A DNA stretch of 63,004 nucleotides from Chloroflexota bacterium (GTDB taxonomy: Bacteria; Chloroflexota; Anaerolineae; UBA4142), in the NCBI GenBank assembly GCA_016865935.1, contig VGOB01000002.1, positions 1 through 63,004 of the forward strand, given 5' to 3'. Under the pieces are notes generated by a model. It was not told where the DNA came from. It made no database searches and was given only the letters and a program-made list of their open reading frames with translations. Position numbers and translations under genes: made by a program. Positions 1-63,004 of this stretch are shown here, in pieces. Each line of letters begins with the position of its first letter. The first letter of the stretch is position 1.

Positions 1-1073
1 ATTCCGCCCGATACGACCGAATGCCCGCCGAGCAAGATCGGTTGCGGCGTTTCGCGCGCGGCAAACGTCAACGCGCGAATGAACGGATCGGCGATCTCTT
101 CCGCGCGCAGCAAATCGGCATTGAAGCGATCCGACGCGGGTGGGTCAAGTTTGCGATGCGCGAACAAAACGCGCGTGTCCAGGATCGCGGCGTCGCCCAG
201 CCGCGCGAGCGCGGCGAAAAATTCGCGCGCGCCGACCGCGTCCAGAAAATCGCCCAGCAGGGAACGCACCTCGCCGCGCGCGATCCGTCCACTCGCGCGC
301 ATTCCGCGCTCCTCGCTGAAAATGCGCCACTGACAGCGCGTCGCGCGCTCGAGCGTTTGCGCGATCGACGCGGAGACGCGCCCGGCGATCAGCGCGGTGG
401 CGGCGCGGTTACCCAAGACGCGTTTCACTTTTTCGATGCGCGTCCGATCGAGCGGCGCGGCGTCCAGAAACGCGCGCAGATGGTTGCCGACCGCCGGGTG
501 CTGTGCGGTCGTCAGCAAATCCGTGGGCGTATCAATGTCGAGTTGCGTCGCCGCGTTTTTGGCAAGCGGGAGTACGCGCAAATGCGCGCGTTCGCCCAGA
601 CGAAACGCGAGATCGTTGTCCACGGCAGGCGGTTCGATCCGTTCCAGCGCGTCGCCGGGCGACCACGCGGCAAAATCGCACGAGTAGAAATTGTTGGCGA
701 CTAGGGTATTCGGCTCAGCCAGGACTGTATGAATCATCGCGCGCCAATCGTCGGCGCGCATCAGGATGCCGCTGCCACCGCCGATGTAGAGCGGCAGCGC
801 GGCGCGATATTTGCGGACGAGATGGGCGAGGCAATTGCCCCAGTGAAATTCTTCGTCAAGCGGATCGTTTTCGATCTGCGCGCCGAGCGCGCGCGCGGTC
901 GCCGCGAACGATTCACTGCGCGTCGCGACGACGATCGCGCCAATCTCCGGAATCGTCCGAATTTTTTCCAGCGTATCGCGCGCGGCGGCGCATTGCGCGT
1001 CCGCGACGAGTTGCTCGACGTGGCATTCAGCCGTACCTTTGACGAATAAAAAAAGCGTGGCGGTTTGGGTCAC
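1..1073 (-). CDS. Nucleotidyltransferase-like protein, 3' end cut by window edge
   Basis: An open frame runs without a stop from a GTG at 1073 to the left window edge (about 357 codons seen). GGAG lies about nine bases before the GTG. The N-terminal ~180 residues look like a GT-A / MobA- or CofC-type nucleotidyltransferase: a beta-strand start (TLFLFVKG), an 'EIGAIVVATRS' segment, 'IENDPLDEEFHWG', 'LPLYIGGGSGILM' and 'LDIDTPTDLL', which resembles the second acidic motif of that fold. The rest (RIFSEERGMR..., LDTRVLFAHRKL...) is a C-terminal region I do not recognise. The substrate cannot be named. The fold call is moderate; the reading frame is well supported by the lack of stops, while the plus-strand frames over it look like shadows. 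Confidence 0.6.
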   Translation of the reverse strand, partial: MTQTATLFLFVKGTAECHVEQLVADAQCAAARDTLEKIRTIPEIGAIVVATRSESFAATARALGAQIENDPLDEEFHWGNCLAHLVRKYRAALPLYIGGGSGILMRADDWRAMIHTVLAEPNTLVANNFYSCDFAAWSPGDALERIEPPAVDNDLAFRLGERAHLRVLPLAKNAATQLDIDTPTDLLTTAQHPAVGNHLRAFLDAAPLDRTRIEKVKRVLGNRAATALIAGRVSASIAQTLERATRCQWRIFSEERGMRASGRIARGEVRSLLGDFLDAVGAREFFAALARLGDAAILDTRVLFAHRKLDPPASDRFNADLLRAEEIADPFIRALTFAARETPQPILLGGHSVVSGG

Positions 1074-1099
1074 GGGAAACTCCGGTGCAAGTGAGAATG

Positions 1100-1130
1100 A
1101 AAAGGGGCTAGGGGACGCGCCCCTAACCCC
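1100..1130 (-). terminator. Rho-independent terminator after hpf
   Basis: An 11-base stem (GGGGTTAGGGG pairing with CCCCTAGCCCC on the minus strand, one mismatch) with a five-base loop is followed by TTTT on the minus strand. It lies 27 bases beyond the hpf stop. Confidence 0.7.
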
Positions 1131-1156
1131 AGGACATTCTATCGTGTGACGGCGGA

Positions 1157-1696
1157 TTACGTTTCGGGTTCGATCAAGCCATAGTTGCCGTCGGTGCGTC
1201 GGTACAACACGTTGATGTTGCCATGCTCTCGGTTGGCGAAGACGAAAAAGTTGTGTCCCAACAACTCCATTTGCTCGATGGCTTCTTCTTCCGTCATCGG
1301 CGGGGTGTGGAACCGTTTGACGCGGACAATGCGCGGCAGATCGGCTGGCGGCGCGGTTTCGATTTCGGGGAGCGGCGTTTTTTCGCCTTGCGTGCGTCCG
1401 CGCGCGCGGCGTCCTTTGTACCGGTCGATCTGCTTGTACAGTTTCTCCGCGACCGTGTCTACGGCAACGGTGAAATCAGCGGCGCGCTCTTCGCCGCGCA
1501 TAATCGTGCCGTTGGTGCGGAGCGTAACTTGCACGACCTGGCTTTGGTTCGCGTTGCGCGTATTCTCGAGTGCGAGTTCGACGCGCGCCTCCTTCAGCCC
1601 GGGCAGATAGCGATCCAGTTTGCCGATTTTCTTTTCGACGTACTCTTTGAGCCAATCGGACACTTCCAAGTTTTTGCCGTTGATGATCAGTTGCAT
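1157..1696 (-). CDS. hpf: Ribosome hibernation promoting factor, long form
   Basis: A 179-residue protein of the long HPF family, which binds the 30S decoding region and joins ribosomes into inactive 100S dimers when growth slows. The N-terminal domain (about 1-95) has the family pattern: 'MQLIINGKNLEV', 'YVEKKIGKLDRYLPG', 'ARVELALENTRN' and the basic 'DTVAEKLYKQIDRYKGR'. A charged linker leads to the C-terminal dimerisation domain (about 120-179: 'IVRVKRFHTPPMTEEEAIEQMELLGHNF' region, then 'NREHGNINVLYRRTDGNYGLIEP'). ACGGAGGAAGCC before the ATG is a strong ribosome-binding site. The gene is probably a single unit, with a clear terminator downstream and a repeat block separating it from the ComF gene. 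Confidence 0.93.
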   Translation of the reverse strand: MQLIINGKNLEVSDWLKEYVEKKIGKLDRYLPGLKEARVELALENTRNANQSQVVQVTLRTNGTIMRGEERAADFTVAVDTVAEKLYKQIDRYKGRRARGRTQGEKTPLPEIETAPPADLPRIVRVKRFHTPPMTEEEAIEQMELLGHNFFVFANREHGNINVLYRRTDGNYGLIEPET

Positions 1697-1773
1697 GGCT
1701 TCCTCCGTCGCTTGAATTTGGATTCTACAAACTCATGGTCTCGTTGGAGAATGTTAGTGGTGTCACCTCCTTA

Positions 1774-1832
1774 AGGTTTCAGGTTTCAAGTTGCCTGTTT
1801 CAAGTTGAAACCTGAAACCTGTAACCTGAAAC
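1774..1832. repeat. Inverted word-repeat, word GGTTTCAAG
   Basis: Copies of GGTTTCAGG/GGTTTCAAG are followed by the reverse complement (TTGAAACCTGAAACC), giving a foldable block between hpf and the ComF gene. Confidence 0.75.
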
Positions 1833-1848
1833 TCGGGATGTAATTGCA

Positions 1849-2547
1849 TTAGCGGGCGACGGCTAAACCCCACACGGATTGCGCGCCGTGCGCGTACAGC
1901 GCGGCGCCGCACGCGTCCATCGTCGCGCCGGTCGTGCACACATCGTCCAGCAGCAGAATCCGCGCCCCGCGCACCTGCGGCGACGCGACGAATGCATCGC
2001 GCACGTTTTCGCGCCGTCCCACCGCGTCGAGTTCGGTTTGCGAGCGCGTGGCGCGTGTGCGCGTCAACGCGTCAGGGTGCACCGGCAAATGGTGCCGCGC
2101 GCTCAGGGCATTGGCAAGGAGCGCGGACTGATTGTAGCCGCGCGTGTTTTCGCGTTCGGTGTGCAGGGGCACGGCGATAATTGTATCCACGGGGAGCGGA
2201 AAGGTCAAGAGGTAGGTGTGGAGCATCGTTCCAAAGTGATCAGCCAGTTCGAGGCGGTGGGAGTACTTGAACGCGTGAATCGCGTCGCGCAGCGCCCCAT
2301 CGAAAAACGCGACCGCGCGCGTTCCATCAATCCCGATGGGTAATTTCGCGCAGTACGGGCAGTGCGGCGACGCCAGCGGTCTGCCGCAACGTTGACACAA
2401 CGGCGGCAGGATGTTTTCAAAGCGGGCGGCACAGGTCGCGCACAGCCAGGGTCCCGTGCGTCGGCAGACGGCGCAGCGCGGGGGAAATATGAAATCGAGT
2501 AGCGCGTTTCGCAGAGCCGCGCCATTGCGGGCGAGTCGCGCGAGCAT
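1849..2547 (-). CDS. ComF-family phosphoribosyltransferase-like protein
   Basis: A 232-residue ComF family member. The N-terminus holds a zinc-ribbon-like cysteine set (CAVC, CATC, CQRCGRP, CPYC). The C-terminus holds the type I phosphoribosyltransferase fold with the PRPP-binding signature 'ARILLLDDVCTTGATM' and the upstream 'IIAVPLHTERENTRGYNQSALLA' segment. In competent bacteria ComF helps DNA uptake through pili; elsewhere its reaction is unknown. GGAGGACT before the ATG supports this start. It follows the DUF192 gene by 15 bases at the end of the Tad operon, so co-transcription with the pilus genes is likely. Whether it serves DNA uptake here is an inference only. Confidence 0.88.
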   Translation of the reverse strand: MLARLARNGAALRNALLDFIFPPRCAVCRRTGPWLCATCAARFENILPPLCQRCGRPLASPHCPYCAKLPIGIDGTRAVAFFDGALRDAIHAFKYSHRLELADHFGTMLHTYLLTFPLPVDTIIAVPLHTERENTRGYNQSALLANALSARHHLPVHPDALTRTRATRSQTELDAVGRRENVRDAFVASPQVRGARILLLDDVCTTGATMDACGAALYAHGAQSVWGLAVAR

Positions 2548-2562
2548 AGTCCTCCGAAAAAG

Positions 2563-2925
2563 TTACGTGATTTCCAATTCGATCAGATCGCCGATCGCCG
2601 TGTTTGTTTGCGCGATAACTCCGGCGGGGAGTTCCAACACATCCACGGCGCGTGAAACGAACGGGCTGGCGCGCCACGGCGGCATCGCCGGGATCAGATG
2701 GACGACGCGTCCGGCGCGATCCAGGAACAACACGTCTATCGCAAACGACATTCCAATCGTGTGAATCGCGTTTTCGCCGCGCAACAACAATCCTTCGCCG
2801 GGTTGGAGCGGCGCGTGTCCCAGCAAGCCGCGCAAGCGCGTCCACCAACTTGCGGCGACGGCGCCGTGGGTGACCAGGGGCGCGTGGCGCGTGCGATTGT
2901 GCGCGCGTAATTTATTTGATGCCAA
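2563..2925 (-). CDS. DUF192 family protein
   Basis: A small DUF192 protein (about 120 residues) with the family core: 'WTRLRGLLGHAPLQPGEGLLL', 'AIHTIGMSFAIDVLFLD' and 'VLELPAGVIAQ'. The function of this family is not established. No ATG or GTG is available near the expected start; a TTG at 2925 overlaps the end of tadC by 14 bases, which is plausible because tadC's GGCGGCGGC end could act as a weak ribosome-binding site. The start is therefore uncertain. The tight packing between tadC and the ComF gene places it in the Tad operon. Confidence 0.85.
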   Translation of the reverse strand: MASNKLRAHNRTRHAPLVTHGAVAASWWTRLRGLLGHAPLQPGEGLLLRGENAIHTIGMSFAIDVLFLDRAGRVVHLIPAMPPWRASPFVSRAVDVLELPAGVIAQTNTAIGDLIELEIT

Positions 2926-3832
2926 AGCCGCCGCCCGTCGTGAATTGCAACACCGCCGGACCCAGCAACACGATCAGGATCGAGGGAAAGACCAGGAAGA
3001 CGAGCGGGATCACCATTTTGACCGGCGCTTGGTTGGCCAGTTCTTCGGCGCGTTGCCGGCGTTTGACGCGCATTTGCTCGGATTGGATGCGGAGCACTTT
3101 GGAGAGACTGACGCCCAGTTGATCGGCTTGGATGACGGCGGCGATAAAGTTCGTCATATCCGGCACGTCGCACCGATTCGCCATATCGCGCAGCGCCTCG
3201 CGGCGAATTTTGCCGAGCCGCACTTCGGCGGCGGCGCGTCCGAAGGCGCGGCTCAGTTCATTGTCCGCCTTCTCGACGACTTTCGCCATTGCCGCGTCGA
3301 ACCCGAGTCCGGCTTCCACGCTGATCGTCAGCAAGTCGAGCGCGTCGGGCAGGGCGCGTTGAATATCGTGCTGGCGCGTGCGAATTTTCGAAGTCAGCCA
3401 AAATGCCGGCAGGTAAAACCCCAGCACGAGCCCAAAGCCCCAAAAGAGAAAATTTTGCGGCGGCGGGGTCCGCAAGATCATCGTCAGGATCAACACGATG
3501 ACGACGGTGACAAGCGCGGAGATCCCGCGCACGCCCAGGAAATCTGCCGCGCCCCAATGGTTGGGATTGCCTGCCAGTTCGAGTTGGCGTTTGAGGTTTT
3601 CGATATTGCGTTGCGGCGTAAAACGGTTGACCACATTGGCGGCGCCGCGAATCAGCGGCAGCGCGACGCGTTCGCTGAAGGGCATACGCATTTCCATTTC
3701 GGCGAGCGTGCGCGGGCGCGAGCCGTATGTTTGCAGGCGTTCTTGTTCGCGGCTGGGTTGCGAAGGAATGCTCAAGCCGATGAAAATCAGAATGACGCTC
3801 AAGCCGAGCAACAGGGAGGCGATCAGTTCCAT
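2912..3832 (-). CDS. tadC: TadC-like type II/IV secretion inner-membrane platform protein
   Basis: A 306-residue T2SS-F domain protein. It has two N-terminal hydrophobic regions (about 1-22 and 105-150, the second containing the 'GALVTVVIVLILTMI'-like segment), the cytoplasmic F-domain ('QRALPDALDLLTISVEAGLGFDAAMAKV', 'RCDVPDMTNFIAAVIQADQLG', 'LRIQSEQMRVKRRQRAEE') and C-terminal membrane helices. With TadB it forms the membrane platform on which the TadA ATPase drives Flp pilus assembly. GGAG precedes the ATG. Upstream is tadB (15-base gap); downstream the DUF192 gene overlaps it. Confidence 0.9.
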   Translation of the reverse strand: MELIASLLLGLSVILIFIGLSIPSQPSREQERLQTYGSRPRTLAEMEMRMPFSERVALPLIRGAANVVNRFTPQRNIENLKRQLELAGNPNHWGAADFLGVRGISALVTVVIVLILTMILRTPPPQNFLFWGFGLVLGFYLPAFWLTSKIRTRQHDIQRALPDALDLLTISVEAGLGFDAAMAKVVEKADNELSRAFGRAAAEVRLGKIRREALRDMANRCDVPDMTNFIAAVIQADQLGVSLSKVLRIQSEQMRVKRRQRAEELANQAPVKMVIPLVFLVFPSILIVLLGPAVLQFTTGGGFGIK

Positions 3833-3847
3833 AGTCTGCTCCGTTCT

Positions 3848-4801
3848 CTACACCTCGATATTGGTGATCCGCCGGATGATGAGATAGCCCGCGACGATCA
3901 TTACGCCGCCGGTGATCAGCATGATAATCCCGCAGACTTCTTCGAACATCCGCCCGATATAAGTCGGGTTGATCATAAACATCACGACGCCGAGGATGAA
4001 GGGCAACAGCGAAATGACATAGCCGGAAAAGCGTTGCTGCGCGGTCATCGCGCGAATCTGTCCTTTGATGCGCACGCGTTCGCGGATCGTGTGGGAGATC
4101 GTATCGAGAATCTCGGCGAGGTTGCCGCCGACTTCGTGCTGAATGTTGATCGCGGTGATCACCAGATCGAGATCGTCGCTGCGAATGCGCTGGAGCATAT
4201 GCGCCAGCGCTTCTTCAATCGTCAAGCCCAAGCCAATCTCGCGGACGACGCGCGCGAATTCGACCGACATAGGCGCGGGCAATTCGCGCGAGACGGTTTC
4301 CATTGATTGCAACAAACTATACCCGGAGCGCAGGGAGTTGGCGAGCAGGATCAACGTATCGCCCAGTTGGTTGTTGAAGGCATTCAGGCGGCGTCCTTGC
4401 AAGTGGCGGACCCAGAGGCGCGGCGCGTAAAAACCCAGAATGCCGCCCAGCATGCTAAACAGGAGATTGCCGCGTCCCAGAATGAATACGAGCGCAAAAC
4501 CGGCGACGATGGCGACGAGGTTGAGTCCGATGAATTCGGCGGGAGTGAATTTCAGATCGGCGCGCGCCAGTTCCGCCGCGATTTTTTGCGCGGTGTTGCC
4601 GCCCAGCGCGCGATCCAAGCCGCGTAACCCGGTGCGGCGCTCCGTTTGCATTTCTTCGGTCTGGGCGGCGACGCGCGTGGCATAGCGATCCAGGCGCGAT
4701 TCGATGTCGCCGGTCTGCGCGCTGAGAACGCGTTCCAAGCCGAAGAAGAACAGAAAGACAGCCAGGAACGCAATCCCGCTGAGAATAAGGGGTGAATCCA
4801 T
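3848..4801 (-). CDS. tadB: TadB-like pilus platform protein
   Basis: A 317-residue T2SS-F family protein paired with TadC. It has an N-terminal helix (about 5-22), a cytoplasmic part ('RLDRYATRVAAQTEEMQ'), a double helix around 90-125 ('IVAGFALVFILGRGNLLFSM'), the F-domain ('QLGDTLILLANSLRSGYSLLQSM', 'IRSDDLDLVITAINIQHEVGGNLAEIL') and two C-terminal helices. AGGAGCCATTT before the ATG supports the start. It lies nine bases after tadA in the same operon. TadB and TadC form the hetero-platform of Tad machines. Confidence 0.9.
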   Translation of the reverse strand: MDSPLILSGIAFLAVFLFFFGLERVLSAQTGDIESRLDRYATRVAAQTEEMQTERRTGLRGLDRALGGNTAQKIAAELARADLKFTPAEFIGLNLVAIVAGFALVFILGRGNLLFSMLGGILGFYAPRLWVRHLQGRRLNAFNNQLGDTLILLANSLRSGYSLLQSMETVSRELPAPMSVEFARVVREIGLGLTIEEALAHMLQRIRSDDLDLVITAINIQHEVGGNLAEILDTISHTIRERVRIKGQIRAMTAQQRFSGYVISLLPFILGVVMFMINPTYIGRMFEEVCGIIMLITGGVMIVAGYLIIRRITNIEV

Positions 4802-4810
4802 AAATGGCTC

Positions 4811-6202
4811 CTACGCAAACAACCGCGCGTCCACGCCGAAGATTTGCGGCGGCAGGAAAATATTGGCGGCTTCGATCTTTTCCATAAACTTGGGGCGAAT
4901 GCCGGTCGGTTTGAGTTTGCCCAGGATTTGCCCGTCCTTCACTCCGGCGTGTTCGAACTTGAAAATTTCCTGCGTGACGATCACATCGCCTTCCATCCCT
5001 TGCACTTCGGTCACTTCGGTGACCTTGCGCGTGCCATCGCGCATCCGCGCGATCTGGATGATCAGATCAATCGCGCCGGCGATTTGTTCGCGGATCGCGC
5101 GCAAGGGCAAGTCCACGCCCGCCATCAGCACCATCGTCTCAAGACGGTGAATGCCATCGCGCGGAGTGTTGGCGTGCACGGTCGTCATCGAGCCTTCGTG
5201 CCCGGTGTTCATCGCTTGCAACATATCCAGCGCTTCGCCCGCGCGGCACTCGCCGACGATGATGCGGTCGGGGCGCATCCGCAGCGCGTTGACGACGAGG
5301 TCGCGCATCGTCACTTCGCCGCGCCCTTCGATGTTGGGCGGGCGCGATTCCAAGCCGATGACGTGCTCCTGGCGCAGCTGCAATTCCGCCGCGTTTTCGA
5401 TCGTGAGGATGCGCTCGCCGTTCGGAATGAAACTGGAGAGAATGTTCAACGTGGTCGTCTTGCCGGAGCCGGTGCCGCCGGAAATGACGATGTTCAATTT
5501 CGCTTCCACACACGCCTTGCAAAATTCGATGAACTCGGTCGAAAAAGTGCCGCGCTTGACCAGGTCGTCAATCGTAAAGGGTTTCTTGGCGAATTTACGA
5601 ATCGTGATCGTGGGACCGGCTAGGGCGAGCGGCGGGATGATGATGTTCACGCGCGAGCCATCGAGCAGGCGCGCGTCCACGTAGGGCTGACCTTCGTCCA
5701 CGCGGCGACCCAGGGGCGAGACGATCCGGTCAATGATGCGCGAGACGTGCGCTTCGGTTTCGAACGTCGCCGGAACTTTTTCGATCTTGCCGTGCCGTTC
5801 GATGTAGATGTTGCGCGGACCGTTGACCATAATTTCGTCAATCGTCGGATCGTCCAACAGTTTTTCGAGCGGACCCAAGCCCAGCACTTCGGCGACGACT
5901 TCTTCGAACAGGCGCATCCGTTCCGCGCGCGCCAGCACCACTTCTTCCTGCGCGAGAAACACATCGAACATTTCTTGAATTTTCCCGCGCACCTGATCTT
6001 GCTTGGAGAGATCGAGTTTGGGGTCCAGATCAGCGACGATTTTTTGCTGGAGGCGCACTTTGAGATCGGCGTATGTATCGTGCGGCGGCGCGGGCGGTTG
6101 GCGGCGGCGCAACTCGTCCGGCGTTGCCGTGGGCGCAGTCGGCGTGGTTGGAATATTGGGTTGAGGCGGAGTGGTTTTTTCGATGCGTTTGAGAAGGGAC
6201 AT
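4811..6202 (-). CDS. tadA: TadA/CpaF secretion ATPase
   Basis: A 463-residue CpaF/TadA hexameric ATPase that powers Flp pilin polymerisation on the cytoplasmic face of the membrane. It has a Pro-rich N-terminus (about 10-40), an N-terminal domain ('LGPLEKLLDDPTIDEIMVNG', 'IYIERHGKI'), Walker A 'GGTGSGKTT' near residue 243, the Asp box, and Walker B/His box ('RPDRIIVGECRAGEALDM', 'NTGHEGSMTTVHANTP'). All key residues are visible and the length is typical. It is the third gene from the promoter, between tadZ and tadB. Confidence 0.95.
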   Translation of the reverse strand: MSLLKRIEKTTPPQPNIPTTPTAPTATPDELRRRQPPAPPHDTYADLKVRLQQKIVADLDPKLDLSKQDQVRGKIQEMFDVFLAQEEVVLARAERMRLFEEVVAEVLGLGPLEKLLDDPTIDEIMVNGPRNIYIERHGKIEKVPATFETEAHVSRIIDRIVSPLGRRVDEGQPYVDARLLDGSRVNIIIPPLALAGPTITIRKFAKKPFTIDDLVKRGTFSTEFIEFCKACVEAKLNIVISGGTGSGKTTTLNILSSFIPNGERILTIENAAELQLRQEHVIGLESRPPNIEGRGEVTMRDLVVNALRMRPDRIIVGECRAGEALDMLQAMNTGHEGSMTTVHANTPRDGIHRLETMVLMAGVDLPLRAIREQIAGAIDLIIQIARMRDGTRKVTEVTEVQGMEGDVIVTQEIFKFEHAGVKDGQILGKLKPTGIRPKFMEKIEAANIFLPPQIFGVDARLFA

Positions 6203-6250
6203 ACGCGCTCGCTTTCAAGTCACGCGTCGGACCAAGGGTCCTACGCCGGA

Positions 6251-7504
6251 TCATTTCTTTTTCGCCGCGGCTTTGTCTGGCGCGGCGGATTCCTTGTCGG
6301 GTTGCGCGCGGCGCAAGACGAGCCGCGCAAGATCGTAAATCTTTTGCGACAAGGGAAGATTTTTTTGCAACATCACAAAGGGTGTGCCGCGATTGATGGC
6401 GATGGTGGTGGAGCGTTCGTCTTTGGGCAGGGCAAGACTGACGGGATGTTTGACGCTCGCTTCGATGTCGCGGGCGCTGATGCCGCTGCGCCCGTCTTCT
6501 TTGTTCAAGACGAACAGCGTCTTGTCGGGCGGATACCCCAATTGCTCGGTCAATTCGAAAAAGAGTTTCGAGTTCTTGATGGACGGAATATCGGTGGTGG
6601 CGATCAGCAAAATCAGATCGGCGTGATCGAGAAAGAACACGGTGGATTCTTGGAACGATTTCCACAAGTCAATGATCACAAAATCGTACGACTTGTCGAG
6701 CAGTTCCATAATGCGTTTGAGATGTTCGAGTTTGACCAGTTCGGCAAGCTCAGGGCGCGAGGGCGCGAGCAGGACTTTGAGCGCGCTACTGTGCGCCGCC
6801 AGCGTGCCGTCTAACACTTCTTCGTCAATGTCGGTTTTGCCGCTGGCGAGATCGGCAATCGTGCGATTGCTGGGCAGGTTGAGCAGGACGCCGACATCGC
6901 CGAATTCCAGGTTCGCGTCCACGAGCGCGATGCGCGCTTTGGTTTCTTCGCGCAAGGCGACGGCCAGGTTGACCGCGATGGTGGTGGCGCCACTGCCGCC
7001 CTTGCTGCCCAGGATCGCGATCACTTTGCCGCCGCGCGGCGGCGGAGTCGGCGCGGCAGTCGTTGGCGCGGTGGGGGGCGGCGGCGCGGCGGCGCGGCGC
7101 GTGGCGGCGAATTGATAGACGCGATGGATGCTGGTGACGAGTTCTTCGCCCGAAAACGGCTTGATCAAAAACTCGCGCGCGCCCGCCAGCATCGAACGGC
7201 GCAAGTAATCCGATTCGCCCTGCACGGACATCATCACGACTTGCACGTTCGGCGCTTGCGCGGAGAGGGCTTCGCTCGCGGCGATGCCATCCATCTCCGG
7301 CATATTGATGTCCATCAAGACGACATCGGGCTGTAACTTGACAGCAAGCTCGACGCCTTCGCGTCCATTCGACGCGGTCCCGACGACTTCGATATCCTTT
7401 TCAAAGTAGAGCAGTTTTCTGACGTTTTCGCGCGTCTCGACGATATCGTCTACGATCAGGATGCGGATTTTCCCGGCGGGGCTGGATGGGTTGGTGGCAG
7501 ACAT
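6251..7504 (-). CDS. tadZ: TadZ/CpaE: response-regulator receiver fused to ParA-like ATPase
   Basis: A 417-residue two-domain localisation factor for the Tad machine. The N-terminal receiver domain (about 12-125) keeps a full phosphoacceptor set: acidic pair D19/D20, phospho-acceptor D65 in 'LMDINMPEMDG' and K115 in 'FLIKPF'. Many CpaE/TadZ proteins have lost these residues, so this one may respond to phosphorylation. A Pro/Ala linker (about 138-157) joins a MinD/ParA-type ATPase with the deviant Walker A 'KGGSGATT' near 168, 'ALVDANLEFGDVGVLLNLP' and a C-terminal Lys/Ala tail. Candidate partner kinases lie in the same window (15670-16725, 17584-18258) but the link is inference. Confidence 0.92.
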   Translation of the reverse strand: MSATNPSSPAGKIRILIVDDIVETRENVRKLLYFEKDIEVVGTASNGREGVELAVKLQPDVVLMDINMPEMDGIAASEALSAQAPNVQVVMMSVQGESDYLRRSMLAGAREFLIKPFSGEELVTSIHRVYQFAATRRAAAPPPPTAPTTAAPTPPPRGGKVIAILGSKGGSGATTIAVNLAVALREETKARIALVDANLEFGDVGVLLNLPSNRTIADLASGKTDIDEEVLDGTLAAHSSALKVLLAPSRPELAELVKLEHLKRIMELLDKSYDFVIIDLWKSFQESTVFFLDHADLILLIATTDIPSIKNSKLFFELTEQLGYPPDKTLFVLNKEDGRSGISARDIEASVKHPVSLALPKDERSTTIAINRGTPFVMLQKNLPLSQKIYDLARLVLRRAQPDKESAAPDKAAAKKK

Positions 7505-7540
7505 CTACACCTTTGTCAAGTAATCCACTGCGCGCGCAAC

Positions 7541-8350
7541 TCAGCGTCCCTGCGAAGTCAAGGGCGGGGTGAGATTGAACTTGAATCGCTTGTTGAGGTA
7601 CTGCAAAGTGACCGGTTCCAGATCTACGGTTTTATGATCGCCGGCGCGCCGCAAGACGAGATCGATCTGTCCCTGTTCGCGCGCGCTTTTCAAAGCCAGC
7701 GCGTCTTGGCGATCCACCGCAAAGGTGAGGATACCGGCTTGCGCCGCGGCTTGGCTTCCTTCGCCTCCACTGGACCACGCGCCGACCTGAAGGATCAACA
7801 CATCTTGCAACATCATTTGAGTGACCGGCAGACCCTCTAACCCGGTGCAGGGTTTGGCAGGCGGACAAGTCGGCAAGGACGCCGAGTCCAGGGTCAGCAA
7901 GAGATCGACATAGTCGCCGGGTTGCAACGCGTTGCCCACGCCCGTGATTTCGCTGATGCCGAATGCGATCGCGACTTTGCCTTCGGGGATGACAAAGGCG
8001 GCATTGGAACGCGTGCCGATTTCTCCGGCTTTTTTCTTGTCAATGATCATCGGGGGCAGGATGATCTGCCCGGGGAAAATAGGTTGAATCGCCAGCATTC
8101 CAACCACCTTGCTGGTTTCACTAAAGATTTCACCGGGAGGCAGCGCGGTTTCGGGCCACTCTTTGATGCCTACGGCATCCGGTCCAATGATCGAACGATC
8201 CGTGATGGGTTGAAGCGCCACCACCACTTGCTTGGTTGGAATTTGGCGCCCTTGCTCGACGGCGCTGCTGAGAACGAGAAACGTGCCAACCGCCGTGATG
8301 GCGCCGAGCAACAAGCCAAGTACTACTAGAATTCTTCCGCCACGTCGCAT
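7541..8350 (-). CDS. cpaB: CpaB/RcpC-type pilus assembly protein
   Basis: A 269-residue CpaB-family protein, first gene of the Tad machinery operon. An N-terminal transmembrane helix (about 7-28, 'ILVVLGLLLGAITAVGTFLVL') is followed by a SAF domain ('VVVALQPITDRSIIGPDAVG', 'LPPGEIFSE', 'GMLAIQPIFPGQIIL') and the RcpC/CpaB core ('VIPEGKVAIAFGISEITGVG', 'LQPGDYVDLLLTLD'). In diderms CpaB works with the RcpA/CpaC secretin; no secretin gene is visible here, which fits a single-membrane cell. GAAAGGAGACTT gives a good ribosome-binding site. The promoter at 8402-8430 lies just upstream. Confidence 0.88.
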   Translation of the reverse strand: MRRGGRILVVLGLLLGAITAVGTFLVLSSAVEQGRQIPTKQVVVALQPITDRSIIGPDAVGIKEWPETALPPGEIFSETSKVVGMLAIQPIFPGQIILPPMIIDKKKAGEIGTRSNAAFVIPEGKVAIAFGISEITGVGNALQPGDYVDLLLTLDSASLPTCPPAKPCTGLEGLPVTQMMLQDVLILQVGAWSSGGEGSQAAAQAGILTFAVDRQDALALKSAREQGQIDLVLRRAGDHKTVDLEPVTLQYLNKRFKFNLTPPLTSQGR

Positions 8351-8401
8351 AAGTCTCCTTTCTCTGGTTGCTGGCAGGTATCAAACGCGAATCCCAAAGC
8401 C

Positions 8402-8430
8402 ATTCTACTCCGAATTTGCGAAATTGACAA
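8402..8430 (-). promoter_or_regulatory. Sigma70-type promoter of the Tad machinery operon
   Basis: On the minus strand, TTGTCA, a 17-base spacer and TAGAAT lie about 50 bases before cpaB. Confidence 0.7.
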
Positions 8431-8460
8431 GAGAGCAAAAAATCAGGCAAAAAATCTTAC

Positions 8461-8489
8461 TTGACAGTCAACCGATTTTGGCGTACACT
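8461..8489 (+). promoter_or_regulatory. Sigma70-type promoter of the LPSTG protein gene
   Basis: TTGACA, a 17-base spacer and TACACT lie upstream of the plus-strand gene at 8567, divergent from the cpaB promoter; the two -35 boxes are about 30 bases apart. Confidence 0.7.
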
Positions 8490-8566
8490 GAGACCGGCAA
8501 ACGGAACAATGCGATCAGTCGAAAACCATTAGGTTTGAAATAGTTTTGCGTCAAAGGAGCCGAGTC

Positions 8567-9202
8567 ATGCAAGCATCGCGTATTTCAAAATTCATCTATG
8601 GGCTTGGGTTGTTGGCTTTGGTAGTTGCAGGTGTGGCGTTTGTTAATGCACCAATGCAGACGAATATCGCGCCGCTGGCAAATCAACCAGTACTTCAAGG
8701 GCGCACTCCGCCGCCAACGGCGACGGACTCTGGGACGCCCAACTTGACGGCGACACTCCAGTTTACCCAGACACAAACGGCAGTCGCGCAAACGGCTACG
8801 GCTCTGGCGCGCACTCAAACCTCGGTCGCGCAAACCGCCACTTCAGCCGCGCAAACGACGACGGCAGGACAAACGGCTACGGCTTTGGCGCGCACTCAAA
8901 CTGCCGCCGCACAAAACGCAACTGCGACCGCGCTTGCCGCTACACAGACCGCGCTTGCTGCAACGCAAACCGTGCTAGCCCGAACCGCCACTTCGACGAT
9001 GACCGCAGTGCCGACCGGAACTTTGGTCTATACGATCACGCCTTTGTCCGGCGGCGTTGTCGTGGCGACGATAACGAGCGTGCCAACGCCCACCTCCGCC
9101 TTGCCTTCCACCGGCTTGCCGTTGGCTTGGGTGATCGTCGCAGGCGTGTTGATCTTGATCGCGGTCGGTGCGCGGCACTTGCGGCAATCGGCGGATCGCT
9201 GA
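8567..9202 (+). CDS. Surface protein with Gln/Thr-rich repeats and LPSTG sorting-like signal
   Basis: A 211-residue protein that I do not recognise as a named family. AAAGGAGCCGAGTC before the ATG at 8567 fixes the start. An N-terminal hydrophobic segment (about 11-27) acts as signal peptide or anchor. Residues about 55-150 are low-complexity, built from a QTATALARTQT-like unit repeated several times. Near the C-terminus, LPSTG (about 176-180) is followed by a hydrophobic helix ('LPLAWVIVAGVLILIAVGA') and a basic tail ending RHLRQSADR: the three-part layout of a sortase substrate. No sortase gene is in the window. Its divergent position next to the Tad operon suggests a surface or adhesion role, which is an inference. 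Confidence 0.72.
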   Translation: MQASRISKFIYGLGLLALVVAGVAFVNAPMQTNIAPLANQPVLQGRTPPPTATDSGTPNLTATLQFTQTQTAVAQTATALARTQTSVAQTATSAAQTTTAGQTATALARTQTAAAQNATATALAATQTALAATQTVLARTATSTMTAVPTGTLVYTITPLSGGVVVATITSVPTPTSALPSTGLPLAWVIVAGVLILIAVGARHLRQSADR

Positions 9203-9225
9203 CGGCGAGTCCGGTTTTCAAGAAT

Positions 9226-9267
9226 GTGGCGGGTATGTCGCGCGCGGCATACCCGCCACTGTTTTTA
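9226..9267. terminator. Terminator between convergent genes
   Basis: A perfect 12-bp stem (GTGGCGGGTATG / CATACCCGCCAC) with a ten-base GC-rich loop is followed by TGTTTTTA on the plus strand. It ends the LPSTG gene and may also serve the convergent kelch gene. Confidence 0.82.
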
Positions 9268-9300
9268 CGCGCGCGACAAATTGTTTTGCCCGCGCGCCGG

Positions 9301-11532
9301 TCATCTGAGAATCAAGGGCAAGAACAATCTGCCCGAAGCCGGCAGCGCGTGGCCACTCGGAACGGGACCTTTGATATTGTTCGCCTCGTTGTTGTTTTTC
9401 TCCATCACCAATCCGTAGGTATGACTGCAATCCAGTCCGTTCGCGTCCCAGCACGTGTCCACTTGCGCGTAATAGTTATGCGTGCCGGTCGTCGTGACGT
9501 AGCACTGGAACGTCAGATCCACGGATTGCCCTGCGCCCAGACCGTACAACTGAATGTATTGCACGCCTGGAATTTGCGTCCCAGTCCAGTCCATACAATT
9601 TCCTGCCGGATAAGCCGCCGTCGGTGCAGGGCTGGGGTCAATGTAGACGTCTACCCACACATAGTAACTGATGGCGGAGGGCGAAGCGCGCGGCACGACG
9701 AACGGTAGCGCGCTGCCGGATTTTGGACGCGCGGGCGCAGAGGAAAGAGCAAGCGGACGCGCCAACGGACTGGCGGGATTGTTGAAATTCTGCGTCCCGA
9801 TGTTGGACACGCGCACGACGATGGTCTGCGAGATTGGCGCGGTGCCGTTGGCGTTGGGCGTTCCAATGTCCACGACGGTGAAATCAATATTCGTCGGTGT
9901 TGGCGGCGGGTAGTAATTCACTTGGAACGCGTTCAGGATCGGAGAGTACGCGTTATTCTCCGTCGTATAGAGCGCGCGATATTGGAGCAGACTGAACGTC
10001 CGATCCGTCGTCGTGATCTGGAAGGTTTGGGTGAGGCCACTCGTGGGGGTTCCGGTATCCATATTCCCCAGCGTCGTCCAGCCCTTGCCCAAGAGCGCCG
10101 CCAGGTCATTCGCCGCGCGATATTGCATCGTCAACGTCATTCCGGTCGTGCGCGTCAGCGTCGCGTTGACTTTGAGATCGATGATCGCGCGATTGTTGGC
10201 GCGGTTAATCACGCGCGATTCGTATTTGCCCGCCGGCGCAAACGTCGAGCCGATGCCGGCGGTTCCACCGTGATAGACGGTGTTCTTGGGTTCGACGCCT
10301 CCGCCGCCGCTTGGACCGAATCCGCCGATGACGTAGATCTCGCCGATACTGCTGATCACGGAGGCGTGGTATTTGCGTCCTTCACCCAGTGGATTCGTCG
10401 TAATCCAGGGATACGCGAGTTGTCCTACTTTGCCCGGCGTCGAATCAATCAAGCCGGAGAGAACCGTGTTGGTGATCGCGGTGCCGCCACTACCACCCTG
10501 GTCGCCGCCAATCGTGAAAAGCACGCCGCCGGATTGAACGGCGGTATGTCCATAGCGCGATGCCGGCAAAGCGGAAGCCAATTGGTCGAAAGAACCTAAT
10601 GCCCCGCCGCTCCCGAAATTAGCATAGTCAACTTGCGCTTGACCAGCCGGATCGAATTTGTTCTTAATGCCGCCGATGAGGTAGAGCCAATCGCCGTTGT
10701 TTTCGCTGTGCCAGATCGCGCTGGCGAACGCGCCGCGCGTAATCGGCGAGGGCGTGTCGGCAATCCAGTCGCCCAACGCGCCATTGGCTTGGATCGGCGC
10801 GCGGTAAATCGCGTTGCCCGGATTTCCACTAGTATCTGCTCCGGCGACTATGTACAAATAACCATTCCGCACGAACGCTTGATGCCAATACAATGGATCG
10901 CCGGGCGCTGGACTGGGTGGCAGTTCCGCGGGACTCCACGCGCCAGATGGCAATGCCCCGTTGAGATTGAGGGCTTTGTAGAGAATGGTCGAGGTGACGA
11001 TTAAATCGGTGGTGTATCCGCCGATGACGTATAGGTACCCGCCGCTGGCAGTCGTCGAGATGACGGCTTGGGTGGAGCCGAGTGGAATATCGAGCGGCGA
11101 GTGGGTGACGGTCTGCCAGCCGGGCGCGGTAATCGCACCGGTAATCGTCGTGGTGGCGGTGTAGATTTCGGCTTGCGGGGCGCCGAGGTTATCGAACCCG
11201 CCAATCGCGAAAATCGTTTCGCGTCCGTCCGGCGCGCGATAAATCGTCGCCGCCAATCCGACGCGCGTCGCGGGCAAGGTGTACGGATCGAGGTACCACG
11301 GTGAAGTGAGCCCCACCGGGATGAGTTGGACTTCGCCATCGCCGATGTTGCGGATGCCGGTATAGTAAAGCGCACCCTGCACAAAATCACTGACGGTTGT
11401 TTCGGTGATGGAGCAAACGCCATTGCACACTTCGCTTCCCGCCGAAAGATGGAAGGGCTGGAAGCACAAAACGATCAACGCGGCGAGAAGCAACGCGCTC
11501 CCGCCGAGCAAGAGCCGTTTTTGATTTCGCAT
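9301..11532 (-). CDS. Exported kelch-repeat protein with C-terminal FLPLILR motif
   Basis: A 743-residue exported protein. The N-terminus (about 5-30) is a signal peptide or anchor. Residues about 60-420 contain a series of kelch-like blades marked by 'IFAIGGF', 'LYVIGGY', 'LYIVAGA', 'WLYLIGGI', 'LFTIGGD' and 'IYVIGGF', suggesting a beta-propeller. The C-terminal half has beta-sandwich, CARDB-like features ('IDFTVVDIGTPNANG', 'VVRVSNIGTQNFNNP'). The very end is RLFLPLILR, a motif also seen near the N-terminus of the exported protein at 56977-58002. No clear ribosome-binding site precedes the ATG. It sits downstream of the TadG/TadE genes, so a pilus-tip or surface role is possible but unproven. 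Confidence 0.75.
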   Translation of the reverse strand: MRNQKRLLLGGSALLLAALIVLCFQPFHLSAGSEVCNGVCSITETTVSDFVQGALYYTGIRNIGDGEVQLIPVGLTSPWYLDPYTLPATRVGLAATIYRAPDGRETIFAIGGFDNLGAPQAEIYTATTTITGAITAPGWQTVTHSPLDIPLGSTQAVISTTASGGYLYVIGGYTTDLIVTSTILYKALNLNGALPSGAWSPAELPPSPAPGDPLYWHQAFVRNGYLYIVAGADTSGNPGNAIYRAPIQANGALGDWIADTPSPITRGAFASAIWHSENNGDWLYLIGGIKNKFDPAGQAQVDYANFGSGGALGSFDQLASALPASRYGHTAVQSGGVLFTIGGDQGGSGGTAITNTVLSGLIDSTPGKVGQLAYPWITTNPLGEGRKYHASVISSIGEIYVIGGFGPSGGGGVEPKNTVYHGGTAGIGSTFAPAGKYESRVINRANNRAIIDLKVNATLTRTTGMTLTMQYRAANDLAALLGKGWTTLGNMDTGTPTSGLTQTFQITTTDRTFSLLQYRALYTTENNAYSPILNAFQVNYYPPPTPTNIDFTVVDIGTPNANGTAPISQTIVVRVSNIGTQNFNNPASPLARPLALSSAPARPKSGSALPFVVPRASPSAISYYVWVDVYIDPSPAPTAAYPAGNCMDWTGTQIPGVQYIQLYGLGAGQSVDLTFQCYVTTTGTHNYYAQVDTCWDANGLDCSHTYGLVMEKNNNEANNIKGPVPSGHALPASGRLFLPLILR

Positions 11533-11552
11533 TTGAACGAGTGTGAGATATT

Positions 11553-11637
11553 GCGGCTGCTGACTTTAATTAGGCAACGAGTGACTAGCCAACCCGGCGC
11601 GCGCCGGGCTGACTAGTCACTCGCTCACATCAGCCGC
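11553..11637. repeat. Three-level nested palindrome
   Basis: Outer arms GCGGCTG/CAGCCGC, middle arms CGAGTGACTAG/CTAGTCACTCG and a central perfect 16-bp palindrome CCCGGCGCGCGCCGGG are nested in the gap between the vWA gene and the kelch gene. It may terminate or process the minus-strand transcript. Confidence 0.75.
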
Positions 11638-11644
11638 CCCAATG

Positions 11645-13885
11645 CTAGTTGCCACACGATGGTGTGGTACCGGTTTTGAGGAACAGGTCGGTGCGATAGG
11701 TGCCGCTGGCGATGCCAACGGTCACCGTCGGGCTGGAGCCGAGTGCGGGACCACCCAAACCATCGGTGAAGACGTTGTACGTGATCCCGTTGATCGTCAC
11801 GCTGGCGGAAACGATCGTATACGTGCCGTCTACCAGATCAGCGCCGGTCAGAACGAACTCGCCGTTGGAGGTGGTGGTCACCGTGCGCGTCGTGCCATTC
11901 GGATAGCGCACCGTCACCAGCGCGCCCGAGGCAAACGCTTCCGATGTAATGATCTGGCAAGTCTCGGTCCCGATTTGCTGGACGCGCTGCGAGATTTGCT
12001 GATAGATAGTCGCCATCGTCGCCGCGTCGGTCGCGCGGAAATAGTACGGCTTGGCAGGATCGGTGGCGGGGGTCGCGATCGCTTGCAAGAGCGCCGGGTT
12101 GAAATCGGTGCCGATGGCGATCGTGAAGATGAGCGTGTCCGGCTTGTAATCGGCTGGATTCGTATCCCCCTTGGCGATGTTGGCTTGATCCAGCGCGTCT
12201 TGTTCGGCGGGTTGGTTGCAGGTGGGCGCCGTGCCGCGCCCATCATAGCCGGTGATGTGTCCGTTCAAGCGAACATTCGTCATTCCATCGGAGGCGAAGA
12301 TGATCACAGCGACGGCATTGGGGTTGCGACCGCTCCCCAACACCGTTTCGCGACCTCTTTTCAAGCCGCCGGCAATCGGCGTGTAGCCGCTCGCGCTCAA
12401 CCCGTCGATCATAGTTCTGATACTGCTTGAACCGGTGCCGGTGATATTAGGTGAAGAAACCAATCCCGACCTGACGCGACCCCAGTAGTGGGATGAGGTC
12501 GAACCTCCGGATTCGCAGTTGTAACTATAGGAGCCGTCGTTGACATCTGGTGAGTAGGCAGTGGTGGTGGGATAGGTGACCAGAGCCGCCTTGTCGCCCA
12601 AGTCCGGACGCAGATTGCTGTTGAACGATTTCAACGCGTTCTTCGCGCTGGTCAACTTGGTGGTGGTATTGCCGCCGCCCCACTGGTCGCCCATACTGCC
12701 GGAGATGTCAATGACGTTGACCACATCCACCGGCACGTGTGCGGTTGTGGCGGTCGTTTGCGTCAGCGTCAACTTTTGCAGTTTGATCGAGCCGACGAGC
12801 GCGCGCTGGGTGCTGATCGGCGGGCGCACTTTGACGCTCCCCACGCCAAAGTTCGTGCAACCGCCTTCCGCCACTGGGTCTACCCATCTTTGGAATTTGG
12901 CGACGATGTACTTGTCTGTTGCAGTAAAAGTATAACTGATGATGTGGAGACGCGCAAAGCCGATGATGCGATAATTGGCATTGCCGGAGGAACTACTTCC
13001 AGCAAATTGATCGTAGACCGGGACGACTACCACTGAGGGTTTACTGCCGCTGACGCGGCTTGCCAGCGCGGCTTGAATGTTAGTGCCTGCCGTAACACGG
13101 GTATCGGCTTTGAGCGTTTCGCTGACTGTCCATTTTCCACTCACGCCGCTTTCGGTATTATTCATATCGCTGGCGACACTCGCATCGGTGAGCGAGGTCG
13201 CGCCGCGCCAGGCGACCCAACCAAAATTCGAACTACTGCCGAAGACCGCGGCGTCGCTCGTCCGTTGGTACAAAGTGTACGTCTGGGTCGGGTAGTCCTC
13301 TTCATAGCGGACGGTCTTAACTCCAGTGTCCACATCAATTGGAAAGGTGCGTGTGTCAATTGCGATAGGAAATAGTCCGCTGCCGGTACACGCGCCTCCG
13401 GCGGCGTATGCCGCGCTGGCGCCGCCCGCCGGCATCTGCTTCACGCCGACGACTCCAGCAAAGTATGTGGGGAAGATTTTATTCCCTTCGACCTGAACGC
13501 CGACGATGGGCAGTGGTGTGGCGCCGCCGTAATTGATCGTGGTGCGGGTCTCACCAAGGTACGAGGCAATCGTGTTGTCGCGCGCGACAAGATTGTTTCT
13601 GCTCGCGTCCTGAACGACGTAGTACGCCAGCACATCGCTTGGATTGACGCCGTTCGCGCTGACGAATTTCACGATGGCGGCGTTGATCTGATCGCTGTTC
13701 TTGCCTTGCGCGAACGCGAGCGCGCCGGCTTGCGCGCCGGAATCCATCGCGTTCTGGATTTGGCGCCGCTGGACGTACGCGTTGCCGGCGTCAACGACCA
13801 GCGCCAACAACGCGACCAGCGCGACGAGCGCGAACGCGATGATCAAGACCGATTGACCGGTTTGTTGTTTGTACGAGTTTTGCAT
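11645..13885 (-). CDS. TadG-like protein with von Willebrand A domain
   Basis: A 746-residue protein. AAGGAGGTAGCACA sits directly before the ATG at 13885, which I prefer over an upstream in-frame ATG at 13912. The N-terminus has the TadG/TadE pattern: a short basic segment, 'GQSVLIIAFALVALVALLALVVDAGNAY' (read as two blocks) and 'RRQIQNAMDSGAQAGALAFAQ'. A middle region of unknown type follows, then a vWA domain (about 385-590) with MIDAS motif 'DISGSMG', the 'GYTPIAGGL' threonine region and 'FASDGMTN'. The C-terminal end resembles a small beta domain ('LVTVRYPNGTTRTVTTTSNG'). TadG-vWA proteins are minor pilus or surface components that may bind ligands through a metal ion. Confidence 0.85.
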   Translation of the reverse strand: MQNSYKQQTGQSVLIIAFALVALVALLALVVDAGNAYVQRRQIQNAMDSGAQAGALAFAQGKNSDQINAAIVKFVSANGVNPSDVLAYYVVQDASRNNLVARDNTIASYLGETRTTINYGGATPLPIVGVQVEGNKIFPTYFAGVVGVKQMPAGGASAAYAAGGACTGSGLFPIAIDTRTFPIDVDTGVKTVRYEEDYPTQTYTLYQRTSDAAVFGSSSNFGWVAWRGATSLTDASVASDMNNTESGVSGKWTVSETLKADTRVTAGTNIQAALASRVSGSKPSVVVVPVYDQFAGSSSSGNANYRIIGFARLHIISYTFTATDKYIVAKFQRWVDPVAEGGCTNFGVGSVKVRPPISTQRALVGSIKLQKLTLTQTTATTAHVPVDVVNVIDISGSMGDQWGGGNTTTKLTSAKNALKSFNSNLRPDLGDKAALVTYPTTTAYSPDVNDGSYSYNCESGGSTSSHYWGRVRSGLVSSPNITGTGSSSIRTMIDGLSASGYTPIAGGLKRGRETVLGSGRNPNAVAVIIFASDGMTNVRLNGHITGYDGRGTAPTCNQPAEQDALDQANIAKGDTNPADYKPDTLIFTIAIGTDFNPALLQAIATPATDPAKPYYFRATDAATMATIYQQISQRVQQIGTETCQIITSEAFASGALVTVRYPNGTTRTVTTTSNGEFVLTGADLVDGTYTIVSASVTINGITYNVFTDGLGGPALGSSPTVTVGIASGTYRTDLFLKTGTTPSCGN

Positions 13886-13908
13886 TGTGCTACCTCCTTG
13901 AGGAAGAA

Positions 13909-14385
13909 TCATTCAATTGTCATAACCGATTGGGCTTGGATTTGGATCGTGCCGAAACGAATCGCGCTTCCTTGAACTGGAATCGTGACGGTTGGGAGCG
14001 GCACGAAATATGCCGCCGAGACAGAGACTTGCGCGCCGGTCACCCACTGCGCGGTGGGTGGTTCGACGAGGACCGTCATCCCCCCCACCGCCGCGCATCC
14101 GGTACCCGTGCTGCCCCAGAGCGTGAACGTTTTCTGGCGAACCAGCGTACAAATGTCGGCGATGCTCGTGAGTTTGTTGCCGTTGTTGAGCCGGGGCGTG
14201 TCGCAGTTGAGTGAGGGGCAATGGACGACGGCGCTGGCGCCTTCGCGCACGGCGAGATGCAACGTGACGTACGAATAAAATAGAATGGCAAACAACATTA
14301 GCCCGATCAGGACGCCGAGAAAGATCGGGAAGACAAAAGCAAATTCGATTAACGATTGACCGGATTCTCTTTTTCGGAACTTCAT
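13909..14385 (-). CDS. TadE-like pseudopilin
   Basis: A 158-residue TadE-family protein with the class signature: a short basic leader (MKFRKRES), the processing-type site 'GQSLIEFAFVFP' and a long hydrophobic helix (about 12-38) followed by an exported domain with a cysteine group (CPSLNCDTP, CTLV, GTGCAAVGG). TadE/TadF pseudopilins are minor pilins needed for Flp pilus biogenesis and are normally cut by the TadV prepilin peptidase, which is not in this window. It lies between the second TadE gene (eight-base gap) and the vWA gene (23-base gap). Confidence 0.85.
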   Translation of the reverse strand: MKFRKRESGQSLIEFAFVFPIFLGVLIGLMLFAILFYSYVTLHLAVREGASAVVHCPSLNCDTPRLNNGNKLTSIADICTLVRQKTFTLWGSTGTGCAAVGGMTVLVEPPTAQWVTGAQVSVSAAYFVPLPTVTIPVQGSAIRFGTIQIQAQSVMTIE

Positions 14386-14393
14386 TCGCGTTG

Positions 14394-15077
14394 CTAACGG
14401 ATTGGCATTGAATAAGTATAACGGATTTGATAATAATTAGGTAGTCCCATTCGCCAGCCCGTAGCCCAATCCACGTTGCCCATCACGGCAAAGAACCAGT
14501 TCGTCCATTGGGCTGGCGTGGCGCCCGAACCGGGCATCGCCGGAGTGCCGCTCCGCGCGCGCGGCACCGGCAACGACATATCGCTGGTAAACGTTTTGAG
14601 GTTGAACGTCACGGTGACGGTGATAAAGCACCCCGGCTCTTTTCCGGTTATACAACTACTGCCTGAACTGCCGGGCGCCACGATGGGACGACTGACCGTT
14701 AGCGTATCGGTCATCAAGATTTGTCCGGCGCGCAACGGTTCGCCGATCACCACGACAATATCGTCGTTCACGCGCTTGACGTATTCCCGCCAGAGCGTAC
14801 TCCCTGCGCCAAACGTTTGGCTATCTTTCGGGCCGACGCAGGACGGATTGGGTGTCGCGCCGCACGTGGTATGCGCCAGATCGGGATACATCGTCGCAAA
14901 GACTGCGCCCTCGCGCGTCGCGTTGACCAAGGACAAGTACGAGGCAAAGACGATGCCCATTTCCAGCAGCGCAAAGATAATGAGCAACAAAAACGGAAGC
15001 GCAACTGCCACCTCAAGCATACTCTGCCCCGAGGTGGTTCTTATTCCGCTCTTGTGCTTTTGTTTAATCCGTCGCAT
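14394..15077 (-). CDS. TadE-like pseudopilin, larger paralogue
   Basis: A 227-residue TadE-family protein. A basic leader (RRIKQKHKSGIRTTS) precedes 'GQSMLEVAVALPFLLLIIFA', the prepilin-like cleavage region and hydrophobic helix (about 18-42). The exported part contains cysteines (TTCGATPNPSCVG, CITGKEPGC) that could form disulfides. It pairs with the shorter TadE gene immediately downstream and with the Flp pilin gene upstream, from which it is separated by a hairpin terminator at 15135-15164. Confidence 0.83.
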   Translation of the reverse strand: MRRIKQKHKSGIRTTSGQSMLEVAVALPFLLLIIFALLEMGIVFASYLSLVNATREGAVFATMYPDLAHTTCGATPNPSCVGPKDSQTFGAGSTLWREYVKRVNDDIVVVIGEPLRAGQILMTDTLTVSRPIVAPGSSGSSCITGKEPGCFITVTVTFNLKTFTSDMSLPVPRARSGTPAMPGSGATPAQWTNWFFAVMGNVDWATGWRMGLPNYYQIRYTYSMPIR

Positions 15078-15134
15078 CCGAACACTCGTAGCCGGTCGAG
15101 TAATCAGTTTCCAAATACTCCAGATACCGAAACA

Positions 15135-15164
15135 AGGGGGTTAAGCAAATTTTCTTAACCCCCT
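15135..15164 (-). terminator. Hairpin terminator/attenuator after Flp pilin
   Basis: A perfect 11-bp stem (AGGGGGTTAAG / CTTAACCCCCT, eight-base loop) is followed on the minus strand by TTGTTTC. It lies between the pilin gene and the pseudopilin genes and could keep pilin mRNA more abundant. A second small hairpin (CTCCATC/GATGGAG) is at 15216-15232. Confidence 0.7.
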
Positions 15165-15262
15165 CGTAATGTCATAATGATCGAAAATTGGCGATCGAAT
15201 AGATGTTGGCGTGGACTCCATCTTGGATGGAGCCCAGTACTGGCTAGGTTGTGTTGCGGGGA

Positions 15263-15415
15263 TTAGGTGCCCGTCAAGCCACTGGTGACCTTGGAGAAAA
15301 TGTTGGCGATCTGCGGACCCAACAAAGCCAAAATCGCGATCACGACGATAGCCACCAAAACGAGAATCAACGCGTACTCAACCAAGCCCTGACCTTCTTC
15401 ACGTGGGAGATACAT
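15263..15415 (-). CDS. Flp-family type IVb major pilin
   Basis: A 50-residue Flp pilin. AAAGGAGGTGAAACAA directly before the ATG at 15415 decides this start over an upstream in-frame codon at 15448. The leader MYLPREEG is followed by 'QGLVEYALILVLVAIVVIAI', the Flp motif with Glu at +5 and Tyr at +6 after the predicted prepilin cleavage (after EEG), then 'LALLGPQIANIFSKV'. It is the subunit assembled by the TadA/B/C machine encoded at 2912-8350. The small size is typical. Upstream about 120 bases on the minus strand a TATACT box is visible, but no convincing -35. Confidence 0.92.
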   Translation of the reverse strand: MYLPREEGQGLVEYALILVLVAIVVIAILALLGPQIANIFSKVTSGLTGT

Positions 15416-15601
15416 TTGTTTCACCTCCTTTCTGTAGTTGATTTTCACTTCTATCTGCGTCCATTATCCGCGAATGCGCCAAAAGCGCAATAGGAGAGCA
15501 GTACTGTGATTGCTTTGATGTTCACAGTATACCACATTTTTGGCGCAAGTGCATAAAGAAGTGTTACGGTTTGATAACAGTTGCGTAACATTCTCCACTG
15601 G

Positions 15602-15656
15602 GGTGATTGGGCAATTGGGTGATTGAGATTGGGCAATTGGGTGATTAGGTGATTGA
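15602..15656. repeat. Direct word-repeat, word GATTGGGCAATTGGG
   Basis: The 20-mer GATTGGGCAATTGGGTGATT occurs twice, with shorter variants beside it, between the pilin gene and the histidine kinase gene. CAATTG cores make it self-complementary. The rest of the 254-base gap holds no gene. Confidence 0.75.
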
Positions 15657-15669
15657 CTGTCCCACTGTC

Positions 15670-16725
15670 TCACGCCAGCGGCAACTCGACGCGAACCTTG
15701 GTGCCGCGCCCGGTACCGCTCTGAAATTGGATGCGCCCGCGCAACATCTGAATCCGCTTTTCCAGATTTGCCAAACCCGAACTGCCGCGCTGGTGCGCCG
15801 CCGCCAAGACCGATTCCACGTCAAAACCACTCCCGTCGTCTTCGACGGTGACGACGGCGCGATCGTGTTGCAGTTCGAGCGCGACTTGCACGTGTGACGC
15901 GTGCGCGTGCCGCGCCACGTTGTTCATCAGTTCTTGCACCGAGCGAAAGAGCGCCACTTCGAGATGCGCCGGCAACGCCGTCTCACCCTGGGTCGTCAAG
16001 TGCGTGGAAATGTGATGCTTGCTCTCGAACGTCTGCCCGTAGCGTTTCAACGTCGGAATCAAGCCGAGATCGTCCAACATCATCGGGCGCAAATCGAAAA
16101 TGAAATCGCGGATGCGCTGAAACGTGGAATTGGCGGCGGCTTTGAGATTGCTCAATTCGGCGTGCGCCTTGGCGGGATCGGTGTCAAACAGCCGCTCGAC
16201 GATTTCCGCTTGCAAGATCAAATTCGTCAGCGATTGTGCGGGCCCATCGTGCATTTGCCGCGAGAGATGCTGGCGTTCCAGTTCCTGCGCTTCGACGATT
16301 TGGATGATTGATTGTTGATCGATGCCGCGCGGCGCGTTGCCGCTCAACAGCACGGAGGAGGACGCTTCCGCCAACTGCCGCGCCATCGTGCCGACGCGAT
16401 CCAATTGACCGCGATAGCGCTGCATCACGCGCTGCTTGTTTTGCAGTTGCTCCAACTGTCCGCGCATCATAAACAGACGCAACTGCGCGTCTTGCGAGTT
16501 GAGGTACGCGCTCTTGATGTCCTCGCGCGAGTACGCTTCCAGGTTCGCGTCCAATTGGCGCAAGCGCGCCGCCACTTCGGTTTGGCGTTGCTGCAACTTG
16601 TCTATTTCACCGGTCGTCTGCTTGATCAGAATGTCAATTTCGCGCGCTTCGCTTTCCAACTGCGCGCGCTCTTTTTCCGCTTCGTCCGCCATTTGAGCCG
16701 GATTGGGAATCGCTCGAGTAGGCAT
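15670..16725 (-). CDS. Soluble DegS/NarL-type histidine kinase
   Basis: A 351-residue cytoplasmic sensor kinase. Residues about 15-115 form a long charged coiled coil ('KERAQLESEAREIDILIKQ', 'LRQLDANLEAYSREDIK'), as in DegS. The HisKA_3 dimerisation domain contains the phospho-acceptor His159 in 'LSRQMHDGPAQSLTN'. The C-terminal ATPase domain has the N box ('VQELMNNVARHAHAS'), 'VEDDGSGFD' and 'GSSGLANLEKRI'. No membrane segment is visible, so the signal is likely intracellular. AGAGG precedes the ATG. It lies downstream of the LuxR-type regulator at 16847-17569, its probable partner together with a second kinase. Confidence 0.9.
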   Translation of the reverse strand: MPTRAIPNPAQMADEAEKERAQLESEAREIDILIKQTTGEIDKLQQRQTEVAARLRQLDANLEAYSREDIKSAYLNSQDAQLRLFMMRGQLEQLQNKQRVMQRYRGQLDRVGTMARQLAEASSSVLLSGNAPRGIDQQSIIQIVEAQELERQHLSRQMHDGPAQSLTNLILQAEIVERLFDTDPAKAHAELSNLKAAANSTFQRIRDFIFDLRPMMLDDLGLIPTLKRYGQTFESKHHISTHLTTQGETALPAHLEVALFRSVQELMNNVARHAHASHVQVALELQHDRAVVTVEDDGSGFDVESVLAAAHQRGSSGLANLEKRIQMLRGRIQFQSGTGRGTKVRVELPLA

Positions 16726-16754
16726 AATTTCAACCTCTTGGGTTTATGCTAGGT

Positions 16755-16842
16755 TGTCATTGCGCGGAGGCGGTCTTTGCCGACGAAGCGCTCCCCACCT
16801 CGCGGGGTGGCGATTGCTGCGCGAAAACCGCGCGCAATGACA
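16755..16842. repeat. Diverged TGTCATTGCG palindromic element
   Basis: An 88-bp imperfect palindrome with ends TGTCATTGCGCGG / CGCGCAATGACA, inside 'ACGAAGCG...CGATTGCTGCGCG'. It belongs to the same family as the elements at 37967-38119 and 56520-56603 and lies between the response regulator and kinase genes. Confidence 0.75.
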
Positions 16843-16846
16843 CGGG

Positions 16847-17569
16847 CTACGGCGTATCTTGTAAACGGATCCAGCCGCGCTTGAGCGCGTACACCGCCGC
16901 TTGGGTGCGATCGTTCACCGCCAATTTCCGCAGAATCGAAGTCATATGATTCTTCACGGTTTGACGGCTGATCCCCAATTGTTGCGCGACTTGTTTATTG
17001 CTCTGCCCGCGCGTGATGCACGTCAAAATTTCCATCTCGCGCGTCGAAAGGGGCTGAAACGCCAGTTCCGTTCCCTCGATGCCCGCCGTCGGCATTTGTT
17101 CGAATTGATTGAGCAGCCAGGTCGCGACCTGGGGCTTGGAGAGCACCGCGTCGTTCAGAACGTAATTGCCCTGATGCGCTTGGTGAATCGCGCGAATCAA
17201 TTCTTGCGGGTCCACGTCCTTGGGAAAATACGCCGAGCCGCCGGCGCGAATCGCGTGCAACATCTGCTCGTCGCCGTGATACGCGGTGAGGATGATCACC
17301 GCCACATCTTGCCGCGAACCGGTCAGTTCGCGCGTCGCTTGCAACCCGTTGAGATTCGGCAGGTTCACGTCCATCAAAATCACGTGCGGCTTGAGCGCGC
17401 GCGCCTGCGTCAAGGCGTCCTCGCCGTTCGCGGCTTCGCCGACGATTTCCAGATCGGGTTCCAATTCCAAGACGCGATGCAAGCCCGCGCGAAAAAGCGG
17501 ATGATCGTCCACGATCAGCACGCGAATCTTGGGCGACTTTTTTTTCTTGAGAGGGGTCAATTTTTTCAT
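16847..17569 (-). CDS. NarL/FixJ-type response regulator
   Basis: A 240-residue regulator. The receiver domain (about 14-130) has the acidic pair 'IVDDHP', the phospho-acceptor Asp in 'VILMDVNLPNLNG', Thr in 'VIILTAYHG' and Lys in 'YFPKDVDP'. The C-terminal LuxR-type helix-turn-helix (about 172-235) reads 'LSTREMEILTCITRGQSNKQ' then 'VAQQLGISRQTVKNHMTSIL'. GCAGGAG before the ATG is a good ribosome-binding site. It follows the kinase at 17584-18258 by 14 bases, so they form a two-component operon. The targets are unknown. Confidence 0.93.
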   Translation of the reverse strand: MKKLTPLKKKKSPKIRVLIVDDHPLFRAGLHRVLELEPDLEIVGEAANGEDALTQARALKPHVILMDVNLPNLNGLQATRELTGSRQDVAVIILTAYHGDEQMLHAIRAGGSAYFPKDVDPQELIRAIHQAHQGNYVLNDAVLSKPQVATWLLNQFEQMPTAGIEGTELAFQPLSTREMEILTCITRGQSNKQVAQQLGISRQTVKNHMTSILRKLAVNDRTQAAVYALKRGWIRLQDTP

Positions 17570-17583
17570 CGAGTTCTCCTGCG

Positions 17584-18258
17584 TTACGCGATCGAGGGGG
17601 CGCGGTGCGGCACAGTCAGCACGACTTGAACCCCTTTGCCCGGTTCCGAAAATATTTGCAGTTCGCCGTTGAGCGATTCCGCGCGATCGCGCATCGCGAG
17701 CAGACCCAGGCGGCGTCCGGTCGGCGCGCCGCGCGATCGATCAAAGCCCTTGCCGTCGTCGCCGATCGTCACGCGAATTTGTTCCGGCGTCCGTTCCACG
17801 CGGACTTGGACGCGGCTGGCGCGCGCGTGCGCGCGCACATTATCCAACGCTTCCTGGATCACGCGAAAGATCGCGGTTTCCATCGTCGCCGGTAAACGCT
17901 GCGACAGCGCGTCCCAGCCGCTGAGGTGGATCGTCAGTTTGTTTTGACGCGCGAAATTTTCGACGTACTGTTTGACGCTCGCGCGCAAACCCAGCTCATC
18001 CAGCAACGGCGGTTGCAGTTCCGCGATGATGCCGCGCAAGTCGTCCGCGCCCGCGCCAAGTTCTTGCGCCAACGCCGTCAAACCCTCGCGCGCCAGGTGC
18101 GGCTGCGTCTGCATCAACCGCAAGCACGTTTCGATCTCCAGCGCGGCGTTCGCCAACAGATGCGCGGGCCCATCGTGCAAGCGCCGCGCGATCCGCCGCC
18201 GTTCTTCCTCTTGCGCCTGCACCAACAGCGCTCTGGACAACGTGATCGAGTCCGCCAT
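17584..18258 (-). CDS. Short NarL-type histidine kinase
   Basis: A 224-residue kinase with no sensor domain. I place the start at the ATG 18258: the reading frame stays open far upstream, but that part lies antisense to the acyl-CoA dehydrogenase and is not coding-like. HisKA_3 phospho-acceptor His28 sits in 'IARRLHDGPAHLL'; the ATPase domain follows ('VIQEALDNVRAHARAS', 'IGDDGKGFD', 'LGLLAMRDRAE'). The promoter at 18267-18295 puts the transcription start at or next to the ATG, so translation is probably leaderless. It heads the operon with the LuxR-type regulator. Confidence 0.88.
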   Translation of the reverse strand: MADSITLSRALLVQAQEEERRRIARRLHDGPAHLLANAALEIETCLRLMQTQPHLAREGLTALAQELGAGADDLRGIIAELQPPLLDELGLRASVKQYVENFARQNKLTIHLSGWDALSQRLPATMETAIFRVIQEALDNVRAHARASRVQVRVERTPEQIRVTIGDDGKGFDRSRGAPTGRRLGLLAMRDRAESLNGELQIFSEPGKGVQVVLTVPHRAPSIA

Positions 18259-18266
18259 TTGCCCCA

Positions 18267-18295
18267 AGTATAACAAAAAAACCGATAGCGTGCAA
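18267..18295 (-). promoter_or_regulatory. Promoter of kinase-regulator operon, probably leaderless
   Basis: On the minus strand TTGCAC, a 17-base spacer and TATACT; only eight bases separate TATACT from the ATG at 18258. Confidence 0.68.
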
Positions 18296-18300
18296 GGTAG

Positions 18301-18348
18301 GTAGGGGCGACGCATTTTGGGTATCTCAGAAAAATGCTTCGCCCTTAC
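18301..18348. repeat. GTAGGGGCG palindrome, copy 1
   Basis: Arms of 18 bases (GTAGGGGCGACGCATTTT / AAAATGCTTCGCCCTTAC, two mismatches) lie between divergent promoters. Other copies are at 38966-39036 and 59454-59482. Confidence 0.78.
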
Positions 18349-18377
18349 TTGACACGCGTTTGCGAACCGGATAGAAT
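18349..18377 (+). promoter_or_regulatory. Promoter of acyl-CoA dehydrogenase gene
   Basis: TTGACA, 17-base spacer and TAGAAT, directly after the GTAGGGGCG palindrome; GGAGGAGG follows before the ATG at 18407. Confidence 0.78.
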
Positions 18378-18406
18378 GATCGCACACTTGGAGGAGGAAA
18401 TCGCAG

Positions 18407-19549
18407 ATGATTGACCTATCGCTCACAGACGAGCAAAAAGCCCTGCAAGAATTGGCGCGCGCTTTCGCGCAAGAGCAAATCGCGCCGGTGGCGTCCGAAC
18501 TGGATCGCACGAGCAAGTTTCCGTTCGATCTCCTCAAACAGGCGCACAAACTCGGGCTGTTGAATCTCACGATTGACGAAGCGCACGGCGGCGGCGGTCT
18601 CGGCTGGCTCGACGCGTGCATTGTCGGCGAAGAACTTGCGGCGGCGGACGCGGGCTTTGCGACGGCGGCGAACGCGAACGAACTCGCGCTGACGCCCTTG
18701 CACCTCGCGGCGTCGGACGAGCAAAAGAAAAAGTTCATCGCGCCGATTGCGCGCGACGGCGGCTTTGCCGCGTTTTGCGTGACCGAACCGAGCGCGGGCA
18801 GCGATGTTGCCGCGCTGCGAACGCGCGCGGAAAAACGCGGCGACGAGTACATCCTGAACGGCACCAAGCACTTTATCACGAATGGCAGTGTCGCGCAACT
18901 GTACACCGTCTTCGCGCTGACCGAGCCGGAGAAGAAACATCGCGGGATGTCGTGCTTTGCCGTCGCCGCGGATTCGCCGGGGATCACGCATCAGCATATG
19001 GGCGAAAAGATGGGGCATCGCGCGTCCGACACGGCGGAGATCGTGTTCGACAACGTGCGCGTCCCCGCCGAAAATTTGATCGGCGGCGAAGGCGGCGGTT
19101 TCAAAATCGCGATGGAGACGTTCGATCGCACGCGCGTCGGCATCGGCGCCGCTGGCGTTGGCATCGCGCGCGCCGCGCTGCAAGCGTCGGTCAAATTTAT
19201 GAAAGAGCGCCAGCAATTCGGTCAAGCCATCGCGAATTTTCAGGGGCTCCAATTTATGCTCGCCGATATGGCGATCAAGATCGAAACCGCGCGGCTCGCG
19301 GTGTATCACGCGGCGTGGCTGGTCGATCACAATTTGGCGTATGCGTACGCATCGGCGATCGCCAAAGCGTACGGCTCCGACATCGCGATGCAAGTGACGA
19401 CGGACGCGGTGCAATTGCACGGCGGGTACGGTTACTACGCCGATTACAAAGTGGAAAAATATATGCGCGACGCGAAACTGTTGCAGATTTACGAAGGCAC
19501 GAATCAAGTCCAACGCGTCATCATCGCGCGCACGTTGTTGAAAGATTAA
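18407..19549 (+). CDS. Acyl-CoA dehydrogenase
   Basis: A 380-residue FAD enzyme that oxidises an acyl-CoA to the 2,3-enoyl-CoA and passes electrons to ETF. The family motifs are all present: 'FCVTEPSAGSDVAAL', 'ILNGTKHFITNG', 'GIGAAGVGIARAALQ', 'QLHGGYGYYADY' and 'YEGTNQVQRVIIAR', where the Glu of YEGT is the usual catalytic base of short/medium-chain and branched-chain enzymes. Length is typical. The chain-length preference cannot be read. GGAGGAGG precedes the ATG, with a strong promoter upstream. etfB and etfA, its electron acceptors, lie downstream at 20239-22087. Confidence 0.94.
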   Translation: MIDLSLTDEQKALQELARAFAQEQIAPVASELDRTSKFPFDLLKQAHKLGLLNLTIDEAHGGGGLGWLDACIVGEELAAADAGFATAANANELALTPLHLAASDEQKKKFIAPIARDGGFAAFCVTEPSAGSDVAALRTRAEKRGDEYILNGTKHFITNGSVAQLYTVFALTEPEKKHRGMSCFAVAADSPGITHQHMGEKMGHRASDTAEIVFDNVRVPAENLIGGEGGGFKIAMETFDRTRVGIGAAGVGIARAALQASVKFMKERQQFGQAIANFQGLQFMLADMAIKIETARLAVYHAAWLVDHNLAYAYASAIAKAYGSDIAMQVTTDAVQLHGGYGYYADYKVEKYMRDAKLLQIYEGTNQVQRVIIARTLLKD

Positions 19550-19557
19550 CGTGACAG

Positions 19558-19636
19558 GTGACAAGGGAAGGGCAACGTCAAGCGTGATACGTGAAACGTG
19601 ATCTGATCCCTGATCCCTGACCCCTGATCCCTGACA
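19558..19636. repeat. Word-repeat block, words AACGTGA and CTGATCCCTGA
   Basis: Repeated CTGATCCCTGATCCCTGAC preceded by ACGTGATACGTGAAACGTGA. The block stops just before AGAGG, the ribosome-binding site of the next gene. The second word recurs near 47495. Confidence 0.72.
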
Positions 19637-19644
19637 GAGGTTCT

Positions 19645-20163
19645 ATGAGTCGTGATTTTATTCTCGTGTTCGGCGGCGGGATGGTGTCGTTGCTAACAAC
19701 GCTGATCGTTCTGTTCGTCGCCGATTTCTTTTATCGCTACGAGCGCGAGCGCCAAGCCAAAGCGGCGGCACCGCAACCCCAAGTGACGATGCAACCGCAG
19801 CCGGTTATAGCCGTTGCCCCTGCGCCAGCGGCAAAACCGATCGCGGCGGCGCCAGCGGCAAAACCGATTGCCGTGCCGCCGCCGCCCTCTGCCGCGCCCA
19901 TTCTGCCGGAGAAACCGGCAACCGCGTCGCCGCCCAAACCGGTCGCGCCAGTGCAAGTGGAGAAACCGGTTGCCGCGCCAGCGCCCGCCGCGCCAGCGCA
20001 GGTCGAGAAACCGGTTGCCGCGCCAGCGCCCGCCGCGCCAGCGCAGGTTGAGAAACCGGTTGCCGCGCCAGCGCAGGTTGCGCCGCCGCCGACGGAAAAG
20101 CCGGTTGCCGCGCCGCCTCCATTTCCCCCTCCTCCTGAAACAATGACCAAGTCAACTGGATGA
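19645..20163 (+). CDS. Membrane-anchored Pro/Ala-rich repeat protein
   Basis: A 172-residue protein I cannot place in a family. An N-terminal helix (about 5-28, 'ILVFGGGMVSLLTTLIVLFV') anchors it, followed by a short basic segment (YRYERERQAK). Everything after residue 40 is Pro/Ala/Val-rich with tandem units of about 15 residues, 'QVEKPVAAPAPAAPA', encoded by near-identical DNA repeats, so copy number can probably change. Such tails usually span a cell wall or act as spacers. AGAGG precedes the ATG. Its place between the acyl-CoA dehydrogenase and the ETF genes is odd and does not reveal a function. Confidence 0.6.
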   Translation: MSRDFILVFGGGMVSLLTTLIVLFVADFFYRYERERQAKAAAPQPQVTMQPQPVIAVAPAPAAKPIAAAPAAKPIAVPPPPSAAPILPEKPATASPPKPVAPVQVEKPVAAPAPAAPAQVEKPVAAPAPAAPAQVEKPVAAPAQVAPPPTEKPVAAPPPFPPPPETMTKSTG

Positions 20164-20216
20164 TCAACGTGAAACGTGAAATTGAGTTCACGTTTCGCGC
20201 GTTACGCTTTACGAAT
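20161..20216. repeat. Inverted word-repeat, word AACGTGAAACGTGA
   Basis: AACGTGAAACGTGAA pairs with TTCACGTTTCGCG and neighbouring variants, ending before AAAGGAG of etfB. Confidence 0.7.
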
Positions 20217-20238
20217 TTCACTCCAAAGGAGAAGTGCA

Positions 20239-21018
20239 ATGAACCTCGTGGTCTTGATCAAGCGCGTACCGGATACCGAGACGCGTATTCAGATCAAAGA
20301 CGGCAAAGTCGTCACGGACGGCATTGCTTGGATCATTAGTCCGTACGACGAGTACGGCATTGAAGAAGCGCTGCGGATCAACGAAAAGCAAGGGGGCGGC
20401 AAAGTGACTCTACTTTGTCTCGGTCCCGAAGAAGCGAAGGAAACGATCCGCAAAGGTCTCGCGCTCGGCGCGGACGATGCGGTGCACGTCAACGATCCCG
20501 CGCTGCTCGGCGGCGACGCTTCCGCGACTGCCAAAGTGCTTGCCGCCGCGCTCAAGAAAATGCAGTACGATCTCGTCCTCGCCGGCAAGCAAGCCGTGGA
20601 CGAAGACAACGCCCAAGTCGCGGTGCGCGTCGCCGAATTGCTTGACTTGCCGTGCGTCAATTCCGTCATCAAATTGGAATTTTCCGACGACAAGAAATCC
20701 GCGCGCTGCCTGCGCGAAGTGGACGGCGACCGCGACGAAGCGGAAACCAGTTTGCCGGCGATCATCACCGCGCAGCAGGGTTTGAACGAACCGCGCTATC
20801 CCTCGCTCAAAGGGATTATGGGCGCGAAGAAAAAACCGATCACCGATTGGAAAGCCGCCGACCTGGGTCTTGATCCCGCGTCGCTCGCGCCCAAATTGGA
20901 AACGCTGCGCTTCGATCCGCCGCCCGCGCGTCCGCCCGGCAAGAAACTCCCCGGCGATGCCGCAACGGCGACCAAAGAACTCGTGCGATTGTTGCGCGAA
21001 GAAGCCAAAGTGATCTAG
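20239..21018 (+). CDS. etfB: Electron transfer flavoprotein beta subunit
   Basis: A 259-residue ETF beta subunit. The start at 20239 is set by AAAGGAGAAGTGCA; an upstream in-frame codon lies inside the repeat block. Motifs: 'MNLVVLIKRVPDTETRIQI', 'ISPYDEYGIEEALR', 'KGLALGADDAVHV', 'DLVLAGKQAVDEDNAQVAVR' and 'REVDGDRDEAETSLPAIITA' as short blocks. With EtfA it binds FAD and AMP and carries electrons from acyl-CoA dehydrogenases to the membrane quinone pool. It is the first of the etfBA pair. Confidence 0.94.
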   Translation: MNLVVLIKRVPDTETRIQIKDGKVVTDGIAWIISPYDEYGIEEALRINEKQGGGKVTLLCLGPEEAKETIRKGLALGADDAVHVNDPALLGGDASATAKVLAAALKKMQYDLVLAGKQAVDEDNAQVAVRVAELLDLPCVNSVIKLEFSDDKKSARCLREVDGDRDEAETSLPAIITAQQGLNEPRYPSLKGIMGAKKKPITDWKAADLGLDPASLAPKLETLRFDPPPARPPGKKLPGDAATATKELVRLLREEAKVI

Positions 21019-21020
21019 GT

Positions 21021-21096
21021 CAAAAATGCCAAATGTGCCAAAAGAGCCAAACGTGCCAAAAACGATTTGGCAAATTTGGCAAGTTTGGCAGATTTT
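21021..21096. repeat. Inverted word-repeat, word TGCCAAA
   Basis: GTGCCAAA-type copies are followed by TTTGGCAAATTTGGCAAG, forming a hairpin between etfB and etfA inside the operon. The same word family recurs at 29884-29982. Confidence 0.82.
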
Positions 21097-21109
21097 GAGG
21101 AATTGAAAA

Positions 21110-22087
21110 ATGGGAAACATACTCATTATCGCAGAAGAACGCGAAGGGACTCTGCGCAAAGTTTCGTACGAACTCGTGACCGTCGCGAACGAAATCGCCA
21201 AGGGCTTGGGCGGTGCGGTCGAAGCGTTTGTGATCGGCAACAACGTCGGCGCGTGCGCGGAAGCGCTGGCGAAAACGGGCGTCGCGAAAGTGTACTGCGC
21301 CGATTCGCCCGCGCTCGCGCATTTCGCGCCGGAAGTTTTCGCGGCAACGCTCGCCGACGCGATTCGCAAAGCCGCGCCGTCGGTCGTGCTGATGCCGGCG
21401 ACCGGCTTGGGCAAGGAACTCGGCGCGCAAGTCGCGGCAAAATTGGATTGGGGCGTCGTGACCGACTGCATCACTTTTCAAGTCGAAGGCGGCGCGCTGA
21501 TCTTCAAGCGACCGGTCTACGCGGGCAAGGCAATGGCGACGATCAAAGCGAAAACGTTGCCGGTGATCGCTTCTTTCCGTCCGAACATTTTCCCGCCCGC
21601 GCCGGCAGAATCAGCCGCCGCGCCAATCGAAAAAGTCGAGGTCGCGGCGATCACACCGCGCGCACAAGTGATCGAGAAGGTGAAGAAGGAAGCGGTGGAC
21701 GTTGATCTCGCCGAAGCAAAGGTCGTCGTCTCCGGCGGACGCGGCGCGAAAGACGCGAACGGCTTCGTCCAGATTCGCGAGATCGCCAAGATGCTGGGCG
21801 CGGCAGTCGGCGCGTCGCGCGCGGCGGTGGACGCGGGCTGGATTGATTACAGCACCCAGGTTGGGCAGACCGGCAAGACCGTCGCGCCGCAACTGTACAT
21901 CGCGCTTGGAATTTCCGGCGCGATTCAGCACCTCGCCGGAATGTCGTCGTCCAAGGTGATCGTCGCGGTCAACAAAGACCCGGACGCGCCGATCTTCCAA
22001 GCCGCGGATTATGGCATCGTCGCGGATATGTTCGAGGTGATGCCGGTGCTGAAGGAAGAATTGAAAAAAGTGTTGGCGGAAAAGTGA
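21110..22087 (+). CDS. etfA: Electron transfer flavoprotein alpha subunit
   Basis: A 325-residue ETF alpha subunit. The N-terminal domain begins 'MGNILIIAEEREGTLRKVS' and continues with the nucleotide-binding-like fold. The C-terminal FAD-binding domain shows 'VVSGGRGAKDANGF', 'LGAAVGASRAAVDAGWI', 'QVGQTGKTVAPQLYIALGIS', 'GAIQHLAGMSSSKVIVAVNK' and 'DPDAPIFQAADYGIV', the typical set. GAGG precedes the ATG. It follows etfB across a hairpin-forming repeat, and is followed by a long GC-rich palindrome that may end the transcript. Confidence 0.95.
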   Translation: MGNILIIAEEREGTLRKVSYELVTVANEIAKGLGGAVEAFVIGNNVGACAEALAKTGVAKVYCADSPALAHFAPEVFAATLADAIRKAAPSVVLMPATGLGKELGAQVAAKLDWGVVTDCITFQVEGGALIFKRPVYAGKAMATIKAKTLPVIASFRPNIFPPAPAESAAAPIEKVEVAAITPRAQVIEKVKKEAVDVDLAEAKVVVSGGRGAKDANGFVQIREIAKMLGAAVGASRAAVDAGWIDYSTQVGQTGKTVAPQLYIALGISGAIQHLAGMSSSKVIVAVNKDPDAPIFQAADYGIVADMFEVMPVLKEELKKVLAEK

Positions 22088-22147
22088 CCCCCACCCTACC
22101 CTCCCCCGTTCGCTCAGCGAACGGGGGAGGGTTTGGGTAGGGGTGGG
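22088..22147. repeat. Long palindrome, CCCTACCCTCCCCC class
   Basis: A hairpin with arms of about 26 bases (CCCTCCCCCGTTCGCT pairs with AGCGAACGGGGGAGGG, then CACCCTACC pairs with GGGTAGGGGTG). It starts at the etfA stop and ends just before ppnP. A related palindrome lies inside pxpC at 54003-54040. Confidence 0.82.
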
Positions 22148-22155
22148 AGTTGACG

Positions 22156-22473
22156 ATGGCAAACGATCGTTTTGAAAACGTGACGGCAATCAAAAAAGCG
22201 AATGTCTATTTCGACGGCAAGGTGACCAGCCGGACGATTTTGTTCGCGGACGGATCGCGCAAGACGTTGGGCGTGATGCTCCCCGGCGATTACGAATTCA
22301 GCACCGGCGCGCCGGAGGTGATGGAAGTTCTCGGCGGCGAGATGATGGTGTTGTTGCCGGGTAAACCGGAATGGCAGACGTTCAAGGTGGGCGATAGTTT
22401 CAACGTCCCGGCGAACGCGTCGTTCAAATTGCAGATCGCGGTGGTGGCGGATTATTGTTGTTCGTACGAGTGA
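22156..22473 (+). CDS. ppnP: Pyrimidine/purine nucleoside phosphorylase (PpnP)
   Basis: A 105-residue cupin-type protein of the former DUF1255 family. In Escherichia coli PpnP phosphorolyses several nucleosides to base plus ribose 1-phosphate. Signature segments: '[20 protein letters not shown]', '[17 protein letters not shown]', '[16 protein letters not shown]', '[17 protein letters not shown]' and the ending 'DYCCSYE'. The ATG at 22156 follows GGGAG; a TTG two codons upstream is less likely. Full length and well conserved. Single-gene unit between a large palindrome and the GCGAAA repeat. Confidence 0.9.
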
Positions 22474-22485
22474 ACGACGGTTGGA

Positions 22486-22650
22486 TCACGAAAGCCGCGA
22501 AATAACGCGATAACCGCGAAACGCGAAAGGGTATATTTTCTTTCGCGGTTTTCGTCCCTTTCGCGAGTTTCGCGTTCCGAACTTTTCGCGGCTTTTGCGC
22601 CTTTCGTGGATTTCGTGTTCCAAACGGTTTCGTGTTCCAATGTTTTTGCG
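22486..22650. repeat. Word-repeat block, word CCGCGAAA, left flank of GxxExxY gene
   Basis: Repeats of CCGCGAAACGCGAAAGG followed by inverted forms (CTTTCGCGGTTTTCG, TTTCGCGTTCC). About 60 bases are nearly identical to the block at 23110-23217 on the other side of the gene. Confidence 0.85.
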
Positions 22651-22662
22651 ATGGAGGAACCT

Positions 22663-23109
22663 ATGCCACAACCATCCAAACACAACTTCGAGCCGCTGTC
22701 GTACAAAGTGATTGGCGCGTGTATTGACGTTCAGCGGCAATTGGGGACGCATTGCATGGAAGTGGACTATCAACGCGCGCTCGAAATCGCGCTGCCCAAG
22801 TACGGCGTGCAGTTCGAGCGCGAAGTTGAAATCCCGATTACGTACGACGGCGTGACGGTGACCAAGCGCCGCGTGGATTTCGTGTGCTGGGATGAACGCG
22901 ATCGCTTGCTTCTGGAAACCAAAGCCGCGCAAGCCATTCGCCCAGACGACGTCGAGGGGAGTTTGCTCTACGTGACGAAAGGAAACGAGAGACTCATCTT
23001 GCTCGTCAATCTGGGCGAGAAACCCTTGCGCCCGCGTCGCTTTGTGAACACACCCGAATGTGAACGCGAGACCCGCGAGATGATTCAGAGTATGCAAGCC
23101 GCGAAGTAG
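22663..23109 (+). CDS. GxxExxY family protein
   Basis: A 148-residue protein of the GxxExxY family, common and scattered in environmental genomes and of unknown function, with a PD-(D/E)xK nuclease-like pattern ('RRVDFVCWDERDRLLLETKA'). The start at 22663 is fixed by GATGGAGGAACCT. Core segments: 'LSYKVIGACIDVQRQLG', 'YQRALEIALPKYGVQFERE' and 'IPITYDGVTV'. In the name-giving motif the first Gly is His here (HCMEVDY). Near-identical repeat blocks flank the gene on both sides, suggesting it moves or is copied as a cassette. Confidence 0.82.
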   Translation: MPQPSKHNFEPLSYKVIGACIDVQRQLGTHCMEVDYQRALEIALPKYGVQFEREVEIPITYDGVTVTKRRVDFVCWDERDRLLLETKAAQAIRPDDVEGSLLYVTKGNERLILLVNLGEKPLRPRRFVNTPECERETREMIQSMQAAK

Positions 23110-23217
23110 TTTGGAACACGAAAACCGCGAAACATCGCGATAACCGCGAAACGCGAAAGGGTACGTTTTCTTTCGCGGCTTTCGTCTCTTTCGTGAGTTT
23201 CGCGTTCCAAGGATTTC
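23110..23217. repeat. Word-repeat block, word CCGCGAAA, right flank of GxxExxY gene
   Basis: Direct repeat of the left block: CGCGATAACCGCGAAACGCG and the following CTTTCGCGGCTTTCG part recur almost unchanged. A third, shorter relative is at 24252-24300. Confidence 0.85.
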
Positions 23218-23775
23218 ATGTTCCAAACCCCCGCCTACCTCGCGCGCGGCACCGCGCGCCAACAACGCGCCTACCGCGCGCTCCAATCACTTGGCATCTT
23301 TCGCGTCTTGCGTGCGTACACGCCCGTTCTCGCCGGGACGATTCCACTTGGCGTTGACATTCGCGGCAGCGACCTCGACATCATTTGCCACGCGCGCGAT
23401 CTCGACGCGTTCGCGCGCGCGGTGACCGACGCGTTCAGCGCGCGTCCGGGTTTTCGCCTCGCGCGCGTGACGATCAAGCGCATTCCATCGCTCATCGCGA
23501 ATTTCGATCACGCCGGATTTCCGATTGAAATTTTCGGGCAGCCGCAACCGGTGACGGAGCAAAACGCGTACCGGCATCTGATTGTGGAAGCACGTTTGCT
23601 GAAAATCGGCGGGGAACGCGCGCGCCGCGCGATTCGCCAAATGAAAAACGCCGGACTCAAAACCGAGCCGGCGTTTGCGCGCTATTTTGGAATCGCGGGC
23701 GATCCGTACGAGGAATTATTGCGCTTGTCGCGTCTGAGCGTACGAGAATTGAAGGAACTTTTTGCTGACGGCTGA
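23218..23775 (+). CDS. DUF4269 family, nucleotidyltransferase-like protein
   Basis: A 185-residue DUF4269 protein. The family pattern is clear: 'YLARGTARQQRAYRALQSLG', 'YTPVLAGTIPLGVDI', 'GSDLDIICHA' (a nucleotidyltransferase-like G-S-x-L-D-I signature) and 'QNAYRHLIVEARLL' with 'FARYFGIAGDPYEELLRLS'. The biochemical role is unknown. The ATG at 23218 is at the very end of the repeat block; AAGGATTTC serves as ribosome-binding site. Convergent with the Nudix gene. Confidence 0.85.
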   Translation: MFQTPAYLARGTARQQRAYRALQSLGIFRVLRAYTPVLAGTIPLGVDIRGSDLDIICHARDLDAFARAVTDAFSARPGFRLARVTIKRIPSLIANFDHAGFPIEIFGQPQPVTEQNAYRHLIVEARLLKIGGERARRAIRQMKNAGLKTEPAFARYFGIAGDPYEELLRLSRLSVRELKELFADG

Positions 23776-23828
23776 TCGCTGACCGCTGGTGTTGTGCTGT
23801 GGTCGTCGGTCAACGGTCATCGGTCGCC
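23766..23828. repeat. Inverted word-repeat, word GCTGACCGCTG / CGGTCGTCGGTCA
   Basis: CTGACGGCTGATCGCTGACC pairs with GGTCGTCGGTCAACGGTCAT. It overlaps the ends of both convergent genes and supplies the TDDR tail of the Nudix protein. Same word family as 49960-49990, 52716-52785, 54716-54784 and 56825-56870. Confidence 0.75.
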
Positions 23829-24250
23829 TGTTTGAGCAACTCCACCAACCCATCCGGATACAACGACGCGACGCCGCGTTCGAACTCGCGCAGAGATTTC
23901 CACACCGCGCGCCCGCGGGTGCCATTTTCGTCAATGAGGAATTCATCGCGCGCGTAGAACGCCGGATCAACGAACGCGGCATCGTGTATCCACACGATTT
24001 CGTGCCCCAGTTTGCCATTGCGCACAAAAAGATTTTCTGTCACCTGGAGCAAACGGACGTCTCTGATTTCTGCGCCAAGTTCTTCGCGCATCTCGCGGCG
24101 CAACGTGTCGATCACGCGTTCGCCAAATTCCACGCCGCCACCCGGCGGACGATAAAACGTTTCGCGCTTGACCGAATCGTACCATTCATTCACCAAAATT
24201 TCGTCGTCGCGCCGAAACACGGCAAGCGCGATCACGCGGATTTTTTCCAT
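23810..24250 (-). CDS. Nudix hydrolase
   Basis: A 146-residue Nudix hydrolase. The Nudix box is complete: 'GGGVEFGERVIDTLRREMRE' continuing 'ELGAE'. It begins 'MEKIRVIALAVFRRDDEILV'. Substrates are nucleoside diphosphates linked to another group; the exact one is unknown. It is the last gene of the lipid locus; its ATG directly abuts the stop of the acyltransferase gene (24250/24251). In mycobacteria a Nudix gene likewise follows the pgsA-patA-pimA genes. The last residues (TDDR) are encoded by the junction repeat. Confidence 0.9.
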   Translation of the reverse strand: MEKIRVIALAVFRRDDEILVNEWYDSVKRETFYRPPGGGVEFGERVIDTLRREMREELGAEIRDVRLLQVTENLFVRNGKLGHEIVWIHDAAFVDPAFYARDEFLIDENGTRGRAVWKSLREFERGVASLYPDGLVELLKQATDDR

Positions 24251-25075
24251 TTACGCCCTTTCGCGGCTTTCGTTTTCTTTCGTGGATTTCGCGTTCCAAA
24301 CTTCTTCCCGATACGCGCCCCACATTCGCTCCGGCAACAACGCGCCAAGCGCGACCATCACTTGACGCGCGGCACCCGCGTCGCGTTCATCGCGCGCAAG
24401 ATCACGCGGCACGCGCAGCAGAAACGGCGCGCCGAAATTTACCGTCAGCACGCCATCGTCCTCGAAAATTCCCGCAGGCAAAATCGGAATGTGATCGCGC
24501 GTGAGCAAGAGCAAAAACAACCCCGCACCACGCGGCGGCTGACGCAACGCAAATCCTGCGCCCGTGTGTCCCTCCGGCGCAATCCCCACCAACTCCGGAT
24601 TGTCGCCGCGCGTCAACGCGAGCGCGCCGCGAATGGCTGGCGCACCGGCGCCGCGAAATTCTTCCAAGCCCAGCGCGGGCGGCAAACGAATCGTCCCGTA
24701 CGCCTTGCCGATTTGTCCAAAGAACCAGCGTGTCAACGGCTGTTTGATCCATTTGCGGAATCCGCGCGGATACCACCATTCGCGCGCCATCGCGAAATGA
24801 ATCTCGCGCGGATCGCGCGCGCGCCGCGCGGCAATCGCCGTCACCAGCGCGGCGACGGTCCACCACGCGCCTAACCCAGGTCGGTCGTAATGATTGATCG
24901 TCAAAATGAAAGGCGAAGCGGGGGGAATATTTTCCGGATGCAAGACGCGCGGCGGAGGATGCGCGCCACGGAGGAGCAACGCGCCGTCACGACTCAGCGA
25001 GGACCGAATGCCAAGCCCGACGCGCAACAGCGGAAGCAACAAGCGGAGCGAATAGGCGTAACGCGGCGCGATCAT
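24251..25075 (-). CDS. PlsC-like phospholipid/glycolipid acyltransferase
   Basis: A 274-residue lysophospholipid acyltransferase-like protein. Catalytic motif I appears as 'INHYDRPG' (the NHxxxxD block in a variant form) and the later 'GIAPEGHTG' matches the EGxxS/T block. The middle 'WWYPRGFRKWIKQPL' region is membrane-proximal. It would transfer an acyl group to a glycerolipid or sugar. ATGA overlap with the CDP-alcohol transferase gene (25072-25075) shows translational coupling. The final ~15 residues (WNAKSTKENESRERA) are encoded by a GCGAAA-word repeat at 24252-24300, so the original protein probably ended earlier. Confidence 0.8.
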   Translation of the reverse strand: MIAPRYAYSLRLLLPLLRVGLGIRSSLSRDGALLLRGAHPPPRVLHPENIPPASPFILTINHYDRPGLGAWWTVAALVTAIAARRARDPREIHFAMAREWWYPRGFRKWIKQPLTRWFFGQIGKAYGTIRLPPALGLEEFRGAGAPAIRGALALTRGDNPELVGIAPEGHTGAGFALRQPPRGAGLFLLLLTRDHIPILPAGIFEDDGVLTVNFGAPFLLRVPRDLARDERDAGAARQVMVALGALLPERMWGAYREEVWNAKSTKENESRERA

Positions 25076-25680
25076 TTGGGCGCATCATCGCGCAACGCGC
25101 GATAGACCAGCCACATTCGTTGCGCCGCCGTGATCGGCGTGAAAATCGCGAGAAAACCCAGGACGATCAACAGTGGCGCGTCGCCGAAGAACGCCGTGGC
25201 GATCAAACCGATCACGATTAGCGCGATCCGTTCAAAGCGCGTCAAGAATCCTTCCTTGCATTGCACGCCAATCCCTTCCGCGCGCGCGCGCGCGTAACTC
25301 ACCATCAGCGACCCAAGCAACGCGAAGAAAATGATGTACACGACGAAAATCATTCCGCGCTGAACGAACGCGTACAACATTCCGAGAAACAGCGCGCCTT
25401 CGGCAAAGCGATCCGTCGTCGAATCGAGAAACGCGCCGAACGCGGTCACCCGATTCGTGAGCCGCGCGAGCGAGCCGTCGAGCGCGTCGAAAATTCCTGC
25501 CGCGATAATCAACACCCCGCCCAGCGCGAAATTTCCGGTTGCCAGCACCGCGCCGATGAGGCACATAAATCCGAAACCGATCAGCGTCAGCGCGTTTGGC
25601 GTCAATCCCAGTGCGCCGAGTCCCCTGGCGAGTACATCTAAAATCACTTGCGCGCGTTGTCGAATCAAATTACTCAACAT
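25072..25680 (-). CDS. CDP-alcohol phosphatidyltransferase (phosphatidylinositol-phosphate synthase-like)
   Basis: A 202-residue integral membrane enzyme that replaces CMP of a CDP-diacylglycerol with an alcohol phosphate. The CDP-AP signature D-x2-D-G-x2-A-R-x8-G-x3-D-x3-D is complete: 'DALDGSLARLTNRVTAFG' then 'AFLDSTTDR'. About six helices are visible. The acceptor cannot be read from sequence, but the neighbours (PimA-like glycosyltransferase, HtrB/PatA-like acyltransferases, Nudix) match the mycobacterial pgsA-patA-pimA-Nudix set, so inositol phosphate is the favoured acceptor. Confidence 0.87.
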   Translation of the reverse strand: MLSNLIRQRAQVILDVLARGLGALGLTPNALTLIGFGFMCLIGAVLATGNFALGGVLIIAAGIFDALDGSLARLTNRVTAFGAFLDSTTDRFAEGALFLGMLYAFVQRGMIFVVYIIFFALLGSLMVSYARARAEGIGVQCKEGFLTRFERIALIVIGLIATAFFGDAPLLIVLGFLAIFTPITAAQRMWLVYRALRDDAPK

Positions 25681-25689
25681 TGCTTTTCC

Positions 25690-26844
25690 TCACGCATCAC
25701 GCAACACGTCTCGCGTTTTGAACCGCGCCATTTCCAGCGCGCGCACATCCACCGTCCGCGCTTCACCGTCCGCCACCAACTCGCCGATGCAGGCGCCGAC
25801 AGCAGGCGCGAGCGCGAATCCGATTCCGCCGAACCCTGCCGCGACGAACAAACCGGTGATGCCTGGAACGCGCCCCACAACCGCGTGATCGTCCGGCGTG
25901 AGATCATAAATGCCGGTATGCCCGCGCGCGTAACGCGCGTTCGCCATCGCCGGCAGCCGCGCGGCGATCCGTTGTTGCAAATCAGCGACGAACGCGGGCG
26001 CAACCGCTTCGTCGAAGGAATCGGGATTCGCGTCATCGGCGGGTGGCGTGTTCAGCGCGCCCATCGTCAAACCGAACGTGTGCGGACGAAACAGCGCGCC
26101 CGTCGTCCAATCTTCAAACGCGCAATGCCCGGCGCGTAAATCGGCGGGACGATCAAAAAACGCGATCGGCGCGCAGTGCGCGCGCAAACCGATTTCGGCT
26201 TTGAGTGGCTTGAGCAGACGATCTGTCCACGCGCTCGTGCAGAGAACGACGTTGAGCGCTTCGATCAAGCCGATATTCGTTTCGATGCCGACGACGCGTC
26301 CGTACTCGATGCGAATACTTTTGACCATCGTGCCGGTTTTGAATGTCGCGCCCAATTCTTTCGCGCGCGCGGCGAGCGATTGCGTCGCCAGAACCGGATC
26401 GACGAAACCGGCGCTGGGTTCGTGCGCCGCCAGCGCGATGTCGTCCACGCGCGCCGCCGGTTGCAGATCGCGCACGTCGCCGCGCGAAATGATCTGCGCG
26501 TCCGCGCCCAACGCTTGCAACTGCGCGGTTTGCTCGCGCAAGCGCGCGGCGTGTTCCGCTGGTGCGACGACGATCAGTCCGGTTGGAGTCCAGCCGCAAC
26601 TGCCGCCCACGATTTCTTTCCAACGCTGAAAAAATTTCGTGCTCTCGACCGCTAGACGCGCCTCGGCGGGATGCGCGTGCGCCGCGCGAACGAACGCGCC
26701 GCTACGCTTGGTCGTCCCCGATCCGAGCGGACCTTTTTCGACGACGAGGACGCGCGTCCCTTTGCGCCGCGCCAGATGAAACGCCGCGCTGCATCCGACG
26801 ATGCCGCCGCCGACGATAATCACATCCGCAATGATCCGGCTCAT
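25690..26844 (-). CDS. FAD-dependent amine/glycine-oxidase-type oxidoreductase
   Basis: A 384-residue DAO-family flavoprotein. The N-terminal dinucleotide-binding motif is 'DVIIVGGGIVGCSAAFHLAR', followed by 'VLVVEKGPLGSGTTKRSGA'. The C-terminal FAD-contact segment reads 'IYDLTPDDHAVVGRVPGI' and 'LFVAAGFGGIGFALAPAVG'. Relatives are glycine, sarcosine and D-amino-acid oxidases or dehydrogenases; the substrate is unknown. ATGA overlap (26841-26844) couples it to the upstream glycosyltransferase gene. Its presence among lipid genes is unexpected; it could be a passenger. Confidence 0.87.
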   Translation of the reverse strand: MSRIIADVIIVGGGIVGCSAAFHLARRKGTRVLVVEKGPLGSGTTKRSGAFVRAAHAHPAEARLAVESTKFFQRWKEIVGGSCGWTPTGLIVVAPAEHAARLREQTAQLQALGADAQIISRGDVRDLQPAARVDDIALAAHEPSAGFVDPVLATQSLAARAKELGATFKTGTMVKSIRIEYGRVVGIETNIGLIEALNVVLCTSAWTDRLLKPLKAEIGLRAHCAPIAFFDRPADLRAGHCAFEDWTTGALFRPHTFGLTMGALNTPPADDANPDSFDEAVAPAFVADLQQRIAARLPAMANARYARGHTGIYDLTPDDHAVVGRVPGITGLFVAAGFGGIGFALAPAVGACIGELVADGEARTVDVRALEMARFKTRDVLRDA

Positions 26845-28070
26845 TCGTTTTCCTCACCGGGGGGTGCGGATTTTTTCTTGCGCCGCGGAACGCGGAACAG
26901 ATGCCGCACGCGCGCGCTGCGGCGGTTGCCCGGTGCACGCGCGGTAGCGCGCGCGGCGATGAGTTGCTCGTAGTACGCCAGCACGCGTTGCGCGATAATG
27001 TCCCAATCGTACTGCGCGGCTTTTGCCTTGCCTGCCGCGCTCATTTGCGCGCGGCGTTCGGGCGCGTTCAGCAGATCGATCGCCGCGCGCGCGAGCGCGT
27101 TTTCATCTTGCGGCGGGACGAGCAATCCTTCCGCCTGATCGGTGACGACGGAGCGATAGCCGGTAATATTGCTGGCGATCACCGGCACGCCCGCCGCCAT
27201 CGCCTCCAGCAAGATGATGCCGAAACTCTCAAAGCCGGTGGAGGGCGCGCAAAAGATCGTCGCGGTGCGATAATAGCGCGGCAATTCTTCGCGCGAGACG
27301 CGCCCGACGAAATGCACGCTGCGCAATTTCCACGCGCGCGCATAGCGCACCAACGGCGCTTTGTCTTTGTCGTTGAACGCGCCGACGACGATCAGGCGCG
27401 CGTCGGGAATGGCGCGCTTGATGTGCGGAAACGCGCGCAACAAATAGCGAAAGCCCTTGCGTTTGTCCATCCGTCCGACGTATAAAATATTCGGGCGACC
27501 GTCGTCGAATTTTTCAATCGGTTGAATGTGCGGATCGCAAAAACGCGCGCAGTCAATTCCGTTCGGGATCAAGATATGTTCACCGGGGAAATACTGCGTG
27601 ACGTATTCGCGCACGGCATCGGAAACGAAAATGCGTCCGTCGAGTCGTTTGAAGACGCGTTTGAGCAATTGCCCGGCGACTTGGAACAGCATATTGCTTT
27701 CGCGATACGCGTGGAACGTGCCGACGTTGAGCGCGTGCGAGTGGCGCAAAACGACGAGGGACAACATCGGGACGCTGGGTTCGTGGACGTGCACGACGTC
27801 GAATTGCTCTTGCTTCAAAAGCTGCTTGACGCGGCGATAGATGGCGGGCGCGAACGTGATGCGCGCGTTCGAGCCGCTGAACGGGACGGTGGAGACCGCG
27901 CCGCTCACTTTGAGCACGTGATCGTCCAGCGCGTCTTCGTCCTTGCTCGACGCGGCGATGATGCGCGTGGTATGCCCCAGCGCGCGGAAATGTTGATCGA
28001 GCGCGGCGATATGTTCCGTCACGCCGCCGGGGTAGGGATAGTCATAGGGAGAGACGAGGGCGATTTTCAT
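26841..28070 (-). CDS. GT4 glycosyltransferase, PimA-like
   Basis: A 409-residue GT-B fold glycosyltransferase of family 4. Opening 'MKIALVSPYDYPYPGGVTEH' is typical of PimA and relatives; 'FDVVHVHEPSVPMLSL' is the donor-side histidine region; 'ILYVGRMDKRKGFRYLLRAF' and 'CAPSTGFESFGIILLEAMAA' (with the E-x7-E pair) complete the family signature. PimA puts the first mannose on phosphatidylinositol. That role here is inferred from neighbours. The C-terminus is basic (RRKKKSAPP). Upstream is the PHP gene across a word-repeat. Confidence 0.9.
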   Translation of the reverse strand: MKIALVSPYDYPYPGGVTEHIAALDQHFRALGHTTRIIAASSKDEDALDDHVLKVSGAVSTVPFSGSNARITFAPAIYRRVKQLLKQEQFDVVHVHEPSVPMLSLVVLRHSHALNVGTFHAYRESNMLFQVAGQLLKRVFKRLDGRIFVSDAVREYVTQYFPGEHILIPNGIDCARFCDPHIQPIEKFDDGRPNILYVGRMDKRKGFRYLLRAFPHIKRAIPDARLIVVGAFNDKDKAPLVRYARAWKLRSVHFVGRVSREELPRYYRTATIFCAPSTGFESFGIILLEAMAAGVPVIASNITGYRSVVTDQAEGLLVPPQDENALARAAIDLLNAPERRAQMSAAGKAKAAQYDWDIIAQRVLAYYEQLIAARATARAPGNRRSARVRHLFRVPRRKKKSAPPGEENE

Positions 28071-28071
28071 A

Positions 28072-28155
28072 ATTCTAAATTCTGGATTCCAAATTCATAA
28101 TTCAAGATGCGCCGTTCAATGCGGCTCTTGAATTTTGAATTTTGAATTTTGAATT
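28072..28155. repeat. Inverted word-repeat, word AATTCAAAATTC
   Basis: AATTCTGGATTCCAAATTCATAATTC-type copies (split here) are followed by inverse TTGAATTTTGAATTTTGAAT. The right half lies inside the PHP gene and encodes its tail, 'KFVIQNSKFKIQEPH'. Confidence 0.82.
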
Positions 28156-28886
28156 ACGAATTTGCTCGCGCGGCGAATGTGCTTGGCGGGCAACTTGACC
28201 AGACTCTGCCACAGTTGCGCGGGTCCGATGCGCGCGAGATATTTCATTTCTTCGGTTGTCCAGTAATGCCCATCAATCGTCGTCGTTTTTTGTTTGAGCG
28301 CGCGCAAGAGATCGTCGGCGGACGCGCCGGGAAAAATCGTCATCGCGCTGCCAATCGTCGGCAGGACGTGCGAATCGCTCCCGGCTGTTTCGGCAAGGTG
28401 CAACACGCGCGCGTTCAACGCGTGCGCCTGACGCGCGACGACGCGCCCGGCGAGCGAGGGATTCAGCGTTTCGAATCCGTCAAAGTAAATGAGATCGTCC
28501 GGCGTTTTGTGGATTCGCATCAAGCCGTTGCGTCCAATCGAGCGGATCATCCAACTCATCGGATGCGGCGCGATGACGACGCCGCCTTGCTCGTGCACTT
28601 GCGCGATCGTTTTGTCGAGACCTTGTAACGAGCGCACCGGCTTGTCAATGCCCAGCACGAGCAAGTGACCTTCAATCGTCGTCACTTCCATTCCGGTCAG
28701 AACCTGGAACCGATAGTTGCGGCGCGCGGCAAGATTGCGCGCTTCGTCCGCGCCGTCGAACATATCGTGGTCGGTGATCGCGATCAGGTCGAGTGCGGTT
28801 TCGTTTTCGACGAAATCGAACACTTGCTGAACGGAAGCCATTCCGTCGCTGTGTGTCGTGTGAATGTGAATATCGGCTTTACCCAT
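28116..28886 (-). CDS. PHP-domain metal-dependent phosphoesterase
   Basis: A 256-residue PHP-family protein. Metal-binding motifs: 'ADIHIHTTHSDGMAS' (HxH), 'AITDHDMFDGA', 'GMEVTTIEGHLLVLGID', 'VVIAPHPMSW' and 'AETAGSDSHVLPTIG'. Members hydrolyse phosphoesters such as 3',5'-bisphosphates or histidinol phosphate; this one is of the YciV/TrpH-like type by layout. I start it at the ATG 28886; a TTG seven codons upstream lies in the repeat. The last ~15 residues are encoded by the junction repeat and are unlikely to be functional. Confidence 0.87.
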   Translation of the reverse strand: MGKADIHIHTTHSDGMASVQQVFDFVENETALDLIAITDHDMFDGADEARNLAARRNYRFQVLTGMEVTTIEGHLLVLGIDKPVRSLQGLDKTIAQVHEQGGVVIAPHPMSWMIRSIGRNGLMRIHKTPDDLIYFDGFETLNPSLAGRVVARQAHALNARVLHLAETAGSDSHVLPTIGSAMTIFPGASADDLLRALKQKTTTIDGHYWTTEEMKYLARIGPAQLWQSLVKLPAKHIRRASKFVIQNSKFKIQEPH

Positions 28887-28889
28887 TTT

Positions 28890-29033
28890 TCCAATTACGA
28901 AATGCAAATTGCGAATTGTGAATTACGAACGGTCTTGTGAAAAGCGCAATTCCTAATTCGCAATTCGCAATTCGCAATTCCTAATTCGCAATTCGCGATT
29001 TCTAATTCGCAATTCGCTATTCGTGATTCCAGA
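28890..29033. repeat. Word-repeat block, word AATTCGCAATT
   Basis: Many copies of AATTCGCAATTCGC and variants (AATTGCGAATTGTGAATT on the left, AATTCCTAATTCGCAATTCG on the right). It fills the junction between PHP and acyltransferase genes and includes the end of the latter. Confidence 0.85.
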
Positions 29034-29883
29034 TCGGTTGAAGCATCAACCACTGATCCGGGTAGCGGCGAATGTACGTTTCGATGACGCCGGTCAGTTG
29101 CTGAACCCCGGTGCGGATGTCGCGTGGCAGGTCGCCGGTGTTCGCAAAGATCAACGGCGGCTCGATGAACACTTCGCTGCGATTATCCGGGCGCCGCACG
29201 GCAAACGCGACGATCACCGGCGCATCGTATTTGAGCGCGAGTTGCACCGCGCCGTCCGGCATTTGCGCGGGCGCGCCGAAAAAGTTGACGACGGGCCCGG
29301 TCTTGGTGATGTCGCGATCGTACGCCAGCCCGGCGATCTGTCCGGCGCGCAACGCTTTGATCAGCGCGCGCGGCGCTACGTCCAGCGGCACCATTTCGAT
29401 CCCCTGGCTGGCGCGCAAACCCAGGATGTACTGGAACAGTTTTTCCGGCTTGATCCGCTCGTTCGGCACGACGACGCGCGCTTTGAGATGGATCGCGGCA
29501 AGGTGGATGAACAAATCCCACGCGCCAAAGTGCGCCGATCCGGCGATCAGTCCCTTGCCTTGCTTCATCGCGTTTTCGAGATAGTCCAGCCCATGCACAT
29601 CGGCAAGTTGCGCGTCGAGCTTTTCTTTCGTCAAGGCGTGTCCGCGAAAGAGATCGAAATAATTTTTCCAGAGATTTTGAAACGCGCGCCGCGCGATCGC
29701 GTTCAACTCGGTCTGTGTCGCCGCATCGCCGACGACGCGGCGGAGGTTGTAAAAGTACGTGGTTTGCCGCGCGGCGGTGAACAACCAAAACAGATCGCCC
29801 AAGCGCGCAAACAGCCAATACCCAAAGCGCGTGGGCAGGCGCGGACAAAACCAACCGGCGAAGCGGAAAAAATAATAGGTCAT
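29017..29883 (-). CDS. HtrB/PatA-like lipid acyltransferase (copy 2)
   Basis: A 288-residue protein of the LpxL/HtrB family, which includes mycobacterial PatA (acylates phosphatidylinositol mannosides). Motifs: 'RRAFQNLWKNYFDLFRG', 'GLIAGSAHFGAWDLFIHL' (H-x4-D/E catalytic pair as HFGAWD), 'ARVVVPNERIKPE' and 'YIRRYPDQWLMLQPIW'. The start at 29883 is chosen because the preceding in-frame codons (MARLASLADLGICQ) are translation of a TTGGCA-word repeat. No good ribosome-binding site is visible. It follows the paralogue at 29975-30904. Confidence 0.85.
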   Translation of the reverse strand: MTYYFFRFAGWFCPRLPTRFGYWLFARLGDLFWLFTAARQTTYFYNLRRVVGDAATQTELNAIARRAFQNLWKNYFDLFRGHALTKEKLDAQLADVHGLDYLENAMKQGKGLIAGSAHFGAWDLFIHLAAIHLKARVVVPNERIKPEKLFQYILGLRASQGIEMVPLDVAPRALIKALRAGQIAGLAYDRDITKTGPVVNFFGAPAQMPDGAVQLALKYDAPVIVAFAVRRPDNRSEVFIEPPLIFANTGDLPRDIRTGVQQLTGVIETYIRRYPDQWLMLQPIWNHE

Positions 29884-29982
29884 TTGACAAATACCCAAAT
29901 CTGCCAAACTTGCCAAACGCGCCAAAATCGGATTTGGCGTCTTTGGCTCATTTGGCTATTTTGGCAAGTTTGGCTCATTTGA
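29884..29982. repeat. Inverted word-repeat, word TTGCCAAAC / GTTTGGC
   Basis: TGCCAAACTTGCCAAACGCG is followed by TTTGGCGTCTTTGGCTCATT and more. It shares its word with the etfB-etfA junction at 21021-21096 and lies between the two acyltransferase genes. Confidence 0.85.
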
Positions 29983-30904
29983 TCAGCGGCGTTTTGCTGA
30001 GACTGGGAATTTTGCGCCGCGCGCTCGCGCTGTCTTTCCACATCGGGCGAAAGATGTACCACTGCTCGGGATGCGCGCGGATGAACGCTTCCATTCGCCG
30101 CGCGATTTCCTGCATCGTCATCTGCAAATCGCGATGCCGACTGCCGGAACGTTCGATAACGATCGGCGGCGTGACATCCACGACGATGTGTCCATCGAGT
30201 TGAACGTGCGCGTGCCCGACGACGATCGGCGCGCCGGTGAGCAGCGCGAGTTGCGCGGGGCCGGCGGGAAAATCCGTTTCGGTGGCGAAGAAATTCACCG
30301 GCACCGTCGTAATATCGAAATGATGTGTCACGCCGAAATCGAGCAGGAAGGTGGTCATCTCGTTACGCTTGAGCGCTTCGATGATTTTGCGCGGCGCGCT
30401 TTCGTACGGATAGAGGAAAACTTTTTTATCGCGGCGGATGCGCGTCAGGAGATCCATCAATTGCGGCGGGCGCAGCGTTTCGCCGACGAGTGTAAAGGGC
30501 GCGTAGCGATGCGCGAGCAACGCGCTGGGCAAATCCATATTGCCAAAATGCGCGCTGACGACGATCGCGCCTTTGCCGCGCGCTAACGCTTGCTCGAAAT
30601 ACTCGCCGTGCTGAATCGTGATCCGCGCTTCGAGATCGCGCAAGGACATCGAGGGATAGAGCATCACATCGCGCAAGAGGCGCGCGAAATTTTGAAACGC
30701 GCGTTGCGTGACGCGTCCCACCGCCGGATCGTTTGGCGATTTGCCGAGTACGTGCGCGAAATTTTCGCGCGCGACGCGGCGGCGGAGCGGCATCAGATAA
30801 TACGCGCCCGTGCCCATCCATTCGGCGGCGGCGAGACTGAGGCGGGGCGGGGCAAAGCCAACGCAGAACATACCGATCCGCCAAATCCAGTACAGCGCGA
30901 TCAC
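29975..30904 (-). CDS. HtrB/PatA-like lipid acyltransferase (copy 1)
   Basis: A 309-residue LpxL/HtrB-family acyltransferase. It begins with membrane-associated helices ('MIALYWIWRIGMFCVGFAPP'); 'TQRAFQNFARLLRDVML', 'GAIVVSAHFGNMDLPSALL' (HFGNMD catalytic block), 'PVNFFATETDFPAGPAQLAL' and 'RAHPEQWYIFRPMW' complete the family pattern. Start codon is GTG with AAGGAG 11 bases upstream. Because no lipid A genes are here and the envelope appears single-membraned, a PatA-like role in acylating a glycosylated phospholipid is more likely than lipid A synthesis. The tail (SLSKTPLIK) reads into the repeat. Confidence 0.87.
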   Translation of the reverse strand: MIALYWIWRIGMFCVGFAPPRLSLAAAEWMGTGAYYLMPLRRRVARENFAHVLGKSPNDPAVGRVTQRAFQNFARLLRDVMLYPSMSLRDLEARITIQHGEYFEQALARGKGAIVVSAHFGNMDLPSALLAHRYAPFTLVGETLRPPQLMDLLTRIRRDKKVFLYPYESAPRKIIEALKRNEMTTFLLDFGVTHHFDITTVPVNFFATETDFPAGPAQLALLTGAPIVVGHAHVQLDGHIVVDVTPPIVIERSGSRHRDLQMTMQEIARRMEAFIRAHPEQWYIFRPMWKDSASARRKIPSLSKTPLIK

Positions 30905-30929
30905 GTGCGAATAAACTCCTTGTCAGGGC

Positions 30930-31211
30930 TCAGCCCGCGATGAGCGATTGAAATTGCCGTTCGTAATCGTGCAGGCGCGCGTGATCGAGCGAGCAATGCA
31001 CTTCGCGTCCGGCGCGATGCATTCGGATCAACCCGGTTTGTTTCAAGCGATGGAGATGCCAGGAAACGAGCGGCTGGCTCATCCGCAAACTGCGCGCGAT
31101 TTCGTTGACGGTGAGTTCGCGTCGCGCCAACTGCTCCAGAATTCGCAAGCGCGTCGCGTCGCTCAAGGTGCGATAATACCCGCGCAGTTCCTTCAGTCCT
31201 CGAATGTCCAT
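30930..31211 (-). CDS. ArsR-family transcriptional regulator
   Basis: A 93-residue winged-helix regulator. The DNA-binding part reads 'YYRTLSDATRLRILEQLARR' then 'ELTVNEIARSLRMSQPLVSW' and 'HLHRLKQTGLI', followed by the beta-wing 'RMHRAGREVHCSLD'. The classical metal-sensing CxC of ArsR/SmtB alpha3 is absent (TVNEIA instead), so it likely senses something other than arsenite or zinc. The gene is 25 bases upstream of the acyltransferase genes and may be the first gene of the lipid operon. A palindrome overlaps its own promoter. I start at the ATG 31211; the upstream TTG has no better ribosome-binding site. Confidence 0.88.
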   Translation of the reverse strand: MDIRGLKELRGYYRTLSDATRLRILEQLARRELTVNEIARSLRMSQPLVSWHLHRLKQTGLIRMHRAGREVHCSLDHARLHDYERQFQSLIAG

Positions 31212-31270
31212 AAGTGTCAACGAATCTCAAACGCACAGTGGCGCTATGCGTTCCAACCCGCAATGGGAGC

Positions 31271-31294
31271 ATATATAAATGCCGGCTTATATAT
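31271..31294. promoter_or_regulatory. AT-rich palindrome around GCCGGC, candidate ArsR operator
   Basis: ATATATAAATGCCGGC followed by TTATATAT, an imperfect palindrome overlapping the -10 box of the minus-strand arsR promoter; fits autoregulation. Confidence 0.6.
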
Positions 31295-31318
31295 TAGCGG
31301 AAATCATTTTCTTGTCAA
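31290..31318 (-). promoter_or_regulatory. Promoter of arsR-lipid operon
   Basis: Minus strand TTGACA, 17-base spacer, AATATA. Its -35 box overlaps the -35 box of the divergent nfi promoter. Confidence 0.68.
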
Positions 31319-31340
31319 GCCGCACGGAACGCGGTATAAT
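31312..31340 (+). promoter_or_regulatory. Promoter of nfi-sirtuin operon
   Basis: TTGTCA, 17-base spacer, perfect TATAAT, then GAGGAGGAGGG before the GTG at 31366. The -35 shares bases 31313-31317 with the divergent promoter. Confidence 0.78.
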
Positions 31341-31365
31341 GGGAAAAATGAGGAGGAGGGCTTGA

Positions 31366-32061
31366 GTGCAGATTCCCTCGTCATCGCGCTGGGATGTGAC
31401 TCCGGTGGAGGCGATGCAGATTCAGCGCGAGTTAGCCGCGCGCGTGAGCGCGCAGGACGCGCTAGGCGAGGTGCGCTTGGTCGCCGGAGTGGATGTGGGC
31501 TTGGAAGGCGCGCAGAATCAGATCGCGCGCGCGGCAGTCGTCGTCCTGACCTTCCCCGAACTTGCCCCGGTGGATTACGCGATCGCACGTTTGCCGGTGA
31601 CGTTTCCGTACATTCCTGGCTTGCTCGCGTTCCGCGAACTCCCCGCCGTTTTGAATGCGCTGGAAAAACTCAAGATCAATCCCGATGTTCTCATTGTGGA
31701 TGGGCAAGGGCGCGCGCATCCGCGGCGGCTGGGGATTGCAAGTCACTTGGGCGTCTGGCTCGATTGTGCGACGATCGGTTGCGCCAAGTCACTTCTCTGT
31801 GGGCGCGCGAAAGAACCCGCCAATCGCGCCGGCGCGTGGGCGCCCCTCATCGAGCGCGCCGAAACGATTGGCGCGGCGGTGCGAACGCGCGCGGGCGTGA
31901 CGCCGGTGTACGTCAGTGTGGGGCATCGCGTTAGTTTGAAACGCGCGATTGAGATCGTGTTGCGATGTTGCAAGGGCTATCGTCTGCCGGAGACCACGCG
32001 CTGCGCGCATCGCGTTGCGGGAGGTAGGACAATTTTACAAAATTGTCCAACAAAACTATGA
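31366..32061 (+). CDS. nfi: Endonuclease V
   Basis: A 231-residue endonuclease V, which nicks DNA one phosphodiester 3' to deoxyinosine and starts repair of deaminated adenine. Conserved segments: 'LVAGVDVGLEGAQNQIA' (catalytic Asp), 'PYIPGLLAFRELPAVL', 'VLIVDGQGRAHPRRLGIASH' (second acidic residue) and 'YRLPETTRCAHRVAGG'. GTG start with a strong AGGAGGAGGG ribosome-binding site. The stop overlaps the start of the sirtuin gene (ATGA, 32058-32061), so the two are translationally coupled. Confidence 0.94.
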   Translation: MQIPSSSRWDVTPVEAMQIQRELAARVSAQDALGEVRLVAGVDVGLEGAQNQIARAAVVVLTFPELAPVDYAIARLPVTFPYIPGLLAFRELPAVLNALEKLKINPDVLIVDGQGRAHPRRLGIASHLGVWLDCATIGCAKSLLCGRAKEPANRAGAWAPLIERAETIGAAVRTRAGVTPVYVSVGHRVSLKRAIEIVLRCCKGYRLPETTRCAHRVAGGRTILQNCPTKL

Positions 32062-32819
32062 TCGGCAACGACAAAAAAATCGTACAAGCGGCGGAACTGA
32101 TCAAACATTCCAAGCACGCCATCGCGTTGACGGGCGCGGGAGTTTCGACGCGTTCCGGCATTCCCGATTTTCGCGGCACCGGCTCCGGCTTGTGGACGCG
32201 CATCGATCCAATGGTCGTCGCTTCGATTTGGGGTTTCATCGAGCATCCACAGGGTTTTTACGATTGGATCAAGCCGTTGTCCAAAACGATGCTGGCGGCA
32301 AAGCCGAATCCGGCGCATTACGCGCTGGCGGAATTGGAAACGCTGGGTCGCTTGCGCGCGCTGATCACGCAAAACATTGACGACTTGCATCAGCGCGCCG
32401 GCAGTCAACGCGTGCTCGAAGTCCACGGGCATATGCGTCAGGCGACGTGCATCCGTTGTTATTATCTCGCCGATGCCAAGCCGTTCATCGAAAAATTTAT
32501 CGCGGACGACGCGATTCCCACTTGCCCGCGGTGCGGCGGCGCGATGAAACCGAACGTCACGTTGTTTGGCGAAGCGCCGCCGGTGCGCGTGTTGTACGAG
32601 GCGCAGCAAGAATCGGAAAAATGCGACGTGATGATCGTCGCGGGCTCGTCGTTGGAAGTGATGCCGGTCGCGGATCTGCCGGTCGTCGCGCGACGACACG
32701 GCGCGCAGATCGTCATTATCAACAATTCCGCGACGCCGATGGACAAGCAAGCCGCCGTTGTTCTGCGCGAGGATGTCGTCATCGCGTTGCCGAAGATTGT
32801 GGAGCGAGTGAAACAGTGA
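32058..32819 (+). CDS. Sirtuin-type NAD-dependent deacylase (SIR2 family)
   Basis: A 253-residue sirtuin that removes acyl groups from lysines with NAD+. Motifs: 'ALTGAGVSTRSGIPDFRG', 'ITQNIDDLHQRAG', catalytic His in 'VLEVHGHMRQATC', a zinc site of two CxxC pairs (CIRCYY, CPRCGG), 'KPNVTLFGEAPP' and 'MIVAGSSLEVMPVADLP'. The start ATG is within the nfi stop (ATGA). Pairing with a DNA-repair gene is notable but its meaning is unknown. A TTG five codons upstream is a less likely start. Confidence 0.93.
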   Translation: MIGNDKKIVQAAELIKHSKHAIALTGAGVSTRSGIPDFRGTGSGLWTRIDPMVVASIWGFIEHPQGFYDWIKPLSKTMLAAKPNPAHYALAELETLGRLRALITQNIDDLHQRAGSQRVLEVHGHMRQATCIRCYYLADAKPFIEKFIADDAIPTCPRCGGAMKPNVTLFGEAPPVRVLYEAQQESEKCDVMIVAGSSLEVMPVADLPVVARRHGAQIVIINNSATPMDKQAAVVLREDVVIALPKIVERVKQ

Positions 32820-32832
32820 TGGGACGCGGTTG

Positions 32833-32861
32833 TTGGCAATCCAACGTATTTCAGATATAAT
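32833..32861 (+). promoter_or_regulatory. Promoter of the DUF433-DUF5615 pair
   Basis: TTGGCA, 17-base spacer, TATAAT; GGAGAG precedes the ATG at 32883. Confidence 0.72.
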
Positions 32862-32882
32862 CAAGGTATAGGAGAGACCAGA

Positions 32883-33149
32883 ATGAAACGCAAGACGCAG
32901 GCGAAATTTCTAGGACGGTATATCGTGGCTGACCCCGAAATCTGTCATGGTCAACTCACTTTTCGCGGCACACGCATTTTCGTTTCGGATGTGCTAGAGA
33001 TGGTTGCGGATGGAATGGCTTGGGAGACAATAATTGAGCGATGCCATAACCGCATCACCAAAGACGCAATCGCGGAAGCGGTCAAACTCTCCAGCGAAGC
33101 GCTCTACAAGCACGCGGGTGAGTTTGTCCTAGAGCCAATCCCCGCATGA
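32883..33149 (+). CDS. DUF433 family antitoxin
   Basis: An 88-residue DUF433 protein with the usual pattern 'YIVADPEICHGQLTFRGTRI', 'FVSDVLEMVADGMAWETII' and 'ITKDAIAEAVKLSSEAL'. DUF433 proteins are small DNA-binding antitoxin-like partners of DUF5615 PIN-like toxins. The stop overlaps the toxin start (ATGA at 33146). It has its own promoter. In such systems the antitoxin normally represses the operon; no clear operator was identified. Confidence 0.85.
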   Translation: MKRKTQAKFLGRYIVADPEICHGQLTFRGTRIFVSDVLEMVADGMAWETIIERCHNRITKDAIAEAVKLSSEALYKHAGEFVLEPIPA

Positions 33150-33529
33150 ACATCCTCGACGAAAATATTCTCCAAGACCAGCGCGAACTGTTGCGCGGTT
33201 GGGATACCCCCATTCATCAGATTGGTTTCGATGTTGGTCGGTCAGGGATGAAGGACAGGGAAATCGTTCCTTTCCTGCATCAGCAGCACGAGGTCACTTT
33301 TTTCACGCGCGATGGCGATTTCTATGACCGCGATTTGTGTCACACCCGATACTGTTTGGTTCACCTCGCCATTGACAAGGATGAGGTTGCGGCTTTTGTT
33401 CGGCGTGTTCTCCGCCACCCGACATTTGACACGAAAGCCAAGCGAATGGGCAAAGTCATTCGCGCCTCGCGCGCGGGGCTTTCGCTTTGGCAAAGGAACG
33501 CGCAACGTGAGATACGTGTAGATTGGTAG
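33146..33529 (+). CDS. DUF5615 PIN-like toxin
   Basis: A 127-residue PIN-like protein. The acidic residues expected for a Mg-dependent ribonuclease are visible: 'MNILDENI' (D5, E6), 'KDREIV' and 'FFTRDGDFYDRDLC' (D-x-D region), with 'LVHLAI' as core strand. It is translated from an ATG overlapping the antitoxin stop. The C-terminal part (QRNAQREIRVDW) enters a GATTGGTAGATTGG word-repeat, so the end may be altered. The target RNA is unknown. Confidence 0.8.
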   Translation: MNILDENILQDQRELLRGWDTPIHQIGFDVGRSGMKDREIVPFLHQQHEVTFFTRDGDFYDRDLCHTRYCLVHLAIDKDEVAAFVRRVLRHPTFDTKAKRMGKVIRASRAGLSLWQRNAQREIRVDW

Positions 33530-33561
33530 ATTGGTAGATTGGAACAACCTTTGACTCCATT

Positions 33562-33590
33562 TTGACCAGAGTAAGACTCTTGCATATAAT
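33562..33590 (+). promoter_or_regulatory. Promoter of the hydrogenase operon
   Basis: TTGACC, 17-base spacer, perfect TATAAT. A leader of about 200 bases (33597-33798) without a gene follows; it contains a CTGTGTTCCCTGCGTTCTCT word block near 33749-33770. Confidence 0.72.
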
Positions 33591-33798
33591 AATAGATAGA
33601 AGGCGCGACGTTGCGCTTGCTCTGTCGAATCGGAGTGGATTCAGGTGCCGCACGCCTGTCCGATGCTTTTGGCATTGGTGGGGCGTGTTTTGTTCTTCAG
33701 CCCAGAGATCACAAGGCATGATCATTTGGAGTGTTGCGAAGAATCTCCCTGTGTTCCCTGCGTTCTCTGCGGCGACAAATAGGAAGTAGGAGAAGCCG

Positions 33799-34824
33799 AT
33801 GAGTCTAAAGATTATCAACAAATCTGACCTTATGCCGTTCGTCGCGAATATGATGGGCGAGTACGAGGTCATCGGTCCCGTGGCAAACGACATTGGGTTC
33901 AAGTTCGCCACGCTGACCGACGCGTCTCAGGTGCGGCTCAATTACAACACCACCGTGATTCCGCCGCGCAAAACTCTCCTCCCCACGCAAGAGACGCTCT
34001 TCTCGTTTCAAAAGGACATGCTGGCGCCGACGTTCGATATGAAGTGGCGCGTCCTCCTCGGCGTGCACACCTGCGACTTGCACGCGATGTGTATGCTCGA
34101 CGAAGCGTTCGCACGCGGTCAGCCCGACACGCATTATATGAAACGCCGCGCGACGACGACGATCGTCAGCATGGAATGTCTCGACACGTGCGACGAGAAT
34201 TCTTTCTGCAAGAGTATGAACACGCTCACCGCCACGTCGGGTTTCGATTTGCACCTGATTCAACTCGGCGATTTCTACGCGGTGGATGTGGGCACGACGG
34301 CGGGCGAAGCGTTGCTCGCGAACCACGCCAAGTCGCACGAAGCGACGCGCGCGGAAATTGCGTTGCTCGACAAAACGATGTCGCAAAAGTGGTCGAAATT
34401 CCCCGTACGGCTCCACCTCGACGGAAAAGATCTGCCCGCGCTGATGGGCGTTAGTTACAAGAGCCCGCTCTGGGAAGAAGTCGGCAAACGTTGCTTTGGG
34501 TGCGGCTCGTGCAACATCGTTTGTCCCACCTGCTACTGCTTCGACGTGCGCGACGAAGTTTCGATGGATGGCAAGTCCGGCGAACGTTATCGCATCTGGG
34601 ACTCGTGCCAACTCGACGAATTTGCGCGCATCGGCTCCGGCGAAAATTTTCGCAAGACGCACGCGCACCGCTTGCGCCATCGGTTTATGCGCAAAGGCAA
34701 GTACATCGCGGAAGCGTTCCCAGGTCATCAAGGCTGCGTCGGGTGCGGACGTTGCGCGCGCGCATGTCTAGTGGACATTACCCCGGTGGGCGTTTGGAAT
34801 TCCCTGCGCCAGGATCACGCATAG
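33799..34824 (+). CDS. hydB: Group 3b [NiFe] hydrogenase, iron-sulfur (beta) subunit
   Basis: A 341-residue iron-sulfur protein of the sulfhydrogenase beta / anaerobic sulfite reductase A type. It has 'GVHTCDLHAMCMLDEAF', 'MECLDTCDENSFCKSM', a first cluster site near 235-247 (GCGSCNIVCPTCYC) and a second near 313-323 (CVGCGRCARAC), consistent with two 4Fe-4S clusters. It relays electrons between the NiFe module (HydDA) and the flavin subunit HydG. TAGGAGAAGCCG before the ATG is a good ribosome-binding site. First gene of hydBGDA. Confidence 0.9.
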   Translation: MSLKIINKSDLMPFVANMMGEYEVIGPVANDIGFKFATLTDASQVRLNYNTTVIPPRKTLLPTQETLFSFQKDMLAPTFDMKWRVLLGVHTCDLHAMCMLDEAFARGQPDTHYMKRRATTTIVSMECLDTCDENSFCKSMNTLTATSGFDLHLIQLGDFYAVDVGTTAGEALLANHAKSHEATRAEIALLDKTMSQKWSKFPVRLHLDGKDLPALMGVSYKSPLWEEVGKRCFGCGSCNIVCPTCYCFDVRDEVSMDGKSGERYRIWDSCQLDEFARIGSGENFRKTHAHRLRHRFMRKGKYIAEAFPGHQGCVGCGRCARACLVDITPVGVWNSLRQDHA

Positions 34825-34833
34825 GAGGCAAAG

Positions 34834-35670
34834 ATGTCAATACCTGCGATCGAATCTATTTACCTGCCGACCCTGGCGTGGATTTCCAAAGTCGAAACGA
34901 TGACGGCGACGGAAAAGTTTTATACTGTCGAATTGCCGCGCGGTCAATCGCTGGGACACAAGCCGGGTCAATTCGTCCAGATCAGTTTGAATGGCATCGG
35001 CGAAGCGCCCATTTCGATTTCGTCATCGCCGAGCCGCAGTAACGGCAAGTTCGAGATGTGCGTCCGTAAAGTTGGCGATGTGACGACCGCGTTGCACAAC
35101 TTGGGCGAAGGCGCGCAAATCGGCGTGCGCGGTCCGTACGGGCGCGGTTTTCCCGTCGAACAATTCGAAGGGCGCGATATTCTCGTCGCGGCGGGCGGCT
35201 TGTCGCTGGCGCCGGTGCGGAGCGTGATCAATCAGATTTTCGACCATCGCAAAAAGTACGATCGCTTTATCATTCTCTACGGCGCGAAAAATCCGGGCGA
35301 GTTGCTGTTCAAGGAAGAACGCGAGGAATGGAAAAAGCGGAGCGACGTCGAATTTCTCGAAACGGTGGACAAGGGCACGCCCGAGTGGACAGGCAACGTC
35401 GGCGTCATCACGACCTTGTTTCCGAAGATCACCGTCAACCCGCGTAACACGGTCGCGATCACCGAAGGTCCGCCGATTATGTACCGGTTCGTGTTGATGG
35501 AATTGCTCGGCAAGGGCATTCCCGAAGATCAAATCTGGGTCTCGCTCGAACGCCGGATGAAATGCGGCGTCGGCAAGTGCGGTCACTGTCAACTCGATCA
35601 TTTCTACTGCTGTCAGCACGGACCGTCGTTCAACTACGCCGAGATTAAAGGTGTGATGGAGGCGCTCTAA
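34834..35670 (+). CDS. hydG: Group 3b hydrogenase, FAD/NAD(P)-binding (gamma) subunit
   Basis: A 278-residue ferredoxin-NADP-reductase-like subunit. FAD site: 'PGQFVQISLNGIGEAPISIS'; NAD(P) site: 'ILVAAGGLSLAPVRSVINQI' and 'YGAKNPGELLF'; the C-terminal 2Fe-2S cluster: 'RRMKCGVGKCGHCQLDHFYC'. It exchanges electrons with NAD(P)H in the cytoplasm. AGGAGG precedes the ATG. The stop and the start of hydD overlap by one base (TAATG). Confidence 0.92.
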   Translation: MSIPAIESIYLPTLAWISKVETMTATEKFYTVELPRGQSLGHKPGQFVQISLNGIGEAPISISSSPSRSNGKFEMCVRKVGDVTTALHNLGEGAQIGVRGPYGRGFPVEQFEGRDILVAAGGLSLAPVRSVINQIFDHRKKYDRFIILYGAKNPGELLFKEEREEWKKRSDVEFLETVDKGTPEWTGNVGVITTLFPKITVNPRNTVAITEGPPIMYRFVLMELLGKGIPEDQIWVSLERRMKCGVGKCGHCQLDHFYCCQHGPSFNYAEIKGVMEAL

Positions 35671-36413
35671 TGAAACCCAAAGTAGCATTTTTCGATTTCA
35701 CGAGTTGCGAAGGTTGCCAACTCACCGTCGTGGATTCACTCCAGACACATCTTGATTTGCTCGACGTGGTGGAGATCGTCCAGTTCCGCGAAGCGATGTC
35801 TGAACGCGGCGAAGATTACGCCATCGCGTTCGTCGAAGGATCGATCACGCGCGAAGCGGACGAGGCGCGCCTCAAGCAGATTCGCGAGCAAGCCGCGCTG
35901 GTCGTCGCGCTCGGCGCGTGCGCGCATCTCGGCGGCGTCAACGCGATCAAAAATCTCGCGCCGCTCGACGACGTGCGCCAGTACGTCTACGGGGACAAGC
36001 ACAAGTGGTACGAAACGTACGCCGCGCGCCCGATCAGTGCGGTCGTCAAAGTGGACGCGTTCATCCCCGGTTGCCCGATTGATCGCGAAGAATTTATTCG
36101 CGTCGTCAAAGCGGTGCTGCTCGGCAAGAAACCGCCGATTCCCGATTATCCGGTGTGCGTGGAATGTAAGTTGAAAGAAAATAATTGTATGTTCCACAAA
36201 GGCGGCTTTTGTTTGGGTCCCGTCACGCGCGCGGGTTGCGGCGCGATTTGCCCAACCTACAGCGATGGCTGCGAAGGTTGTCGCGGCGCGATCCCGAATC
36301 CGAACCAGGACGCGATGAAGGACGTGTTGAAAGAACACGGTCTCACCGTTGACGAAGTAATGGCGCGGATGACGATGTTTAACGCGTTTGACGCTAGTCA
36401 ATTGGGGAAATAG
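35670..36413 (+). CDS. hydD: Group 3b hydrogenase, small (delta) subunit
   Basis: A 247-residue hydrogenase small subunit, related to the 20-kDa subunit of Complex I. The proximal-cluster ligands appear in 'FTSCEGCQLTVVD', 'LGACAHLGGVNA' and 'FIPGCPIDREEF'. The C-terminal part adds several cysteines (CVECKLKENNCMF, CLGPVTRAGCGAICP, GCEGCRG) for further clusters. GGAGG lies in the end of hydG. It forms the catalytic heterodimer with HydA. Confidence 0.92.
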   Translation: MKPKVAFFDFTSCEGCQLTVVDSLQTHLDLLDVVEIVQFREAMSERGEDYAIAFVEGSITREADEARLKQIREQAALVVALGACAHLGGVNAIKNLAPLDDVRQYVYGDKHKWYETYAARPISAVVKVDAFIPGCPIDREEFIRVVKAVLLGKKPPIPDYPVCVECKLKENNCMFHKGGFCLGPVTRAGCGAICPTYSDGCEGCRGAIPNPNQDAMKDVLKEHGLTVDEVMARMTMFNAFDASQLGK

Positions 36414-36490
36414 TCAATTAGTGATTGGTGATTGGTGGCTAGTCACTAATTGACCAATTACTAATTGACTAATCACAAGTTGACTAATCA
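36412..36490. repeat. Inverted word-repeat, word TAGTGATTGG / CTAATTGACTA
   Basis: CAATTAGTGATTGGTGATTG is followed by CTAATTGACCAATTACTAAT, a hairpin between hydD and hydA, inside the operon and ending just before GAGGATAAC of hydA. Confidence 0.85.
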
Positions 36491-36501
36491 CGAGGATAAC
36501 T

Positions 36502-37794
36502 ATGGCACAAAATATGAAAATAGACGTTCACCACGTCACGCGCGTCGAAGGGCACGGCAACATCACGGTCAACGCGAAGAATGGCGTGCTGGAAGAATGT
36601 CGGCTCGACATCGTGGAAACGCCGCGCTTTTTTGAAGCGATGTTGCGTGGACGCCCGTACACCGACGCGAGCCACATCACGTCGCGCATCTGCGGCATCT
36701 GCGCGGTCGGTCACGCGACCGCGTCACTGCGCGCATCCGAAACCGCGCTCGGCGTCGAATTGTCCGAGCAAGCGTGGTTGCTGCGTAAATTGATTTTTCA
36801 CGGCGAGATCCTTGACAGCCACGTCTTGCACACGTATATGCTCGTCGCGCCCGACTTTTTCAAAGTGGGCAGCGTGATTCCGCTCGCAGGCATCGCGCCC
36901 GACGCGGTTTTGCGCGCGCTGCGAATGAAAAAACTCGCGGGCGATTTGTGCGCGATGGTCGGCGGGCGGCACACGCATCCGATCGCGATGAGCGTCGGCG
37001 GGTTCACGCATCTGCCGACCGTTGACGAACTCAAGGCGATGCGCGCGCGCTTGATCGACGCGCGCAAGGATATGGACGAGACGGTCGCGCTCTTCAAGAC
37101 CTTGCCGTGGCCCCAATTCACGCGCGAGACGGAATACGTCGCGCTGAGCAAGCCCGACGAGTACGCGTTCATTGACGGCACGATTACGACGACCGACGGC
37201 GGCAGGTATCACTTGAACGATTACCGCAAAGTGACAAACGAAAAATGCGTCGAACATTCGTCGTCCAAGCACACCGCACACAAACGCGAATCGTATATGG
37301 TCGGCGCGCTCGCGCGGTTCAACGTCAACTCCAAGCAGTTGCATCCCAAAGCGCAAGAAGCTGCGGACGCGCTGGGGCTGAAAGCGGTTTGCACGAATCC
37401 GTACCTGAACAGCGCGGCGCAAGTCGTCGAAATGGTGCACAGCATTGAAGAGTCCGTCAAGATTTGCGACGAACTGATCGCGCGCGGGATCAAGAAAGAA
37501 GACGCGTACAAATTTGCGGGCAAGGGCGGCACGGGCGTCGGCGCGTGCGAAGTGCCGCGCGGGCTCTTGTTCCACAACTATGAAATCGGCGACGATGGCA
37601 AGATCGTCAACGCGAACTGCATCATTCCGACGGGGCAAAATCTCGCGAACATCGAAGCGGATATGCGCGCGCTCGTCCCACAAATTCTCGATCAAGGCCA
37701 GGAAAAAGTGACGTTCGCGCTGGAAATGCTCGTGCGCGCGTACGATCCCTGCATTTCGTGCTCGGTGCATTTTCTGGATGTCAAGTTTGTATAG
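36502..37794 (+). CDS. hydA: Group 3b hydrogenase, NiFe large (alpha) subunit
   Basis: A 430-residue catalytic subunit. The N-terminal nickel motif L1 is 'RICGICAVGHAT' (Cys65, Cys68) and the C-terminal motif L2 is 'DPCISCSVH' (Cys417, Cys420, His423). Both Ni-Fe ligand pairs are present, so the site looks functional. After His423 only seven residues remain (FLDVKFV), the part normally removed by a maturation peptidase once the metal is inserted; that peptidase is the next gene. The order beta-gamma-small-large matches group 3b NADP-linked bidirectional hydrogenases. The other maturation genes (hypA-F) are not in the window. Confidence 0.94.
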   Translation: MAQNMKIDVHHVTRVEGHGNITVNAKNGVLEECRLDIVETPRFFEAMLRGRPYTDASHITSRICGICAVGHATASLRASETALGVELSEQAWLLRKLIFHGEILDSHVLHTYMLVAPDFFKVGSVIPLAGIAPDAVLRALRMKKLAGDLCAMVGGRHTHPIAMSVGGFTHLPTVDELKAMRARLIDARKDMDETVALFKTLPWPQFTRETEYVALSKPDEYAFIDGTITTTDGGRYHLNDYRKVTNEKCVEHSSSKHTAHKRESYMVGALARFNVNSKQLHPKAQEAADALGLKAVCTNPYLNSAAQVVEMVHSIEESVKICDELIARGIKKEDAYKFAGKGGTGVGACEVPRGLLFHNYEIGDDGKIVNANCIIPTGQNLANIEADMRALVPQILDQGQEKVTFALEMLVRAYDPCISCSVHFLDVKFV

Positions 37795-37880
37795 TTGGAT
37801 AGCTTGATAGTTGGGTAGTTGGATGGTTGGCTAGTTCGACTGCAAAACTATCCAACTATGTAACTATGCAACTACCCGAC
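37795..37880. repeat. Inverted word-repeat, word AGTTGGATAG / CTATCCAACTA
   Basis: AGTTGGATAGCTTGATAGTT copies are followed by AACTATCCAACTATGTAACT. It fills the gap between hydA and its peptidase gene and leaves no visible ribosome-binding site for the peptidase. Confidence 0.85.
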
Positions 37881-37881
37881 T

Positions 37882-38499
37882 ATGAAACCCATCCTGGTTC
37901 TCGGTCTCGGTAATCCGTTGCAAGGCGATGATGGTGTTGGTTGCCGCGTCGCGCAGGAGTTGGAACGTGTCATTGCGAGCCGTCCTGAGCAGAGCGTAGC
38001 GGAGTCGAAGGAAGCGGCGAAGCAATCTCCAACTCGCGAATCGGAGATTGCTTCGTCGCAGCCCTTCGACTCCGCAGCACAAAACGCTGCTCCGCTCAGG
38101 GTGCTCCTCGCAATGACACGATGGCAAGATGTCGAGGTGATGGATGGCGGGACGCCCGGCGTCGGCTTGCTGAATGTGATCGAAAGGCGCGCGCGCGTGA
38201 TCATCATTGACGCGGCAGAGATGAGCATCGCGCCGGGAGCATTTCGGCGATTCACGCCGGAGCAAGTCGCGCTGACCGGTTCCGCGCAGCGATTCTCGCT
38301 GCATCGTTCCGGCGTCGCGGACGCGCTCGCGCTGGCGCGCGAATTGAAAATCGAACTGCCCGAAATCATTTTCTTCGGCGTTCAACCGGCAAGCGTCGAA
38401 TGGCGCGACGCACTCAGTCCGGCAGTGCAGGGCGCGGTGCCGCGCGTGATCGAAGCGATACTCAACGAATTGAATCAAAGGATGAAATCAGAAGGATGA
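37882..38499 (+). CDS. Hydrogenase maturation peptidase carrying an in-frame 51-codon element
   Basis: A HycI/HybD-family endopeptidase of 205 residues that trims the C-terminus of the NiFe large subunit. Core: 'ILVLGLGNPLQGDDGVG' (Asp16/17, nickel sensing), 'DVEVMDGGTPGVGLL', 'RVIIIDAAEM', and His in 'FSLHRSGVADAL'. Between residues 29 and 80 a 153-bp palindromic element (37967-38119) adds 51 codons ('IASRPEQSVAESKEAAKQ...'). Removing it gives ELE-RWQDVEVMDGG and a 154-residue protein, the normal family size. The frame is kept, so the gene may still work if the loop is tolerated. No ribosome-binding site is seen before the ATG. The tail (NQRMKSEG) reads into the next repeat. Confidence 0.88.
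   Translation: MKPILVLGLGNPLQGDDGVGCRVAQELERVIASRPEQSVAESKEAAKQSPTRESEIASSQPFDSAAQNAAPLRVLLAMTRWQDVEVMDGGTPGVGLLNVIERRARVIIIDAAEMSIAPGAFRRFTPEQVALTGSAQRFSLHRSGVADALALARELKIELPEIIFFGVQPASVEWRDALSPAVQGAVPRVIEAILNELNQRMKSEG
37967..38119. mobile_element. TGTCATTGCGAG palindromic element (MITE-like) inside the peptidase gene
   Basis: A 153-bp element with perfect 13-bp ends (GTGTCATTGCGAG / CTCGCAATGACAC). It is one long imperfect palindrome: internal arms GAAGCAATCTCC / GGAGATTGCTTC and GAGTCGAAGG / CCTTCGACTC. Related copies: 56520-56603 and, more diverged, 16755-16842. No transposase is encoded; it resembles a miniature inverted-repeat element moved in trans. Confidence 0.88.
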
Positions 38500-38548
38500 A
38501 GGATGAAAAATTTATTCATCCCTCCGCCTTCATCCTTCATCCTTGATT
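38482..38548. repeat. Inverted word-repeat, word AGGATGA / TCATCCT
   Basis: AGAAGGATGAAGGATGAAAA pairs with CTTCATCCTTCATCCTTG. The same word recurs at 51240-51325, 53660-53740 and 61855-61923. Confidence 0.85.
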
Positions 38549-38561
38549 TTAGGAGTTCACT

Positions 38562-38963
38562 ATGGCAAATGAAAAAATTCTGATTATTGACGATGACGAC
38601 GATCTGGTGCTGGCGATGCGCTTGCCGCTCGAAGCCGCGGGCTACAAAGTGGCGCGCGCAGCCAACGGCGAAGAAGGGCTGAAAAAAGTCAAAGAAGTCA
38701 AGCCCGATCTGATCATCCTCGACGTGATGATGGACTCGACGACGGCGGGCTTTCAAGTGTCGCTCGCGCTCCGCAGTCCTGATCCAACATCGGAGTACAA
38801 AGCGTACAGCAAAATTCCGATCCTGATGTTGACGGCGATTCACTCGACCACGCCGTTGCGCTTTGGACCCGACCAAGAGTATCTGCCCGTAGATACCTTC
38901 ATCGAAAAACCGATCGAACCGGCGAAACTGCTCGACCAGGTCCGCAAACATTTGAAATCCTGA
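38562..38963 (+). CDS. Stand-alone response-regulator receiver protein
   Basis: A 133-residue single receiver domain: acidic cluster 'LIIDDDDDLV', phospho-acceptor Asp in 'LIILDVMMDS', Thr in 'ILMLTAIHS' and Lys in 'FIEKPIEPAKLL'. An insertion around residues 65-95 ('RSPDPTSEYKAYSKIP', 'TPLRFGPDQEYLP') is unlike standard CheY. No output domain. AGGAG precedes the ATG. It is followed by a membrane histidine kinase and preceded by the hydrogenase peptidase; pairing with the kinase is likely, a link to hydrogenase control is only possible. Confidence 0.9.
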   Translation: MANEKILIIDDDDDLVLAMRLPLEAAGYKVARAANGEEGLKKVKEVKPDLIILDVMMDSTTAGFQVSLALRSPDPTSEYKAYSKIPILMLTAIHSTTPLRFGPDQEYLPVDTFIEKPIEPAKLLDQVRKHLKS

Positions 38964-38965
38964 TC

Positions 38966-39041
38966 GTAAGGGCGAAGCAGTGGCAGAGTTGCCGCGTCGA
39001 TCGAGCAGTCGGCATCAGCCAATGCTTCGCCCCTACCTTTT
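38966..39041. terminator. GTAGGGGCG palindrome, copy 2, with T-run
   Basis: Arms GTAAGGGCGAAGCA / TGCTTCGCCCCTAC (one mismatch) followed by CTTTTTG; probable terminator of the receiver gene and a member of the GTAGGGGCG family. Confidence 0.75.
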
Positions 39042-39054
39042 TGCGGTGGTGATT

Positions 39055-40944
39055 ATGAATTCAGCCGCGCTACGCGATGCCGCGCAATCCAGTTCCGTGC
39101 CGCTTGAAGCGGAACTCGTTTCCAGTATGACCTGGCTCATCACGATCCGATGGTTGGCAGGCATCGGCGTGTTGGGCGCGACGTTCGTCGCCGACACTTT
39201 CTTTCGCGTATCTCTCCCCGCGCTGTCGCTCTATCTGCTCGGCGTCATTATCCTCGTCTATAACGCCGCGTTCCACCTGATCGCCCGGCGCTTGATGCGA
39301 AAAGAACCGCGCGCGCATCACCAGTCCGATTTTTTCACCAAGACGCAAATCGGGTGCGATTGGCTGGCGATGACCGCGCTGATTCATTTTTCCGGCGGAC
39401 TCGAAAGCCCGGCGATCTTTTATTTTTTCTTTCACGTCGTCATCGCCTCCATTTTGCTTTCGATGCGCGCGACGTTTTTGTACGCGGCGATGGCGGCGCT
39501 CCTGATCAGCGCGATTGGCATTGGGGAATATGCCGGCGCATTGCCGCACTATTTCGTCTTGGCGAACGCGTCCGCCGCGCTGTATCGCCAGCCCCTTTTC
39601 GTCCTCGGTACGATTTTCTTCTTCAGCAGCACGATGTTCGTCGCGGCGTACCTTGCCTCTACGCTCAACGCGCGACTACGCAAACGCGAAGCCCAGGTCG
39701 TCACACTCAGCCAAAATTTGTTGAGCGCGTACACGCGCCTGGAAACCGTCTACGAATCGGCGGAAGCGGTCAACTCGACGCTTGAACTCACGCAGGTGTT
39801 GGATCGCCTGGTGCAACGGACGGCGGATGCGCTCGGCGTGCGCGCGTGTTCGATTCGTCTGCTCGACGAAACCGGCGCGCGCTTGAACGTCGCGGCGGTG
39901 TACGGCTTGAGCGACGCGTACGTCAAGAAAGGCGATTTGACCCTGGATCAAAATCCGCTCGCGCGCGAAGTGATCGCGGGCAAGGCGATCATCGTCAACG
40001 ATGTGGCGACCGACACGCGTTTGCAGTATCCGCAACAGGCACTGGAAGAAGGCATTGCTTCGATGCTCTCCGCGCCGTTGCACGGCAAGCAAGGTCCGCT
40101 CGGTTTGATTCGCGCGTACAGCGTGGACGCGTATCATTTTACAGCGGACGACGCGGAATTCGTCAGCGCGATCGCGCGGCAAGGTAGCATCGCGATCGAA
40201 AACGCGCTGGCGTATCAAGCGCTCGGCAAACTCGATCAGATGAAATCGCGCTTCGTGATGACGGTGACGCACGAACTGCGGTCGCCGGTGAGCGTCGTGC
40301 GCAGTTTGTTGCGGACATTGCTCGCCGGGTACGTCGGCGAGCTGGGCGAGACGCAGCGCGAGATGCTTCAGCGCGTGCAGTATCGCGCCGATTTTCTGCA
40401 AACGCTGATTGACGATCTGCTCGATCTGGCGGCGGGCAAAGCGGACGTGAGCGCGAAAGAGGAAATCGTGCCGGTGCGGTTGGATGAAGCCGTCGCGCGC
40501 GTCGTCGAGCGGTTCACGATTCCCGCGCAGGAAAAAGCCATCGCGCTGGAATGGGAGTGCGCGTGCGCGGACGGTCCGATCAAAATCGCCGCGACGAACG
40601 AGGGGATCGATCGCGTCTTGAACAACCTGGTTTCCAACGCGGTCAAGTACACGCCGCACGGCGGACGCGTCGCGGTCAAGTTGTTCGCGCGCGCTAATCG
40701 CGCGACGCTGGAGGTTGCGGACAGCGGGATCGGGATTCCCGAAGACGCGCTGACGCACTTGTTCGAAGAATTTTATCGCGCGCCGAACGCAAGAGCCCAA
40801 GTCAAAGAAGGCACGGGCTTGGGTCTGGCGATCACCAAGGATTTGATCGTGCGCTACGGCGGGCATATCGGCGTGCAGAGTCAGGCGGGGCGGGGGACAA
40901 CTTTCACCGTCACGTTTCCAATTTTGATCGAGTTGCCGGTCTAG
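39055..40944 (+). CDS. Membrane sensor histidine kinase with GAF domain
   Basis: A 629-residue kinase. I start at the ATG 39055; in-frame codons upstream lie in the GTAGGGGCG palindrome. About six membrane helices fill residues 25-190 ('ITIRWLAGIGVLGATFVA', 'LSLYLLGVIILVYNAAFHL', 'IFYFFFHVVIASILLSM'). A short coiled coil leads to a GAF domain (about 235-390: 'LTQVLDRLVQRTADALGV', 'MLSAPLHGKQGPLGLI'). HisKA has His406 in 'VTHELRSPVSVV'. The ATPase domain shows 'NNLVSNAVKYTPHGG', 'VADSGIGIPE' and 'KEGTGLGLAITKDLI'. It probably phosphorylates the receiver protein upstream. Confidence 0.92.
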   Translation: MNSAALRDAAQSSSVPLEAELVSSMTWLITIRWLAGIGVLGATFVADTFFRVSLPALSLYLLGVIILVYNAAFHLIARRLMRKEPRAHHQSDFFTKTQIGCDWLAMTALIHFSGGLESPAIFYFFFHVVIASILLSMRATFLYAAMAALLISAIGIGEYAGALPHYFVLANASAALYRQPLFVLGTIFFFSSTMFVAAYLASTLNARLRKREAQVVTLSQNLLSAYTRLETVYESAEAVNSTLELTQVLDRLVQRTADALGVRACSIRLLDETGARLNVAAVYGLSDAYVKKGDLTLDQNPLAREVIAGKAIIVNDVATDTRLQYPQQALEEGIASMLSAPLHGKQGPLGLIRAYSVDAYHFTADDAEFVSAIARQGSIAIENALAYQALGKLDQMKSRFVMTVTHELRSPVSVVRSLLRTLLAGYVGELGETQREMLQRVQYRADFLQTLIDDLLDLAAGKADVSAKEEIVPVRLDEAVARVVERFTIPAQEKAIALEWECACADGPIKIAATNEGIDRVLNNLVSNAVKYTPHGGRVAVKLFARANRATLEVADSGIGIPEDALTHLFEEFYRAPNARAQVKEGTGLGLAITKDLIVRYGGHIGVQSQAGRGTTFTVTFPILIELPV

Positions 40945-41040
40945 CCCGCGCGGCGGACGACGACGACGAAATGCCATTGCGCGCCGCGTAATGGCATTTT
41001 TCATTTCGCGCGTCCATTTTTATTTTCCGCGAGACGATGC

Positions 41041-41046
41041 TATAAT
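41041..41046 (+). promoter_or_regulatory. -10 box for membrane protein gene
   Basis: A perfect TATAAT lies 13 bases before the ATG at 41059; no convincing -35. The leader would be very short. Confidence 0.5.
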
Positions 41047-41064
41047 GACGCGCAGGAGATGCCC

Positions 41065-41751
41065 GTGCTGGCTTTGGATTTGTTACCGATCTTGAAACAA
41101 CACCGCCCGTTTGCGATTTTGTCGTCCGTGGGCTTGGCGGTGTTGTACGTTGAATTGAGTTGGGCGAGTTTCAATTTCTGGTCGTCTCGTTCGCTTGACG
41201 AAGCGATCGCGGTGACCGGGTTGATCGCAGTCCTCGCGTTCGTCGGTTATCTGATTTCCTTTTTCGTCCCGCCGTTGCTGGTGCGCGACACCTGGGATCA
41301 TCCGCGCGCGTGGGGCGTGTTGAGCAACGTCGCCGCCTGGTCGGTGGGCATTACGATTGCGCTCAACGTGATCGAATTCGGGCTGTTGTTGTATCTGGTC
41401 AATTTCGATCTGATCGCCAGCTACCATCTTTTGCGCGATGTCTACGTCTACACTTTTTTCGCGCTGCTTTTCTTTCACGGCTTGTTGTTGTACGTCCGCT
41501 ATGTGACTTTTCTCTACCAGACGCCCGATCACGTTCAGCCGCTCAAAGTGATCGCATCGTCACTGGGCGTGGGGCTGATCCTGCTGTTCGTGGGCGGCTT
41601 TTTGTTTTTGATCGATCTGGTTCATCTCGAAAACGCGTCGGCGGCGATGCAAGGCATAATGGGCTTGCACGTCTACGGGCGCGGACTCTATTTGTTTACG
41701 CTCGTGATCGCCGCGTATGTCTGGCACTTGCGCTGGATCGCGGATCACTGA
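41065..41751 (+). CDS. Polytopic membrane protein of unknown function
   Basis: An integral membrane protein of 228 residues with about six helices ('FAILSSVGLAVLYVELSW', 'AVTGLIAVLAFVGYLISFFV', 'NVAAWSVGITIALNVIEF', 'VYTFFALLFFHGLLLYV', 'VGLILLFVGGFLFLIDL', 'GRGLYLFTLVIAAYVWHL'). I do not recognise a family. AGGAG is immediately next to an ATG at 41059, which leaves no spacing; the GTG six bases later has normal spacing, so I choose 41065. Conserved-looking charged loops are DTWDHPRAW and TPDHVQP. Confidence 0.7.
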   Translation: MLALDLLPILKQHRPFAILSSVGLAVLYVELSWASFNFWSSRSLDEAIAVTGLIAVLAFVGYLISFFVPPLLVRDTWDHPRAWGVLSNVAAWSVGITIALNVIEFGLLLYLVNFDLIASYHLLRDVYVYTFFALLFFHGLLLYVRYVTFLYQTPDHVQPLKVIASSLGVGLILLFVGGFLFLIDLVHLENASAAMQGIMGLHVYGRGLYLFTLVIAAYVWHLRWIADH

Positions 41752-41754
41752 TAC

Positions 41755-41816
41755 ACAAGTCAGTATTCAGTGTTCAGTGTTCAGACGACTGAAGACTGAA
41801 CACGGAACACTAAACT
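41755..41816. repeat. Inverted word-repeat, word GTTCAGTATTCAGT / ACTGAACAC
   Basis: CAGTATTCAGTGTTCAGTGT is followed by GACTGAAGACTGAACACGGA. It ends just before GGAGG of tpiA. Confidence 0.83.
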
Positions 41817-41827
41817 CTGGAGGACTA

Positions 41828-42595
41828 GTGCGAATTCCCATCATCGCGGGAAACTGGAAAATGAACAAAACGATTGCGGAGGCGCGCGAGTTGGTCGGCG
41901 CGCTGCGCGATGAGTTGACGCGCGTCGCCGCCGATGGCAAGGTGCAGATCGTTTTGTGTCCGCCGTTCATCGCGCTTGCCGAAGTTGCCGCGCGCGTCAA
42001 GGAGACGCCAATCAAAGTCGGCGCGCAAAATTTATTTTGGGAAGTCAAAGGCGCGTACACCGGCGAAATCGCGCCGCCGATGCTGAACGAAGTGTGCGAT
42101 TACGTCATCATCGGTCATTCCGAACGCCGCCAGTATTTCGGCGAGACGGATGAAGGCGTCAACAAGAAAACGCGCGTCGCGCTCGCGCATCACCTGACGC
42201 CGATTGTGTGCGTCGGCGAGAATTTGCAACAGAACGAAGCGGGGCAGACGGCGCAGATCGTCGGCGCGCAAGTGCGCGCCGCGTTCACGGAGATCGCGCG
42301 CGACGACGCGCGGCGTTGCGTCATCGCGTACGAGCCGGTCTGGGCGATCGGCACCGGCAAAGCCGCGAGCGGCGCGGGCGCGAACGCGGTGATCGGCTTG
42401 ACGATTCGCGGCGCGCTGGCGGACTTGTACGACGAAGCGACCGCGCAAACGATCCGCGTGCAGTACGGCGGCAGTGTCACACCGAAAAACGTCGCGGAAT
42501 TTTTCGCGCAACCGGAAATTGACGGCGCGCTCGTCGGCGGCGCAAGTTTGCTCGCGGCGGATTTCATCGCGATTTGTCAGGCGGCAAGGAAATAG
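41828..42595 (+). CDS. tpiA: Triosephosphate isomerase
   Basis: A 255-residue TIM that interconverts dihydroxyacetone phosphate and glyceraldehyde 3-phosphate. Motifs: 'IIAGNWKMNKT' (Asn, Lys), catalytic His in 'VIIGHSERRQYFGETDE', catalytic Glu in 'VIAYEPVWAIGTGKAAS', 'QYGGSVTPKNVAEF' and 'DGALVGGASLLAADF'. Start is the GTG at 41828, five bases after GGAGG; in-frame codons upstream belong to the repeat. No other glycolytic genes are nearby. Confidence 0.95.
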   Translation: MRIPIIAGNWKMNKTIAEARELVGALRDELTRVAADGKVQIVLCPPFIALAEVAARVKETPIKVGAQNLFWEVKGAYTGEIAPPMLNEVCDYVIIGHSERRQYFGETDEGVNKKTRVALAHHLTPIVCVGENLQQNEAGQTAQIVGAQVRAAFTEIARDDARRCVIAYEPVWAIGTGKAASGAGANAVIGLTIRGALADLYDEATAQTIRVQYGGSVTPKNVAEFFAQPEIDGALVGGASLLAADFIAICQAARK

Positions 42596-42690
42596 TTCAA
42601 GGTTTGCAGGTTCAAGGTTCAAAGTTAAACTTGGAACCTTGAACCTTGAACCTTGAACCTTGAACTTTGAACCTTGAACCCTGAACCCCC
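42595..42690. repeat. Inverted word-repeat, word GGTTCAAGG / CCTTGAACC
   Basis: GGTTTGCAGGTTCAAGGTTC is followed by several CTTGGAACCTTGAACC copies; it begins at the tpiA stop and reaches the next start codon. Confidence 0.87.
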
Positions 42691-42691
42691 A

Positions 42692-43441
42692 ATGTCCATC
42701 CTCATCTTCCTCGTCGTCTTCGCGCTGACGATTTTTTTGCAACGCTGGTTGCATCAGCACATCCAGGGATTCGCGCTCGCGCTCACGGGCAAACCGGGTT
42801 GCGGATTGCGCTTGCTGTTCTATTTGCTATTGCCCGGCGTGATCCTGCACGAATTGAGTCATTACATCGTCGCCAAAGTATTGCTCGTGCGAACCGGCAA
42901 CGTCCACATCGGGCTGGGCAACCCGCGCGCCAGACGCGTCACGCTCGGCTCGGTGAACATCGAACGGACAGATCCGTTCCGCGAAAGTCTGATCGGCGCG
43001 GCGCCGTTCGTTTTCGGCGTCGGCGCGATTTGGCTGATCGCGGCGTGGGGCTTTGACGTGTGGCCCCAAGCCGGCGCGTCGTGGGAGTTGTTCTTTCAGC
43101 GCGTCGCGCAGTACGCGGACGATTGGACGACCTGGCTCGATCTCTATCTGATCTTCGCGGTGAGTACCGCGATGATCCCCAGCGAATCGGATCGCGCACC
43201 GTGGGGTCCCGTGTTCACCGTGTTTGGCGCGCTCGTCGCGTTCTTGTTCGTCCTGGGATGGACGCCCAACATTCCGCCCGCCGCGATGACGCTCGCGCGC
43301 AACTGGCTCGACGCGCTCACGTTCGCGCTGGGACTGGCGGTGATCGTCAACGGGGTGATCGCCGTCGCGTTGTGGATTTTGGAGGTGACGTTGCGGCAAA
43401 TCAGCGGCAAGCGCGTGGACTATCGCGTGCGGCGGCGGTAA
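42692..43441 (+). CDS. Membrane protein with HELSH (M50-like) motif
   Basis: A 249-residue membrane protein with about five to six helices. An HExxH zinc-protease motif lies in the second helix ('LPGVILHELSHYIVAKVLLV'), as in site-2-protease-like (M50) enzymes. The second metal ligand motif of M50 (NxxPxxxLDGG) is not visible, so activity is uncertain. The opening, 'MSILIFLVVFALTIFLQRWL', is hydrophobic. I start at ATG 42692; the upstream in-frame residues MNPEPP come from the repeat. A shared terminator follows. Confidence 0.7.
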   Translation: MSILIFLVVFALTIFLQRWLHQHIQGFALALTGKPGCGLRLLFYLLLPGVILHELSHYIVAKVLLVRTGNVHIGLGNPRARRVTLGSVNIERTDPFRESLIGAAPFVFGVGAIWLIAAWGFDVWPQAGASWELFFQRVAQYADDWTTWLDLYLIFAVSTAMIPSESDRAPWGPVFTVFGALVAFLFVLGWTPNIPPAAMTLARNWLDALTFALGLAVIVNGVIAVALWILEVTLRQISGKRVDYRVRRR

Positions 43442-43448
43442 AAACAGG

Positions 43449-43477
43449 AACCCAGGTTTCGCTACGAAACCTGGGTT
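43449..43477. terminator. Bidirectional terminator between convergent genes
   Basis: A perfect 13-bp stem (AACCCAGGTTTCG / CGAAACCTGGGTT) with a three-base loop; TTTT on the plus side and AAAA on the other side serve both strands. Confidence 0.88.
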
Positions 43478-44506
43478 TTACTTCTGGGGTGAGGGCGGAC
43501 TGAGTTTGACGAGCAACGCAATCGCGCTCAGCCCGATCACCACCAGGGCGATCAGTTTGTAGATACCGGTCGGCAGAATCAGCGCGAGCGCGCCGAACAA
43601 GATCGTGACGGCATAGTAGAGAAAGACGATCACGCGTTGCGGTACGCCCAGATCGAGCAAGCGATGGTGCAGGTGACCGCGATCGGCGGAGAACGGCGAT
43701 TTGCCCGCGCGAACGCGCTGGATGATTTGCCACGCCACGTCGAGAATCGGGATGCTGAGGACGAGCAACGCGGTGCCCACTTTCGCGCCACCGATGATTG
43801 ACAGCGCGCCGAGCGCCAAGCCCAGCACGTTCGCGCCGGCGCTGCCCATAAAAATTTGCGCCGGGAAAAAATTGAACAACAGGAACCCCAGGACACTGCC
43901 GAGGAGCGCGAGCGCGAGGAGCGCGAGCGAGTTCTGTCCCAGGTTGAATGTGTGCGCGAACAACAGCGCGCCCGCAATCAGGACGACGCCGCCTGCCAAG
44001 CCGTCAATCCCGTCCAGCCAGTTGATCGTGTTCATCATTCCGACCAGCCAGAACAACGTGAAGAGAAAGGCAAACCAGGTTTCGAACGGCGCAAAGTGTC
44101 CCGGGAACGGGTTGGAGACTTCACGGATCAAGACCCCGCTCGCGGCGACGATAATCGCCGCGATGATCTGCGCGATGAGTTGCGGCGCGGGAGCGAGTTC
44201 GCGATGATCGTCGTACACGCCAACAACAAACACCAACGCGCCGCCAATGAAAAGCCCGATCAGGCGCGGCATCTCGAATTCATCCGTGCGCGGATACGAC
44301 AGCGAGACGCCGACCGCCGCGAAAAACGCGACGAAGAGTGATAGTCCGCCGAGTTTGGGTGTGGGCTGGGCGTGCTGATGCCGATTGCGGGGCTGGTCTA
44401 CCGCGCCGGTTCGCAATGCCAGACGCGCGGCGAGCGGCGTGAGCGTGAGCGCGATCAAGAATCCAGTGGCAAAGACAAGAACAAAAATCATCGTGACTCG
44501 ATCCAT
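43478..44506 (-). CDS. WecA/MraY-family polyprenyl-phosphate sugar-1-phosphate transferase
   Basis: A roughly 342-residue membrane enzyme of the GT4 (MraY/WecA/TagO) family, which links an N-acetylhexosamine 1-phosphate to a polyprenyl phosphate on the inner face of the membrane. Signatures: 'PTPKLGGLSLFVAFF', 'VVGVYDDHRELAP' (DD pair), 'MMNTINWLDGIDGLAGG' (NxxNxxDGIDGL), and 'SADRGHLHHRLLDLG' (HxHH, typical of the WecA/TagO group rather than MraY). Around ten helices. The start at 44506 follows GGAA; an ATG at 44491 is an alternative. It probably starts wall or surface polysaccharide synthesis. Confidence 0.9.
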   Translation of the reverse strand: MDRVTMIFVLVFATGFLIALTLTPLAARLALRTGAVDQPRNRHQHAQPTPKLGGLSLFVAFFAAVGVSLSYPRTDEFEMPRLIGLFIGGALVFVVGVYDDHRELAPAPQLIAQIIAAIIVAASGVLIREVSNPFPGHFAPFETWFAFLFTLFWLVGMMNTINWLDGIDGLAGGVVLIAGALLFAHTFNLGQNSLALLALALLGSVLGFLLFNFFPAQIFMGSAGANVLGLALGALSIIGGAKVGTALLVLSIPILDVAWQIIQRVRAGKSPFSADRGHLHHRLLDLGVPQRVIVFLYYAVTILFGALALILPTGIYKLIALVVIGLSAIALLVKLSPPSPQK

Positions 44507-44555
44507 TCTATTCCACACCGCGTCGCGTGTCAAAGTTGGCGCATCGCGCGCGTAG

Positions 44556-44698
44556 GGTGTAATTCACTTTCGGGGGCAACTGTCATTCTGAGCGAAGCGA
44601 AGAATCTCGCAAGTTCTGGAGAGACGCTTCGCGGAGTTTACAGTGAGCGAAGCCGAACTGCTCAGCGTGACAACTTCTCCCCCAAAGTGAATTACACC
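44556..44698. mobile_element. Nested palindromic element with GGTGTAATTCACTTT ends
   Basis: A 143-bp element with perfect 15-bp inverted ends (GGTGTAATTCACTTT / AAAGTGAATTACACC), then GGGGG/CCCCC, and inside these a second pair TGTCATTCTGAGC / GCTCAGCGTGACA. A TCGCGCG string occurs on both sides and could be a target duplication. No gene inside. Confidence 0.8.
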
Positions 44699-44714
44699 TC
44701 GCGCGTTGCGGCAA

Positions 44715-44743
44715 TTGCATATTTGCGCGATTGGGGCTATAAT
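44715..44743 (+). promoter_or_regulatory. Promoter of TPR protein gene
   Basis: TTGCAT, 17-base spacer, TATAAT, 13 bases before the ATG at 44757. Confidence 0.72.
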
Positions 44744-44756
44744 CCAGACAAGAACT

Positions 44757-46085
44757 ATGCAGAACGATCCGAGTTGGGAAACTCACGTGGGCGCGATGCA
44801 CGACGCGGTGCGCGCGCGCCGGAATACGGGCGTCACCGCATTTCTGCTGGCGGCGTTGCTGATCTGCGTGCTCGGCGCGGTGGCAATGCCGAGCGGCTTG
44901 GGTGTGCTGGTGGGCTATCAGGAGTTGCAAGCGCAAAACCACGAGTCGGCGATCATTCATTTCAATCGCGGCTTGAGTTACCTCAACGAAAAATATCCGG
45001 AACTCGCGCGCAATGAATTCGAAATCGCGCTCAAGTACGACGAGACGTTCGAACCGGCGCGGGAAAAACTGGACGAGTTGCAGATACCGAACGGGAGCAG
45101 TACGCCCGGCGCGCTGCAACAAGATCGGATTGCCGCCGCGCTGTACGACGAAGCGCGCGGGTTGGTGAATCAGAAAGAGTGGAGCGACGCGATCACGCGC
45201 CTGGAACAAGTGCGGACACTCAATCCGGGTTATCGAACGGCTGACGTGAACGATCTGTTGTACCAGGCGTACATCAATTCCGGCAAAGCCGCCGTCGCCG
45301 CCGGACAAATCGAAATCGCGCGCGAGCGTTTTGAATCGGCGCTGGCGATCCGCAACACGGACGCCGAAATCAAACGCCAACGCGATCTCGCCGTGTTGTA
45401 TCTCGAAGGACAGCAAGCGTTCGGTTACAACTGGCAGACCGCCGTCACCAAATTGTCCGCGCTCTTTCAGCAAGACCCGAATTACGCCGATGTCAAAAAA
45501 CGATTGTACGACGCGCACATCCAGTACGGCGACAAGGCGTGCAAAGAAGGCGCGTGGGCGCTCGCGCAGCGCGAGTACGACGGCGCGCTCGCGCTGGTGA
45601 ACGATCCGCAACTCGCGCAGAAACGCGCGCAAGCGCAGACGATCTGCAAGCGCGCGCCCACGCCCACACCTGCCGATACGCCGGTGATCGTCGGCACGCC
45701 GGCGATCAGCGGCACACTTGCGCCGGGCGGCACGCCCACGCTGATCGCGCTGCCGATGGCGGAAAGTTACACCTGGGTCACTTCGACCGCGCGCGACAAA
45801 CCGTGCACGGGCGCCGGGACCGTCAGCGGCGCGGTGCGCGACGCGCTGGGACGCGCGCTGGCGAATGTGTTGGTGGGGTACTATGCCGATGACATTCCAC
45901 TGACCACCGCGCGCACGAACGCCACCGGGCAATATCAACTCACCTTGGGCAAAGATCCGCGCGTGTTGCACGTCGTTCTGTTGGGTGCGGATGGCAAAAC
46001 GCCGTTGACTGATACGCTCGTGCATTATCCAGGTGGGCTGGTGGCGGGCTGTCACGTCGTGATCGAGTGGCAACGCGTGCAGTGA
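44757..46085 (+). CDS. Membrane-anchored TPR protein with C-terminal carboxypeptidase-regulatory-like domain
   Basis: A 442-residue protein. A helix near residues 25-48 ('TAFLLAALLICVLGAVAM') anchors it. TPR-like repeats fill about 55-300: 'AIIHFNRGLSYLNEKYPELA', 'ALYDEARGLVNQKEWSDAIT', 'INSGKAAVAAGQIEIARERF'. A Pro/Thr linker (about 305-340) leads to a beta domain ('GAGTVSGAVRDALGRALANV') resembling carboxypeptidase-regulatory-like repeats. TPRs bind proteins; the partner is unknown. I start at ATG 44757, matched by the promoter; upstream in-frame codons lie in the promoter. Confidence 0.75.
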   Translation: MQNDPSWETHVGAMHDAVRARRNTGVTAFLLAALLICVLGAVAMPSGLGVLVGYQELQAQNHESAIIHFNRGLSYLNEKYPELARNEFEIALKYDETFEPAREKLDELQIPNGSSTPGALQQDRIAAALYDEARGLVNQKEWSDAITRLEQVRTLNPGYRTADVNDLLYQAYINSGKAAVAAGQIEIARERFESALAIRNTDAEIKRQRDLAVLYLEGQQAFGYNWQTAVTKLSALFQQDPNYADVKKRLYDAHIQYGDKACKEGAWALAQREYDGALALVNDPQLAQKRAQAQTICKRAPTPTPADTPVIVGTPAISGTLAPGGTPTLIALPMAESYTWVTSTARDKPCTGAGTVSGAVRDALGRALANVLVGYYADDIPLTTARTNATGQYQLTLGKDPRVLHVVLLGADGKTPLTDTLVHYPGGLVAGCHVVIEWQRVQ

Positions 46086-46129
46086 AGTAAGGCGCGAGCC
46101 CGTTTCGCGTTTTACGTTCGAGGAGTGCG

Positions 46130-47440
46130 ATGAGAAAATTTTTTCGTGTGCTGGCGCTGGGTTTGATCGTCTTGGCGTTCGCGTTGCCCGCCATCGCGCG
46201 CGCGCAGAGCGGCGCGCACGTCAACGTGCTCACGGTGAATGGCGCGATTGATATCTGGGTCGAAGGATACATCAATCGGGGCATCACGCTTTCCGAACAG
46301 GATGGCGCGCAGGCGATCGTCATCCTCTTGAACACGCCGGGGGGCGCGCTCAACGCCACGCAAAATATCACGACGCGGATGTTGAACGCGCGCGTGCCGG
46401 TGATCGTCTTTGTGTATCCCCCGGGCGCGTGGGCGGGGTCGGCGGGCACGTTCATCACGCTGGCGTCCCATATCGCCGCGATGGCGCCGACGACGACGAT
46501 CGGCGCGGCGCACCCGGTTGCCGCCGGAAGTGAGCAGCTGGAAGGCGACGCGCGCGACAAGGTCACCAACTTTTCCGTCGCGATGATCCAAAACCTGGCG
46601 CGCGAGCGCGGCAGAAACGCCGAATGGGCGGGCAAAGCGGTCAAGGAAAGTGTTTCAGCCACCGCGCAAGAAGCGTTGCAGTTGAACGCGATTGACTTGA
46701 TCGCGAACGATGTGGATGATTTGCTGAACCGCGTGGATGGCAAAACCGTCAAGACCGCGGCCGGCGAATTGACGTTGCGAACCCAACGCGCCAGAGTCAA
46801 CTCCGTGGAGATGAATTTTGCGGAATTGATCCTGCACACGATCGTCGATCCGAATCTCGCGCTGATCCTGCTGCAAATCGGCTTGCTCGCGATCGCTGTC
46901 GAGTTGTACAATCCCGGCGCGACGTTGCCCGCCGTCGTCGGCGGCATTTGCCTGGTGCTGGCATTCGTCGCGCTGGGCAACCTGCCGGTGAACTGGGGCG
47001 GCGTGATCCTGATCATAATGTCCGTGATCGCGTTCGTGATTGACGTGCAAGTGAACAGCATCGCGTTGACACTGGGCGCGTTGGGGATGTTCGTGCTGGG
47101 CGCGCTGTTGCTCTTTACGCCGCTGACGCCGCCAGCGCCGACGATGCCGGACGTTTCAGTCTCGCCCTGGGTGGTGCTGGCGTTGGGCGGCACGATGGCG
47201 GGGTTCTTTCTCTTCGTGCTAGGCGCGGCGGTGCGCGGACGCAAGTATCCGGTGTTGAACGGCGCGGAATCGCTCATCGGCGCGACGGGCGTCGCGCTCT
47301 CCGATCTCGCGCCGAGTGGAATGGCGCGCGTGAGGAGTGAGGAATGGCTTGCCGACGCGCAGGAAGGAGTGATCAAAGAAGGGGATGCGATCCAGGTTGT
47401 GCGTGTGGAAGGGTTACGGCTCAAAGTAGTGAAGAAATAA
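46130..47440 (+). CDS. NfeD-type membrane serine protease
   Basis: A 436-residue long NfeD protein. Signal peptide (1-26, ending ARAQS), ClpP-like protease domain (about 28-230) with 'IVILLNTPGGALNAT' and the catalytic Ser in 'AWAGSAGTFITLA' and Lys in 'RNAEWAGKAVKES'; then several membrane helices (about 240-370) and a C-terminal OB-fold NfeD domain ('LIGATGVALSDLAPSGMARV' through 'VVRVEGLRLKVVKK'). Its partner is the slipin encoded next. The archaeal pair cleaves the C-terminus of stomatin-like proteins. GAGGAG precedes the ATG. Confidence 0.92.
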   Translation: MRKFFRVLALGLIVLAFALPAIARAQSGAHVNVLTVNGAIDIWVEGYINRGITLSEQDGAQAIVILLNTPGGALNATQNITTRMLNARVPVIVFVYPPGAWAGSAGTFITLASHIAAMAPTTTIGAAHPVAAGSEQLEGDARDKVTNFSVAMIQNLARERGRNAEWAGKAVKESVSATAQEALQLNAIDLIANDVDDLLNRVDGKTVKTAAGELTLRTQRARVNSVEMNFAELILHTIVDPNLALILLQIGLLAIAVELYNPGATLPAVVGGICLVLAFVALGNLPVNWGGVILIIMSVIAFVIDVQVNSIALTLGALGMFVLGALLLFTPLTPPAPTMPDVSVSPWVVLALGGTMAGFFLFVLGAAVRGRKYPVLNGAESLIGATGVALSDLAPSGMARVRSEEWLADAQEGVIKEGDAIQVVRVEGLRLKVVKK

Positions 47441-47518
47441 GGGAACGGGGTACAGGTTGCAGCTGATTGTCGCTCCCTGTCCGCTGATCCCTGAACTCAA
47501 ATTCAAAGGAGAATGAGT

Positions 47519-48409
47519 ATGACGAACCAAACTGTAACGATGCTGTCGTGCATCGGTTTCTTCTTCGTCTTGTTCGCGTTGGTGCTGTTTACGATGGCGA
47601 TCAAGATCGTGCGTGAGTACCAACGCCTGGTCGTGTTCCGACTGGGCAAGTGCGTGGGCGCGCGCGGACCCGGCTTGGTCTTCCTGATTCCTTTCGTCGA
47701 GACCGCCAACTGGGTAGACTTGCGCGAACTGTTCCTCGATGTGCCGGCGCAAACGACGATTACCAAAGACAACGCCAATATCTCGGTTGACTTTTTGATC
47801 TACTACAAGGTAGTGGATCCGGTCGCCAGCGTCGTCCAGGTTCACAATTTTGCCGGAGCGTCGCAAGGGATCGCGATGACGACGCTGCGCGCGGTCATCG
47901 GCGATATTCTGCTCGATGATGTGTTGGCGCAGCGCGAACGCATCAACACCTCGCTGCGCACCAAGCTGGACGACGTGACCGAGCGCTGGGGCATCAAAGT
48001 GACGGCGGTCGAAATTCGCGAAATCTTGCCGCCGCGCGAGATTCAAGAAGCGATGACGCGCCAGATGTCCGCCGAGCGCACGCGCCGCGCGGTCGTCACC
48101 GAAGCGGAAGGCAAGAAATCGGCGGCGATCACAGTCGCCGAAGGCGAAAAGCAATCGGCGATCTTGCGCGCCGAAGGCGAACGCCAAGCGCGCATCCTGC
48201 AAGCCGAAGGGTACGCGCAAGCGCTGGAGACAGTCTTCGCCGCGGCAAAGGGCATTGACGCCAAGACGATGTCGCTCCAGTACCTCGACACGCTCAAGGC
48301 GTTGGGTGCCAGCCCGGCGACTAAATTCGTCTTCCCCGCCGAGTTTACCAACTTGCTCAAGCCGTTCATCGGCTATGCGACGGAGACGGTGGGAGAGGGC
48401 AAGGGCTAA
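47519..48409 (+). CDS. Slipin/stomatin-like SPFH protein
   Basis: A 296-residue slipin. N-terminal membrane hairpin ('CIGFFFVLFALVLFTMAI'), the SPFH/band 7 domain ('IVREYQRLVVFRLGKCVGA', 'ETANWVDLRELFLDVPAQTT', 'ALRTKLDDVTERWGIKVTAV'-like, then 'VEIREILPPREIQEAMTRQM') and an Ala/Glu-rich coiled coil ('RAEGERQARILQAEGYAQAL'). Slipins form membrane microdomain scaffolds. The ATG at 47519 has proper spacing from AAAGGAG; the ATG two codons upstream is too close. Directly follows the NfeD protease, its usual partner. Confidence 0.93.
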   Translation: MTNQTVTMLSCIGFFFVLFALVLFTMAIKIVREYQRLVVFRLGKCVGARGPGLVFLIPFVETANWVDLRELFLDVPAQTTITKDNANISVDFLIYYKVVDPVASVVQVHNFAGASQGIAMTTLRAVIGDILLDDVLAQRERINTSLRTKLDDVTERWGIKVTAVEIREILPPREIQEAMTRQMSAERTRRAVVTEAEGKKSAAITVAEGEKQSAILRAEGERQARILQAEGYAQALETVFAAAKGIDAKTMSLQYLDTLKALGASPATKFVFPAEFTNLLKPFIGYATETVGEGKG

Positions 48410-48456
48410 ACCCCGCCGAGCGCGCGTGCTGAGGATGAAATCGGCAAAGGTTAAAG

Positions 48457-48622
48457 AAATTTAACCAAAAACTGTATTGGTCAACCAGATGTTGCACATG
48501 CTTTTGACATAAAAACGCCAGGAAAGCGTTCAATTTGCCCGTAGTGCCCAGCATGGCGCGGCTACCACCCTCGCGGGCACTGTGCAACACCCCGTTGACT
48601 AGTACAAAATTTAACCAAAAAC
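48457..48622. repeat. Structured element between two 16-bp direct repeats
   Basis: AAATTTAACCAAAAAC occurs at 48457-48472 and 48607-48622. Between them, inverted arms GTCAACCAGATGTTGCACA (48480-48498) and TGTGCAACACCCCGTTGAC (48581-48599; 16 of 19 pair) enclose further small hairpins (AACGC/GCGTT, AGTGCCC/GGGCACT). It looks like an inserted miniature element with a long target duplication. It takes up most of the 385-base gap between slipin and csp, which has no gene. Confidence 0.72.
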
Positions 48623-48625
48623 CCA

Positions 48626-48654
48626 TTGACATCCACAAATCGTTATGTGATAAT
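48626..48654 (+). promoter_or_regulatory. Strong promoter of the cold-shock gene leader
   Basis: TTGACA, 17-base spacer, GATAAT with an extended -10 TG. Transcription would begin near 48661, about 134 bases before csp. Confidence 0.8.
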
Positions 48655-48660
48655 GCCAGC

Positions 48661-48743
48661 GTAGGAACGAGGTTCTGCGCGTCTGGTGTTGTGATGGATT
48701 TGCTCGCCAAGGCAAGAACGACCGATGCCTTGGCGAGTTTTGT
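48661..48743 (+). ncRNA. Cold-shock gene leader with terminator-like hairpin (attenuator or small RNA)
   Basis: From the predicted transcript start, a perfect 11-bp hairpin (CTCGCCAAGGC at 48703-48713, GCCTTGGCGAG at 48727-48737) is followed by TTTTGTT. This looks like an intrinsic terminator in the 5' leader, so transcription either stops as an ~80-base RNA or continues into csp. Confidence 0.6.
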
Positions 48744-48794
48744 TATCCGCCGGTCTCATCTTTTTCCAAATTTTCAAGGGGGTGTTGGGTTCGT

Positions 48795-49007
48795 ATGGAC
48801 AGTCGTTTGCAGGGCACGGTCAAGTGGTTCAACAATTCCAAGGGCTATGGCTTTATCGCGCGCGATAGCGGTAAAGACGTGTTCGTCCACTTTTCCGCGA
48901 TCCAAACGGAGGGCTTTAAATCCTTGAGCGAAGGGGACAAGGTGGAGTTCGTCATCGAAGAAAGTCCCAAAGGACCACAAGCCGCGAACGTTGTGAAAGT
49001 GGCCTAA
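48795..49007 (+). CDS. Cold-shock domain protein (CspA family)
   Basis: A 70-residue cold-shock protein that binds single-stranded RNA and DNA. Both RNP motifs are present: 'KGYGFIARD' and 'DVFVHFSAI', after '[10 protein letters not shown]'; the end '[10 protein letters not shown]' is typical. Length is standard. The preceding AAGGGGG is about 12 bases upstream, a rather wide spacing. The gene has a strong promoter, a long leader with a terminator-like hairpin and its own terminator, consistent with cold- or growth-dependent control at the RNA level. Confidence 0.95.
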
Positions 49008-49037
49008 TCGGTTTTTGTCTGGGCAGTACTTCACGAG

Positions 49038-49080
49038 CAAACAGCCATTGGCGCGCTGACGCCGATGGCTGTTTGTGTTT
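49038..49080 (+). terminator. Terminator of the cold-shock gene
   Basis: A 16-bp stem (CAAACAGCCATTGGCG / CGCCGATGGCTGTTTG, one mismatch), six-base loop, then TGTTTT. Confidence 0.88.
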
Positions 49081-49087
49081 TGCCGAG

Positions 49088-49116
49088 TTGCATTTTTCCA
49101 ACAATCGCGTTATGCT
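49088..49116 (+). promoter_or_regulatory. Promoter of the small CxxC protein gene
   Basis: TTGCAT, 17-base spacer, TATGCT; GAGGTGACGG follows before the ATG at 49139. Confidence 0.6.
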
Positions 49117-49138
49117 AGGCGCGGATCAGAGGTGACGG

Positions 49139-49363
49139 ATGGCGACGTACCACATCTATATGGACTGGCACGTACCCGGCTATCTAGCGCGCGTGCATCT
49201 TTCGACCTGCCCGTTTTGCAACGACGGCAGTGGAATTCATCCGCGCGCCACCAATCGGTACGGGCGATGGTACGGTCCGTACGCCTCGTTCCAAAAAGCG
49301 TACGATGCCGCGCAGCAACTTGGCAGGTACCGGCGCAAGTGCAAACACTGTAATCCAAAATGA
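49139..49363 (+). CDS. Small protein with two CxxC motifs
   Basis: A 74-residue protein I do not recognise. Two cysteine pairs, CPFC (near 24-27) and CKHC (near 68-71), suggest a single zinc ribbon-like site; between them lies an aromatic, basic segment ('NRYGRWYGPYASFQKAYDAA', then 'QQLGRYRRK'). Such layouts occur in small nucleic-acid-binding proteins. GAGGTGACGG before the ATG and its own promoter support that it is real. It stands alone between csp and pncC. Confidence 0.7.
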   Translation: MATYHIYMDWHVPGYLARVHLSTCPFCNDGSGIHPRATNRYGRWYGPYASFQKAYDAAQQLGRYRRKCKHCNPK

Positions 49364-49418
49364 TTCCGACGCATCGAACGGCAGACGACCGGCACATCGC
49401 GGTGGTCTGTTCTCTTTT

Positions 49419-49447
49419 TTGGCGGATGTGTTGGATTCGGTTATAAT
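49419..49447 (+). promoter_or_regulatory. Promoter of pncC, leaderless
   Basis: TTGGCG, 17-base spacer, TATAAT ending seven bases before the ATG at 49455; no ribosome-binding site, so the mRNA likely starts at the ATG. Confidence 0.72.
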
Positions 49448-49454
49448 GATCGCG

Positions 49455-49946
49455 ATGGATCAAAAACCGAATGACCTGCTCGAAGTTGTCGTCGGGAAAC
49501 TCCTGACCGAGCAGAAACACACTTTGGCGATTGCGGAATCGTGCACCGGCGGCTTGCTCACGCATCGCTTGACGAACGTCCCCGGCAGTTCGGCGTACAT
49601 CATCGCGTCCGTGATCGCGTACGCGTACGAAGCCAAAGTCGCCGCGCTCGGCGTGTCGTGGGACACGCTGAACACGTTCGGCGCGGTGAGCGCGGAGACG
49701 GTCACCGAAATGGCGCGCGGCGCGCGCGCGAAATTTTCCGCGACGCTTGGACTTGCGATCACCGGCATTGCCGGACCGGGCGGCGGGATGCCGGGCAAAC
49801 CGGTTGGGCTGGTTTACCTCGCGCTGGCAGACGCAGACGCAGTGATCGTCGAAAAACATATTTGGCGCGGGGATCGTTTGCAGAACAAGGAGCAAAGCGC
49901 GCAAGCCGCGCTGGAGTTGCTCCACTGTTACCTAACGCAGAGTTGA
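49455..49946 (+). CDS. pncC: Nicotinamide-nucleotide amidase (PncC/CinA C-terminal family)
   Basis: A 163-residue PncC-type amidase that deamidates NMN to NaMN in NAD recycling. Motifs: 'TLAIAESCTGGLLTHRLTNV' (catalytic Ser), 'VIAYAYEAKVAALGV', 'VSAETVTEMARGAR' and 'GLAITGIAGPGGGMPGKPVG'. It lacks the N-terminal MoeA-like domain of full CinA, so it is the stand-alone form. The ATG at 49455 is chosen because the promoter's start site coincides with it; longer in-frame forms would overlap the small CxxC gene. Confidence 0.92.
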   Translation: MDQKPNDLLEVVVGKLLTEQKHTLAIAESCTGGLLTHRLTNVPGSSAYIIASVIAYAYEAKVAALGVSWDTLNTFGAVSAETVTEMARGARAKFSATLGLAITGIAGPGGGMPGKPVGLVYLALADADAVIVEKHIWRGDRLQNKEQSAQAALELLHCYLTQS

Positions 49947-49959
49947 TACAAACTGTGCG

Positions 49960-49990
49960 ACGGTCGGCGGTCTGCCGTCGGCGGTCGTTT
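49960..49990. repeat. Word-repeat, word CGGTCGGCGGTC
   Basis: GACGGTCGGCGGTCTGCCGT followed by CGGCGGTCG, a member of the GGTCGTC family, before the MFS gene. Confidence 0.7.
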
Positions 49991-50007
49991 GTCAAAGAGG
50001 TTGATCT

Positions 50008-51243
50008 GTGCAACTGATCGGCGCGTCAAGTTTACCTGAGGATTTGACGCCGACGCAAAAGAAAAATTTTCTGAACGTCCAGATTGACGGCATCGCGATT
50101 GGGCTGGCGAGCGCGGCAAGTCCATTCTTGCCGGTTTTCCTCGCGCGGCTCGGCGCGACGAATTTCCAGGTCGGCTTGTTAACCGCGATGCCGGGCGTGA
50201 CCGGCTTGATCTTGGCGATCATCGTCGGACGATTTTTGCAGACGCGGCGCCAGGTGGTGCCGTGGTACAGCGCGGGGCGCTTGATGGTCGTCTCGTGCTA
50301 CGCGTTGACCGGACTCGTGCCGTTCATCGTCCCGTATGAATTCCAAGTGATCGCGGTCTTGGTGATCTGGGCGTTCGCGACGTTGCCGCAAACGCTCGTC
50401 AATGTCTGTTTTGGCGTCGTGATGAACGCGGTTGCCGGTCCCAAACATCGGTACGATCTGATGAGTCGGCGGTGGTCAACCTTGGGCTTTGTGCAAGCCG
50501 TCACGGTGGCGATCGTCGGACAAGTTTTGGATCGGCTCGGTTTTCCGTTCAACTATCAGATCGTATTCATCGGGCTTTCATTGGGCGGCTTGATCAGTTT
50601 TTATTATTCGAGTCACATCGCGCTGCCGGATGCCGAACCGCCACCCAGGTCGGACGAATCGGCGCGTGTGCGCGCGCGGAATTTCGTCGCGTTGATTTGC
50701 AGTCAGCCGGAGTTCGTCTCGTTTATGTTCAAGCGGTTTGTCTACATTTCCGGGACGACGCTCGCGGTGCCGTTGTTTCCGCTGTACTATGTGCGGCAAG
50801 TGCAAGCGACCGACGCGTGGATCGGGATGATCAATATGGCGCACACCGCGATTATGTTGGTGGGCTATTTGTTCTGGTCGCATCAATCGAAACGGCGCGG
50901 CGGACGCTTTGTATTGTTGTGGACGACGCTGGTGATGTCGCTCTATCCGGTGCTCACCGCGCTGACGTTGCAAGTCGAAGTGATCGTGCTGTACGCCGTC
51001 ATCGCCGGAATCTTTCAAGCGGGGCTCGACCTGGTTTTCTTCGACGAGCTGATGAAGACGTTCCCCGCCCAGTACAGCGCGACATTCGTTTCGATTGCGC
51101 AAAGTCTGCAACACCTCGCGACGGTGGCGGCGCCGCTCGTGGGAACACTGCTCGCCGATCAGATCGGGATCGGCGGCGCGCTGATCGTGAGCGGCGCGTT
51201 GCGGTTGGTGGGGTTTGCGCTGTTCGCGGCAGGGAAAAGATGA
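50008..51243 (+). CDS. MFS transporter
   Basis: A 411-residue major facilitator protein with about 11-12 helices. Start GTG at 50008 with AAAGAGG upstream. Visible segments: 'VGLLTAMPGVTGLILAIIVG', 'VVSCYALTGLVPFIVPYEF', 'AVTVAIVGQVLDRLGFPF', 'VVMSLYPVLTALTLQVEVIV'-like and 'IGIGGALIVSGALRLVGFAL'. The loop 'GRFLQTRRQVVPWYSAGRLM' between helices 2 and 3 is the MFS signature region. The transported compound is unknown. It is convergent with the GNAT gene across a long AGGATGA repeat. Confidence 0.88.
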   Translation: MQLIGASSLPEDLTPTQKKNFLNVQIDGIAIGLASAASPFLPVFLARLGATNFQVGLLTAMPGVTGLILAIIVGRFLQTRRQVVPWYSAGRLMVVSCYALTGLVPFIVPYEFQVIAVLVIWAFATLPQTLVNVCFGVVMNAVAGPKHRYDLMSRRWSTLGFVQAVTVAIVGQVLDRLGFPFNYQIVFIGLSLGGLISFYYSSHIALPDAEPPPRSDESARVRARNFVALICSQPEFVSFMFKRFVYISGTTLAVPLFPLYYVRQVQATDAWIGMINMAHTAIMLVGYLFWSHQSKRRGGRFVLLWTTLVMSLYPVLTALTLQVEVIVLYAVIAGIFQAGLDLVFFDELMKTFPAQYSATFVSIAQSLQHLATVAAPLVGTLLADQIGIGGALIVSGALRLVGFALFAAGKR

Positions 51244-51325
51244 AAGATGAGAGATGAAAGATGAAAAATTTCATCTTCGTTCTTCCTTTTTTCATCCTTC
51301 ATCCTTCATCCCTCATCCTTCTGCC
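51240..51325. repeat. Inverted word-repeat, word AAGATGA / TTCATCCT
   Basis: GATGAAAGATGAGAGATGAA pairs with TTCATCCTTCATCCTTCATC. It joins the ends of two convergent genes and encodes the KAEG tail of the GNAT protein. Confidence 0.85.
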
Positions 51326-52455
51326 TTTGTTGCGCGCTGATAAACGCGATGATTCTTGTACGGCTTGGCGCCAACATTCCCAAGGTCTTGGCGCATTTGC
51401 GCGGCGGTTTCGGCGACCTGGGTCAGATCGCCGTGGTCGAAGTGAAAGCCGGGCGCGCGAAGCGTCTGCTCCATCTCCGAGTACATCAGCGCGTTGCCGC
51501 CGATGCCTTGAAACTCCGGCAGAATTCCCGCGCCGTTGAGCGTGATCCAATTCGTCCGCCGCATTTCGATTAGCAGATCGATCAAGCCGAACGGAAAAAG
51601 ATGCCCGCGCGCGCGCTGCAGCGCGGCGGAGACATCGGGGAACGCGAACACGAAACCGACGACCGCGTCGTCGTGCGCGATCACCTTGATCAAACGCGGA
51701 TCGGCGATCAGCAAAATATTGTCGAGAATGAATTTGATCTCGCGCGCGGTCAGCGGATAATATTCCCAGTTGTTGACGAACGCGTGATTGTACGCGCGTC
51801 CGATGCGCTCCGCCCACGCGATCAATTCGCGTTTGTGTTTGAACTTGATCACCCGCAGATTGCCGCGCTTGCCCGCGCGCGCGGCGATCCGGCGGACGCG
51901 TTCGGGCATCTTGAAATCGGCGCCCAGATAGCACGAGACGAAATCCACTTCTTTGGTGAAACCCAGGTTTTCGATCAGGCGCGCATAGTACGGATAGTTG
52001 TAATTCATCATCGTCATCACTTGACGATGCGCGAACCCTTCGACGAGGATGCCGTAGCCGTCGAGCGCGCCAAAGCCCTTGGGTCCGACGACGCGATTCA
52101 AACCGCGCGCGCGCGCCCACGCGAATACTTGCTCGAACAACGCGTGCGCGGCTTCTTGATCGTCCTCGCAATCGAACAGATAGAATTGCGCTTGGCGCGT
52201 TTTGTGGTACTCGTTGAACCGACGATTCTCGAGCGCGGCGACGCGTCCCACCTCGCGACCATCGCGCGTCGCGATAAAGAAATCCGCGTCCGAATGTTCG
52301 TAGAACGGATGCTTGGCGCGGTTCAACTGCAATTCCGCGTCGACGAATAATGGCGGCACCCACTGCTTGCACTTTGCGTACAATCGAAACGGAATTTGAA
52401 CATAGCGACGAACGTGCTTTTTGTTTGTCGGGTCAATTTTTTCGATCGTGAGCAT
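51313..52455 (-). CDS. GNAT-like N-acyltransferase (YghO-type)
   Basis: A 380-residue acyltransferase-like protein of the YghO type, with two GNAT-like folds. Conserved-looking segments: 'QWVPPLFVDAELQLNRAKHP', 'FFIATRDGREVGRVAALEN', 'YLFDCEDDQEAAHALFEQ', 'VVGPKGFGALDGYGILVEGF', 'YYARLIENLGFTKEVDF' and 'WITLNGAGILPEFQGIGGNA' (acyl-CoA pyrophosphate loop). The substrate is unknown. ACAAGGAGG precedes the ATG. A second frame over the same DNA lacks these features. Confidence 0.85.
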   Translation of the reverse strand: MLTIEKIDPTNKKHVRRYVQIPFRLYAKCKQWVPPLFVDAELQLNRAKHPFYEHSDADFFIATRDGREVGRVAALENRRFNEYHKTRQAQFYLFDCEDDQEAAHALFEQVFAWARARGLNRVVGPKGFGALDGYGILVEGFAHRQVMTMMNYNYPYYARLIENLGFTKEVDFVSCYLGADFKMPERVRRIAARAGKRGNLRVIKFKHKRELIAWAERIGRAYNHAFVNNWEYYPLTAREIKFILDNILLIADPRLIKVIAHDDAVVGFVFAFPDVSAALQRARGHLFPFGLIDLLIEMRRTNWITLNGAGILPEFQGIGGNALMYSEMEQTLRAPGFHFDHGDLTQVAETAAQMRQDLGNVGAKPYKNHRVYQRATKAEG

Positions 52456-52797
52456 AATGCCTCCTTGTGAACTCGACCGCCGACCGCGCTCTTCTGACCA
52501 ATTGACTAATTGACCAGTTGACTGTTTTGGAGAACAACGTTGTGCCGCCGCTCGTCAATTTCGGCAAGTCTTTTGGAAGGTGCGCCGCTGGAGTGCCGCA
52601 AAGCACGTCGGACCCGGCGCGCTGGCGGTTGGGTTTTTCGTGTGAGTGACTTTATTATACCGCATTTTTGCGCGTTTGTCGTGATGGTGATAAACTAAAC
52701 ACTGAAGCCATAATTGACCGTAGACCGACGACCAACGACCGACGAGTTTGAATGGCGGTCTGCGGTCGCCCGTCGGCGGTCGTCCAAGGAGATCACA
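52456..52797. other. 342-base gap without a gene between GNAT and DegV genes
   Basis: It holds a CTAATTGACCAGTTGACT word block (52488-52525), a minus-strand TATAAT (52655-52660 on the opposite strand) that may belong to the GNAT gene, and an inverted word-repeat at 52716-52785 (GTAGACCGACGACCAACGAC pairing with GTCGGCGGTCGTC) that ends at AAGGAG of the DegV gene. No conserved reading frame. Confidence 0.65.
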
Positions 52798-53673
52798 ATG
52801 TCCAAAGTTGCGATTGTGACTGACAGCGCCGCGAGTATTCCGGAAGCGCTCATCGAACGCTTGAACATTCATTGGGTGCCGTACTACATTCATCGCGGAC
52901 AAGAGGTGTTGCGCGATTTGGTGACGCTTCAGCGCGATGCGTTTTACAAGTGGTTGCCCACCGCGCGCGAGTTACCCAAGACGGCTAGCCCCGGTCCCGG
53001 CGATTACGTGGAGCTCTACGAGCGACTCGCGCAAAATCAAGGCGCGCGCGAAATCGTCAGCATCCACATGACCTCGAAGGGGAGCGGCGCGTACCAAGCC
53101 GCGCGCATCGCCAAAGAAACGCTCGCCGAAAAAATTCCGCACGTGCGCGTCGAAGTGATTGACACGCTGAACGTTTCGATGTGTCAGGGTTGGATGGTGA
53201 TCGGAGCCGCGCGCGCTGCGCGCGCAGGCAAATCGTTCGACGACATCGTGAATCAAGTCAAAGCGATGATGCCGGTGACGCGGATGATTCAGACGGCGGA
53301 CACGCTCAAATATTTGTATATGGGCGGGCGCATCGGCAGAGCCAAACATCTGGTTGGATCGTTGTTGAACATCAAGCCGTTGATTGGAATGCAAGACGGC
53401 GTGATCATCCCGTTGGGTCAGGTGCGTAGCCGTCTCCAAGCGTATGAAGCAATGGCGCAAATGATCGAAACCGCCGTAGGCAAAATGGGCAAGATCAAAA
53501 TCGCGTACGTGCACGCGGCGGCGCAAGAGGAAGCGGAAAAGATCAAAAAGTTGGTCGAAGAGCGCTTGACGTGTGTGGAATCGCTGATTGCGGAATTGTC
53601 TCCCGCGCTCGGCGTGCATACCGGACCTGGGACGGCGGGAGTGTGCTACTATCCTGTAAAGGATGAAGGATGA
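52798..53673 (+). CDS. DegV family fatty-acid-binding protein
   Basis: A 291-residue DegV/FakB-like protein. Start at ATG 52798 after AAGGAG. Motifs: 'VAIVTDSAASIPEALIERL', 'HWVPYYIHRGQEVLRD', 'LPKTASPGPGDYVELYERLA' (T-S-x-P-x-x-x-D signature), 'IVSIHMTSKGSGAYQAARIA', 'DTLNVSMCQGWMVIGAARAA' and 'LKYLYMGGRIGRAKHLVGSL'. FakB proteins hold a fatty acid for FakA kinase; no fakA is visible. The final residues (VKDEG) enter the next repeat. Confidence 0.92.
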   Translation: MSKVAIVTDSAASIPEALIERLNIHWVPYYIHRGQEVLRDLVTLQRDAFYKWLPTARELPKTASPGPGDYVELYERLAQNQGAREIVSIHMTSKGSGAYQAARIAKETLAEKIPHVRVEVIDTLNVSMCQGWMVIGAARAARAGKSFDDIVNQVKAMMPVTRMIQTADTLKYLYMGGRIGRAKHLVGSLLNIKPLIGMQDGVIIPLGQVRSRLQAYEAMAQMIETAVGKMGKIKIAYVHAAAQEEAEKIKKLVEERLTCVESLIAELSPALGVHTGPGTAGVCYYPVKDEG

Positions 53674-53740
53674 AGGATGAAGGATGAAGGATGAAGGCGG
53701 AACGCGGAAGAATGAAGGCAGAAGGATGAAGGATGAAGAA
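53660..53740. repeat. Direct word-repeat, word AAGGATGAAGGATGA
   Basis: AGGATGAAGGATGAAGGATG continues through GGAATGAAGGCAGAAGGATG. It begins within the DegV stop region. Same word as 38482, 51240 and 61855, but without a clear inverted half. Confidence 0.83.
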
Positions 53741-53784
53741 CGCATCGATCCGCGAATGACGCGAATCCCTGGTTTGGACTTTAG

Positions 53785-54714
53785 TCATTCGCGGATTATT
53801 GTTTTACCTTCAAGAGTCACCGCGCGGAACATTAGCCGGTCACCGGGGACACTTTGCGCGACGCGCGCAATGTCTTCGCTGACGACCATCGCAATGATCG
53901 GATAGCCGCCGGTTGTTTGATGATCTGCCATCAGGACGATGGGTTGTCCGTCCGGTGGAACCTGGATCGCGCCGAACGGAACGCCGCACGAGATCAATTC
54001 GACCTCACCCCTAACCCCTCTCCTGAGAGGAGAGGGGGCAATCAACCGATACCCCATCCGATCCGCCGTCTCCGCAACGATGAACTCTGCGCGCGTCAAC
54101 GCGGCGATTGCTTCCGGCGTAAACCAATCGGCGTGCGGACCCAGGATGACGCGAATGTTCGTAGTAGGCGATTCATCGCCATCAGTTGCGCTAAAGCGCA
54201 TACTACTAACGCCCACGCTGCGCCCCGCCGCCGCAACCAGATCGTCCAGCGTTGGCGCGCCGATGTGAATGTGATCGCCCGCTGCGAGCGCGCGTCCTTC
54301 CAACCCTCCGAACTTGCCGCGCAGAAATGTTGACTTGCTCCCCAGGACGCGCGGCACATCAATTCCTCCGTGAATCGCGAGATAAATCCATCCGCCTGCG
54401 CGCTTGGGCGCGATTTCAATCGTCGCGCCCGCGCGCGCGAAAACGCTCATTCCCATCGGCAGCGCGCGTCCGTTGATTTCGAACCGCGCGTCCGCGCCGG
54501 TCAGCGCGATGAGATGCGGCGCGTTCGTGCGCAGCGCGACCGGCGAATGAATTTCGAGCGCGGCTTCGTCCCGTGAATTGCGGACGAGTTGATTGGCAAC
54601 GCTTAGCGCGGGCAAATCCATCGCGCCGGAAACCGGCACGCCGTATGCTTGATAGCCCCAGCGTCCGGCGTCTTGGATCGTCGTGAAAAGTCCGGAATCG
54701 AGAATTCGTAACAT
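53785..54714 (-). CDS. pxpC: 5-oxoprolinase subunit C (PxpC/KipA), with in-frame palindrome
   Basis: A 309-residue biotin-dependent-carboxyltransferase-type subunit. With PxpA and PxpB it opens 5-oxoproline to glutamate using ATP. Motifs: 'LRILDSGLFTTIQDAGRWGY', 'YGVPVSGAMDLPALSVANQL', 'ALEIHSPVALR', 'GGWIYLAIHGGIDVPRVLGS', 'VPFGAIQVPPDGQPIVLMAD' and 'QTTGGYPIIAMV'. Between 'MGYRLI' and 'VELISCGV' the segment APSPLRRGVRGE is encoded by a palindromic repeat (54003-54040), which interrupts an otherwise standard region. Last gene of pxpABC. Confidence 0.92.
   Translation of the reverse strand: MLRILDSGLFTTIQDAGRWGYQAYGVPVSGAMDLPALSVANQLVRNSRDEAALEIHSPVALRTNAPHLIALTGADARFEINGRALPMGMSVFARAGATIEIAPKRAGGWIYLAIHGGIDVPRVLGSKSTFLRGKFGGLEGRALAAGDHIHIGAPTLDDLVAAAGRSVGVSSMRFSATDGDESPTTNIRVILGPHADWFTPEAIAALTRAEFIVAETADRMGYRLIAPSPLRRGVRGEVELISCGVPFGAIQVPPDGQPIVLMADHQTTGGYPIIAMVVSEDIARVAQSVPGDRLMFRAVTLEGKTIIRE
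54003..54040. repeat. CCCTAACCCC-type palindrome inside pxpC
   Basis: CCTCACCCCTAACCCCTCTC, then arms CCCCTCTCCT / AGGAGAGGGG with loop GAG. It is in frame in pxpC and encodes APSPLRRGVRGE on the minus strand. It resembles the palindrome at 22088-22147. Confidence 0.82.
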
Positions 54715-54715
54715 T

Positions 54716-54784
54716 GGGAATGACCGACGACCGATGACCGATGACGGTGGACCTTGTCGGTCGTCCGTCTTCGGTCATCCGTCA
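54716..54784. repeat. Inverted word-repeat, word GACCGACGACCGATGACC
   Basis: TGACCGACGACCGATGACCG pairs with CGGTCGTCCGTCTTCGGTCA. It separates pxpB and pxpC inside their operon. Confidence 0.85.
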
Positions 54785-55438
54785 CCGCGCCACGAATCGC
54801 ACGCGATCAGCCGAGCGCAGCAATGTCGGCGGATCCCAACTCGGGTCGAACAATGACAACTCGGTGCGCCCGATGATGCGCCAGCCGCCCGGCGACTCCA
54901 TCGGATAAACTCCGGTCTGACGACCGGCGATGCCGACCGATCCGGCGGGAACGCGCGTGCGCGGCGTTTCCATTCGCGGCGCGGCGATTTGTTCCGGCAC
55001 CGATCCCAGGTACGCAAACCCCGGCGTGAAACCGACAAAGTAGACGCGGTAGATGACGCTCGCGTGCAATCGAATCACATCGTCTTCCGCGATGTCGTTG
55101 TGCCGCGCGATGAACGCAAGATCGGGACCGCACTCGCCGCCATAGCGCGTGGGAATTTCGACAAGGCGCGGGGCGCGGGGCGAATTTGTCGCCGGTGCGC
55201 TGATCGTGTCTTGTATGATCGCGCGCATTGTGACGAAGGGCGCGCGTTGTGGATCATAGCAAACCAGGAGCGACGAGTACGCCGGAACAAGGTCGCGGAT
55301 TTCAGAACGATTCTGCGCGCGCAACGCGTGGGCGAGCGCGTGGACGTGATCGTTGATCGCGTCGTTGATCTCATCGGCGAATTCGATCAAGATCGCGGCA
55401 TCACCGGCGGGGAGAAGGCGGGGCTGGGGATGAATCAT
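54782..55438 (-). CDS. pxpB: 5-oxoprolinase subunit B (PxpB/KipI)
   Basis: A 218-residue KipI/PxpB protein. I start at the ATG 55438; upstream in-frame residues come from the ACAAGG repeat. Motifs: '[20 protein letters not shown]', '[13 protein letters not shown]', '[20 protein letters not shown]', '[20 protein letters not shown]', '[20 protein letters not shown]' and '[20 protein letters not shown]'. It is the partner of PxpC in the 5-oxoprolinase complex. Two word-repeats separate it from its neighbours. Confidence 0.93.
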
Positions 55439-55442
55439 TTCT

Positions 55443-55520
55443 GAGTGGAAAGACAAGGTGGCAAGGAGACAAGGAGACAAGGAGAAATTGTCACCTTGTC
55501 GCCCTGTCTCCTTGTCTCAA
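55443..55520. repeat. Inverted word-repeat, word AAGGAGACAAGG / CCTTGTCTCC
   Basis: GGCAAGGAGACAAGGAGACA pairs with TGTCACCTTGTCGCCCTGTC and CTCCTTGTCTC. Its right part overlaps the end of pxpA and encodes that protein's tail. Confidence 0.86.
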
Positions 55521-56270
55521 TGAGGAAATCACTATGCTGTTCTGTTCCAAAGCATCGCGCACCGCGCGCAAAATTTCCACCGCGCCAGGCGAATCGCCGT
55601 GAACACAGAGCGTATCCACCGGCATCGCGATCGTTTCACCATTGGGCGTCGTCACGGTTTGCGTGCGCGCCATTTGCAACGCCTGCGCCGCCGCGCGACG
55701 CGGATCGTCAATCAGCGCGCCCGGTTCGCGGCGCGAACGGAGCGTGCCATCGCGATTGTACGCGCGGTCGGCGAACCCTTCGCGCGCAAAGCGGATGCCT
55801 TGCTCGCGCGCCGCGTGTTCCATCGCCGCGCCGGGTTGCCCGACGAGAATCAAGTTCGCGTCGAAACGCGCGATGGCGCGCGCAATCGCGTTGGCAATCG
55901 GCGGGCGCGTTGCGGCGAGGTTGTAGAGCGCGCCGTGCGGCTTGATATGCGCGAGCGTCGCGCCTTCCGCGCGCGCGAACGCGGCAAGCGCGCCGATTTG
56001 GTACAGCACGTCGTTTTCGATCTCGTCCGGCGTCGCGTCGAGCGCGCGGCGACCAAAGCCGACGAGATCAGCAAAGCCGGGATGCGCGCCTAGCGCGACG
56101 CCGTGCTGAATCGCGAGGCGGACGGTGCGCGCGATCACCTGCGGATCGCCCGCGTGAAAACCGCACGCGATATTCGCGGAGGTGATGAGCGGCATAATTG
56201 CCGCGTCGCTGCCAAGCGTGTACGCGCCGAAACTTTCGCCAAGATCGCAGTTCAAGTCAATTCGCATCAT
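55491..56270 (-). CDS. pxpA: 5-oxoprolinase subunit A (PxpA, LamB/YcsF family)
   Basis: A 259-residue LamB/YcsF protein. Motifs: '[20 protein letters not shown]', '[20 protein letters not shown]', '[20 protein letters not shown]', '[13 protein letters not shown]' and '[20 protein letters not shown]', all family hallmarks. The last ~12 residues ([11 protein letters not shown]) are encoded by the ACAAGG repeat and replace the usual end. The promoter at 56280-56307 leaves almost no leader, so translation may be leaderless. First gene of pxpABC. Confidence 0.93.
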
Positions 56271-56279
56271 CGTAGATGC

Positions 56280-56307
56280 AGTATAATCGAGTTGGCGTGT
56301 ACGTCAA
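56280..56307 (-). promoter_or_regulatory. Promoter of pxpABC, nearly leaderless
   Basis: Minus strand TTGACG, 16-base spacer, TATACT, nine bases before the ATG at 56270. Confidence 0.7.
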
Positions 56308-56507
56308 AACAGTCCGCGAACCAACAACAGAAATCCGAAGATCGCGAGCGGAATGCCGATGATCGCGCCGATGACCGTGAGACTGACGAGCACACCGACG
56401 ATCAGCAACACGAGCCCCAGGATGATCGCGATGAGCCGTCCGGTCAGTTCGAAGATCAGGGTGACCAATCGCCAGACGGCGCGGAATGGAAGTAGGAGAA
56501 TGGACAT
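56304..56507 (-). CDS. Small two-helix membrane protein
   Basis: A 67-residue protein with a short amphipathic start ('MSILLLPFRAVWRLVTLIFE') and two hydrophobic stretches ('LIAIILGLVLLIVGVLVSL' and 'IGAIIGIPLAIFGFLLLV'). Family not recognised, though small membrane proteins of this kind often lie beside PspC genes. The ATG at 56507 has GAGGA upstream; a GTG four codons earlier is less good. It probably forms a unit with the PspC gene upstream (a TGTCATTGCGAG element lies between). Confidence 0.68.
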   Translation of the reverse strand: MSILLLPFRAVWRLVTLIFELTGRLIAIILGLVLLIVGVLVSLTVIGAIIGIPLAIFGFLLLVRGLF

Positions 56508-56519
56508 TACATTCCTCAC

Positions 56520-56603
56520 GTGTCATTGCGAGGAGCGTTTTCCGCGACGAAGCAATCCCCAACCTGCAACGTGGAGATTGCTTCGCTCCGCTCGCAATGA
56601 CAC
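56520..56603. mobile_element. TGTCATTGCGAG palindromic element, intergenic copy
   Basis: An 84-bp element with the 13-bp ends GTGTCATTGCGAG / CTCGCAATGACAC and internal GAAGCAATCCCC / GGAGATTGCTTC. It sits between the PspC and small membrane protein genes. Shorter relative of the element in the hydrogenase peptidase gene. Confidence 0.86.
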
Positions 56604-56607
56604 CTGG

Positions 56608-56808
56608 TTACGGATTTTTCAACTCGTCTTTGTACGGCGCGATGAGCCACAGGACGAGATAGATGATCGCGCCCGCGCCGCCCCAAATTGTCAGCAAGAC
56701 GAAAACCAAACGCACGATGGTTGGGTCAATGTCGAGTAATTCACCCAAGCCCGCGCAAACACCGCCCAACATTTTTTCGGTTCTGCTTCGATACAATCGG
56801 CGTGCCAT
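56608..56808 (-). CDS. PspC domain protein
   Basis: A 66-residue PspC-domain membrane protein: 'RLYRSRTEKMLGGVCAGLGE', 'LLDIDPTIVRLVFVLLTIWG' and 'GAGAIIYLVLWLIAPYK'. PspC-like proteins take part in membrane-stress responses or interact with envelope stress regulators. The start at 56808 is fixed by GGAGGTTGAA; upstream in-frame codons are repeat-derived. Confidence 0.92.
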   Translation of the reverse strand: MARRLYRSRTEKMLGGVCAGLGELLDIDPTIVRLVFVLLTIWGGAGAIIYLVLWLIAPYKDELKNP

Positions 56809-56824
56809 TTCAACCTCCATTGAA

Positions 56825-56870
56825 AAACGACGGACGACGGATGACCGCCGACCGCCGCGAGTCTTGAAGG
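56825..56870. repeat. Word-repeat, word ACGACGGACGACGGATGACC
   Basis: ACGACGGACGACGGATGACC continues with GCCGACCGCCG; GGTCGTC family member upstream of the PspC gene. A TTGGTTCATTGGCTCATTGG block follows at 56937-56972. Confidence 0.72.
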
Positions 56871-56976
56871 CGACTAACATTCGCGTCTGTTGCCTTCTCT
56901 TGTATCTACGCCAAACGCGGCATTTGGTTACGCCGCTATTGGTTCATTGGCTCATTGGTCAATTGGCTCATTATTC

Positions 56977-58002
56977 TTATCGCGCCTGTCCGGAATTCGG
57001 ATCGATCATCAAACTGGAAACATCCACCGCTTCGAAATTGGAACCGAGCACGCGGCGAAATTCGGTGACGAGGGTATCGTCGTTCCAGCGCGCGTCCGGC
57101 GCGCCGCTGATGTACCAATCGCTGCCGTTGTCCGCAACGATGATGCCGTAGCGCTTGAACGCCGTCAAGATCACCTGCACCTCCGGCGAGAATGTCGAAA
57201 TGTCGAACGACGATTTCAGGCGAAAGCGTTGTCCCATTGCTGGAGCGTTCGCGTTGTACGGCGATGTGGTGCGATGCCGCGCGTGCCAGGTGTACGTCGC
57301 GTTCGTCGCGCGGATGGTGAAACGGATCGCGTGTTTGATTTCGCCTGCCGCGATTTCATCGTAGCGCACCAAGCCCGGCAAGATCGGCAAGCCCGCCGCG
57401 TCCGCCGAAGTCCAGCCCGCCGGACGCAACGCGTTCGAATTCAGATTCCATTTCGCGCCCGAACCGGCGCTCCACGACGCGCCGCCGTCGTTCGTCGAAG
57501 CGTCGTACACTTCGTACAGCATACAAGTCCCTTGCTGCAAAATCAAAATGTGACGATCGCTCCCCCATTCGCGCAGCGCGCCCGGTGGAATTGGATACGG
57601 TCCCGGATCGCTTTCGCCGGGATAGTAAAACGAAATCGGCACATTCGCTTGCGTGCTGGGAACGATGTTGAACGGAATGCCGATCGGACCGCCATCCCAG
57701 GTGCCGGATCCGAAATCGGGATGCAAGCCCTTGCCCGCGCCGATGAAATTGATGTACGTGTTCGATTGCGGATGCACGGGCAGCGCGTCGACGCGCGCGT
57801 TCCAGATATTGTCGGCGGGGAAGAGCGGGCAACCCGCGAGCGTGGGACCGCTTGCGCCGCGCGCGACGAAGGGCAAATAGATCATCGAGTTGGACGCGGG
57901 CAAGTGCGGCGTCGGATCGGCGCGGAGAGAGTGTAACGGCGCAAGCAGAACGATCAGCGCGCACGCGATCAGGATCAAACGGGATGACAAGCGAGAAATC
58001 AA
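56977..58002 (-). CDS. Exported protein of unknown function with IYLPFVAR motif
   Basis: A 341-residue exported protein. Signal peptide at 1-28, then 'NSMIYLPFVARG' close to the mature N-terminus. Conserved-looking segments: 'GCPLFPADNIWNARVDALPV', 'YINFIGAGKGLHPDFGSGTW', 'WGSDRHILILQQGTCMLYEV', 'IKHAIRFTIRATNATYTWHA' and 'QVILTAFKRYGIIVADNGSD'. I have seen similar unnamed secreted proteins but cannot assign a function. The start is TTG with GGAG eight bases upstream, matched by the promoter at 58035-58062. It follows the PspC gene convergently only through repeats. Confidence 0.75.
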   Translation of the reverse strand: MISRLSSRLILIACALIVLLAPLHSLRADPTPHLPASNSMIYLPFVARGASGPTLAGCPLFPADNIWNARVDALPVHPQSNTYINFIGAGKGLHPDFGSGTWDGGPIGIPFNIVPSTQANVPISFYYPGESDPGPYPIPPGALREWGSDRHILILQQGTCMLYEVYDASTNDGGASWSAGSGAKWNLNSNALRPAGWTSADAAGLPILPGLVRYDEIAAGEIKHAIRFTIRATNATYTWHARHRTTSPYNANAPAMGQRFRLKSSFDISTFSPEVQVILTAFKRYGIIVADNGSDWYISGAPDARWNDDTLVTEFRRVLGSNFEAVDVSSLMIDPNSGQAR

Positions 58003-58034
58003 GCGGCAGTCTCCAGCAGGCGAAAATGATTCTC

Positions 58035-58062
58035 ATTGTACGGCATCGCGTCCGCGCGTCAA
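58035..58062 (-). promoter_or_regulatory. Promoter of the exported protein gene
   Basis: Minus strand TTGACG, 16-base spacer, TACAAT, about 32 bases before the TTG start. The rest of the gap to 58285 holds a TAGAAT (58143) that may drive the ABC transporter operon. Confidence 0.6.
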
Positions 58063-58285
58063 GAGAGGAAGCAGTCCTATCTGGCTGGACATTCGAAGAA
58101 AAACGGCAGTATATCCGATTAGCCAAGCCGGTCAATTTGTGATAGAATATCAGCGAATCTATGCAAACGGTTGCGACGAAATATTCAGGCGCCGAAAGTT
58201 ACCTGGAAAGGGGTGATGTTGATTCGACGATTCGATTTCTCGATTCCGAAGATCCCATAACGAATTTCGAAAAGGAGAAGAACAA

Positions 58286-59446
58286 ATGCGTTCCAAGTTA
58301 CTCGTTTTCCTCGCGTTGGTCGCGCTGGTGATTGTCGCCGCGTGCGCGCCCGCGCCGGCACCTGCGCCGACTGCGGCGCCGCCAACGGCAGCGCCCGCAG
58401 CGCCCAAGCCGACCGATGCACCCAAGCCCACCGATGTGCCCAAGCCGACTGCTGTTCCGCCGACGGCGGCGCCACCGACCGCCGCGCCCAAAGTGCTGAA
58501 AGGCGAACTCAATCTGCTCTGCACCCCACAACAAGTTTGGTGCGAGGGGATGAAGAAAGAGTTCGAAGCCAAGTACCCCGGCGTCACCGTGAATTTTATC
58601 CGTCTGTCCAGCGGCGAGGCGCTCACGCGCATCCGCAACGAAAAAGCGAATCCCCAGTTCGATATTTGGTGGGGCGGTCCGATTGATTCGTTCATCGCCG
58701 CGAAAGCCGAAGGATTGCTCGAACCGTACAAATCTCCCGGTCAAGCCAACATCATCGATCCCAAGTTGATGATGGACAACGATCCCAATCCGCAGTGGGT
58801 TGGCATCTATGTCGGCTCGATTGGATTCGCCACGAATACCAAGCAGACCGCGATCAAGCCGCCGACCTCGTACGAGGATCTGATCAAGCCCGAGATGAAG
58901 GGGCAGATCGCGATCGCGCACCCGGCTTCGTCCGGTACGTCGTACACCTTCATGTGCTCCATTCTTCAGATCAAGGGCGAGAAGGATGGCTGGGAATATA
59001 TGAAAAAGTTCGCGTCGAACGTCTTGATCTGGACCAAGAGTGGCGCTGCCCCCGGCAACAATGTCGGTCTGGGCGAAGCCTCGGTCGGTGTCGTGTTCTC
59101 ACATGACATCGTCAAGAATATTGACGTTGACAAGTTCCCGATGGCGCTGTCCTTCCCGTCCGAAGGGACCGGCTATGAGATCGGCGGGATGGGTCTCATC
59201 AAGGGCGCCAAGAACCCCGAGCTTGCCAAAGCGTGGTACGATTGGGCGCTGGAAGCCAAGACCCAGGAACTGGGCAAAAAGTACACCGCGTATCAAGGGC
59301 TGACGATCAAGGGCGCGCAACCGCCCAAGCCCGAGTTGCTGCAAGTGAAACTCATCAACTATAACTTTGATTATTGCGGCAAGAACAAGACGGCGTTCGT
59401 TGACAAGTTCTCCAACGAAATCGCCGCGGCGGCGCTCGCCAAATAA
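58286..59446 (+). CDS. ABC transporter substrate-binding lipoprotein, iron(III)-type
   Basis: A 386-residue lipoprotein. Signal peptide with lipobox ('ALVIVAAC', Cys20), a long Pro/Ala/Thr linker (about 21-72), then the periplasmic-binding fold: 'LNLLCTPQQVWCEGMKKEFE', 'YPGVTVNFIRLSSGEALTRI', 'FDIWWGGPIDSFIAAKAEGL', 'PTSYEDLIKPEMKGQIAIAH' and 'GGMGLIKGAKNPELAKAWYD'. It resembles FbpA/AfuA-type (iron or similar) binding proteins, by the layout and by the fused permease next to it. AAAGGAG precedes the ATG. First gene of the transporter operon. Confidence 0.93.
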   Translation: MRSKLLVFLALVALVIVAACAPAPAPAPTAAPPTAAPAAPKPTDAPKPTDVPKPTAVPPTAAPPTAAPKVLKGELNLLCTPQQVWCEGMKKEFEAKYPGVTVNFIRLSSGEALTRIRNEKANPQFDIWWGGPIDSFIAAKAEGLLEPYKSPGQANIIDPKLMMDNDPNPQWVGIYVGSIGFATNTKQTAIKPPTSYEDLIKPEMKGQIAIAHPASSGTSYTFMCSILQIKGEKDGWEYMKKFASNVLIWTKSGAAPGNNVGLGEASVGVVFSHDIVKNIDVDKFPMALSFPSEGTGYEIGGMGLIKGAKNPELAKAWYDWALEAKTQELGKKYTAYQGLTIKGAQPPKPELLQVKLINYNFDYCGKNKTAFVDKFSNEIAAAALAK

Positions 59447-59453
59447 AACCTCG

Positions 59454-59482
59454 TGTAGGGGCGGGGTCACCCCGCCCCTACA
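59454..59482. repeat. GTAGGGGCG palindrome, copy 3
   Basis: Perfect 13-bp arms TGTAGGGGCGGGG / CCCCGCCCCTACA with a TCA loop, between the binding-protein and permease genes. It could reduce expression of the downstream genes. Confidence 0.88.
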
Positions 59483-59493
59483 TTGGATTGACT

Positions 59494-61851
59494 ATGACCA
59501 CAGCTACGCTCTCGCGTTCCTCCCCGCTCGACTCGCTCGTCCGACGCTATCGCGAGTACAGACTGATCGCGCGCGATCCCGTGCTCCTGATTGGGTTGCT
59601 CGTCACGGGCGCATTTCTGCTGACGTTCATCGTTTGGCCCCTGGCACGCGTGATCTGGCAGGGCTTTTTCGTCGGCGCGGGCAAGCCGAACGAGGGCGCA
59701 TTCAGTCTGCAGTATTTCCAGTACTATATCGATCCCACCTTCACGGCGCAATACACGCAGATTTTTTGGTGGACGATCACTATGGGCGTCGGCGCGGCGA
59801 TCGGCAGCACGCTCCTCGGTTTTTTGTTCGCGTACACGATGGTGCGCTGCAACATTCCGTTCAAAGGCGTCGTGCATGCGCTCACCCTCGTCCCGACGAT
59901 TTCGCCGCCCTTCGCCATCGCGCTGGCTACGATCCTATTGTTCGGGCGTTCGGGTCTCGTCACCAAAGGTATCCTGAACATTCAATTCAAGCCCGGCGTC
60001 AACGACATTTACGGACTCGACGGCTTGATCTTCGTCCAGATCATCACCTTCTTTCCGGTCGCGTACCTCATCATTCGCGGCTTGCTCGAACGGATCGATC
60101 CTTCGATGGAAGAAGCCGCGCTCGCGCTCGGCGCCAGCAAGTGGCACATTTTTCGCACGATCACACTCCCGTTGCTGACGCCCGGCATCGCCGGCTCGTT
60201 CTTGTTGATGTTCGTCGAATCGCTCGCCGATTTGGGGAATCCGATTTTTATCGGCGGCAACATTACCGTGCTTTCGACGCAAATCTGGATTGCGGTGAAC
60301 GGCGAATTCAATCAACAAAAAGGCGCGGCCTTGTCGCTGATTTTGCTGTTGCCGACCTTGACGGTGTTTCTCCTGCAGCGCTACTGGGTCTCGCGTAAAT
60401 CGTACATCTCCGTCACCGGCAAGCCGACGGGCGGCGGCGCGGGCTTTGTCAAAGAGCCGCTGATTCGCTGGACGTTTATCACCTTGACCTTCCTCGTCCT
60501 TGCTTTGATCGTCGTGCTCTACGGCGCGATCTTCTTCGGCGCGATTACTACGCGGTGGGGGATTGACTATTCGCTCGACTTTTCGCACTTTGCCAGCGCG
60601 TTCGATCGCGGTCTGAAGCCGATTCTCGATACGACCTTCCTCTCCGCGCTCGCCACGCCGATTGCGGGGATTGCCGGAATGATCGTTGCGTTTCTCGTCG
60701 TCCGCAAAACGTTCAGCGGCAAAGAAGCGGTGGATTTCACGTCGAACCTGGGCGGCGCGGTGCCCGGCACGATTCTCGGCATCGGCTACATCATCGCGTT
60801 CATCCAAGCGCCGCTGATCGTCGTCGCGCTGATTTTCGTCGCGCTGGCGTACTATCTCGTTTCATCAAGCGCGAAGAATTTCTGGGCGCGCACCGCGTTG
60901 CTGATGAGCGGCACGCTCATCGGCATTGGGATCAACTTTTTGAATCTCACCGAAAAAGCGCGCCAGCCCTTGCTCGCCAATCCGCTGATCGCGCCATTCG
61001 CTGGTTTGCCGATCATCGATCAGCAAACCTGGATGATGCTACTCGCGGCGATCCTGGTGATAGTTGGGGTTGCGAGTATTTTCTTCGCGGAGCGCAAGGC
61101 GCGGCGCGGCGCGCTGATCGTCCTGATCGTATTGGCGGCGTATTTGCTCTCGCGCCTGTTCATTCAGGACTGGACGCTGCCGCTCGTCGTGTGGGGCAAG
61201 GAACTGGGCGGGATCTATTTCCCGAAAATCTTTGCTAGTCTTGCCGCGTGGATCAATCTTTTCTTCCAACCGCCGCTCGCGATTTTGGGATTCACGTACA
61301 CGGTGATCGCCGGTTTTCTCATCAATACGTGGACGCGCCGCGCGCGCGGGATCGGAATGTTGGCGTTGCTCGCGGTGTGCAGCGCGCTAACGTTCTACGG
61401 CGAGACGCTCGCGCTCGTCGGGTCGCCGTATATCATTCTGGCGGCGTACGCGGTGCGCAGTCTGCCCGCGTCGGTGCGCGCCGGCGTCGCGTCGTTGCAG
61501 CAAATCGATCCTGCGATCGAAGAGGCATCCACGAACCTGGGCGCAGACGCGCAACTGACGTTTCGCCAGGTCACGCTGCCGTTGATTCTGCCCGCATTCG
61601 TCGCCGGGTTGATTTTCAGTTTCGCGCGTCATATGACCTCGCTCTCGGCGATCATTTTCCTGTCGTCTGCCAAGTGGCCCATCCTGACCGCGCTGATTAT
61701 GAGCGAAGTCGAACAAGGCGGTTTCTCGTTATCGGCGGCGTACTCGGTCATTCTGATCGTCATCGTTCTCGCCGCGATCGGCTTGATGTACCTCTGGGCG
61801 GGGCGCGCGTTCCGCACGACCGGGATGGAAACGACGCTGGGAGCAGGATAA
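59494..61851 (+). CDS. Fused ABC permease (FbpB-like) with a large membrane insertion
   Basis: A 785-residue permease with two transport domains in one chain, as in FbpB. The first EAA loop is 'EEAALALGASKWHIFRTITL' (about 205-224); the second is 'EEASTNLGADAQLTFRQVTL' (about 675-694). Usual FbpB proteins have about 550 residues. Here about 200 extra residues, with five or six more helices ('ALLMSGTLIGIGINFLNLT', 'WMMLLAAILVIVGVASIFFA', 'ALIVLIVLAAYLLSRLFI', 'AILGFTYTVIAGFLINTW'), lie inside the second domain between 'GTILGIGYIIAFIQAP' and 'PYIILAAYAVRSLPASVRAG'. ATG at 59494 preferred over a TTG two codons earlier. Confidence 0.9.
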   Translation: MTTATLSRSSPLDSLVRRYREYRLIARDPVLLIGLLVTGAFLLTFIVWPLARVIWQGFFVGAGKPNEGAFSLQYFQYYIDPTFTAQYTQIFWWTITMGVGAAIGSTLLGFLFAYTMVRCNIPFKGVVHALTLVPTISPPFAIALATILLFGRSGLVTKGILNIQFKPGVNDIYGLDGLIFVQIITFFPVAYLIIRGLLERIDPSMEEAALALGASKWHIFRTITLPLLTPGIAGSFLLMFVESLADLGNPIFIGGNITVLSTQIWIAVNGEFNQQKGAALSLILLLPTLTVFLLQRYWVSRKSYISVTGKPTGGGAGFVKEPLIRWTFITLTFLVLALIVVLYGAIFFGAITTRWGIDYSLDFSHFASAFDRGLKPILDTTFLSALATPIAGIAGMIVAFLVVRKTFSGKEAVDFTSNLGGAVPGTILGIGYIIAFIQAPLIVVALIFVALAYYLVSSSAKNFWARTALLMSGTLIGIGINFLNLTEKARQPLLANPLIAPFAGLPIIDQQTWMMLLAAILVIVGVASIFFAERKARRGALIVLIVLAAYLLSRLFIQDWTLPLVVWGKELGGIYFPKIFASLAAWINLFFQPPLAILGFTYTVIAGFLINTWTRRARGIGMLALLAVCSALTFYGETLALVGSPYIILAAYAVRSLPASVRAGVASLQQIDPAIEEASTNLGADAQLTFRQVTLPLILPAFVAGLIFSFARHMTSLSAIIFLSSAKWPILTALIMSEVEQGGFSLSAAYSVILIVIVLAAIGLMYLWAGRAFRTTGMETTLGAG

Positions 61852-61854
61852 AGT

Positions 61855-61923
61855 CAGAAGGCGGAAGGATGAAGGATGAATCTTTTTTCTCTTTCATCCT
61901 TCATCCTTCATCCCTCATCTTTC
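61855..61923. repeat. Inverted word-repeat, word AAGGATGAAGGATGA / TCATCCTTCATCC
   Basis: CGGAAGGATGAAGGATGAAT pairs with TTTCATCCTTCATCCTTCAT. It lies between permease and ATPase genes within the operon and ends just before GGAG of the ATPase gene. Confidence 0.87.
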
Positions 61924-61934
61924 GGAGTTTTGAA

Positions 61935-63004
61935 ATGTACTTGACACTCGAACATCTCACAAAAAAATTCCCTGCACGCACAAAGCAGAGCGGCGAAGTG
62001 ACGGCGGTGGACGACATTTCGCTGAATATCGAAAAAGGGCAGTTCGTCACGCTCCTCGGTCCCTCCGGTTGCGGCAAGACGACGACGCTGCGCTTGATCG
62101 CCGGCTTTGAGTTTCCAACGTCGGGGCACATCATCCTGGACGGCGCGCGCCTGGAAGACGTGCCGCCGAATCGCCGCGATATGGCGATGGTGTTTCAGAG
62201 TTACGCGATCTTTCCGCACCTCAACGTCTTTGAAAATATCGCGTACGGCTTGAAGGTGAAAAAACTGGCGGGAACCGAAGTCAAGCGGCGCGTCGCCGAA
62301 GTGACCAAGTTGACGCAGTTGACCGGCTTGGAAGAGCGCGCGCCGAATCAACTCTCCGGTGGACAGCAGCAGCGCGTCGCGCTCGCGCGCGCGCTCGTCG
62401 TCGAGCCGAAAGTGTTGTTGTTCGACGAGCCGCTCTCGAACCTGGACGCCAAACTGCGCGAGGAAATGCGCTTCGAGATTCGCGATTTGCAAAAGCGTTT
62501 GGGCATCACCGCGATTTACGTGACGCACGCGCAGGAAGAAGCGCTGGTGATGTCGGACCTGATCGCGATCATTCATCAGGGCAAACTCGCGCAACTCGGC
62601 ACGCCGGAAGAAATCTACGAGCAACCGCGCTCGCGCTTTGTCGCGGATTTCATCGGCTTGTCCGATTTTCTCCCGGCGCGCGTCGAATCGTACGATGCGA
62701 CGACGGCGCGCGTGGCGGTCGCGGGTACGACGTTGAGCGTTCCGGCGACGCTGGGGCTCTCGCGCGATCAAGCGGTCATTTTGCACATTCGCCCGTACGA
62801 CATCGAGTTCGTCGGCGAAGCGGCGCAGGGGAACGTTTTGCCCGGCGTGATCAAGCAGGCGACGTACCTGGGTAACGTCGTGGATTATCGCGTGGAAGTG
62901 GGCGACAAGGTTGGCTTGCGCGTCCAAGCCAGCACGGACCAACGGCGTGTGGCAGGCGCGCGCGTGCGTTTGCATTTTCCAGCGAACAAGTGTCACTTGT
63001 TGGC
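61935..63004 (+). CDS. ABC transporter ATP-binding protein, 3' end cut by window edge
   Basis: At least 356 residues of an iron/sulfate/spermidine-type ATPase. Walker A 'GPSGCGKTTTLRLIAG', Q-loop 'MVFQSYAIFPHLNVFENIAY', signature 'QLSGGQQQRVALARAL', Walker B 'VLLFDEPLSNLDA', switch His in 'IYVTHAQEEAL'. The C-terminal TOBE-like domain (about 245-356: 'VILHIRPYDIEFVG', 'VIKQATYLGNVVDYRVEV') is almost complete. ATG at 61935 after GGAGTTTTGAA. It energises the fused permease upstream. Confidence 0.94.
   Translation, partial: MYLTLEHLTKKFPARTKQSGEVTAVDDISLNIEKGQFVTLLGPSGCGKTTTLRLIAGFEFPTSGHIILDGARLEDVPPNRRDMAMVFQSYAIFPHLNVFENIAYGLKVKKLAGTEVKRRVAEVTKLTQLTGLEERAPNQLSGGQQQRVALARALVVEPKVLLFDEPLSNLDAKLREEMRFEIRDLQKRLGITAIYVTHAQEEALVMSDLIAIIHQGKLAQLGTPEEIYEQPRSRFVADFIGLSDFLPARVESYDATTARVAVAGTTLSVPATLGLSRDQAVILHIRPYDIEFVGEAAQGNVLPGVIKQATYLGNVVDYRVEVGDKVGLRVQASTDQRRVAGARVRLHFPANKCHLL

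Follow-up and report, generated by a model that had tools for sequence, protein, structure and literature searches.

In-frame palindromes with the layout of an intrastrand triplex motif in pxpC and other genes of an Anaerolineae genome

How a palindrome comes to lie in frame inside a conserved enzyme gene is the question raised by a pxpC gene in the draft genome of a Chloroflexota bacterium. An earlier note on the first 63,004 nucleotides of contig VGOB01000002.1, here called the window, described a palindrome lying in frame in pxpC, at a place where PxpC/KipA proteins were said to run on normally, and placed it at 53785-54714. The palindrome is indeed in frame; those coordinates are those of the whole ORF, and the element itself, which we call element B, occupies 54001-54037. 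Both sequence and fold searches returned E. coli YbgK (5dud) as the best PDB relative of the ORF product, which was identified as PxpC; pxpB and pxpA are its operon neighbors (Table 1). The pxpC ORF is host to two palindromes, element B and a further one, element A, that had gone unlisted in the earlier note. Tandem heptamer repeats (AAGGATG or its complement, e.g., at 53660-53737, 51236-51328 and 61845-61930) flank many genes of the window, and the ORF with its end at 53673 extends into an array of this type.

Table 1. Positions of pxpC, its operon neighbors and the palindromic elements within it
Feature	Position	Strand	Remarks
pxpC, KipA/YbgK family, CT_A_B domain, 309 aa	53785..54714	-	Pfam PF02626, E=3.8e-86
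pxpB, CT_C_D, operon neighbor of pxpC	54782..55480	-	Pfam PF02682, E=1.6e-77
pxpA, LamB/YcsF, operon neighbor of pxpC	55491..56270	-	Pfam PF03746, E=5.6e-104
Element B hairpin CCCCTCTCCT-CTC-AGGAGAGGGG, 10-bp arms, 3-nt loop	54015..54037	-	perfect hairpin
Mirror third arm GGGGTGAGG	54003..54011	-	purine-motif triads allowed at 9/9 positions
Whole element B, translated as residues 226-238 APSPLRRGVRGEV	54001..54037	-	in pxpC frame
Element A, 54 nt, 18 codons, residues 169-186 VSSMRFSATDGDESPTTN	54157..54210	-	palindromic repeat, unrelated to element B

The sequence of the hairpin is as it had been described, CCCCTCTCCT-GAG-AGGAGAGGGG at 54015-54037 with a CCTCACCCCTAA flank directly 5' from 54003. 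It folds at -10.6 kcal/mol as DNA, and its 23-mer had 0 matches at three or fewer mismatches in 100 dinucleotide shuffles. On the minus strand element B reads GCC CCC TCT CCT CTC AGG AGA GGG GTT AGG GGT GAG GTC, which encodes APSPLRRGVRGEV. The spacer TTA (54012-54014) separates the hairpin from the mirror third arm, whose triads would be formed with the purine arm of the hairpin. Element B thus has the architecture of an intrastrand triplex motif (TM), as judged from its sequence, the triplex itself being putative. Reading the window copy as a truncated two-armed element was dropped as the preferred interpretation, since TM in its standard form is a hairpin with one arm.

The alignment that the earlier note had proposed, of 18 PxpC members comprising the window protein and 17 orthologues, found element B absent from 17/17 of the orthologues. 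That part of the account stands; the orthologues do not run on normally at this place, however, since a loop of their own stands there. Between MGYRL and the next conserved stretch, all other PxpC proteins have 10-11 residues (RGAMLARQRAQ in the 82%-identical sister G002, RGVTLARTRAG in L040), as against 14 in the window (IAPSPLRRGVRGEV), which argues that element B replaced the loop rather than being simply added. The element stands in place of about 11 ancestral codons, and position 226 no longer has its glycine, which is nearly invariant elsewhere; with a net change of only +9 nt, or +3 aa, a pure 12-residue addition was rejected. The outcome that the earlier note had named as refuting it, a similar peptide encoded by orthologues without the palindrome, was not obtained; the replaced loop was, however, itself Arg-rich (LARQRAQE, LPRARTGE), and the peptide now in its place has a partial likeness to it, which may account for the tolerance of element B. 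In an AlphaFold model of the window protein (mean pLDDT 88.5), the element B peptide follows strand 221-225 and precedes strand 243-245, with pLDDT values of 81-85 by block, and the PxpC fold is predicted to be retained despite the exchanged loop.

Pattern searches and a covariance model were used to define the element B family, which has about 50 loci in this genome. Its members are 36-52 bp long with conserved arms and variable loops, and the outer arm is the mirror of the purine arm of the hairpin; several copies, that of the window included, have one outer arm only. The B1 subfamily follows the pattern GACCTC[AT]CCCC-N3-CCCCTCTCCT-N3-AGGAGAGGGG-N2-4-GGGG[AT]GAGGTC and the B2 subfamily GACCTAACCCCCAG-CCCCTTCCCT-N3-AGGGAAGGGG...GGGGGATAGGTC. 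Of the 18 B1 copies, 16 have an arm in which 8 or 9 of the 9 positions allow triads, a score reached in 28 of 7200 random draws. All 18 clear B1 copies (18/18) lie in open frames, among them those of RluD, methylases, FAD oxidases and membrane proteins, and most have the same coding frame and a matching codon bias on both sides. Coding calls were made from codon bias, orthologues and Pfam rather than from annotation, and the copies in the linker-type lipoproteins L026 and L028 are weaker cases. A search of Rfam returned only chance matches far below threshold.

The earlier note had also raised the question of whether coding copies favor one frame. When frames are named by the peptide of the inner arm (a, PSPxRRG; b, PLLxGEG; c, PLSxxEER), the 32 coding copies divide 20/11/1 among frames a, b and c. 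If each copy had chosen evenly among its open orientation-frame options, 6.9 copies would be expected in frame c, and the chance of finding none there would be 0.0003 (one was observed). There is a preference, but it is for two of the three frames rather than for a single one.

Element A in pxpC belongs to a repeat, GTTCGTAGTAGGCGATTCATCGCC...GCGCTAAAGCGCATACTACTAAC, that recurs about a dozen times elsewhere, mostly outside genes and in some cases within larger repeats; at least one other copy (C28:26451) sits between flanks coding in the same frame. The sister G002 has the pxpC copy, more distant orthologues are without it, and it is hence the older event of the two. Its peptide has pLDDT below 50 at residues 176-181 of the AlphaFold model and is predicted to be disordered. 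A C-rich palindrome at 22088-22147, directly after a stop codon and ahead of the next start, had been taken for a relative of the pxpC palindrome. This relationship did not hold up: the covariance model of element B gave no match to it at E<=1, and it falls in a set of its own, with about a dozen copies of the CCCTCCCCCGTT type, so that it was rejected as a member of the element B family. The two have in common only a C-rich layout of hairpin plus arm.

Orthologues free of the element were found for most of the genes tested. Relative to orthologues in sister genomes, the net gains are in frame and span +3 to +15 aa: YfhO +12, N6_N4 methylase +11, DUF2298 and PMT-like proteins +10 each, O-antigen ligase +8, restriction helicase +5, PxpC +3, and RluD +12 for its B1 copy and +15 for its B2 copy. 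YfhO carries a near-clean 36-nt insertion, while other genes had about 3-14 ancestral codons overwritten; orthologues of the DUF1156 methylase are too distant for the boundaries of its insert to be placed. Pfam domains continue across the insert in RluD, methylase, ValRS, prephenate dehydrogenase and GH13. The RluD-like pseudouridine synthase at L164:2277-3410 has B1 and B2 in frame at two sites, and its orthologues are without both. Some sites are held in common with relatives: G008 has a B2 copy at the same position in the methylase, and G002 has a degenerate, further interrupted copy of element B at the GlcD site. In this GlcD-like oxidase (L029 at ~3013; G002 orthologue L227), the G002 element is interrupted by a different repeat, CCTTCGACTCCGCTTCGCTCCGCTCAGGAT, and is still in frame, giving nested coding insertions. 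Palindromes of three sequence classes (18 copies of B1, several of B2, and A in pxpC and in at least one more place) therefore lie in coding frames of this genome, mostly with element-free orthologues, which bears out the earlier suggestion that different classes enter coding sequence and keep the frame. Apart from pxpC, element B is in frame in some twenty further genes here, and relatives carry it in housekeeping genes.

Beyond this genome, the element B pattern is spread very unevenly over Chloroflexota, with matches in 87 of 301 genomes. The covariance model found no copy at E<=1e-6 in two sisters of the same genus, with about 147 candidates scored per genome. Another Anaerolineae family was sampled through six genomes, and 14 of the 21 copies taken, which were the first places listed and not random ones, were in frame in genes; these included ValRS, Mfd, kynureninase, GH13 and prephenate dehydrogenase, and the ValRS copy is at the same site in two species. 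Copies sampled in the same manner from five high-copy genomes of other Chloroflexota families had little coding signal and contained stops, and these genomes appear to keep their copies between genes. One MetH-like ORF of another Anaerolineae genome (L275) has several element-derived peptides in one open frame; its product presumably contains an endonuclease-like domain.

We consider it probable, at roughly 0.78, that element B is a dispersed TM-type repeat that has repeatedly landed in genes and persists as an in-frame peptide in tolerant loops. Such a repeat would land again and again inside protein genes of this genome and of some other Anaerolineae, and under purifying selection an event would survive only if the peptide it leaves is open, in frame and placed in a tolerant loop, so that the repeat would persist as translated sequence. 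In pxpC, 13 element-encoded residues would have overwritten a loop, about 11 residues long, that joined two beta strands, the old loop being lost either with the insertion or through later trimming. By analogy with what has been proposed for Rickettsia palindromic elements (RPE), element B may spread as selfish or structure-prone DNA that proteins tolerate. The genome has three Y1_Tnp matches, one of them below the curated cut-off, with no B arm in the flanks examined; a link to RAYT transposases of the REP/REPIN kind was rejected, since the Y1_Tnp genes are not flanked by arms of element B. A weak Y1_Tnp match in L037 (C229), at 2-250, lies near several GGATTCGCAATCC palindromes, with which it possibly forms a REP/transposase pair unrelated to element B.

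It is unlikely that the element is instead functional in place, its peptide or mRNA hairpin being selected as a linker, as a pause in translation or as a signal for RNA stability. The perfect arms maintained in coding copies and the sites common to species (ValRS in two; GlcD; methylase) speak for such a function, but the genes are unrelated, the site is different in each, close orthologues are without the element, and in other families the motif lies between genes. The chances are smaller again that the copies are convergent and were born in place, with misalignment or template switching at quasi-palindromes perfecting C-rich sequence. Nearly every copy has its own loop and spacer bases, inspection by eye of the flanks of full copies showed no target-site duplication of the kind left by MITEs, and the local sequence is usually replaced rather than interrupted, unlike in clean transposition; the last two points, together with the lack of a linked transposase, count against the mobile-repeat explanation. 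Against birth in place, the arms, including the outer GACCTC/GAGGTC, are identical at unrelated loci, the core is common across the phylum, and a C-rich precursor is absent from the orthologous loops; template switching may nevertheless keep the arms perfect after arrival. Mis-assembly or mis-called genes are very improbable, for while this metagenome-assembled genome is a draft of 322 contigs in which short repeats can misjoin, the copy lies within a 63-kb contig and is flanked on either side by conserved pxpC sequence, other copies are on many contigs, and independent genomes have the same pattern.

We lean, with some reserve, toward the broader view that triplex-type palindromes of 36-52 bp have spread into Anaerolineae genes, essential enzymes included, and that recurrent loop replacement has been a source of Pro/Gly/Arg-rich surface loops. 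On that view they would represent a coding-palindrome system built on an intrastrand triplex motif and distinct from the RPE and REP families known so far. Sister species offer sites free of the element, and in other families of the phylum the repeat appears to lie between genes; comparison among them can address by what route the repeats move and to what extent conserved enzymes tolerate having a loop replaced. Peptides encoded by the repeat and of the form PSPxRRGxxGEV and SPPTPLLxGEGRRGEV should be taken as a warning sign in the annotation and alignment of Chloroflexota proteins.

In layout, element B compares with the TM of E. coli (TMECO, earlier the PIT element), an intrastrand triplex motif with the consensus 5'-CCCTCNCCC-N3-6-GGGNGAGGG-N3-GGGNGAGGG (Holder et al. 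2015; PMC4666352). In both, a 3-nt spacer divides a polypyrimidine/polypurine hairpin from a third arm of purines; both have conserved arms, variable loops and many copies, occur in single and in palindromic, two-armed forms, and are patchy between close relatives. The hairpin at 54015-54037 has a 10-bp stem, within the 9-10 bp of TM, and a short 3-nt loop, and the mirror arm of the window copy allows 9/9 triads. The inner arms are related but non-identical (CCCCTCTCCT in element B, CCCTCNCCC in TMECO). The motif has been linked to genome instability in E. coli. In strain K-12, 23/23 TM copies are intergenic (PMC4666352), whereas the B1 copies described here are in coding frames. Intragenic GTAG/CGTC REPs are palindromes of 20-40 bp in ORFs of several bacteria (Di Nocera et al. 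2013; PMC3733652); like the pxpC palindromes, they lie wholly inside ORFs and sometimes occur twice per gene. Element B is unlike them in having no GTAG or CGTC end tag; element A starts with GTTCGTAG. In the open-access literature searched, we found no report of in-frame palindromes in Anaerolineae or of coding triplex-motif copies, and we therefore call element B a new variation on known in-frame palindromes. These are a known curiosity, best described in Rickettsia, and Anaerolineae is an independent lineage. RPE are in-frame palindromes in unrelated, often conserved genes (Ogata et al. 2000; reviewed in PMC2229807 and PMC10969869), and element B is like them in lying in frame in unrelated genes, in having insert-free orthologues and in the presence of more than one family per genome. 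RPE differ in being longer (~105-150 bp, compared with 36-52 bp for element B), unrelated in sequence and from a different phylum, and with element B the local residues are usually replaced; they are nonetheless its closest biological parallel.
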